From: Desulfobacterales bacterium
GTDB taxonomy: Bacteria; Desulfobacterota; Desulfobacteria; Desulfobacterales; JAHEIW01
Reading direction: 5' to 3'
DNA: 32,047 nt
Assembly (NCBI GenBank): GCA_020353355.1
Contig: CP070694.1
Span: 4,841,828-4,873,874 of the forward strand
Position numbers and translations under genes: made by a program. How positions within the stretch are numbered: position 1 is the stretch's first letter; each line of letters begins with the position of its first letter. The notes beneath the pieces were generated by a model that was given only the letters and a program-made list of their open reading frames with translations, searched no databases and was not told the DNA's origin. Positions 1-32,047 of the stretch are shown here, piece by piece.

Positions 1-1191
1 ATCGAGCCTCATGTCCACTTCGGGCTTGGATCAAAACTCGATGAAGATCTTATTACGGAAACCCAGTCAGCCGCAACAGGGGGAACAAGCACGGTTATTA
101 CGTATTACCGGCAAATAAAGCCCTATGATAATTTTGTCAATGAGTTTATCAAGCTTGGCCAAGAAAGAGCATGCATCGATTTTTCCCTCCATCTGGGCGT
201 CTCCTCGGAAGAGCACATCAGAAGCATACCAGAATTCTATGATGAATATGGAATTTCTTCCTATAAATTTATGATGGTATTTAAAGGCGAAGACGCCAAA
301 AAAGCCGGGTCGGCCGAGCTGAACGACGGCGTGTTTTATGATGCGCTTCAAAAAATAAAGACCATTGACGGCGTGCTGCCCTGTATCCACGCCGAAAATA
401 TTGAACTGATCTGGAGCATTCGGAAAAAAATCATCGATCAAGGTCGCACCGATCCTTTAGCCTGGGCAGATTCCAGGCCGGATTTTACGGAGTCCGAATT
501 TGTCCGGCGGGCGATTTATCTGGCCGAACTAGCGGATTGCCCGCTTTATATTGTTCATACCACATCTAAAAAGGCTCTGGACGAGGTCAGGTTGGCGCGT
601 GAGCGTTACTCGAAAATATTCGTAGAAACCTGTCCGGTCTACCTTACACATACAAAAGAGATGATGAAAGACAATCTCATGAAGGTTGCTCCCCCTCTGC
701 GTTCTAAAAAAGATAATGAGGCTTTGTGGGAAGGGATCAGAGATGGTTGCATTCAAACCGTTGGTTCGGATCACCTGGCTTTAAAGAAAGAAAGCAAGAA
801 GGGAAGTATCTGGGAGGCCAGCATGGGCATTTCCGGGACAGCGACCGTCCTGCCTGCATTGCTGAGCGAAGGGTACCATAAGCGCGCCATCCCCCTAGAG
901 AGAATAGCGGAAGTCACGTCGTATAATGTTGCCAGAATATTCAATCTATATCCGCGCAAAGGCAATATTCAGGTCGGGTTTGATGCCGATCTGGCAATTG
1001 TGGATTTGGAGCTTGAGAAGACCGTTAGTCACACCATGCTTAATTCTGCTTCCGATTTTTCGATTTATGAGGGGTGGACTTTAAAAGGATGGCCCGTATC
1101 TACCATTGTCAGGGGAAAAGTAGTCATGCAAAATGGTAAGATTGTTGGCGAAAGTGGTTATGGGAAATTTATAGAAAGAAAGCCGGCTTAA
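1..1191 (+). CDS. Hydantoinase/dihydropyrimidinase-like amidohydrolase (5' end outside window)
   Basis: This cyclic amidohydrolase hydrolyses a ring C-N bond in a cyclic amide, imide or ureide. The open frame runs from base 1 with no start, so about 55-60 N-terminal residues are missing compared with the paralogue at 17272. The metal-binding signature of the family is visible: H-V-H at residues 4-6 of the fragment, the S-Y-K lysine (normally carboxylated) just before 'FMMVFKGEDAK', a His in 'CIHAEN', a His in 'YIVHTTS', and the catalytic Asp in 'VGSDHLAL'. It is very similar by eye to the protein at 17272-18651, including the 'YEGWTLKGWPVSTIVRGKVVMQNGKI' end, so the two are probably a duplication. 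The next gene, a nitrilase-family amidase, starts 50 bases downstream, which fits sequential ring opening and amide hydrolysis. Substrate is unknown; dihydroorotase-like activity is possible but less likely. Confidence 0.9.
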   Translation: MEPHVHFGLGSKLDEDLITETQSAATGGTSTVITYYRQIKPYDNFVNEFIKLGQERACIDFSLHLGVSSEEHIRSIPEFYDEYGISSYKFMMVFKGEDAKKAGSAELNDGVFYDALQKIKTIDGVLPCIHAENIELIWSIRKKIIDQGRTDPLAWADSRPDFTESEFVRRAIYLAELADCPLYIVHTTSKKALDEVRLARERYSKIFVETCPVYLTHTKEMMKDNLMKVAPPLRSKKDNEALWEGIRDGCIQTVGSDHLALKKESKKGSIWEASMGISGTATVLPALLSEGYHKRAIPLERIAEVTSYNVARIFNLYPRKGNIQVGFDADLAIVDLELEKTVSHTMLNSASDFSIYEGWTLKGWPVSTIVRGKVVMQNGKIVGESGYGKFIERKPA

Positions 1192-1241
1192 GGAGTTTTG
1201 GTATACGCATGATAAAATCCTGTGAAACAAAGGAGAAAAAA

Positions 1242-2093
1242 ATGGCTAAACGAGAAGTCAAAGTTGCAGCAATTCAGTCAAAGGCGTTTTATGGATCCAA
1301 AGATGAGATTGTCGACAACACGCTTGCTGTATTAGCGGAAGCGGGTAAGGACGGGGCCCAGATATGCTGTTTGGGAGAACTTTTCTCCATGGAATATGAT
1401 CGGTTCCTGCAAAGAGAATTTGAACATTATAAACCCATGCATACCATCGCAGAACCGATTCCCGGACCAACTATCGATAAGGTGGTCGAGATCGCCAAAA
1501 AATACAGAATGTATGTCATTGCCCCCATTTTTGAGAAAGCTTTTACGGGTATCTATTATAATAGCGCTCCGGTTATCGATCCTGAAGGCAACATCATGGG
1601 AGTGACACGCAAGCGCCATATTCCCGCCGTTCAATCACTTGAAAAACTTTACTTCAGACCGGGTGATGGTTGGCAAGTTTACGACGCCCCATGGGGAAAA
1701 TTTGCTATCGGAATATGTTTCGACCGCCGCTTCCCGGAGACCGCTCGTATATTAGCGCTGAATGGATGCGAACTGTATTTCAACCCTGTTGCCGCCGGCG
1801 GTTATGTCAAAGAGACTTACGAATTAATAGCCAGAATGAGAGCCATTGATAATGCAATGTATTCTGTTTTTGTTAATCGGTGCGGAGATGAGGGTGACAC
1901 ACACTTTTTCGGCGACAGCATTATATGTGATCCCTGGGGCAAAATTATTGCGTCCGGTGAAGAGGAAGAAAATGTCATCGTTTCAGAAGTAATCGATCTG
2001 GAAAATGTGGATAGCGCCAGGATTGATTCCGGAGTGTTTCGAGACCGAAGGCCTGAGCTCTATGATAGAATCACTGAGCTGCATCTCTTCTAG
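1242..2093 (+). CDS. Nitrilase-superfamily carbon-nitrogen hydrolase (beta-ureidopropionase / N-carbamoyl amidase type)
   Basis: This cytoplasmic amidase probably releases ammonia (and CO2 if the substrate is an N-carbamoyl compound) from the ring-opened product of the neighbouring hydantoinase. The start is the ATG at 1242, preceded by AGGAG six bases upstream; an ATG at 1209 in the same frame lacks a comparable site. The 283 residues match the family length. The catalytic triad is visible: Glu46 in 'CLGELFS', Lys124 in 'TRKRHIP', and Cys159 in 'GICFDRRFPE'. Family members with this signature include N-carbamoylputrescine amidase, beta-ureidopropionase and N-carbamoyl-D-amino acid hydrolase. 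They cannot be told apart here, and a half-amidase acting on ring-opened imides is also possible. It lies directly after the amidohydrolase gene, probably in one transcript. Confidence 0.9.
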   Translation: MAKREVKVAAIQSKAFYGSKDEIVDNTLAVLAEAGKDGAQICCLGELFSMEYDRFLQREFEHYKPMHTIAEPIPGPTIDKVVEIAKKYRMYVIAPIFEKAFTGIYYNSAPVIDPEGNIMGVTRKRHIPAVQSLEKLYFRPGDGWQVYDAPWGKFAIGICFDRRFPETARILALNGCELYFNPVAAGGYVKETYELIARMRAIDNAMYSVFVNRCGDEGDTHFFGDSIICDPWGKIIASGEEEENVIVSEVIDLENVDSARIDSGVFRDRRPELYDRITELHLF

Positions 2094-2185
2094 TCATTCA
2101 AAATTTAAAATTACAATTTTTTTCTATTTTTTTGAGAAATCTAGAATAGTATTCTTGCTGCCTAAAAAGGCATGATCTTAAAAGC

Positions 2186-2212
2186 TTGACGGACTAGATT
2201 TGTTGTTATAAT
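2186..2212 (+). promoter_or_regulatory. Candidate sigma-70 promoter upstream of the flavoprotein gene
   Basis: TTGACG (2186-2191) is followed by TATAAT (2207-2212) with a 15-base spacer; the overlapping TAATAA at 2209 gives a 17-base spacer. The surrounding 150 bases (2094-2245) are very A+T-rich, unlike the coding DNA around them. This suggests that the flavoprotein and the MmgE/PrpD genes start a new transcript here. Confidence 0.5.
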
Positions 2213-2245
2213 AATATTACAAGTTTACCTCATAATATCTGATTT

Positions 2246-3709
2246 TTGGGGGATTTCGAGCGATTGATTGAGCCAAAAGATACTAGAAAAGACCTCATTC
2301 TGTTTAGCGACAGCCCCGACGACCTTGCCTGGGATATCGAGGTGGACGTCCTGGTCATCGGTGCGGGAGGCTGCGGGCTGGTAGCCGCTCTTGCCGCTGC
2401 TCAAAACGGCGTATCGGTTTTCGTGCTGGAAAAAGAAAAGCAAGCCGGCGGCAATACATCCTTGAGCCAGGCAATGGTCCCTGCTGCCCGCACAAAAGCG
2501 CAGATCGCAGCCTGTATTGAAGACTCCGTTGAACTCATGACCGAAGATATTTTAAAAAAGAACGATTACCAGGGCGATCCGGCACTGACACGGCACGTGG
2601 CAGAGCAAGCCGCCGGGCTGGTGGATTGGTTGAATGATCAAATCGGTATAAAACTGGAACTGGTCACCGAATTCATCTATCCCGGTCATTCGAGCTACCG
2701 GATTCATGCCAACCGCAGCCGCAAAGGAGCTCATCTGATCAATGATTTGATCAATGCCGCCAAGCGATTTGAAAATATCGATATGGCCTATAATGCCCCG
2801 GTAAAAAGGCTTGTGGCTGCAAAGCAGGATCATGCCGTGCTCGGAGCAGAAGTGGAAATTGAGGGGATCGGCCGGAATTTGGCCAGGGCCAAAAAAGTGA
2901 TCCTTGCGCTGAACGGATTCGGTGCCAATCGTGAAATGCTCAAAAAGTATATCTCTGAAATGGCTGAGGCCTATTATTTCGGCCATGAGGGAAACACCGG
3001 CGAAGGAATCCTCTGGGGAGAGGCGCTCGGCGCCCAATTGGAATGCATGGGGGCTTACCAGGCTCATGGATCGGTCGCCCACCCCCATGGAACGCTGCTT
3101 ACCTGGGCCGTCATCAGCCTGGGCGGTTACCAGGTGAACCTTGAGGGGAAGCGGTTTGTAGACGAATATCACGGTTATTCGGAGCATGCCCTTGATGTTT
3201 TGAAGCAGAAAGGTGGTGTTGCGATCGAAGTGTTCGACCAGCGGATTTATGATACCGTTATCGAATATGAAGATTTTCAGCAATGTCTGGAAATGGGGGC
3301 GATCAAAAAATTCGAGCGCCTTGAGGATCTGACAGCATCCTTCAGCCTGCCCGCTGAGCAGATGATACGCACCCATGAGGCTTTTCAAAAGGCTGTCCTG
3401 GGCGAAACCCGCGACCCTCTGGGACGCGAAAAATTTGGGGAACCGCTTCATCCGCCATATTACGGCGCAAAGGTGACGGGCGCCCTTTTTCATACCCAGG
3501 GAGGACTGAAAATCAATCATCGTGCCCAGGTGCTTCGAGCAGACGCTTTACCGATACCGAACCTGTACGCGGGTGGCGGAACGGCTGCCGGGTTTTCCGG
3601 AAAAACAGGCCCCAAGGGCTATCTGTCGGCCAATGGCCTGCTGGCCGCCCTTGTTTTGGGTAAGATCGCCGGGGAAGATGCCGCACGCTCCGGTCTAGAA
3701 TCCGGTTAA
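2246..3709 (+). CDS. FAD-dependent oxidoreductase, fumarate reductase / 3-ketosteroid dehydrogenase family
   Basis: This soluble flavoprotein probably reduces or forms a C=C bond next to a carboxylate or carbonyl. The dinucleotide-binding motif G-A-G-G-C-G lies at residues 39-44, after 'DVLVIG', with the usual acidic end of the second strand ('LEKEKQAGGNTS'). A central substrate-binding region carries the 'FHTQGGLKIN' stretch typical of the family, and the C-terminal FAD-contact segment reads 'NLYAGGGTAAGFSGKTG'. There is no Tat or Sec signal and no haem or Fe-S motif, so it probably acts in the cytoplasm with an unlinked electron donor. The longest frame starts at TTG 2246; a second TTG at 2264 has GGGGGA about ten bases before it and could be the true start. 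It stands 40 bases ahead of the first MmgE/PrpD gene. Reduction of an unsaturated dicarboxylate is a guess from family and context. Confidence 0.85.
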   Translation: MGDFERLIEPKDTRKDLILFSDSPDDLAWDIEVDVLVIGAGGCGLVAALAAAQNGVSVFVLEKEKQAGGNTSLSQAMVPAARTKAQIAACIEDSVELMTEDILKKNDYQGDPALTRHVAEQAAGLVDWLNDQIGIKLELVTEFIYPGHSSYRIHANRSRKGAHLINDLINAAKRFENIDMAYNAPVKRLVAAKQDHAVLGAEVEIEGIGRNLARAKKVILALNGFGANREMLKKYISEMAEAYYFGHEGNTGEGILWGEALGAQLECMGAYQAHGSVAHPHGTLLTWAVISLGGYQVNLEGKRFVDEYHGYSEHALDVLKQKGGVAIEVFDQRIYDTVIEYEDFQQCLEMGAIKKFERLEDLTASFSLPAEQMIRTHEAFQKAVLGETRDPLGREKFGEPLHPPYYGAKVTGALFHTQGGLKINHRAQVLRADALPIPNLYAGGGTAAGFSGKTGPKGYLSANGLLAALVLGKIAGEDAARSGLESG

Positions 3710-3749
3710 ACGTTGTGATCACATCATTGATGAAAAAAGGAGGCTAGAA

Positions 3750-5111
3750 ATGGCGAACTATCTCGACCAAATCTCGGAATTCATCTGTGAATGCCAATTT
3801 GATCGTCTTCCACCGCAGGTGATCCAAAGAGCCTGTGACGTCACGGCCGATACGCTGGCTGCCATTGCTGCGGGAGCCCAGGAAAATGAAGTCAAAGATT
3901 TCACGGCGAGAATATTGGCAGCCAAAAGCCAGGGGATTTCGACAATCATCGGGTCCGGTGAGAAAACCGAGCCATCCAAGGCTGCCCTGATTAACGGGAC
4001 GGCCGGTACATTTCTCGAGTTGGACGAAGGCAACCAGTTCGGCAGGGGTCATCCCGGAATCCATGTGTTTCCCGCAATCCTTGCCAAGGCAGAAGAAAAG
4101 GGTTTGTCCGGTCGTGATTTTATTACGGCCCTTGTACTCGGATACGAAATCGGAACGCGCATCGGCATTGCCAGCAAACTCAGGATGTCCATGCATCCCC
4201 ACGGGACGTGGGGGACCGTCGGTGCGGCTGTTGCCGTCGGCAAATTGTCCGGCTATGACGTGGCAGCCATGAAGGAAATCATCAATGTGAGTTCATCCCT
4301 CGGTCTGGCAACCAGCCGCAAAACCATGCTGGAAGGAGGAACGGTCCGAAATGTCTATGCCGGGGTCAGTGGCTACATGGGAATTCTGGCCCACGATTTG
4401 GTGCAATCCGGTTTCATCGGTGAGGCAGATGGTCTTCAGACCGTTTACGGTTCCGTGGTTTCCGACAGTTTTGATCCCGACGCGATGACCGAGAAGCTGG
4501 GGGTACGATTTGAAATAGCACGCAATTATTTCAAGAGGCACGCCTGTTGCCGTTACAATCACGGCACTCTGGATGCCCTTGATGAGGTCATATCCCGCAG
4601 GCCGGATCAAAAAATCATGCCGCAGGAGGTGGACCGGGTAGAGGTTAAGACGTATTCCCTGGCGGCTCAGCTCTGTGATCCAAGCCCGCAGAACATGCTG
4701 GCCGGCAAGTTTTCCATCCCATTTGCCGTCGCCACGTCGATTGTTCACGGATCCACGGGAATTCATAGCTTCACCCCCGAGGCCATCCAGAATCCGGTTG
4801 CCAGGGAATTGGCTCAGCGGGTCTCTGTGGTTGAAGACCCCCAGTTGACTGCGATGATGCCGGCTCACCGGCCTTCTAAAATTAAAGTGATCTTGAAAGA
4901 TGGGTCGGTCCTGGAAGCCGAGACCCTTACGAACAAGGGTGACGCCGAAGATCCTTATAGCTCCGATGACCTGCGGATCAAATATTTTGAGTTAGCGCAG
5001 CGGGCCTGGAGCCGCAACATCGCAGAGGCTGTCTATCAGGAGGCGATGAATCTACCGGAATTGAATAACATCGCTCAGATGACCGGCCGCATCCGAAACG
5101 CCGCTTCATAA
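3750..5111 (+). CDS. MmgE/PrpD family protein (paralogue 1)
   Basis: Members of this family include 2-methylcitrate dehydratase, cis-aconitate decarboxylase and iminodisuccinate epimerase, so a lyase, isomerase or epimerase acting on a polycarboxylate is expected. The start is supported by AAAGGAGG just upstream. The 453 residues span a full two-domain protein: an all-alpha N-terminal domain and an alpha/beta lid from about residue 270. Family landmarks are Asp92 in 'LELDEGN', His101 and His105 in 'HPGIHVFPA', the 'HPHGTW' block at 149-154, and 'HACCRYNH'. At the position where cis-aconitate decarboxylase has its active-site lysine (by-eye alignment from memory), this protein has Arg200-Asn201 ('TVRNVYAG'). 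It is the first of three consecutive paralogues transcribed together after the flavoprotein gene. Substrate unknown. Confidence 0.9.
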   Translation: MANYLDQISEFICECQFDRLPPQVIQRACDVTADTLAAIAAGAQENEVKDFTARILAAKSQGISTIIGSGEKTEPSKAALINGTAGTFLELDEGNQFGRGHPGIHVFPAILAKAEEKGLSGRDFITALVLGYEIGTRIGIASKLRMSMHPHGTWGTVGAAVAVGKLSGYDVAAMKEIINVSSSLGLATSRKTMLEGGTVRNVYAGVSGYMGILAHDLVQSGFIGEADGLQTVYGSVVSDSFDPDAMTEKLGVRFEIARNYFKRHACCRYNHGTLDALDEVISRRPDQKIMPQEVDRVEVKTYSLAAQLCDPSPQNMLAGKFSIPFAVATSIVHGSTGIHSFTPEAIQNPVARELAQRVSVVEDPQLTAMMPAHRPSKIKVILKDGSVLEAETLTNKGDAEDPYSSDDLRIKYFELAQRAWSRNIAEAVYQEAMNLPELNNIAQMTGRIRNAAS

Positions 5112-5239
5112 CAGTAAAGTGAAGCACCGGCGTGTGGATACGCCACCAGCCAGCAAAAAGAATAAGTCTGTTTTTTGCCCGGTTCCGGCTAGCGCTTAAC
5201 CAAATCCCCAAATGCGAGCCGAGCAAGGATCTTGAATCG

Positions 5240-6676
5240 ATGTCTGGTTACGACCTGATTGTAAAAAGCGAGCACAAAGGTCCCTGTCTGCCAAACGAGG
5301 AAAGGGATGCCGTCGACTGCCTGGCAGAATACGCCGTCTCAACCAGGTTCGAGGATCTGCCCGGCGAGGTCGTAGAGCATGCCCGCCATGTATTTCTGGA
5401 CACCCTCGGCGTGATCATGGGAGGCTCCATTGAACCTCAGGCTTCTGCTATGGCCCACCGATTGGGACGTCAGGACGGCGGGCCCTGTACGATCATCGGT
5501 CATGATCTTCAATCGAGTAAATTGAATGCTGCGCTGGTCAACGGCACCGCAGCTACCTGGCTGGATTTTGACTCCGGACATAGACCACCGCCGGGAAAAC
5601 CGCTGCTGCCTGCTGCCCACCCGCCGGTTCATCTCGTTCCGGCTGCCCTGGCGGCGGCGGAGGCTATGGGTGCATCGGGCGCGGAATTTTTGACGGCCTT
5701 GGTCGTGGGGTATGATGTCGGCGCTCGAATCGGCATGGCCAGCCGTTTGAGGGCGGAAATTCATCCCCATGGTACCTACCATAATGTCTCAGCGGCTTCA
5801 GCCGCGGCCCGCCTCGATGGCGCAGACGCGATCCAGATGAAAAAAACCATCGCTCTGGCCGTTCATCTGGAAATCATGCCGTCATTTGAAAATGCATACC
5901 AGGGACGAACCGTTCGCAATGTCTATGCCGGCGTGGGTGCGGCAGCCGGTATCCTTGCCGCACAACTGGCAAAGACAGGTTTTAGTCCGGAGCATGATGC
6001 CCTGGGCTCCATCTACGGCGGAATCTTATCACCCTGGCTTGATCCCGAACGGGCTGTAAAACGACTGGGGCGGCAGTATGAAATCACCCAGGGTTTTATC
6101 AAGCCTTTCGCAGCGTGTCGATTTGCCCATCCTGCAGTGGAAGCGGCGGAAAAACTGATAAAGAAACATCCTGTGGATCCGGATGATATCGACGCCGTGG
6201 AGGTCATGACCTTTGACTGGGCGGCTTCGCTGAACGATCAGATGCCGCAGACAGATCTGGGAGCGAAATTCTCCGTACCCTGGGCGGTTGCGTCCATGCT
6301 GGTTCGGGGATCGGCCGGGGCTGATGAATTTCGAAGTGCAGCACTTAGAGACGAGCGGCTTCGGGCAGTTGCTGCCCGGATACGCGTCAGGGAAGACGCT
6401 CATTACAGCGCCATGACACCGTCTAAACGGCCAGCACGGGTAACGGTAAAAACCAGGCACGGCGAGGTATACACGGAGGGGGTGGAACGAAGTGGCGGTG
6501 GTCCTGAAGCGCCTTTGTCGAAGGAAATGATTCAGAATAAATTTCGCTCCCTTGCTGAGCCTGTCATCGGTAATGAACAGAGCGAGGCTGTAATTGACAA
6601 AGTGGATACGCTTGGAGATTTTGCAGATATTCGAGATCTTACGAGACTCCTGATACCTCCGGTATCTTTACCGTAA
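5240..6676 (+). CDS. MmgE/PrpD family protein (paralogue 2)
   Basis: A second member of the 2-methylcitrate dehydratase / cis-aconitate decarboxylase superfamily, 478 residues from ATG 5240. That start has AAGGA about ten bases before it; the frame is open back to a GTG at 5132, but those extra 36 residues look unconserved. It shows the family blocks: Asp111 ('WLDFDSGH'), His127 and His131 ('HPPVHLVPA'), 'HPHGTYHN', and 'TVRNVYAG'. Between the Asp and the His pair there is an insertion of about seven residues, rich in Pro ('RPPPGKPLLPAA'), that the other three paralogues lack. The later block reads 'KPFAACRFAH' and lacks the first His seen in 'HACCRYNH'. These differences suggest a different substrate pocket from paralogue 1. 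Product and substrate are not known. Confidence 0.88.
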   Translation: MSGYDLIVKSEHKGPCLPNEERDAVDCLAEYAVSTRFEDLPGEVVEHARHVFLDTLGVIMGGSIEPQASAMAHRLGRQDGGPCTIIGHDLQSSKLNAALVNGTAATWLDFDSGHRPPPGKPLLPAAHPPVHLVPAALAAAEAMGASGAEFLTALVVGYDVGARIGMASRLRAEIHPHGTYHNVSAASAAARLDGADAIQMKKTIALAVHLEIMPSFENAYQGRTVRNVYAGVGAAAGILAAQLAKTGFSPEHDALGSIYGGILSPWLDPERAVKRLGRQYEITQGFIKPFAACRFAHPAVEAAEKLIKKHPVDPDDIDAVEVMTFDWAASLNDQMPQTDLGAKFSVPWAVASMLVRGSAGADEFRSAALRDERLRAVAARIRVREDAHYSAMTPSKRPARVTVKTRHGEVYTEGVERSGGGPEAPLSKEMIQNKFRSLAEPVIGNEQSEAVIDKVDTLGDFADIRDLTRLLIPPVSLP

Positions 6677-6707
6677 CATTTTTAGCGCTGACCGGGAGCA
6701 AGATTGA

Positions 6708-8075
6708 ATGCAGCAGACCAATGAGAGACCTGATGATTTCTTGGACACCTTAACCGGGCTTGTCACATCGATAACCCTCGATCGGATCCCTTCATCGGTG
6801 GTCAAAGCAGGACGGCGAATATTGGTGGACACCACAGGTGTTATCCTGGCAGCCATGGATGAGCCGCAGATCCAGGCGTTGGCGGGTCAGATGGCAGCTG
6901 CATCCGTGGCGCCTTGCAGCATGATTTTGGGAAGCAATCAGCGGGCGGATGCGATGTGGGCGGCATTGGTCCACGGCACTGCCGCTGTGTGGCATGAACT
7001 TGATGGAGGGCATCGTTTTGCAGGGGGTCCTCCGGCAACCTACGCCGTGGCTGCCGGACTGGCTGTTGCTGAAAGGCAAGGGGTTTCTGGCGGAAAACTT
7101 CTTGAAGCCATCATCGCAGGGTATGAAGTTGCAGCCAGGATTGGTCTGGCAACGACATTGCGGCCGGGAATGGATACGCATGGGTCCTGGCCGGTGCTGG
7201 CAGCAGCGACGACTGCGGGCCTGCTGATGGGATATGGCCGCAACCGCTTAAGGGAGACGCTAAACGTCTCCACATCGCTGAACCTGGCTTCTTCGAATCG
7301 GACGGCTTATGAAGGGGCCACGGTTCGGAACATTTATGCAGGCTTTGGCGCCGCCATGGGGGTTTTTGCGGCGGATCTGGTAAACGATGGTTTCACCGGG
7401 GAGCGCGACGGCATCAGCACGATTTTCGGGAATATCGCCGGCGTATTCCTGGATGTGGATAAAGTCCTTGAAGGCCTGGGGCAGCGCTGGGAAATCGAGC
7501 GTGGCTACCACAGAATTCATGCGTGTGCCCGTTGTATTCATGCGGCGCTCGATGCGCTAATATCCATCTCCAAAAGACATGCTATTTCAGCCGAAGAGAT
7601 CGAGCGATTGGAGGTACGCACCTATTCCATGGCAGCGACCCTGAATGATGCCGCACCGGAAAATCCTCTGGCAGCTCGTTTTTCGATACCCCATGCGCTG
7701 GCATCCTATCTGGTATTGGGAGAAACAGGCCTGGCGAATTACAGCCAAGCGGCATTGAAAAATGATAGGATTCGAGCTCTTGCGAGGCGGATTACCGTAA
7801 GGGACGACCGGGGCATGACCGCCCGGACACCATCAGAGCGACCGGCTCTGGTCAGGGTGGTTTTACGAGACGGAAGGACTCTGGAAGCCTCTGCAAGGCT
7901 GGCCCACGGAGAATTTGACCATCAACCTCTGGCGGACGATGAGCTCAGCGCTAAATTTTTGTATTTGACCTCGGGTCTGCTGGGCAAGCAAAAGGCCACC
8001 GATTTATTGGATTCGTTGTGGCAGATTGACAGCGCCCAAGACATCGCCGAGGTTCGCCCGCTGTTTACAAAATGA
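6708..8075 (+). CDS. MmgE/PrpD family protein (paralogue 3, active-site His pair missing)
   Basis: A third full-length MmgE/PrpD paralogue (455 residues), starting at ATG 6708 with GGGAG upstream and 31 bases after the previous stop. It keeps the general blocks: Asp99 in 'HELDGGH', 'DTHGSWPV', 'TVRNIYAG' and 'HACARCIH'. However, the 'HPxxH' motif present in the other three copies is replaced by 'PPATYAVAA' (Pro108 and Tyr112 where His and His are expected), and the 'HPHGT' block has become 'DTHGS'. The frame is intact with no stop or frameshift, so this is not simple decay. It may be a catalytically altered enzyme or a non-catalytic partner of a neighbouring paralogue; MmgE/PrpD proteins are dimeric, so a hetero-oligomer is possible. 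Function is otherwise unknown. Confidence 0.88.
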   Translation: MQQTNERPDDFLDTLTGLVTSITLDRIPSSVVKAGRRILVDTTGVILAAMDEPQIQALAGQMAAASVAPCSMILGSNQRADAMWAALVHGTAAVWHELDGGHRFAGGPPATYAVAAGLAVAERQGVSGGKLLEAIIAGYEVAARIGLATTLRPGMDTHGSWPVLAAATTAGLLMGYGRNRLRETLNVSTSLNLASSNRTAYEGATVRNIYAGFGAAMGVFAADLVNDGFTGERDGISTIFGNIAGVFLDVDKVLEGLGQRWEIERGYHRIHACARCIHAALDALISISKRHAISAEEIERLEVRTYSMAATLNDAAPENPLAARFSIPHALASYLVLGETGLANYSQAALKNDRIRALARRITVRDDRGMTARTPSERPALVRVVLRDGRTLEASARLAHGEFDHQPLADDELSAKFLYLTSGLLGKQKATDLLDSLWQIDSAQDIAEVRPLFTK

Positions 8076-8181
8076 CCATCACCGCAGCTGGATTGGCGTT
8101 TATGACAGCGAGCAGCGGTAGAAAGAAAGAGCAACACTTGTGAATTTATCATAAACGTGTTCGCGACTCAAAGGAAGGGTT

Positions 8182-8517
8182 ATGCCCATGATTAAGTCTT
8201 TGACGTTTATCAAAAGGAAACCTGGCCTCAGCCAGGAGGAGTTTCTCCGCTACTGGAAAGAAACACACGGCCCCCTCGCTGCCAAGGTAGTGCCCGGACT
8301 AAAAAAATATGTCCAGTGTCATCCAGTCCCCGGGTTTGAGTCTGATATTGATGGGATCGTGGAGCTCTGGTGGGACAGCCCGGAATCGTTCAGGGCGTTT
8401 TTGTCCTGGCGGCAGTCGGATGCGTCGCAGGTGCTTAGGGAAGATGAAGAGAAGTTTGTAGATACGAGCCGATGGATCAGATTCGTTGCGCAGGAGCACC
8501 TTATCGTAGAAAAATAG
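8182..8517 (+). CDS. EthD-domain small protein
   Basis: A 111-residue protein of the dimeric alpha+beta barrel (EthD) type. The diagnostic stretch 'FLRYWKETHGPLAAK' is at residues 21-35, followed by 'VPGLKKYVQ', and a second strand-helix unit runs to the end. EthD-like proteins accompany degradation clusters and are generally of unclear role; some act as small isomerases or lyases without cofactor. The start at 8182 has GGAAGGG upstream. It is separated from paralogue 3 by 106 bases with no obvious feature. A second protein of the same fold occurs at 19596, so two are associated with this pathway region. Confidence 0.8.
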   Translation: MPMIKSLTFIKRKPGLSQEEFLRYWKETHGPLAAKVVPGLKKYVQCHPVPGFESDIDGIVELWWDSPESFRAFLSWRQSDASQVLREDEEKFVDTSRWIRFVAQEHLIVEK

Positions 8518-8532
8518 ATTTGTTTAGATTCC

Positions 8533-8820
8533 AAATTCCAAGCACCCCGCCAGAAAGATGGCGGGCAGGCAAATTCCAAATAAATTTCAAATTCCAATCA
8601 ATGACGGTATCGTAAAAAGTCCGAATTCGTCATGCCGGACCTGATCCGGCATCCAGAACATACTGAAATCACTGGATTCCGGCTTTCGCCGGAATGACGC
8701 TTTGAAGGAATTTCAGACTTTTTGCCAATTCATCAATCAATCAAATTCCAAACATGTTTGAATCATTGAAAATTCGAATTTGGATATTTTTTGTTATTTG
8801 TGAATTGGTGCTTGGAATTT
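8533..8820. repeat. Composite palindromic repeat (possible MITE-like element)
   Basis: The non-coding stretch 8518-8892 contains no gene. It is bounded by a perfect 14-bp inverted repeat: AAATTCCAAGCACC at 8533-8546 and its complement at 8807-8820. The ATTCCAA word recurs several times inside. Nested within are a 7-bp GC hairpin (8546-8565) and a second palindromic unit at 8612-8725. No transposase frame is present, so if mobile it would depend on an enzyme elsewhere. Tandem ATTCCAA words may simply have grown by slippage. Confidence 0.6.
8612..8725. repeat. Inner palindromic repeat with AAAAAGTC / GACTTTTT ends
   Basis: This unit has AAAAAGTC at 8614-8621 and the complement at 8716-8723. 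Inside are two short hairpins, one around GCCGGACCTGATCCGGC (8634-8650) and one around TTCCGGCTTTCGCCGGAA (8677-8694), flanked by GTCAT and ATGAC. The pattern is that of dispersed 'cgtcatgccgg...ccggaatgacg' repeats known from many proteobacterial genomes; the family assignment is from memory. Confidence 0.65.
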
Positions 8821-8892
8821 TCTCAGTTCAAGAACTCAACTTGACTTAAATACACAAAACGACTTTTGGAATATATTTGTGGGACATGACTA

Positions 8893-9588
8893 CTAGGATG
8901 GGGGCTTGATTTTCGCCGCGAGCTCCGCGATCACTTCCGCTGAGGTTTTCACCTTTCCAAATAACCGCTGAAAGTTCGTCATGGCGGCATCATGGTAGTT
9001 TTGTGCAGAAGCCCCACACCCATCCTCGATCAACACGCAGCGAAATCCCCTGTCGGCTGCATCACGAGCGGTGGTTTCCACGCACATATTTGTTGAAACC
9101 CCTGTAAAGACCAAGTAGGTTAGCCCCTTTGACCAGAGAAGCGAATCTAGATTGGTTGAACTAAAGGCGCCGATGGTCGTTTTATGGATGACGAGTTCTT
9201 CTTCTTTCGGTTGGATTTCTTCTAGAATGCGATGCTGCGATGATCCCACGTAATTGTTTGAGGACCGAAAAAGTGCCTTGAGATGGGGAAGGGCATCGCT
9301 GTAGTCCTTGGACCTCGATCCCATTGTCAGATAGATGACCGCTAACTGATTTTCCCGGAAAAAGGCCAGCAGTCGTTTAATCGTCGGTAAAACCACGTTC
9401 TCCACCCGCTCGAAGCGATAATTGCTAAGATCCGTTTTGCCCTGCGCTTGCAACCACTTTCCCAGGCCGTCATGGCGTGAAGCGGTTGCGTATTGCATGT
9501 CTACGATGATCAGGGCTGTAGATTTGGGCTCGAGTTCGAAATCACTGGTAAAATCCGTGATGTAATCATGGGTCACTTTTGGAATCAT
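8893..9588 (-). CDS. Isochorismatase-type cysteine hydrolase
   Basis: This amidase-type hydrolase belongs to the family of N-carbamoylsarcosine amidohydrolase, maleamate amidohydrolase (NicF type) and nicotinamidase. Counting from the ATG at 9588, the catalytic triad is Asp30 ('IIVDMQ'), Lys136 ('VIHKTTIGAF') and Cys169 ('VSTNMCVETTARDA'). The start is a run GTG-ATG-ATG (9594, 9591, 9588) after a perfect AAGGAGG; the 9588 ATG has the best spacing (six bases), giving 231 residues. It is encoded opposite to the surrounding catabolic genes, downstream of the unknown protein at 9663-10490. In this context hydrolysis of a carbamoyl group or half-amide produced by the hydantoinase-like enzymes is a sensible guess, but the substrate is not readable from the sequence. 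Confidence 0.88.
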   Translation of the reverse strand: MIPKVTHDYITDFTSDFELEPKSTALIIVDMQYATASRHDGLGKWLQAQGKTDLSNYRFERVENVVLPTIKRLLAFFRENQLAVIYLTMGSRSKDYSDALPHLKALFRSSNNYVGSSQHRILEEIQPKEEELVIHKTTIGAFSSTNLDSLLWSKGLTYLVFTGVSTNMCVETTARDAADRGFRCVLIEDGCGASAQNYHDAAMTNFQRLFGKVKTSAEVIAELAAKIKPPS

Positions 9589-9625
9589 CATCACCCTCCT
9601 TGATCATCAAATGACCGACGCTATG

Positions 9626-9670
9626 CCGGCGGCAAGCCGCTAAATCCCCGCCGGATACCGGCCTAGCGGC
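9626..9670 (-). other. Nested hairpins between two minus-strand genes
   Basis: CCGGCGG (9626-9632) pairs with CCGCCGG (9648-9654), and GCCGCTA (9636-9642) pairs with TAGCGGC (9664-9670). The two stems are interleaved, so they are mutually exclusive. They lie in the intergenic gap and touch the stop codon of the upstream gene. There is no T-run, so this is not a standard terminator; it could be an mRNA stability or attenuation structure. Confidence 0.4.
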
Positions 9671-10490
9671 CCTTTGTTTTTTTATAAATACAACCCCGGT
9701 GTGTTTTACATTTTTCGTGGGGCGGCACGCAATCCGGGAGAGATTCAGGGATTCCGCTCAGTTGCATGCCTTTGACAGCGTGGATGAGCTGAAATACTTT
9801 TTCAACTTCCTTTTTTTCTCCTTCAATTTGCATGGTCGTGCCACCCTCGGCCCCGAAAATTCCGCCTTTGCCGATCACCGTGCAGGAGACGTCTCCAAGG
9901 AGGGAAACGGCTTCTTTTTCCGTAATGATTTGACCGACAATCGGTGTCAGCCCCACGGCCATTCCCATGGATACATCCACGTCTTTGCGCCCCGTTTTTA
10001 CGATAATATCGTTGACTGAACCCGGTACCAGTTTTTCCAGCCCGACCGCAACAATGATGTGACTGATCTCAGACATGAGCCCTGAGATAATTCTGGCAGG
10101 TTTGCCACCCAAGGCCACGCCATACATCAGCGCTGCATTTCCGTAGATATCAATCGCATTGGCGCCGATAACCGCCACATCTTTGGCGGTCAGTGTCGCT
10201 GCAGTTTCTTCCAAAATTTCGTCAATTGCCCGCAAATTCCCATTCTCGATCAAGGCACAGTGGAACCTGCCCGAATAGGTATTGGCCATGGTGGTTCCCT
10301 TCGGGCTGATTCTGCCGGCAATCAGCATGGGTTTACCGATGAACTCCTCGCAGACAGCAGATACCGTAGTACCGCCTTTCAGAAAGATCTTGCCCGATTT
10401 CAACGCCTTTTTCACCTCAGGCAGCATGGCAATCCCCTTGGCAATGATTCTTTTGGCCTCATTGACGGTTAAACTGACTTGAGCCTTCAT
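9663..10490 (-). CDS. Conserved protein of unknown function, possible ISOCOT-like fold, Cys/His-rich tail
   Basis: I do not recognise this 275-residue protein with certainty. The start is the ATG at 10490, preceded by a perfect AGGAGG; the frame extends upstream to 10664 but without a comparable site. The middle reads 'VIGANAIDIYGNAALMYG...HIIVAVGLEKLVPGSV' (about 107-159), which recalls the 'GANAI..DGN....G' pattern of LUD/DUF162-type (ISOCOT fold) proteins, and 'FLKGGTTVSAV' near residue 37 looks like a small-molecule or nucleotide-binding turn. Glycine-rich turns follow at 208-218. The C-terminus has Cys254, His258, Cys261, His264 and Cys267, a plausible metal site. No signal peptide or membrane segment is visible. 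It precedes the cysteine hydrolase gene on the same strand and probably shares its transcript. Confidence 0.75.
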   Translation of the reverse strand: MKAQVSLTVNEAKRIIAKGIAMLPEVKKALKSGKIFLKGGTTVSAVCEEFIGKPMLIAGRISPKGTTMANTYSGRFHCALIENGNLRAIDEILEETAATLTAKDVAVIGANAIDIYGNAALMYGVALGGKPARIISGLMSEISHIIVAVGLEKLVPGSVNDIIVKTGRKDVDVSMGMAVGLTPIVGQIITEKEAVSLLGDVSCTVIGKGGIFGAEGGTTMQIEGEKKEVEKVFQLIHAVKGMQLSGIPESLPDCVPPHEKCKTHRGCIYKKTKGR

Positions 10491-10713
10491 TTCTTTCCTC
10501 CTGTGTAATGAAAAGGTACTTTCTTTAATTGAATGGAATTTGTCAATCGAAAAACACTTTGGCTTTTTTAACGGCAGAATTCGGATACCCGGCACTGTGT
10601 TCACTCGCGACAGGGTTCTTACCGGGATATGTTTGATAATGAACATTAGGCGGATTGCATCCATCAGAGATCAAAGAAGCGGATGGGCCATTTTAATATG
10701 TTTGAATATCTGA

Positions 10714-10742
10714 TTGACAAAGCTTTTCCGGACCGCCATAAC
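10714..10742 (+). promoter_or_regulatory. Candidate sigma-70 promoter in the divergent region 10491-10854
   Basis: TTGACA (10714-10719) and CATAAC (10737-10742) are separated by 17 bases, about 110 bases before the fourth MmgE/PrpD gene. The 364-base divergent region between the minus-strand island and this gene shows no coding potential and nothing else I can name. Confidence 0.45.
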
Positions 10743-10854
10743 ATAAAAAATGAAAACTACCCCTTTGATATTTGAGGCACGTCACAGTTAAATAAAACCC
10801 TTTCCAATGACGAATAACCCTCAACGCGTAACCTTCAATTGAGGAGGTCTCGAC

Positions 10855-12288
10855 ATGCCCAATCGCAATACTGACGCGAACTTGGATCGGAGCTTGAATT
10901 CTAATAATCCCGAGCACCCCGGGGCCGGATGGCCGACATCAAGTTTATCCGATACATTGGCCGAATTCGTAAGGGAACTCAGGTTTGAGATGTTGCCTGA
11001 GGAGGTCATTCAGCATGGCATTCTGATTGCGCGCGACACCCTGGGCACGATGCTGGCGGGTGCCACAGTACCCGAGATAAAAAACCTGGTACTGCTATCC
11101 GGAAGCATCCGTGGCCCCGGAAACGCCACCCTCATGGGTCATCCGCACACGTGTAGCCCGCACTTTGCCGCCCTGGTAAATGCTACCGGCGCAGTTACCC
11201 TGGAGCTAGATGAAGGCAGCCAATTTGCTGTTAATCACCCATCCGTGCATATATTCCCGGCGGCCCTGGCTTTAGCAGAGGACCGCAATCTCTCGGGCAA
11301 GGAATTGTTGACGGCTTTTGTGGCCGGCTATGAGGTGGCTGTTCGCGTTGGCCGTGCGACCCACCTCCGGTGGGCTGTGCACCCATTCGGCACTCACGCT
11401 ATTCTCGGAGCGGCCGCAGCTTGCGCGAGATTACTCGGACTGGATGTGGCCCAAACGGCCAGAGCACTGGAGATGGCGGCGGGGATCTGCATCACATCGT
11501 CCCAGACGGCTGCCAACAGCGGGGCCTCTGTTCGTAATCTGGTCACAGGACTGACGAACCACAACGGCATGCTCGCGCCAATACTTATAAAGGCGGGCTT
11601 CACCGGTGAACCGGGCGCCGTAAACGTCGTGTTTGGAAAAATTCTGGGAGATGCTTTTGACGAGGAGATGCTCGGCGAGGATCTGGGTGCTGAATACTAT
11701 ATCACCCGCAACTATTTTAAAATCCATGCCTGCAGCCGATGGAATCATGCTCCCATTGAGGCCATGTCCAACCTAATGGCGAAATTTTCATTTCAGCCCC
11801 AGGACATTGATGATATCACGGTCTCGACTTATGACCCTGCCACGCGCCTCAGTTGGAATGACCCCGTCAACGGTTACGCGGCAAAACATTCCATACCTTA
11901 CAATGTGGCCGCCAGGCTGGTTCGAAGTTCAAATGATCTGGAAGTCTATTCTGACGACGTCGTATCCGATCCCCAAGTGCGCGCTATAGCCCAAAAGGTC
12001 AGTGTGATTGAAGATCCAGAACTGACCGCCATGCTGCCTGATGTGAGACCGGCCCGGGTAGCAGTGAAACTGCTTTCCGGTGAAACCTTCACTGAAACCG
12101 TTGAACGCCCGATCGGTGGATTCGACCGGCCACTTTCAGATGAAGCACTGGCCGAAAAATTTAGACAATTGGCCGGCATGATATTACCGCAGGCGGCAGT
12201 ATCCTCCCTGGAACGTTTGCTTAACCGCCTGCCTGACTTGGAAGATGTGCGCATGCTGAGTCCACTGTTGCAGGCAGCATTGCTGTAA
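10855..12288 (+). CDS. MmgE/PrpD family protein (paralogue 4)
   Basis: The fourth MmgE/PrpD protein, 477 residues, starts at ATG 10855 after GAGGAGG. It has about 25 extra polar N-terminal residues before the conserved 'LSDTLAEFVRELRFEMLP'. Asp119 ('LELDEGSQ'), His128 and His132 ('NHPSVHIFPA'), 'HPFGTH' and 'HACSRWNH' match paralogue 1, so its active site looks complete. The block that reads 'TVRNVYAG' in paralogues 1 and 2 is 'SVRNLVTG' here, making it the most divergent at that point. It is separated from the other three by the repeat and the minus-strand island and has its own candidate promoter. A dehydratase, isomerase or epimerase role on a carboxylic acid is expected from the family; the substrate is unknown. 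Confidence 0.9.
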   Translation: MPNRNTDANLDRSLNSNNPEHPGAGWPTSSLSDTLAEFVRELRFEMLPEEVIQHGILIARDTLGTMLAGATVPEIKNLVLLSGSIRGPGNATLMGHPHTCSPHFAALVNATGAVTLELDEGSQFAVNHPSVHIFPAALALAEDRNLSGKELLTAFVAGYEVAVRVGRATHLRWAVHPFGTHAILGAAAACARLLGLDVAQTARALEMAAGICITSSQTAANSGASVRNLVTGLTNHNGMLAPILIKAGFTGEPGAVNVVFGKILGDAFDEEMLGEDLGAEYYITRNYFKIHACSRWNHAPIEAMSNLMAKFSFQPQDIDDITVSTYDPATRLSWNDPVNGYAAKHSIPYNVAARLVRSSNDLEVYSDDVVSDPQVRAIAQKVSVIEDPELTAMLPDVRPARVAVKLLSGETFTETVERPIGGFDRPLSDEALAEKFRQLAGMILPQAAVSSLERLLNRLPDLEDVRMLSPLLQAALL

Positions 12289-12372
12289 AGGACAAGACGT
12301 CGAAGCGCAGATCCTTTGGATTTGTCGGTGAATCGGACACTGCCGAGCATCTAAAATGGATCGAGTTTTTTC

Positions 12373-12400
12373 TTGACAGAATAGCGGACGATAATGTACT
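12373..12400 (+). promoter_or_regulatory. Possible promoter upstream of the importer operon
   Basis: A perfect -35 box TTGACA (12373-12378) is followed after 16 bases by TGTACT (12395-12400), a weak -10. It lies in the A+T-rich 258-base gap (12289-12546) between the fourth MmgE/PrpD gene and livH. Confidence 0.35.
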
Positions 12401-12561
12401 CAAGATATTACTTTATAACATAATATCCGGGTGTGCGTACAACTATTTGATATTGTGTAATTATCGAGTCTCGATCCGTGACATATCCCTAGATTGGCGT
12501 TAGAGATTTCTCTAATGGTGCATCATATGAGCCGCATCGATCCGAAATGAGGGTGTTGATC

Positions 12562-13443
12562 ATGACCTTACCGGGAATACCTCTTCTGCTTCAATCCATT
12601 GTGAGCGGCATCCTCATCGGAGGCGTCTACGGTCTGGTGGCTATCGGATTGACCTTGATTTTCGGAGTGATGAAAATCATCAATTTTGCCCACGGTTCGT
12701 TTATGATGCTGGGCATGTTTACCACCTATTGGCTGTATGTGCTCCTCGGTATTGATCCTTACCTATCGCTACTGTTAACGATACCGCTACTTTTCCTTTT
12801 CGGTCTGCTGGTGGAACGTTTCCTGATCGACAAAATCTTAGATGCGCCGGAGCATAACCAGCTGCTTCTGACGCTTGGAATATCGCTGGTGATCGAAAAC
12901 CTGGCCTTGTTTCTCTGGAGTCCGAATTTCAGGACGATCGATGTTTCCTATGCAAATAAAGCGACCACCCTGGGGCCCGTGATGATCAGTTTTCCAAAAG
13001 TTGTCGCATTTGTGTTTGCCATATTTTTGACCACTGTCCTTTATTACTTTTTGAAGAATACCGATTTGGGTAAAGCTATCCGCGCGGCCTCGGAAGAAAA
13101 GGAAGGTGCCTTAACCGTGGGCATCAACCTGAAAAAGATTTACTACATCGCCTTCGGCATTGGAACGGCATGTGTCGGCGCTGCCGGCACCGTGGCGGCT
13201 CCTTTTTTCTATGTGAGTCCTCAGGTCGGGGGCGTCTTTGTCATCACCGCCTTTGTGGTTGTGGTTCTGGGGGGGATGGGAAATTTCCTCGGCGCTCTCA
13301 TCGGGGGGTTGATTATCGGCCTGGCTGAATCGGTCGGTGCCGCCATTATTCCCGGCCAGTTAAAACAATTCATTATCTATTTCATTTTCATTCTGGTCCT
13401 GCTTTTCAAACCGGCAGGCCTATTCGGAAAAGCCAATGCCTGA
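12562..13443 (+). CDS. livH: Branched-chain amino acid-type ABC transporter permease, LivH family
   Basis: This integral membrane permease forms half of the channel of a LIV/HAAT-type importer. The sequence is strongly hydrophobic with about eight predicted membrane spans. It opens with the family hallmark 'GILIGGVYGLVAIGLTLIFGVMKIINFAHGSFMMLG' and ends 'FKPAGLFGK'. The ATG at 12562 has GAGGG eight bases before it and gives 293 residues; an in-frame ATG at 12547 would add five residues but has no visible ribosome site. It is the first gene of a five-gene importer operon and overlaps livM by eight bases. The surrounding catabolic genes suggest the ligand is not necessarily an amino acid; this transporter family also takes urea, amides and aromatic acids. 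Confidence 0.92.
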   Translation: MTLPGIPLLLQSIVSGILIGGVYGLVAIGLTLIFGVMKIINFAHGSFMMLGMFTTYWLYVLLGIDPYLSLLLTIPLLFLFGLLVERFLIDKILDAPEHNQLLLTLGISLVIENLALFLWSPNFRTIDVSYANKATTLGPVMISFPKVVAFVFAIFLTTVLYYFLKNTDLGKAIRAASEEKEGALTVGINLKKIYYIAFGIGTACVGAAGTVAAPFFYVSPQVGGVFVITAFVVVVLGGMGNFLGALIGGLIIGLAESVGAAIIPGQLKQFIIYFIFILVLLFKPAGLFGKANA

Positions 13444-14419
13444 AAGCCGTCAGAGGTTCCTGAAACTGGCACTGTTTGGGATTGCCGGTGTCATTCTTTT
13501 GGCCCTTCCTCAATATATCCCTGAATATCATACCCATTTAATGACCACGGTTCTGTTTTTCGGCTACTTGGGCACAGCCTGGAACATTCTGGGAGGCTAC
13601 GCCGGGCAATTTTCATTCGGCCACACGGCATTTTTTGGGATCGGTGCATTTACCTCGAGCCTGCTGCAGCTTCATGCCGGAGTTAATCCATGGATCGGCA
13701 TGGTCTTGGCGGGCATCGTCGGGACCATGGTGGGCTTGTTTATCGGTTCGCTCTGCTTCCGGTACGGGCTCAAAGGGCCCTTTTTTGCTCTGGCGATGCT
13801 GGCGCTGGCAGAGATGCTGCGGCTGGTCTCCATTCAATGGATGACGGCAAAATATCCGCTGGGAATCAATATCCCTCTTCTGGAAGATTCATTATTGAAT
13901 TTCCAGTTCCGGGACAAAGTCCCCTATTACTATATCATTCTATTGATGACAGCCGCTGCTTTGCTGCTGGCAGATGCTCTCGAAAAAAGAAGGATCGGTT
14001 CCTATTTCAAAGCCATCAGAGAAAATGAGGATGCAGCGGAAAGCCTGGGAGTCAATGCGTTTAAATACAAGTTGATTGCCATGGGCATCAGTGCCTTCAT
14101 GACTGCCATCGGCGGTACTTTTTATGCTCAGTATTACTTGACCCTGGACGATGAAGCAGCCTTCGGGGTCGCAAATTCTATTGAGATTCTGTTGGGCCCC
14201 ATTATCGGTGGCTCCGGCACGGTTTTTGGCCCTATCCTGGGAGCAGGGATCCTGGAATTCCTCTCGGAGACTTCTAGGAATTTTCTCGGAAGATACAGCG
14301 GCGTCCATTTGATGGTATACGGCGCCGTGCTCATTATTGTCATCGTCTTTCTGCCGGATGGCATTCTGGGGGGCCTGAAGAAGGCTTTTTACAAGATATC
14401 GGGATCAAAGCAGAAATAG
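13436..14419 (+). CDS. livM: Branched-chain amino acid-type ABC transporter permease, LivM family
   Basis: The second permease of the importer, 327 residues, with about nine to ten hydrophobic segments. The family signature 'WNILGGYAGQFSFGHTAFFGIGAF' sits near residues 44-67, and the conserved cytoplasmic loop 'GSYFKAIRENEDAAESLGVNAFKYKLIAMGISAF' (around 187-220) is the coupling region with the ATPases. Its ATG lies inside the end of livH (eight-base overlap), indicating translational coupling. It ends with 'LPDGILGGLKKAF', usual for LivM. Confidence 0.92.
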   Translation: MPESRQRFLKLALFGIAGVILLALPQYIPEYHTHLMTTVLFFGYLGTAWNILGGYAGQFSFGHTAFFGIGAFTSSLLQLHAGVNPWIGMVLAGIVGTMVGLFIGSLCFRYGLKGPFFALAMLALAEMLRLVSIQWMTAKYPLGINIPLLEDSLLNFQFRDKVPYYYIILLMTAAALLLADALEKRRIGSYFKAIRENEDAAESLGVNAFKYKLIAMGISAFMTAIGGTFYAQYYLTLDDEAAFGVANSIEILLGPIIGGSGTVFGPILGAGILEFLSETSRNFLGRYSGVHLMVYGAVLIIVIVFLPDGILGGLKKAFYKISGSKQK

Positions 14420-14428
14420 AGAGAATCC

Positions 14429-15163
14429 ATGTTTCTTTTAGAAATTAAGGATGTAACCAAAAAATTTGGTGGTCTGACGGCCATTGGGAATCTCTCTTTT
14501 CATCTGGAAAAAGGTGAGATCCTGGGAATCATCGGGCCCAACGGCGCCGGCAAGACCACTCTGTTCAATGTGGTTACGGGATTTTATCGGCCTGATGGAG
14601 GCGCCATCTTCTTTAAAGGGCAAGAGATAACCGGTCTCAAACCTCACCAAATCGCAAAACGTGGGTTGGTCCGTACGTTTCAAATTACGCAGCCTTTCCC
14701 GAATCTGACTGTTCTGGAAAATGTCAGAATCGGGGCATACAGCCGCATCAAGTCAAACCGTGAGGCGACCGCCGAGGCATTCAGAATCCTAAAAACCGTC
14801 GGTCTCTACGAACAGAGGAACGAGCTTTCTTCGGTTCTTCCGATCGGACACCGCAAGAGTTTGGAATTGGCCAAGGCCTTAGCGACCAATCCCGAACTCA
14901 TTCTGCTGGATGAAGTCGTTGCCGGCCTGAATACGATGGAAGCCAACCAAATGATTACCACGATCAAAAATCTTCAACAGGAGGGGATTACGATCCTGTT
15001 GATCGAGCATGTGATGAAAGCCATCATGTCGCTCTCAGATCGAATCGTGGTCATCCATTACGGTGTCAAGATCGCCGAAGGGGCGCCACAAGAAATTTCA
15101 AAGAACCCGAAAGTCATCGAGGCCTATCTGGGCGAGGAATATGTTTTTGCTAAAGGTCAATAA
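14429..15163 (+). CDS. livG: Branched-chain amino acid-type ABC transporter ATP-binding protein, LivG family
   Basis: One of the two ATPases that power the importer, 244 residues. Walker A is GPNGAGKT (36-43), the Q-loop region reads 'RTFQITQPFPNLTVLENV', and Walker B is 'ELILLDEVVAGL'. The ABC signature is degenerate, 'VLPIGHRKSLELAKAL' instead of LSGGQ, which is common in LivG proteins. The C-terminal extension 'NPKVIEAYLGEEY' is typical and separates it from other ABC ATPases. It starts ten bases after livM, and the next gene starts within its last 23 bases. Confidence 0.93.
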   Translation: MFLLEIKDVTKKFGGLTAIGNLSFHLEKGEILGIIGPNGAGKTTLFNVVTGFYRPDGGAIFFKGQEITGLKPHQIAKRGLVRTFQITQPFPNLTVLENVRIGAYSRIKSNREATAEAFRILKTVGLYEQRNELSSVLPIGHRKSLELAKALATNPELILLDEVVAGLNTMEANQMITTIKNLQQEGITILLIEHVMKAIMSLSDRIVVIHYGVKIAEGAPQEISKNPKVIEAYLGEEYVFAKGQ

Positions 15164-15851
15164 TATTGATGTTTTTTATGGGGACGCACAGGTATTGCAC
15201 CAGGTGTCTCTCACGGTCCGAGAAAAGGAGATTATCACGATTGTGGGGGTCAACGGCGCCGGTAAAAGCACGCTCCTCAAAACCATCGGAGGTATCCTCA
15301 AGGCCGCCAACGGTGAGATTTGGTTTATGGATGATCGCATCGACTTGCTGCCGTCTCATCAGATCGTGGACAAAGGCTTGATAAGGATCCCGGAAGGAAG
15401 GAAGATTTTCCCAACGATGACGGTCCTTGAGAATCTGGAGCTTGGCTCGTATCTGCCGAAAGCAAAGGTCAAGAGATCTGAAAGTCTGGAAAAAGTATTC
15501 GACCTTTTCCCGGTTCTGAAAGATCGTGAAAAGCAATCCAGCGGTACCCTCTCTGGCGGCGAACAACAGATGCTGGCCATCGGACGAGGACTCATGTCGT
15601 TGCCCAAACTGCTGATGTTGGATGAACCTTCCCTGGGTCTGGCGCCTCTTCTGGTCAAACAGATCTTCAATACCGTCAGGGAAATCAACGTCCAGGGAAC
15701 GACCATCCTGCTAGTGGAACAAAACGTATTCAATGCCCTGGACATGGCGGCTGAGGGCTATGTCCTCGAAAACGGTCGAATCGTCCTAGAAGGCAAATCG
15801 CAGGATTTGCTGACAGATGAATATATCAAGGAGGCCTATCTTGGGGTCTGA
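15141..15851 (+). CDS. livF: Branched-chain amino acid-type ABC transporter ATP-binding protein, LivF family
   Basis: The second ATPase of the importer, 236 residues from ATG 15141, the usual LivF length. Walker A is GVNGAGKS (36-43), the signature 'LSGGEQQMLAIGRGL' is canonical, and Walker B is 'LLMLDEPSLGLAP'. The family-specific 'IPEGRKIFPTMTVLENLELG' is present. The frame is open upstream to 15063, but those residues are lysine/arginine-rich and out of keeping with the family, so the internal ATG, which overlaps livG by 23 bases, was chosen; GAGGA lies just before it. Confidence 0.93.
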   Translation: MFLLKVNNIDVFYGDAQVLHQVSLTVREKEIITIVGVNGAGKSTLLKTIGGILKAANGEIWFMDDRIDLLPSHQIVDKGLIRIPEGRKIFPTMTVLENLELGSYLPKAKVKRSESLEKVFDLFPVLKDREKQSSGTLSGGEQQMLAIGRGLMSLPKLLMLDEPSLGLAPLLVKQIFNTVREINVQGTTILLVEQNVFNALDMAAEGYVLENGRIVLEGKSQDLLTDEYIKEAYLGV

Positions 15852-15928
15852 CGGCCCCTTTATGATGAGTATAAAAGCAAGATGGGAAGGCTTTTGATGA
15901 ACCTTTAACCTTTGAAAGGAGGCGTGCT

Positions 15929-17200
15929 ATGGCTGAAAAGAAAAAACGACAAAATAACAGTGGCGTAACTCGCAGAACATTTTTGAAAACAGTCGGTGTG
16001 GCCGGTGTTGCCACGGCCGCGGTTGGTTTCCCCGCAGTGCTTCGAGGTGCCGAACCGGAGCCAATTCTTATCGGATCCCTGCACCCGACCACCGGGCCGG
16101 TTGCCTATGACGGTCAATCCATTGCCAATGGATTTCAACTGGCCGTGGATCAGAAAAATGAAGCCGGCGGGATCAAATCCATGGGCGGCGCCAAACTCAA
16201 GGTGATGCTGATGGATACGCAATCAAAACCCAAGGTCGGTGAAGCGGCAGCCTCAAAGCTCATCCGGGATGGCTGTGTCGCCTTGTCCGGTGCCTACAAT
16301 AGTCCGGTGACCATGGTGACGACCCAGGTTGCGGAGAGACAGGGCATTCCCCACATTATTACCATATCCGTGGCGGATGAGATCCTGCAGAGAGGATTCA
16401 AATTCTGTTTTCGGGTCCAACCTGATTCTACGAATATGGCCGAGTTGACCTGTAAATACATTCGGCAACTATCGGACAAAGGCAAACTGGGTCTCAAAAC
16501 AATCGCTCACATGCATATTAGCGGTTTTGGCGCCTCAATTGCCAACAAGGTGCAAGAGTTTGCGCCGCAGTATGATTTTGAGGTTATTGGGGCAAGCTCC
16601 TACGGCTACGGCGTTTCGGATTTGACCACCGAGATTACGAAAATCAAGGGGATGAATGCCGATGTGATCTTTGATACGGGTTACCTGTCGGATGGGATTT
16701 TGAAGATCCGTACCTATCAAAATCTGAAAGTAGAACCCAAAGGCGGAATCATCGGCTGTGCAAACGGTGCCTACAGCAATTCAGCGGCTGTCAGTGAATT
16801 GGGCAATTTAATGAATTACATTATGGATGGCAACTACTATTTCAACCCTCGCAGCCCCTTGACGCCAAAGATTATGGCCGCCTATGATAAGAAATTCACG
16901 CAGGTTCGATTCCAATCCCATTCCGTACACGCCTATGATGCCGGACTGGTTCTGATTGATGCCCTGGAAAGGGCAGGATCAAGGGATCCCAAGAAGATTC
17001 GGGATGCCATGGCGGCTACCTCGCTGAAAGAGCACATGGCTCCGGGAGCTCCCATTGAATTTGATGAAACGGGCCAGAATAAGAACGCCATGATTACCCT
17101 GCAACAGATTCAGGATCAACAAATTAGAGTGGTATTACCGGAAGAATATTCTGATGGCAAGCCGATGTACCCGTTTCCTGCATGGAGTAAAAGAGCTTAA
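15929..17200 (+). CDS. Tat-exported LivK-type substrate-binding protein
   Basis: The periplasmic ligand-binding component of the importer, 423 residues, with a strong AAAGGAGG before its ATG. The N-terminus has a twin-arginine signal: 'TRRTFLK' at residues 14-20, then a hydrophobic stretch and a probable cleavage near 'LRGAEPE' (about 41). The mature protein begins 'ILIGSLHPTTGPVAYDGQS', the usual opening of type I periplasmic-binding (LivJ/LivK/amide-binding) proteins, and ends 'YPFPAWSKR'. Tat export means the protein folds before export, which is seen for several binding proteins of this class. The ligand is probably the compound degraded by the enzymes on either side; residues that bind the amino group of leucine-type ligands cannot be assigned by eye. 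Confidence 0.9.
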   Translation: MAEKKKRQNNSGVTRRTFLKTVGVAGVATAAVGFPAVLRGAEPEPILIGSLHPTTGPVAYDGQSIANGFQLAVDQKNEAGGIKSMGGAKLKVMLMDTQSKPKVGEAAASKLIRDGCVALSGAYNSPVTMVTTQVAERQGIPHIITISVADEILQRGFKFCFRVQPDSTNMAELTCKYIRQLSDKGKLGLKTIAHMHISGFGASIANKVQEFAPQYDFEVIGASSYGYGVSDLTTEITKIKGMNADVIFDTGYLSDGILKIRTYQNLKVEPKGGIIGCANGAYSNSAAVSELGNLMNYIMDGNYYFNPRSPLTPKIMAAYDKKFTQVRFQSHSVHAYDAGLVLIDALERAGSRDPKKIRDAMAATSLKEHMAPGAPIEFDETGQNKNAMITLQQIQDQQIRVVLPEEYSDGKPMYPFPAWSKRA

Positions 17201-17214
17201 TCATTGACGCAAGC

Positions 17215-17244
17215 GGGGAGAAGGGGCCGTCACCTTTCTCCCCC
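17215..17244 (+). terminator. Hairpin after the substrate-binding protein gene
   Basis: GGGGAGAAGG (17215-17224) can pair with CCTTTCTCCCC (17234-17244 region) with one bulged base, followed by a moderately T-rich stretch. It lies 15 bases after the binding-protein stop and 28 bases before the next gene. It may be a partial terminator or a 3' stabiliser giving more binding protein than downstream enzyme. Confidence 0.4.
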
Positions 17245-17271
17245 ATTCTCTTTGTCCGCTTCAGGTAAGAA

Positions 17272-18651
17272 ATGCATCTTGATCTTCTAGTTGAAAACGG
17301 CATCCTGGTGATACCGAAAACAGGTCTGTTTAGAGGGTGTCTCGGTATTCAGGAAGGCAAGATTGTCGGCCTGTATGATAGCCCTGAAGGATTATCAGCC
17401 CGGGAAAAGATCGATGCCGGCGGGCGTTATATCCTGCCGGGATTGGTTGAGCCGCATGTCCACTATGGCTACCGAGGCAACCTCCAGGGACACTTTCAAA
17501 CGGAGACCGCCTCTGCAGCCCTGGGGGGCATCACGACCGTGATCCCATTCTATCGAGATATTGAAAATCCAACCGGCCTTTATGAGAACATACCGTCTAT
17601 TAAGAAACTGGGAGAGGCGCAGGCTTATATCGATTTCTCCTTGCACTTGCTGCTGATTACTCGCAGGCAGCTGCTGAACGTGAAGAAATACTTTTATGAA
17701 TTCGGCATACCATCCTTTAAATTTTACATGGCCTATAAAGGAGAAGATGCCAAATCCATTGGTCTGGTCGGAAACGAGACCGATGATGGGTTTCTGTTTG
17801 AGGCCTTCTCAACATTGGCAGGCATCCCCGGCGCCATGGCCTGTGTGCATGCCGAGAACATTGAGATTATCTTGCCGCTCATCAAGCAATTTAAAGAACA
17901 GAATAAAGATGGGTTGAGCGTTTGGTCGGAATGTCGCCCAAATCTTTCCGAATGGGAAAGTGTGCGTCGCGCCGTCACCTTCGCCGGTGTGGCCGGGTGC
18001 CCTCTGTATGTTGCCCACCTCTCAGCACGGGAATCCGTCAAAGCGGCGAAGATATTAAAAACGAAATATAAAAATCTTTTTTTCGAGACCTGCCCCCATT
18101 ACCTGACGTTCACGAAAGATGCACCCCTCGGAAATCTTGCCAAAGTAAATCCGCCCCTTCGGGATTCAGCGGATATCGATGCCCTTTGGCGGGGCATCGC
18201 CGACGGCGTAATTGATACCATGGGATCAGACCATTGTCCCTTCCGGCAAGAAGACAAACAAGGCCGGATATGGGATGCAAAAACGGGCTTTCCGGGCAGT
18301 GCGACCCTGCTTCCCGTGCTGCTCAATGAGGGGGTTCACAAAAGGGGGATGGCGCTTGCAAAAATTGCGGAGATCACCTCGTACAACCCTGCCAGGATTT
18401 TTCATCTTTTTCCCCAAAAAGGAACGCTTCAGGTTGGAAGCGACGCCGATCTGTGTATCCTGGATCTGTCTTTGAGCAAGGTGGTCCACCACCAAGATCT
18501 GCGGTCTTATTCCGATTTCTCTCTCTATGAGGGATGGACCCTGAAGGGATGGCCCGTGATGACCATGGTGAGAGGGCAAGTTGTTATGAAAGATGGACAA
18601 ATCATCGGCTCACCGGGATATGGACGATTTATTGAGGGCCGATTTACTTGA
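17272..18651 (+). CDS. Hydantoinase/dihydropyrimidinase-like amidohydrolase (second copy)
   Basis: A full-length cyclic amidohydrolase, 459 residues, of the D-hydantoinase/dihydropyrimidinase group, expected to open a cyclic amide, imide or ureide ring using a binuclear metal centre. Metal ligands and catalytic residues are in place: His62 and His64 ('EPHVHYG'), Lys150 ('PSFKFYMAYKG', normally carboxylated), His193 ('CVHAEN'), His249 ('YVAHLSA') and Asp320 ('MGSDHCPF'). It closely resembles the truncated gene at the window start, with the same 'YEGWTLKGWPV' C-terminal part. It follows the importer genes after a hairpin, so uptake and ring opening may be co-transcribed. Assignment to one substrate (dihydrouracil, hydantoin, imide) is not possible by eye. 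Confidence 0.92.
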   Translation: MHLDLLVENGILVIPKTGLFRGCLGIQEGKIVGLYDSPEGLSAREKIDAGGRYILPGLVEPHVHYGYRGNLQGHFQTETASAALGGITTVIPFYRDIENPTGLYENIPSIKKLGEAQAYIDFSLHLLLITRRQLLNVKKYFYEFGIPSFKFYMAYKGEDAKSIGLVGNETDDGFLFEAFSTLAGIPGAMACVHAENIEIILPLIKQFKEQNKDGLSVWSECRPNLSEWESVRRAVTFAGVAGCPLYVAHLSARESVKAAKILKTKYKNLFFETCPHYLTFTKDAPLGNLAKVNPPLRDSADIDALWRGIADGVIDTMGSDHCPFRQEDKQGRIWDAKTGFPGSATLLPVLLNEGVHKRGMALAKIAEITSYNPARIFHLFPQKGTLQVGSDADLCILDLSLSKVVHHQDLRSYSDFSLYEGWTLKGWPVMTMVRGQVVMKDGQIIGSPGYGRFIEGRFT

Positions 18652-18702
18652 TCCTCATGAGTATGATGGTCATCGAACAGTTAAAAAAGGAGCAGCATAA
18701 AC

Positions 18703-19509
18703 ATGGCGTATATTACCGGTAACGATGGCAAAAAGATTTGGTACGATATTGTTGGTAAAGGCGATCCGCTGGTGCTGATCGGTGGCAGCAGCCTCGTACA
18801 CAGACAGTGGGACTTTATGGTGCCCATACTTCAGGATCACTTCAAAGTCATTCTCTACGATCAAAGAGGCGCCGGCCTTTCAGACAGAACGCCGCAAGGC
18901 GTCAGCGTTGAACAATGGGCCGACGACCTCAGGTTTATTCTCGACGAAAACGGCATAAAGCAAACGCACATATTTGGCACCTCCAATGGTTCGTTTATCG
19001 TTATTCGTTTTGCCGCCAAGTACCCTGACAGAACGGCGAGTATTATCCACTACGGTATGCACAAGTTGACGGATCAATCGAGTAAGATGTGCAGAATCGG
19101 CGAGAAAATCGTGGATGAATTTGGTGTCGGCAACGGAAGTCTGGGTGCCTATTATCTGGTTCGATTGTACGGTATGCCCGCAGCGTATGAAGCGTGGGAA
19201 ACCAACCGGTTTGAGGAAAATCTGACACCGCAGGGTTGGAAAGCCATGCATGAAGCGTTGAAGGTGGATCTGACCGATGACCTAGCAAAGATCAAAGCGC
19301 CTCAACTGCTTCTTGTAGGGGACAGCGGCTCGCTCAGCAAAGATTCCGATTATGGTTCAGGTTGGAAAGATGCCAAAAGATTGGGCGCTAACGTTGAAGT
19401 GGCCGTCATACATGGCGCGGAAGGGACTTATTGTGTGATTACCCACCCCGCTGAGGTTTCCAAGGAAGTGGTACGGTTCCTGAAAAAAGCCCCGATCAGC
19501 ATTGAATGA
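18703..19509 (+). CDS. Alpha/beta hydrolase with altered His position
   Basis: A 268-residue single-domain alpha/beta-fold hydrolase. The oxyanion and strand motifs are visible: 'PLVLIGGSS' near 22-30, 'LYDQRGAGLSD' at 51-61, the nucleophile elbow Gly-Thr-Ser94-Asn-Gly, and the acid Asp207 in 'LLLVGDSGS'. In relatives the catalytic His sits in a 'GAGH' turn before '.HPEE'; here that stretch reads 'HGAEGTYCVITHPAEV', so the usual His is absent and only His248 is nearby. The protein may use a different His or not be a classic esterase. A ribosome site (AAAAGGAG) precedes the ATG at 18703. It lies between the second hydantoinase gene and the second EthD-like gene, and could hydrolyse a lactone, ester or C-C bond in the pathway. 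Confidence 0.85.
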   Translation: MAYITGNDGKKIWYDIVGKGDPLVLIGGSSLVHRQWDFMVPILQDHFKVILYDQRGAGLSDRTPQGVSVEQWADDLRFILDENGIKQTHIFGTSNGSFIVIRFAAKYPDRTASIIHYGMHKLTDQSSKMCRIGEKIVDEFGVGNGSLGAYYLVRLYGMPAAYEAWETNRFEENLTPQGWKAMHEALKVDLTDDLAKIKAPQLLLVGDSGSLSKDSDYGSGWKDAKRLGANVEVAVIHGAEGTYCVITHPAEVSKEVVRFLKKAPISIE

Positions 19510-19595
19510 ATTGGAGCGAAGATTTCGATCAATGCCCCATCAGAATCTTCGCGGAGGCCGAAGAACGGGCAGGGAGGATTCAAAGAGGTGACGAG

Positions 19596-19916
19596 ATGGT
19601 CAAAGCAATATTGGGATATGACATCATGCCCGGCATGACGGTTGCAGCATACGAGCAATGGCTCAGGGAGATCCACATTCCAGACCTGTGCCGAGTCCCG
19701 GGTTTACGAAAAATCGTGTTTAACACGGTTAGAGATATTGTTCAGGGCGAAACCACGTTTTACCGGATTGCCGAACTTCATTACGATGATATGCCATCCT
19801 TTGAAAAGGCTATGAAATGGAGGAAGCAGAATCCTGTTTCCGATGAAAGGAGCCCCAAAGGCAAAACAGACTTCAAATTCTACGTCGTGTGTGAAACAGA
19901 AGAAATAAATGTCTAA
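19596..19916 (+). CDS. EthD-like / dimeric alpha-beta barrel small protein
   Basis: A 106-residue protein with the pattern of the EthD/dimeric alpha+beta barrel group: an opening strand 'MVKAILGYDIMPGM', then 'YEQWLREIHIPDLCRVPGLRKIVFN', and a closing strand 'DFKFYVVCE'. The frame is open back to an ATG at 19506 that overlaps the previous stop codon, but the first 30 residues look unstructured; ATG 19596 has GAGGTG five bases before it and starts exactly at the domain. It follows the alpha/beta hydrolase gene closely. Role unknown; such proteins can bind or isomerise small carbonyl compounds. Confidence 0.75.
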   Translation: MVKAILGYDIMPGMTVAAYEQWLREIHIPDLCRVPGLRKIVFNTVRDIVQGETTFYRIAELHYDDMPSFEKAMKWRKQNPVSDERSPKGKTDFKFYVVCETEEINV

Positions 19917-19985
19917 CCCCAATTGAAATTGCGAGTTATTGGTCTAGATTAAGGGTTAATCGTTTATTAATAAGGAGGCGTGAAT

Positions 19986-21446
19986 ATGCTCACCTATGAT
20001 TTGGTTGTTAAAGGCGGAAATGTGGTGATTCCATATGTGGGTGTCCAGAGGGCGGACATTGGTATCAAAGGCGAAAAAATCGCTGCGATCGACACGGAAA
20101 TTGCCGATAAGAATGCCGCCAAAATCATTGATGCCACCAACCGCCATGTGTTTCCAGGTGCCGTAGATTCTCATTTTCATATCGGTATCTATCGGCCCCT
20201 GGCGGAAGATGCCGTCAGCGAATCTACATCAGCGGCTTCCGGCGGTGTGACCACCATCTTGAGTTATTTCCGAACCGGTCAGGATTATCTGAACAAAATT
20301 GGTCCCTTTCGTGAAATTTTACCCGAACTGCTGGAACTTTCTGAAAAATCTTTTCTGACCGATTACGGGTACCATCTGGCCTGTATGACCGAAGAACAGA
20401 TTGAAGAAATTGAATGGCTCGTCAAAGAGGGCGGGGTTTCGACACTGAAATACTATATGTTCTATAAATTGCTTACGCTGGCCGGCGCCACTCCGGAGGC
20501 CAACAATTATCTCATGATCAACAATCCGGTGGATTTCGGTTTTCTCTACCGATTTATGAAAGAAGTTGGACGGGTGAACCAACTCTATAAGGAATATGGG
20601 ACCGTCAGCCTCAGTATTCATTGTGAAAATCCTGAGATTATTAGAGCGACACAGGCGGAAGTTAAAGCGAATCCGAGTGGTGTGCCCATGAAAGACTACA
20701 GCGATGCCCGGCCGCCATGGCAGGAGGAGTTGGCAATCAACGAAGCAGCCATCATAGCCAGACATACCGGCTGTCCGGTTAACCTGCTGCATTTAAGCAG
20801 TCAAAAAGCAGTAGAAGCTGCCATCGACGTGAGCCAACGTTATCCGGAGATTGATTTTCTGCTTGAGGGCACTCTGCATCATTTAGGGCTTTCCAATGAA
20901 ATGGCCCTCGACCAAAGGGCTAAAGTGAATCCGCCGATCCGCAGCAATAAAGATGTTCAGTTCCTATGGAACGCGGTGGTCGACGATATGATTAAGACGG
21001 TCGTCAGCGATCACGCCTGTGCCACGCTTGAAAAGAAAAAAGGAGACCTTTGGACATCACTTCCCGGATTTGGCGGCACCTCCTTGATGTTTCCCGTCCT
21101 CATTACAGAAGGCTATCATAAACGCGGTCTGCCTTTGCATCGAATTGCAGAGCTTAGCTCCGCCAACCCGGCTCAGCACCATAATTTATACCCCAAGAAA
21201 GGGGCCGTGATGGTGGGCAGTGATGCCGATCTGGCCATCGTTGACATAAACGCACAAAAAGAAGTTACCCTGGAAAATCTGTACACCGCTCAGGAGTTCA
21301 GCCCAGAAGCGGGTATGAAATTTAACGGATGGACTGAAACCACGATACTGAGAGGCAAGCTGATCTTTGAAAAGGGAAAGGTTAGGGGACAACCCGGTGA
21401 CGGGAAATACATAAAGAGGCCGGTGAACTTGCATCACCCGCAATGA
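19986..21446 (+). CDS. Hydantoinase/dihydroorotase-like amidohydrolase (third, divergent copy)
   Basis: A third cyclic amidohydrolase, 486 residues from ATG 19986, which has GGAGG seven bases upstream (a GTG at 19980 is too close). The metal site is complete: His63 and His65 ('VDSHFHIGIY'), Lys155 ('STLKYYMFYK'), His212 ('SIHCENPE'), His269 ('NLLHLSSQ') and Asp342 ('VVSDHACA'). It differs from the other two: a longer segment between the lysine and the first ring histidine (residues about 160-212), 'LEGTLHHLGLS' in place of 'FETCPHYLTF', and a different C-terminus. It therefore probably acts on another substrate or another step. It is followed by the GntR-type regulator gene in the same direction. 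Confidence 0.9.
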   Translation: MLTYDLVVKGGNVVIPYVGVQRADIGIKGEKIAAIDTEIADKNAAKIIDATNRHVFPGAVDSHFHIGIYRPLAEDAVSESTSAASGGVTTILSYFRTGQDYLNKIGPFREILPELLELSEKSFLTDYGYHLACMTEEQIEEIEWLVKEGGVSTLKYYMFYKLLTLAGATPEANNYLMINNPVDFGFLYRFMKEVGRVNQLYKEYGTVSLSIHCENPEIIRATQAEVKANPSGVPMKDYSDARPPWQEELAINEAAIIARHTGCPVNLLHLSSQKAVEAAIDVSQRYPEIDFLLEGTLHHLGLSNEMALDQRAKVNPPIRSNKDVQFLWNAVVDDMIKTVVSDHACATLEKKKGDLWTSLPGFGGTSLMFPVLITEGYHKRGLPLHRIAELSSANPAQHHNLYPKKGAVMVGSDADLAIVDINAQKEVTLENLYTAQEFSPEAGMKFNGWTETTILRGKLIFEKGKVRGQPGDGKYIKRPVNLHHPQ

Positions 21447-21495
21447 TGATGAGGCTTCAGGGATTGAGATGACATATACCTAAAGGAGGTCGCGA

Positions 21496-21549
21496 TTGCA
21501 AGCATCGATAGTTGCTCAGACAGTCAAAAGGATGGGAAATTATGCTTAA
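21496..21549 (+). promoter_or_regulatory. Possible 17-codon leader ORF overlapping the regulator start
   Basis: A very good ribosome site (AAAGGAGGT, 21482-21490) is followed five bases later by a TTG at 21496. It begins a 17-codon frame ending with TAA at 21547-21549, just past the ATG (21542) of the regulator gene. The regulator's own site is weaker (AAAAGGA). Translation of this mini-ORF could couple to or limit regulator synthesis. It may also be chance. Confidence 0.25.
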
Positions 21550-22300
21550 AGAAAAAGGAATTCCCCTCTATTATCAGGTTGAGACCGTTCTTCGCAACAA
21601 GATCCTTTCCGGAGAACTCCCCCCAACCTTTGCGTTGCCCAGCGAAGACGCCTTGGCTGAGGAGTATCAGGTAAGTCGCATCACCATCCGGCAGGCTCTT
21701 TCGTTGTTGGAGAAAGACGGTCTTGTGGTACGCAAAAGGGGCAAAGGAACCTTTGTCTCAGAAAAAGCGGCAATCCCCCAGTCTCCGAAATGGAACGGTT
21801 CCATGGAAGACCTGATCCTCATGGGGATAAAGACAACGACCGACGTCTTGGATATGTCTGACATTGATCCACCTGAAATCATCAAAAAAAGATTAAAGCT
21901 CGCAGAAGGGACTCAAGTTCTACGCATCGAAAAGATCAGATTGGTGGAGCAGAGCCCTTTTTCCCATGTGGTAAACTATCTTCCTGCAGACATCGGACGA
22001 AAAATAACCCCGGGTGATCTTGCCATAAAACCCTTGCTCATGATCCTGGAAGACAATCTGGGGCTGGTTGCCGCCAGGGCGGTGCAAACCGTCGAAGCCA
22101 CCATCGCAGATTCGCGGACTGCATCCCTTCTCGAAATCCGGGTCGGCGATCCCTTGCTCAAAGTTGAAAGGGTGGTTTACGGCCCGGATCGAAGGCCGAT
22201 TGAATACGTGTCCGTCCTTTACAGGGCTGACAGGTATTTTTTTACCGTCAAGCTCAAAAGGAAACGATCCAAGAAATCGGTGGGGTGGCAGACCGTTTAA
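21542..22300 (+). CDS. GntR-family (HutC/UTRA type) transcriptional regulator
   Basis: A 252-residue DNA-binding regulator. The N-terminal winged helix-turn-helix (about 8-75) reads 'IPLYYQVETVLRNKILSGEL...LPSEDALAEEYQVSRITIRQALSLLEKDGLVVRKRGKGTFV', the GntR signature. The rest (about 95-240) is a UTRA ligand-binding domain, with 'EGTQVLRIEKIRLVEQSPFSHVVNYLP' and 'DRRPIEYVSVLYRADRYFFTVKL'. That makes it HutC-like; such proteins sense small metabolites of catabolic pathways, often as repressors. ATG 21542 was chosen over a TTG ten codons upstream. Its position between the ring-opening genes and the CoA-dependent genes suggests it controls one or both sets. Confidence 0.92.
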   Translation: MLKEKGIPLYYQVETVLRNKILSGELPPTFALPSEDALAEEYQVSRITIRQALSLLEKDGLVVRKRGKGTFVSEKAAIPQSPKWNGSMEDLILMGIKTTTDVLDMSDIDPPEIIKKRLKLAEGTQVLRIEKIRLVEQSPFSHVVNYLPADIGRKITPGDLAIKPLLMILEDNLGLVAARAVQTVEATIADSRTASLLEIRVGDPLLKVERVVYGPDRRPIEYVSVLYRADRYFFTVKLKRKRSKKSVGWQTV

Positions 22301-22346
22301 TAATTATAACAATAATATGTTTAAATTTAAAAAGTTAAAAGGATGA

Positions 22347-23273
22347 ATGATGATGATGACGTATCCGAAAGATGTCGTTGTGGAGGAACAGGGTCTGCGT
22401 GACGGTTTGCAGAGTGAAAAAACCATTGTCCCGACGGAAAAAAAGCTGGAGCTGATCAAAGCCGTCGTTGAGGCCGGTGTGAAAAGGGTGCAGGTAGCCT
22501 CTTTCGTCCATCCCAAGCTTATTCCCCAAATGGCCGATGCCGAGGAAGTTTGCAAGCGGTTGCCTCAGGTTAATGGTGTTCTTTTCAGTGGTTTCGTCCT
22601 GAACACCAAAGGCATTGAAAGGGCAGCCAAGGCAGGGCTCACGCATGTGGCCGCATCCATTTCCGCCAGCGATACCCACAGTCGCAAAAATGCCAATGCC
22701 TCTCGGGAGGAGGCCGAAAAGAGATTTGCCGAAATGGTAAAGGTCGGCAAGGAACACGGATTAACCATTCGCAGTGGTCTCCAGTGCGTTTTCGGGTGCC
22801 GGTTTGAAGGTAAAATAGATTCGAAGGTTGTCCTGGACATGGTCAAAAAACAGCTCGATCTTGGCATCGATGAAGTTGCCCTGGCCGATTCCACCGGCAT
22901 GGCAAATCCGCGTTCCATCCAGGAAATTTCCACCAAAGCTGTTGAATTGGCCGGCGACAGGCATGTTTTTTTACACCTGCATGATACGGAAGGCAAGGGT
23001 CTGGCCAATGTTCTGGCCGCCCTGGCGGTCGGCATAACTCATTTTGATACGGCCTTTGGCGGCATGGGAGGCTGCCCGTTCATCAAAGGCGCTTCGGGCA
23101 ACATCTCAACCGAGGATCTCGTTTTTATGCTGCGCCAGATGGGAATTGAAACCGGAATAGATGTTGGCAGACTCTCTGCCGTCAGTCGATCCCTGGAGGA
23201 TTTTTTTGGCAAGCGCTTTTCGGGGAAAATGCATCGGGTCATGGAAAGAGACGATATAAAAATCGTTTACTGA
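22347..23273 (+). CDS. HMG-CoA lyase-like (DRE-TIM) acyl-CoA lyase
   Basis: This is a TIM-barrel lyase of the 3-hydroxy-3-methylglutaryl-CoA lyase type, 308 residues. Landmarks are 'EEQGLRDGLQSE' (14-24; catalytic Arg-Asp), 'VASFVHPKLIPQMAD' (49-63), the metal-binding His-Leu-His at 209-211 ('LHLHDT'), and the 'GGCPFIKGASGN' loop with Cys242 and Asn251. HMG-CoA lyases also cleave related 3-hydroxy-acyl-CoAs such as citramalyl-CoA, so with the adjacent LeuCD-like hydratase and CoA-transferase a retro-aldol cleavage of a branched malyl-CoA is a good guess. The gene begins with four ATG codons in a row (22347-22358) after AAAAGGA; the exact start is uncertain by a few residues. A 46-base A+T-rich gap separates it from the regulator gene. 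Confidence 0.9.
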   Translation: MMMMTYPKDVVVEEQGLRDGLQSEKTIVPTEKKLELIKAVVEAGVKRVQVASFVHPKLIPQMADAEEVCKRLPQVNGVLFSGFVLNTKGIERAAKAGLTHVAASISASDTHSRKNANASREEAEKRFAEMVKVGKEHGLTIRSGLQCVFGCRFEGKIDSKVVLDMVKKQLDLGIDEVALADSTGMANPRSIQEISTKAVELAGDRHVFLHLHDTEGKGLANVLAALAVGITHFDTAFGGMGGCPFIKGASGNISTEDLVFMLRQMGIETGIDVGRLSAVSRSLEDFFGKRFSGKMHRVMERDDIKIVY

Positions 23274-23322
23274 CGGGGTAGGGCAGAATTTTTATATTCC
23301 AGGGCCGGCTGAGACAAGACAA

Positions 23323-24555
23323 ATGGGACAGACCATTGTTGAGAAAATCATATCAGCGCACGCCGCAAAAAATGTCCATCAGGGTGAGATCGTCATCGTT
23401 GCGGTAGACGGCGCCATGGCTTCCGATACGACGGCTCCCCTTGCGATCACGTCATTTCGGGCTATGGGGGGCAAGGCTGTTTGGGATCCGGACAAGTGCT
23501 TTCTTGTCATTGATCATGCCGCGCCTGCACCGAACGAAAGAATTTCCAACCTGCACGTCCTGATGCGGGAGTTTGCCGCCGAACAACACTGTAAGCTCTT
23601 TGAAGCCGGCGAGGGCATCTGTCATCAGCTGATGATTGAAAAGAATATTGTACGCCCCGGACATATCTTCATCGGTGCCGACTCCCATTCCTGTGCCTAT
23701 GGGGCGATAGATGCTCTCGGGGCCGGCGTTGGTTCCACCGATCTGGCGGCGGTGTGGCTTACCGGTAAGATTTGGCTGAAAGTCCCCAGGACCATTAAAA
23801 TAGAACTAATCGGTAAAATTCCGATGGGGATTCAGGGCAAGGATCTGATTCTCGACGTCATCGGGAAAACCGGAATTGCCGGAGCAACCTATCAGGCCAT
23901 GGAGTTTTGCGGTCCAGCCGTGTCCGCTTTGTCCCTTTCCGGCAGAATTAGCATGGCCAATATGATGATCGAAGCCGGCGCCAAAACCGGGTTTGTTCAT
24001 CCGACCGGACTGAAGCTGCCATATACCTTTACAGCGGAGCTGCCGGATGTGGAAGCCAAATATCACCGGACGATAACCATTGATGCAGCAGCAATACAGC
24101 CGATGGTCAGCCAGCCCCACTCTCCGGACAAGGTCGTAGCGGTTGATCAGGTGGCCGGCAAAAAGATTCATTACGCATTTATCGGTACCTGCGTGAACGG
24201 CCGTCTAGAAGACCTTCAGATGGCGGCCAGAATTTTAAGAGACGTGAAGATCCATCCGCATACGCGCCTTATTGTCGGGCCCGCTTCCAGGCAGGTTTTC
24301 CTGGATGCCGTAAAAGATCGTACGGTTGAAATTCTTTTAAAAGCAGGAGCGACGTTCATTCCTCCGGGGTGTGGTCCCTGTGTTGGAACTCACAGCGGCG
24401 TTCCCGGCAATGATGAGGTGGTGATCTCTACCGCCAATCGCAACTTTAAAGGAAGAATGGGAAATCCCCATGCAAAAATTTACCTCGCATCGCCGGCAAC
24501 CGTAGCTGCCTCCGCCCGAGAGGGTAAGATCGCCAATCCGCTTAAATACCTTTAA
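23323..24555 (+). CDS. Aconitase-superfamily hydro-lyase, large subunit (LeuC-like)
   Basis: The [4Fe-4S] subunit of a two-part hydro-lyase, 410 residues. The cluster ligands are Cys290 ('FIGTCVNGR'), Cys350 and Cys353 ('PPGCGPCVG'); 'FIGADSHSCAYGAIDALGAGVGSTD' (116-140) is the family's active-site stretch. It forms a complex with the product of the next gene, seven bases downstream. The family includes 3-isopropylmalate dehydratase, homoaconitase, maleate/citraconate hydratase and 2,3-dimethylmaleate hydratase. No leucine-synthesis genes (leuA, leuB) are nearby, and the neighbours are a CoA-transferase and an acyl-CoA lyase, so a catabolic hydratase of a maleate-type acid is more likely than LeuC. 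This is inference from context. Confidence 0.9.
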   Translation: MGQTIVEKIISAHAAKNVHQGEIVIVAVDGAMASDTTAPLAITSFRAMGGKAVWDPDKCFLVIDHAAPAPNERISNLHVLMREFAAEQHCKLFEAGEGICHQLMIEKNIVRPGHIFIGADSHSCAYGAIDALGAGVGSTDLAAVWLTGKIWLKVPRTIKIELIGKIPMGIQGKDLILDVIGKTGIAGATYQAMEFCGPAVSALSLSGRISMANMMIEAGAKTGFVHPTGLKLPYTFTAELPDVEAKYHRTITIDAAAIQPMVSQPHSPDKVVAVDQVAGKKIHYAFIGTCVNGRLEDLQMAARILRDVKIHPHTRLIVGPASRQVFLDAVKDRTVEILLKAGATFIPPGCGPCVGTHSGVPGNDEVVISTANRNFKGRMGNPHAKIYLASPATVAASAREGKIANPLKYL

Positions 24556-24561
24556 AAAACT

Positions 24562-25089
24562 ATGGGTCGCAAGCAAAATATTAAGATAACCGGAAAAGCG
24601 CATGTGTACGGTGACCATATCGACACGGACGCCATTATCCCCGGCAAGTATACCAAAACCCTCGATCTACAGACGTTTGCCGACCATGTGCTGGAAGATC
24701 TTGATCCCGAGTTTAAAGATAGAGTTCAGCCCGGTGACATTCTGGTGGGCGGTGAAAACTTTGGCTGTGGCTCTTCGCGTGAACAGGCCCCACTGGCCCT
24801 GAAAGTTGCAGGTGTTTCCGCCGTGATTGCCAAATACTTTGCGCGAATTTTTTTCAGAAATGCGGTCAATATCGGCCTGCCGGTTCTGGAGGTATCTGAT
24901 TTTGAAATCGCCACCGGCGATGAACTTGAGGTCGACCTCAAAGCCGGCGCGGTTGAAAATCTGACGACAGGCCGGCGCTTTAGCGCCACAAAGATGCCCC
25001 AGGTTATGATTGAAATTCTTGATGAGGGAGGGCTGGTGAACTATCTCAAAAAATACGGTGATTACCGGCTCCAGAAGGATGAGGGTTAA
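24562..25089 (+). CDS. Aconitase-superfamily hydro-lyase, small subunit (LeuD-like)
   Basis: The swivel-domain subunit, 175 residues, that completes the active site of the large subunit encoded just before it. 'GDHIDTDAIIPGKY' (17-30) and 'GENFGCGSSREQAP' (64-77) are the characteristic motifs. The ATG is six bases after the large-subunit stop, so the two are translationally linked. The loop after 'DTDAIIPGKY' that helps choose substrate in LeuD-type proteins is of the short form; its specificity cannot be deduced by eye. Confidence 0.9.
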   Translation: MGRKQNIKITGKAHVYGDHIDTDAIIPGKYTKTLDLQTFADHVLEDLDPEFKDRVQPGDILVGGENFGCGSSREQAPLALKVAGVSAVIAKYFARIFFRNAVNIGLPVLEVSDFEIATGDELEVDLKAGAVENLTTGRRFSATKMPQVMIEILDEGGLVNYLKKYGDYRLQKDEG

Positions 25090-25170
25090 GAGGTAAAGAC
25101 CATCTCTGCGCGAAAACCCGATTTACTGAGGGTAATTATTTTTTCTAGATTTGGAGAGGAGATCAACATC

Positions 25171-26373
25171 ATGAGTAATTCGGCAAAAAAGTTGCCTCTG
25201 GAAAGCATTAAAGTTCTGGCATTCACACATGCCGTGATGGGTCCGTCTGCCGGCCTTATTCTGGCAGACCTGGGTGCCGAAGTGATTCATATTGAACCTC
25301 CCACCGGTGACTCGACCCGAAGGCTCAAGGGCTTCGGGATTGGTTATTTTTCGTTTTTTAATCGGAATAAAAAAAGTCTGGCTGTGGATCTCAAAGCAGC
25401 TGAAGGCAGAAAAATTATACTCAAGTTGGTCGAGACGGCGGATATTTTGCTGGAAAATTTTGGTCCCGGCACAATGGACCGGCTGGGTTATGACTACGAA
25501 TCATTATCCAAAATAAATCCCCGCCTGATTTATTGCGCGCTCAAAGGTTTTCTACCGGGTCCCTATGAAAAAAGGGTTGCCATGGACGAGGTGGTTCAAA
25601 TGATGGGGGGCCTGGCCTTTATGACCGGTCCCCCGGGGCAGCCCTTAAGAGCCGGCACGTCGATCGTCGATATTACCGGCGGCATGTTTGGTGCACTCGG
25701 GGCAATTGTAGCACTTTATGATCGTGAAAGAACCGGCAAAGGCGCTTTTATAAGGAGTGCCCTGTTTGAAACCACGGCATTTGTCATGGGACAGCATATG
25801 GCCTATGCGGCCCTGACCGAAGGACCGGTTCCGCCCATGTCGGCCCGGGTCAGTGCCTGGTCCATTTACCGTCTGTTTGAGACCAAGGACGCTGATCAGG
25901 TCTTCATCGGCATCATCAGTGAAAAACACTGGCAGCAGTTCTGTGAGGCATTCGGCCGCAGCGATTGGTTTGAAGATCAACGCTTGAAGACCAACAACGA
26001 CCGCATCCGGCAACGGGAATGGTTCCTGCCCGAAGTAGAAAAGCTGATCAAACAGTACCGTAAGCAGGAGGTAATCGAAATCTGCGACAAAGCGGGCATA
26101 TGCTTTGCTCCCATTGCCCGACCCGAGGATCTGTTTGACGATCCCCAATTGAACCAGGGAGCCTTCGGACTGCTGGAGACGATATTTCCATCCGGCGAAA
26201 AATGCAAAATGCCGCGACTGCCGGTTCAAATTGGTTCTTATGATTTCGGCAAGCGCAGCGACCCACCGGCTGCCATCGGAGCCGACACACGCGAGGTGCT
26301 TGAATCCATCGGTTACAATTCAGATGAAATCCGGGAATTGGCTGAGAAAAAGATAATTGCCGTGGGCACTTAA
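25171..26373 (+). CDS. CaiB/BaiF family (class III) CoA-transferase
   Basis: A 400-residue class III CoA-transferase that moves CoA from one acyl-CoA to a free acid without loss of the thioester energy. The family opening 'LESIKVLAFTHAVMGPSAGLILADLGAEVIHIEPPTGD', the 'LLENFGPGTMDRLGYDYESL' helix and 'RTGKGAFIRSALFET' are clear. The catalytic Asp is Asp167 in 'GTSIVDITGG'. GAGAGGAGA precedes the ATG. Related enzymes include succinyl-CoA:citramalate (or mesaconate/itaconate) CoA-transferases. With the LeuCD-like hydratase and HMG-CoA-lyase-like enzyme upstream, activation of a hydroxylated dicarboxylic acid before cleavage is plausible. Confidence 0.92.
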   Translation: MSNSAKKLPLESIKVLAFTHAVMGPSAGLILADLGAEVIHIEPPTGDSTRRLKGFGIGYFSFFNRNKKSLAVDLKAAEGRKIILKLVETADILLENFGPGTMDRLGYDYESLSKINPRLIYCALKGFLPGPYEKRVAMDEVVQMMGGLAFMTGPPGQPLRAGTSIVDITGGMFGALGAIVALYDRERTGKGAFIRSALFETTAFVMGQHMAYAALTEGPVPPMSARVSAWSIYRLFETKDADQVFIGIISEKHWQQFCEAFGRSDWFEDQRLKTNNDRIRQREWFLPEVEKLIKQYRKQEVIEICDKAGICFAPIARPEDLFDDPQLNQGAFGLLETIFPSGEKCKMPRLPVQIGSYDFGKRSDPPAAIGADTREVLESIGYNSDEIRELAEKKIIAVGT

Positions 26374-26476
26374 TTCTATTTTGTTAAGCCAGCTGGCCGG
26401 TTGATCCGGTTGACCGGGTCGGAAATCCAAGCCGAGCTCTTCATCGTTTAACTCAAAAAGCAGGCAACGCTGAACC

Positions 26477-26998
26477 GTGATCAAAATAGAAACGCCGATC
26501 AGTGCAAGGATCATCAATAAACTCAAGGTTGGAGACCAGATTGAGATTTACGGACCCGTTTTTTGCGGTCGCGATGCGGTACTTCCCAGACTTGTTGAGT
26601 TGATCCGTCAGAATCGTTTGGCCTCAGTGAATGTGCAGCTAGAGGGGGCTGTTATTTTTCACACCGCCGTCAGCCGGGCCGGTATCGGCCCAACCACCAG
26701 CAACAAGGTGGAAATCGAGGAAAGCATTGCCGATCTTTCGCGGGCCGGTGTAAGAATCCACCTGGGCAAAGGCTCCTTAGGCCCTGACAGCGTGCAGGCC
26801 TTGAAGCAGCACCGATCCATCTTTGCCGTGACCCCTCCGGCCAGTGCCCTCTTTTTTGACCGAACCCTGGCGAGCAAAGTGGTGGCCTTTGAAGAAGAAG
26901 GAATGGAAGCCTTGTTTGAAATTCAGGTGAGCGGTTTGCCGGCCATCGTTGCGATTGCCCATGGAAAGAATATCTTTAGAAGACTCATGAAATTTTAG
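26477..26998 (+). CDS. Fumarase / tartrate dehydratase beta-type subunit (orphan)
   Basis: This 173-residue protein is the C-terminal/beta domain of class I fumarases and L-tartrate dehydratase. 'GPVFCGRDAV' (26-35), 'GPTTSNKVEIEESIADLSRAGVRIHLGKG' (71-99) and 'IFAVTPPASALFF' match the family; the usual 'RDxAH' has become 'RDAVL', losing the His. The start is a GTG at 26477 without a strong ribosome site, so it is less certain. The alpha subunit carrying the [4Fe-4S] cluster is not found anywhere in the window. Without it this protein would not be expected to hydrate fumarate; it may pair with a distant alpha subunit or have another role. The 103-base gap before it shows only a short CCGGTTGA tandem. 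Confidence 0.8.
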   Translation: MIKIETPISARIINKLKVGDQIEIYGPVFCGRDAVLPRLVELIRQNRLASVNVQLEGAVIFHTAVSRAGIGPTTSNKVEIEESIADLSRAGVRIHLGKGSLGPDSVQALKQHRSIFAVTPPASALFFDRTLASKVVAFEEEGMEALFEIQVSGLPAIVAIAHGKNIFRRLMKF

Positions 26999-27071
26999 AA
27001 AACATTACATAACTGACGACTATTTTAAAACCTTATCCCTGGGTTTCATTTTGTTTAAGATCGATTAGGGT

Positions 27072-27977
27072 TTAAGATAGGCCACGGGTATACTCGCTTG
27101 CCCATTCAAAGACCATATCCATAAATGTTTTAAGCGATTCGGAGATATACTTGTCTTTGTGATGGATTATATAGAATTTGCGGTTCATGGATGGGTCCAA
27201 AAGGGGGATGGCTTTAAGTCTGTTGGCTTGAATTTCATCGTTGGCCACTTTTCTGGAGATCAGCGCAATACCGATGCCTTCTTCCACGGCCCGCTTGATG
27301 GCCCGGTTGCTGGAAAGCTCCAGTGGTATTTTCAGCGAAATATTATTTTTTCTAATAAAATCTTCGATGGCCCGACGCGGAGCCGATCCGGTTTCGTGCA
27401 TGATAATCAGTTGATTTTCCAAATCCTGGGCTTTCAACTGAGACTTTTGGGTAAGGGCATGATTCATGGGGGTGATGATCACCAGCTGGTCTTCCAATAC
27501 CTCTTTGATCACCAGTTTTTTATTTTCTACCGGGTAAGAAATAAATCCGAGGTCATTGTTGAGGGTCGCGGTGTTTTCCACAACGTGTTCGGTGGGCAAA
27601 ATGCTCATTGAAATTCGAACCAGTGGATGGGCCTTGCTGAAAGGGATAATAATATGGGGGAGATAATAATCTCCGAAGCTTTCGCTGGATAGAATGCGAA
27701 TATGTCCTTTCTTGCGTTGCTGAAAGTCTCTGATGCTTTCCTCGGCCTGGCTTTCCATTTCAAATATTTTTTCAGCGATTTCATAAAGCACCTCACCGGC
27801 ATCCGTTAGCACCAGTTTTTTACCAATGTGATCCACAAATTTAATCTCATAATATTCCTGCAGGCGCTGGATTCCCTTTGTAACCGCGGGCTGGGTGATA
27901 AACAATTCTTCAGCAGCTGCGCTTAGGCTACCCTTTTTGGCTGCCAGGTAGAAAATTTTCAGCTGGTTGAGATTCAT
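27072..27977 (-). CDS. LysR-family transcriptional regulator
   Basis: A 301-residue LysR-type regulator: the N-terminal helix-turn-helix (about 1-60) reads 'MNLNQLKIFYLAAKKGSLSAAAEELFITQPAVTKGIQRLQ', followed by a linker helix and a two-lobed effector-binding domain from about 90. Target genes may be the minus-strand methyltransferase/permease block upstream of it or the adjacent plus-strand cluster that it faces convergently. It is the last gene of the minus block and is separated from the previous one by a 21-bp inverted repeat. The ligand is unknown. Confidence 0.92.
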   Translation of the reverse strand: MNLNQLKIFYLAAKKGSLSAAAEELFITQPAVTKGIQRLQEYYEIKFVDHIGKKLVLTDAGEVLYEIAEKIFEMESQAEESIRDFQQRKKGHIRILSSESFGDYYLPHIIIPFSKAHPLVRISMSILPTEHVVENTATLNNDLGFISYPVENKKLVIKEVLEDQLVIITPMNHALTQKSQLKAQDLENQLIIMHETGSAPRRAIEDFIRKNNISLKIPLELSSNRAIKRAVEEGIGIALISRKVANDEIQANRLKAIPLLDPSMNRKFYIIHHKDKYISESLKTFMDMVFEWASEYTRGLS

Positions 27978-28021
27978 AGAGCATCACCACTGGTAAGTAA
28001 TTTAGAAGTTTGGTATCTTCA

Positions 28022-28091
28022 TGGGAGCGGCTTCCAGCCGCGATAAATAGATTTCGATTAGTTATCCATTCGCGGCTGGAAGCCGCTCCCA
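28022..28091. repeat. 21-bp perfect inverted repeat (REP-like)
   Basis: The arm at 28022-28042 is the exact reverse complement of 28071-28091, with a 28-base A+T-rich loop. Each arm contains GGGAGCGGCTTCCAGCCGCG. It resembles REP elements of the 'GGAGCGGCTTC(C)AGCCGCGA' type known from several proteobacteria, which depend on a RAYT transposase elsewhere (from memory). It lies between the phosphodiester-glycosidase-type gene and lysR and could fold into a strong mRNA hairpin; there is no T-run. Confidence 0.75.
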
Positions 28092-28106
28092 CTGACAATT
28101 CAGGAA

Positions 28107-28979
28107 TCACTCGCTACTTGCCTTTCTCAAAGAAACTCCGACGACATTCGGAATTGGCCAAAAAGCAGAATTGTTAATATTTTCATTCAAATTTATATCA
28201 AAGCCCCCTACGAAATTATATTCCTTGCTGCTGTTTCGAATATACAATTGTGACTGAGGCCCCCCTTCGCAGTACATGGCCCTTGAAATATTGAGCGGCA
28301 GTTGCTGAAGGATGTTAATTAAATCGTGGGTGCTGAAGGGCGAGCTTACATGCATAAATAAAATCTTGTTTTGCCGGTCCATTCCGATTGCCGCCGTGCT
28401 CCATTTCTGGGGTTGCTGGCGCCAGACGTTCTTTCCTTGACAGGAAATCATCCGAATACTTTGCACAAGGGTGCCGTACTTTTTTTTCCAGATTTGAAAA
28501 TCTTCGCATTCACGGTCAATAATTTTAACCAGCGGCACCTCAGGGCTCTGTCTGTCGAATGCCAGGATGGTCTTATCCTTGGAAAGGCGCGGGTTATTTA
28601 TGTGCAATTTGGTGCGCATCAACGATACGCTGGTTTTATGGTCAGTTTGGTACATACTGGCATTGATGGCGGCGATCAAACCGTTTTTGAGGCACCATTG
28701 CCTGGCAGTTAAGGGGTGGCCATCTTTGAACGCCGAGGAATTCAACAACCTGAGCCGGAAGTGTTTCGGATCGATTCGCAACACGCGAATCAATGAATCG
28801 CCGGACTCCGAGGGTTGAGGAGAAAGAAAAATGCCAAGAGAAAGACCTTTCGCAAGCTGTCGCCAACCCAACTCTGAGCCGGCACTTGGATTCGTCTCAT
28901 TCTGTTGCGCCTGTGCCGCGGTCAGCGAGGTAACAATGAGAATAGAAATTAAAATTGGTTTGCTTACACGGTTCATCAT
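28107..28979 (-). CDS. Exported phosphodiester glycosidase-family protein
   Basis: A 290-residue protein with an N-terminal signal peptide (about 1-25, hydrophobic 'ILISILIVTSLTAAQAQ'), hence periplasmic or exported. The mature part matches the phosphodiester glycosidase (NAGPA-like) domain family: 'IAAINASMYQ', 'AAIGMDRQNKILFMHV' and 'MYCEGGPQSQLYI' are its usual strand motifs. Bacterial members have mostly unknown substrates, and some are linked to cell-envelope sugars. The start has two adjacent ATGs (28979, 28976) and no strong ribosome site. It lies only 22 bases downstream of the TauE/SafE permease gene, so it is probably in the same transcript, though it has no obvious link to the pathway. 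Confidence 0.82.
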   Translation of the reverse strand: MMNRVSKPILISILIVTSLTAAQAQQNETNPSAGSELGWRQLAKGLSLGIFLSPQPSESGDSLIRVLRIDPKHFRLRLLNSSAFKDGHPLTARQWCLKNGLIAAINASMYQTDHKTSVSLMRTKLHINNPRLSKDKTILAFDRQSPEVPLVKIIDRECEDFQIWKKKYGTLVQSIRMISCQGKNVWRQQPQKWSTAAIGMDRQNKILFMHVSSPFSTHDLINILQQLPLNISRAMYCEGGPQSQLYIRNSSKEYNFVGGFDINLNENINNSAFWPIPNVVGVSLRKASSE

Positions 28980-29001
28980 CAGATTAGTTTTTGCGCTCGA
29001 T

Positions 29002-29754
29002 CTAGATTAAATATTTCATGGCAAATACTAAGACAAGGCCAACAAAAATAGCCCGGATGAACTTATTTCCTTTTTTAACTGCCAGCTTTGCTCCAAAATA
29101 GGATCCGGCCGCGGTACTTAACGTAAGCGGTATGGCAATTTCCCAGTTGACAAATCCCTTGACAATGAACATTGGAATTGAAATCGCCGTGATCAGTAAA
29201 TTGGGCAATTTAGAAGTTGCGGTCGCCTGCAAAAACGTATTGCCAAAAATAAGAATAAATCCAAAGATGATAAATACATTTGCGCCACCGCCAAATATAC
29301 CGGCATAAAAACCGACCGGCGCCCCGAGTATAATACTGATGGCCATATGCCGGAAGGTCATCTTGGTTTCTTTTTCCTGGAGCCCGATTTTGGGATTTAT
29401 GAGAATGATGGCAGAAATGATGCACATAAATATTCCCACAATCTTTTCCAGGATGCCTGCATCCAGAGAGATGGCTACCACTGACCCGTACCATGATGTT
29501 ATCAGCGCCGTTATGCTGAAGGGGATCGCCAAGCTCAATTTTACGAGCTTTTTAGAATGAAAATAAATAGCGGGAATAATTTCGCGACCGATCACAGAAA
29601 CTTTTCCGGTGCCAATGGCCGCCTGGATGGGTAAACCAAAAAAGCTCAACATGGGGACAATTACCAACAGCGTGCTGCCAATGATGGCGCCCATGGCTCC
29701 CAATACAAGTCCCGCCAAACTCACAATGCCGATTTCAAGCACCGATATTTCCAT
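29002..29754 (-). CDS. TauE/SafE family permease
   Basis: A 250-residue membrane protein with about eight hydrophobic spans, in two repeated halves: 'GLVLGAMGAIIGSTLLVIVPMLSFFGLPIQAAIGTGKVSVI' near the start and 'GFYAGIFGGGANVFIIFGFILIFGNTFLQATATSKLPNL' in the second half. This is the TauE/SafE (DUF81) pattern, a family implicated in export of sulfite, sulfoacetate and other organic anions. Which compound it moves is unknown. It starts 18 bases after the EamA gene stop. Confidence 0.88.
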   Translation of the reverse strand: MEISVLEIGIVSLAGLVLGAMGAIIGSTLLVIVPMLSFFGLPIQAAIGTGKVSVIGREIIPAIYFHSKKLVKLSLAIPFSITALITSWYGSVVAISLDAGILEKIVGIFMCIISAIILINPKIGLQEKETKMTFRHMAISIILGAPVGFYAGIFGGGANVFIIFGFILIFGNTFLQATATSKLPNLLITAISIPMFIVKGFVNWEIAIPLTLSTAAGSYFGAKLAVKKGNKFIRAIFVGLVLVFAMKYLI

Positions 29755-29772
29755 TCCACTTAACTCACATCG

Positions 29773-30681
29773 TTATCCCAATCCCACCGAAATCAAACCG
29801 ATAAAGATCATGGTCACGCCGATTATTTTTGGATTATAGCGCGGTTCTTTTAATAACACCATACCAAATAATGCCCCCAATGGGATACTAAGTTGCCGAA
29901 ACGCAGCCACATAGCTGACGTTGGTTACAAAATTCATGGACACGAGAACCAGTCCATAAGTTAGATAAATCCCGATTCCAGTTGTTGTGGCTGCGCCCTT
30001 ATACTTGTGCAAAACTTTGCTAAAATCTGCCCGTTCACGGGACTGCAAGAGCACAAACAGGCTTTGCCAGAGCGAGCAACTAATGCCTTCCAGTACCATA
30101 TAAATCAATGTGCCTTCAAGCGGGTCAAAAGGGTTTACGGGAAGCTCGCGAAGATGTCGTAACGCGTTGTCATCTGTGACCGTATAGCCTGAGATTCCGA
30201 GAGCGGCCAAAACAGCCAGAAAACAACAGGGGTTTTTATAGTTGAATATATGAAATTCCCGAAGCGTCTTCAGCGGCAGTATAATACATCCGCCGACGAC
30301 CAGAACTGCTCCTAAAATAAACCACCCGCCTAGTGGTTTCCCCTTCCCCAAAAAAAGAGTGAAGCAGAAAACGAAAATAACCGGTAAAGCTCTTGCCAGG
30401 GGGTAAGCTATGGAGATGTCACCACTGCGATAAGATCCCGCAAGGGCTTCCAGGTAAGCTGCCAGAAAAAAACCGGACATGACCGCAAATATCCATACCG
30501 GTTGCGGAATTAGATGAACTTGAGGCCAGTGGTAAAATAGAATGGGGAGGACGCAAATCACACCAATGGTGTTGGCCACCAGGTAAAATGCCTGGGTCGG
30601 ATGCTCCCTTTTGCTGATAAAATTCCAGCCCGCGTGCGTAACGGCGGAGATAATCAGCAAGATTGCAGCGGTAATCGACAT
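29773..30681 (-). CDS. EamA/DMT-family membrane transporter
   Basis: A 302-residue permease with about ten predicted membrane helices in two EamA repeats. The first contains 'SAVTHAGWNFISKRE' and 'SIAYPLARALPVIF', and the second ends 'VAAFRQLSIPLGALFGMVLLKEP' followed by 'GVTMIFIGLISVGLG'. The drug/metabolite transporter superfamily moves small metabolites such as amines and amino acids; the substrate cannot be read here. It is encoded between the methyltransferase gene and the TauE/SafE gene, suggesting transport related to the methylated substrate. Confidence 0.88.
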   Translation of the reverse strand: MSITAAILLIISAVTHAGWNFISKREHPTQAFYLVANTIGVICVLPILFYHWPQVHLIPQPVWIFAVMSGFFLAAYLEALAGSYRSGDISIAYPLARALPVIFVFCFTLFLGKGKPLGGWFILGAVLVVGGCIILPLKTLREFHIFNYKNPCCFLAVLAALGISGYTVTDDNALRHLRELPVNPFDPLEGTLIYMVLEGISCSLWQSLFVLLQSRERADFSKVLHKYKGAATTTGIGIYLTYGLVLVSMNFVTNVSYVAAFRQLSIPLGALFGMVLLKEPRYNPKIIGVTMIFIGLISVGLG

Positions 30682-30719
30682 GTGAGCTATTTACCTGACA
30701 GAGATGAACAGGTAAAGTC

Positions 30720-32027
30720 TTATTTAAAAGATAACCCCATTTGGATCATTTCTTCCACTACCTCATCGTACAGCTGAATATACTCTTCAGAAGGCTTTTG
30801 AGTTTTGAGATTATAACATTCCTGATATTTCTTTCCCTGGGGGGCATTGGCGATATCATCTTCATATTTTTCCAAAAGACGGTTGGCAAGTTCGTTGGCC
30901 TGATGTGCTTGCATGCCCGTGATTGCCCTGGTAAGCTCGACGGTAAATTTTGCTTCCATGGGTGTCACGGCATCATCAACGACGGCTTTTGCCGGATGGG
31001 GCGTTTGGATACCGGCATACCCGGAAGGAACCTGGGATAAAATCGTCGTGGCAGCTACATAAAAGAACATTCTGGTACAGGGTCCGGCAGCGGCAAAGCC
31101 TATGGCAATAGCCGGATAGCGGGTGTTGCGACTGGCAGCTCTGCCGCTTATGGCAAATACCCACAACGCCTCCCGCATGGAGTTGCAGCCGAAGTTGAAA
31201 TGAATGGGGAGGGTCAGATGATAGGTTCCCTGGAACATATGCATTCCGACTAAATAATAAGCGGTTTTTACCAGAGCAGTACCGGGCGCTCCGCCGGCAT
31301 AGCCGCCAAGGATAGGAACGGCCGTCGAACCAATGTTGCCGTTGATAATCTGGATAAATGCCAGACGGTTTAACGTTTCATAATTGACTTTCATCTCTGC
31401 CAAAACATCGATCAGACAACCGTCTGAGGGTCGCAGTCCAAAGGTGGGATAGCTACCGGCGATGGTGCCCATGGCTGTTGTGGAAGAGGACAGTAAATTC
31501 ATGATGGGCAAACCAGGTCTTCCGCAGCGCCACAGTGCTTTGCGGGCTGTCTGAACGGTAGCTATGCTCGCATATACCTCCAAGGGGGACCCTCCGGTGA
31601 CCGGCATACCTCTGACATGACTGAAGGCCGGGACACTGACGGAATTCGCTTCAAAAATGCTGCCATATCCTTCCACCTGGGCCATCGCAATTTCTTCTGA
31701 GGAAGCCACGATTCCTGTTCCGAGATGCAGCCAGGGAAGGGTTTTGTCTTCCGGTAAACGTGATATAAAGGTCCGGCAATCCTTTCCTTCGCCAAAACGT
31801 GCTTGACCCTCTCGAAATTGTTGAACGGATTTCAAGATTTCTCTGCGGTCCAACTGAATGACGCGGTTGGTGTCCTGGCAGTAGATTCCGGTGCGGGCAA
31901 GAAGCTCTATGGAAGCCTCGTACAGGCGATCGGCCATGGCATCATCAGATGTAATCGGATTTTTCTTATCGAGGATTATCTCGTATTCGTTGACGATATC
32001 TCTTACATTCGGGATCAACGACTTCAT
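30720..32027 (-). CDS. MtmB-family corrinoid methyltransferase lacking pyrrolysine
   Basis: The 435-residue protein resembles monomethylamine:corrinoid methyltransferase (MtmB). Shared motifs are 'GIYCQDTNR' (47-55), 'GRPG' (169-172), 'GGYAGG' (241-246), 'AGPCTRM' (314-320), 'PMEAKFTVELTRAITG' (356-371) and 'APQGKKYQECYNLKT..PSEEY' (395-416). Archaeal MtmB has the pyrrolysine, encoded by an in-frame UAG, a few residues after 'GRPG'. Here the aligned position is Met176 with a plain ATG codon (31500-31502), and the frame has no internal TAG. The Glu pair after 'GGYAGG' in MtmB is Pro-Gly here. It is somewhat shorter at the N-terminus than archaeal MtmB (about 458 residues). It may demethylate something other than monomethylamine, as is known for non-pyrrolysine members of the MttB family. 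Any partner corrinoid protein would lie outside the window. Alignment is from memory. Confidence 0.82.
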   Translation of the reverse strand: MKSLIPNVRDIVNEYEIILDKKNPITSDDAMADRLYEASIELLARTGIYCQDTNRVIQLDRREILKSVQQFREGQARFGEGKDCRTFISRLPEDKTLPWLHLGTGIVASSEEIAMAQVEGYGSIFEANSVSVPAFSHVRGMPVTGGSPLEVYASIATVQTARKALWRCGRPGLPIMNLLSSSTTAMGTIAGSYPTFGLRPSDGCLIDVLAEMKVNYETLNRLAFIQIINGNIGSTAVPILGGYAGGAPGTALVKTAYYLVGMHMFQGTYHLTLPIHFNFGCNSMREALWVFAISGRAASRNTRYPAIAIGFAAAGPCTRMFFYVAATTILSQVPSGYAGIQTPHPAKAVVDDAVTPMEAKFTVELTRAITGMQAHQANELANRLLEKYEDDIANAPQGKKYQECYNLKTQKPSEEYIQLYDEVVEEMIQMGLSFK

Positions 32028-32047
32028 ATTGAAGTCTTTTTCGGTGA

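Follow-up and report, generated by a model that had tools for sequence, protein, structure and literature searches.

The window analysed here is a stretch of 32,047 nucleotides from a Desulfobacterales bacterium (GCA_020353355.1, contig CP070694.1, positions 4,841,828 to 4,873,874), whose genome is a scaffolded MAG of 5.3 Mb with a completeness of 84.7%. The gene of interest lies at the very end of the window; downstream of it, on the same strand, come genes for two permeases, a glycosidase-like protein and a regulator:

30720 to 32027, minus strand: MtmB-family open reading frame, 435 amino acids from the ATG at 32027, with the frame open to 32045
30720 to 32045, minus strand: gene for a non-pyrrolysine (non-Pyl) MtmB-family methyltransferase of clade A, PF05369 match of 294.8 bits, 5' end beyond the window
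31500 to 31502, minus strand: ATG codon of Met176, aligned with Pyl202 of M. barkeri MtmB
29773 to 30681, minus strand: EamA transporter, 38 bp downstream of the MtmB gene
29002 to 29754, minus strand: TauE/SafE permease (profile match), after a further 18 bp
28107 to 28979, minus strand: NAGPA-domain (phosphodiester glycosidase) protein (profile match), after a further 22 bp
27072 to 27977, minus strand: LysR regulator (profile match), after about 130 bp

The rest of the window (positions 1 to 26998), as read from its open reading frames, is a catabolic region with three dihydropyrimidinase-like proteins, a nitrilase-like enzyme, four MmgE/PrpD-type proteins, a branched-chain-type ABC transporter, an HMG-CoA-lyase-like protein, LeuC/LeuD-like proteins and a CoA transferase. 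A first-pass annotation, made from the letters alone, had started the MtmB gene at 32027. This is an internal ATG, as in the alignment complete homologs carry about 24 more N-terminal residues than the frame counted from there. Since the frame is open to 32045, the homologs are longer and a run of N stands in the scaffold just past the window's end, the gene is truncated by an assembly gap and its true start lies beyond the window. A search of a plasmid collection gave no match.

Assignment of the protein to the MtmB family, as proposed in the first-pass annotation, was confirmed by profile, by sequence match to the PDB and by fold. The PF05369 (MtmB) match has an E-value of 1.4e-87 and 294.8 bits against a gathering cut-off of 25 bits, and covers positions 29-450 of the 450 in the profile. 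The best PDB match by sequence is M. barkeri MtmB (E 1.3e-55, residues 23-434 on 50-458). The predicted fold gave the MtmB structures 1l2q, 1nth and 1tv2 as best and only close structural matches (TM 0.83), while the match to MttB was weak (TMq 0.39-0.48); the model has a mean pLDDT of 74, with residues 179-244, next to Met176, below 50. PF05369 was the only family reported by Pfam, with no match to PF06253 (non-Pyl MttB, COG5598), and neither NCBIfam nor PHROGs reported any family. Thus, no other methyltransferase family came out as a better match in Pfam, in the PDB or by fold. The motifs GRPG, GGYAGG and AGPCT and the C-terminal motifs, on which the initial assignment relied, are all present in the reading frame.

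The residue aligned with pyrrolysine is indeed Met176. The pairwise alignment with M. barkeri MtmB puts it opposite Pyl202, and so do two MAFFT alignments, of 45 and of 64 family members, with no gap between GRPG and the Met176/Pyl202 site; none of these alignments places it elsewhere. The gene contains no in-frame TAG at position 202, nor any other in-frame stop. As a positive control we used the TAG-containing MtmBs of three genomes of the same order (G493, G607 and G691), which have TAG exactly in the pyrrolysine column. All three of them (3/3) keep Glu229, Glu259 and Gln333, which we take to be the residues lining the pyrrolysine ring in the MtmB structures, whereas in the window protein the columns Pyl202/E229/E259/Q333 read M/L/T/I. 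Nor does the window protein keep the acidic pair that follows GGYAGG (E272-E273), as had been stated before; its sequence there is GGYAGGAPGTA. In clades A and B (see below) the pyrrolysine column holds Met or Leu, and in other non-Pyl branches Ile, His, Val, Tyr and others. The site is thus variable once pyrrolysine has been lost, and Met by itself is no signature. Two further positions set the window protein apart: Val324 stands where Glu is kept almost throughout the family, Pyl members included, and Cys204 stands where all other clade A members have Trp. Judging from these substitutions, the chemistry of the window enzyme may be altered or lost.

In a tree of 64 family members, MtqB (discussed below) not being among them, the Pyl enzymes form one group with support 100. 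The window protein belongs to a separate group of 10 sequences, clade A, also with support 100. The members of clade A come from the family of the window organism, from another family in the same order, from a second lineage within the phylum, and from Spirochaetota and Chloroflexota, so that the clade is spread over three phyla. Clade B is its sister (support 91 for A and B together). The closest relative of the window protein is its ortholog in genome G004 (81% identical), and dN/dS between the two genes is about 0.06, which indicates that the window gene is under purifying selection. The window protein has 8 unique changes, a typical number as clade A members range from 4 to 11.

Does the organism simply lack pyrrolysine? 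Neither PylS nor PylD was found over cut-off in this 85%-complete MAG, so the pyl gene search itself came back empty for these two. Yet the genome has three MttB genes with an in-frame TAG at the pyrrolysine motif AGGOGD(G/S)K:

G000:C1:3303594-3305003, minus strand: TAG-MttB (L127)
G000:C1:4077079-4078491, plus strand: TAG-MttB (L128)
G000:C1:4823177-4824601, plus strand: TAG-MttB (L129)

In addition, PylD is present in a genome of the same genus (266 bits). The likeliest explanation is that the pyl genes lie in the 15% of the genome that the assembly lacks. Given the three TAG-MttBs and this PylD, an organismal lack of pyrrolysine is probably not what put Met at the site, and we did not accept missing pyrrolysine machinery as the sole reason for it.

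Non-Pyl MtmBs are a kind already on record, and the earlier description of this branch as much less described than non-Pyl MttBs is by now dated. MtqB of Methanococcoides methylutens Q3c is a non-Pyl MtmB which demethylates tetramethylammonium and choline and, weakly, methylamine; it was characterised in 2026, in a study whose tree covers 1,061 MtmB homologs, both Pyl and non-Pyl (PMC13044021). According to that study it is the first non-Pyl MtmB for which a function has been demonstrated, the remaining ones of the survey having no known function (PMC13044021). In strain DCMF a non-Pyl protein of the MtmB superfamily, Ga0180325_111810, is induced on dichloromethane, its function being unknown (PMC9768040). 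Reading the window protein as a non-Pyl MtmB was right, by profile, alignments, tree and fold, and its sequence marks it as a further member of this known kind, within a little-studied clade. It shares with the Pyl-MtmBs (M. barkeri 1L2Q and the three bacterial ones used as control) the fold, the length and the motifs named above, and differs from them in having neither TAG nor pyrrolysine, in lacking the three ring residues and in its separate, strongly supported branch. With MtqB it shares the family, both being non-Pyl MtmB homologs, and presumably the use of an MtxC-type corrinoid protein as partner. MtqB comes from an archaeal methanogen, however, and next to the window gene there is no gene for a corrinoid protein, its 5' side being an assembly gap. 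The DCMF protein is, like that of the window, a bacterial MtmB homolog without pyrrolysine. Non-Pyl MttBs (MtgB and its relatives) represent an analogous loss of pyrrolysine in a corrinoid methyltransferase family, but in a different one (PF06253).

The two permeases noted before beside the gene are the EamA and TauE/SafE proteins. EamA orthologs adjoin the clade A MtmB in G004 (74%) and L008 (67%), and the window LysR shares 60% and 57% identity with LysRs encoded close to the clade B MtmB genes of G284 and G304, which belong to two other families; for TauE/SafE and NAGPA the locus comparison found no orthologs at relatives' loci. The EamA scores 155 bits against TIGR03340 (phn_DUF6, cut-off 288) and the LysR 181 bits against TIGR03339 (cut-off 341), so both were set aside as phosphonate markers and are suggestive only. 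A corrinoid-protein gene had been proposed as something to look for beyond 32047. None adjoins the window gene: the closest match to a B12-binding domain lies about 47 kb off, though the 5' side is an assembly gap. At relatives' loci such genes are present. The G004 cluster comprises three MtmB paralogs, a corrinoid protein (an MtxC above the TIGR02370 cut-off), MttBs, a UroD-family protein, EamA, an AMP-ligase, an aldehyde ferredoxin oxidoreductase and an iron alcohol dehydrogenase that scores best in NCBIfam against a choline dehydrogenase model (357 bits, below the cut-off of 550). MtxC proteins with 58-72% identity to that of G004 occur in seven further clade A/B loci (L007, L008, L009, L010, L041, L043 and L083). 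Otherwise the clade A neighbourhoods differ between phyla, with class III aminotransferases recurring.

A clade spread over three phyla stands, in Chloroflexota, directly beside textbook aminoethylphosphonate genes, which offers a specific substrate candidate. In L007 a co-directional run of PhnW (470 bits, cut-off 400.8), PhnX (332 bits, cut-off 220), MtmB-A, MtmB-B, MtxC and GntR has gaps of about 60-120 bp; an agmatinase-family protein is encoded just upstream of PhnW (L007:241-1203). The arrangement in L117 (G1047) is unlike that of L007, as GntR-PhnW-PhnX (PhnW 479 bits, PhnX 331 bits) is divergent from the clade A gene. In L009 PbfA lies beside the clade A gene (718 bits, cut-off 525). 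PhnX is scarce in this Chloroflexota class, being over cut-off in 23 of 396 genomes, and two of the four clade A genomes of the class have it (hypergeometric P 0.018, a rough value which treats genomes as independent). In both, PhnX and the MtmB gene are no more than about 2.2 kb apart; roughly, the chance of a random place falling within 5 kb in a 4-Mb genome is about 0.0025. In G804 and G871, which combine PhnX with MtmBs of other branches, the two are on different contigs, and no close PhnW, PhnX or PbfA was found at the other-branch loci examined. Next to the MtmB genes of the window and of L004 there is neither PhnW/PhnX nor PbfA, and PhnX over cut-off was absent from G000 (the window genome) and G004, both incomplete assemblies. 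The aminotransferase upstream across the gap is not PbfA and, being joined to the window only by the run of N, was not used. A PhnX-like HAD encoded in the vicinity of clade B genes (L042, L043) was discarded as phosphonate evidence, as three copies elsewhere in the window genome show it to be unspecific. PhnW needs a primary amine and cannot use N-methyl forms, monomethyl aminoethylphosphonate is handled by flavin enzymes, and the only described route for the trimethyl form uses oxygenases (PMC10590968, PMC10574752). No paper joining MtmB and aminoethylphosphonate was found in the literature searched. The gene context thus suggests an N-methylated aminoethylphosphonate as substrate in the Chloroflexota, and this is weak for the window's own locus. 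The initial proposal of a new methylated substrate gains plausibility from these Chloroflexota neighbours; it is unproven, and little at the window locus speaks for it.

On balance, the window gene probably encodes a corrinoid-dependent methyltransferase of the non-Pyl MtmB type, acting most likely on a choline-like quaternary amine. Methyl transfer, the partner protein and the substrate class are what we infer here. The methylated amine would be bound in the TIM barrel, its methyl group would be passed to an MtxC protein, on whose corrinoid the Co(I) accepts it, and MtxC would carry it to a C1 carrier. With both the methylamine-activating pyrrolysine and its partner residues missing, a quaternary, choline-like amine is the most likely substrate, as it would not need covalent activation, just as for MtqB. 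Besides family, fold, clade and purifying selection, this reading is favoured by the MtxC genes at relatives' loci, by the activity of MtqB and by the choline-dehydrogenase-like enzyme and the aldehyde ferredoxin oxidoreductase of the G004 cluster; against it stand the lack of a corrinoid-protein gene near the window gene and the residues Val324 and Cys204. A narrower version, in which the gene is an MtqB ortholog whose actual substrate is choline or tetramethylammonium, is unlikely in our opinion: MtqB has the only assayed activity of a non-Pyl MtmB (PMC13044021), and the trimethylamine formed from tetramethylammonium would be used by the organism's three TAG-MttBs, but the clade A neighbourhoods vary across phyla and choline would need none of the recurrent class III aminotransferases. 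Even less probable is that the window copy is decaying or catalytically lost. Val324 and Cys204, the truncation at the contig end and the lack of a visible corrinoid partner within about 47 kb point that way; against it, the frame has no internal stop, dN/dS is low and the unique changes are typical in number.

Trimethyl aminoethylphosphonate is the phosphonate analogue of choline. It is possible, although we would not expect it, that clades A and B demethylate N-methylated 2-aminoethylphosphonates such as this trimethyl form without oxygen, PhnW and PhnX then degrading the product. This reading is favoured by the L007 run, the divergent L117 genes and the L009 PbfA, by the scarcity of PhnX in the class and its separation from the other MtmB type in G804 and G871, and by the inability of PhnW to accept N-methyl forms together with the need of the described route for oxygenases. 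It is limited to Chloroflexota so far, however, and the window genome speaks against it with its lack of PhnX over cut-off, its EamA and LysR far under the phn cut-offs and its unspecific HADs. More speculative, and rather doubtful, is the proposal that clade A, possibly acting with its paralog B through a single common corrinoid protein, strips N-methyl groups from mono- to trimethylated aminoethylphosphonate anaerobically, and possibly acts also on tertiary or secondary amines without pyrrolysine. If true, oxygen-independent demethylation of methylated aminoethylphosphonates would provide an anaerobic route to phosphate and link C1 cycling to phosphorus cycling, and it would bear on whether non-quaternary amines really require pyrrolysine. 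The aminoethylphosphonate link of the Chloroflexota relatives is thus the part worth following.

Some minor observations concern other genes of these genomes. The PhnX-like HADs of the window genome (L114:7511-8239, L115:8105-8833 and L116:8038-8766) are closely similar to one another and unusually conserved, being 79-86% identical to copies in other families. The window genome also has a second MtmB homolog (L003:9061-11114), with His at the pyrrolysine column and an adjoining corrinoid-protein gene on the same strand; this His-type branch is common in the window's order. Finally, G284, a genome of the window's phylum, has 14 MtmB matches of several branches (C1, C2, C4, C5, C13, C50, C57, C63, C86 and C115).
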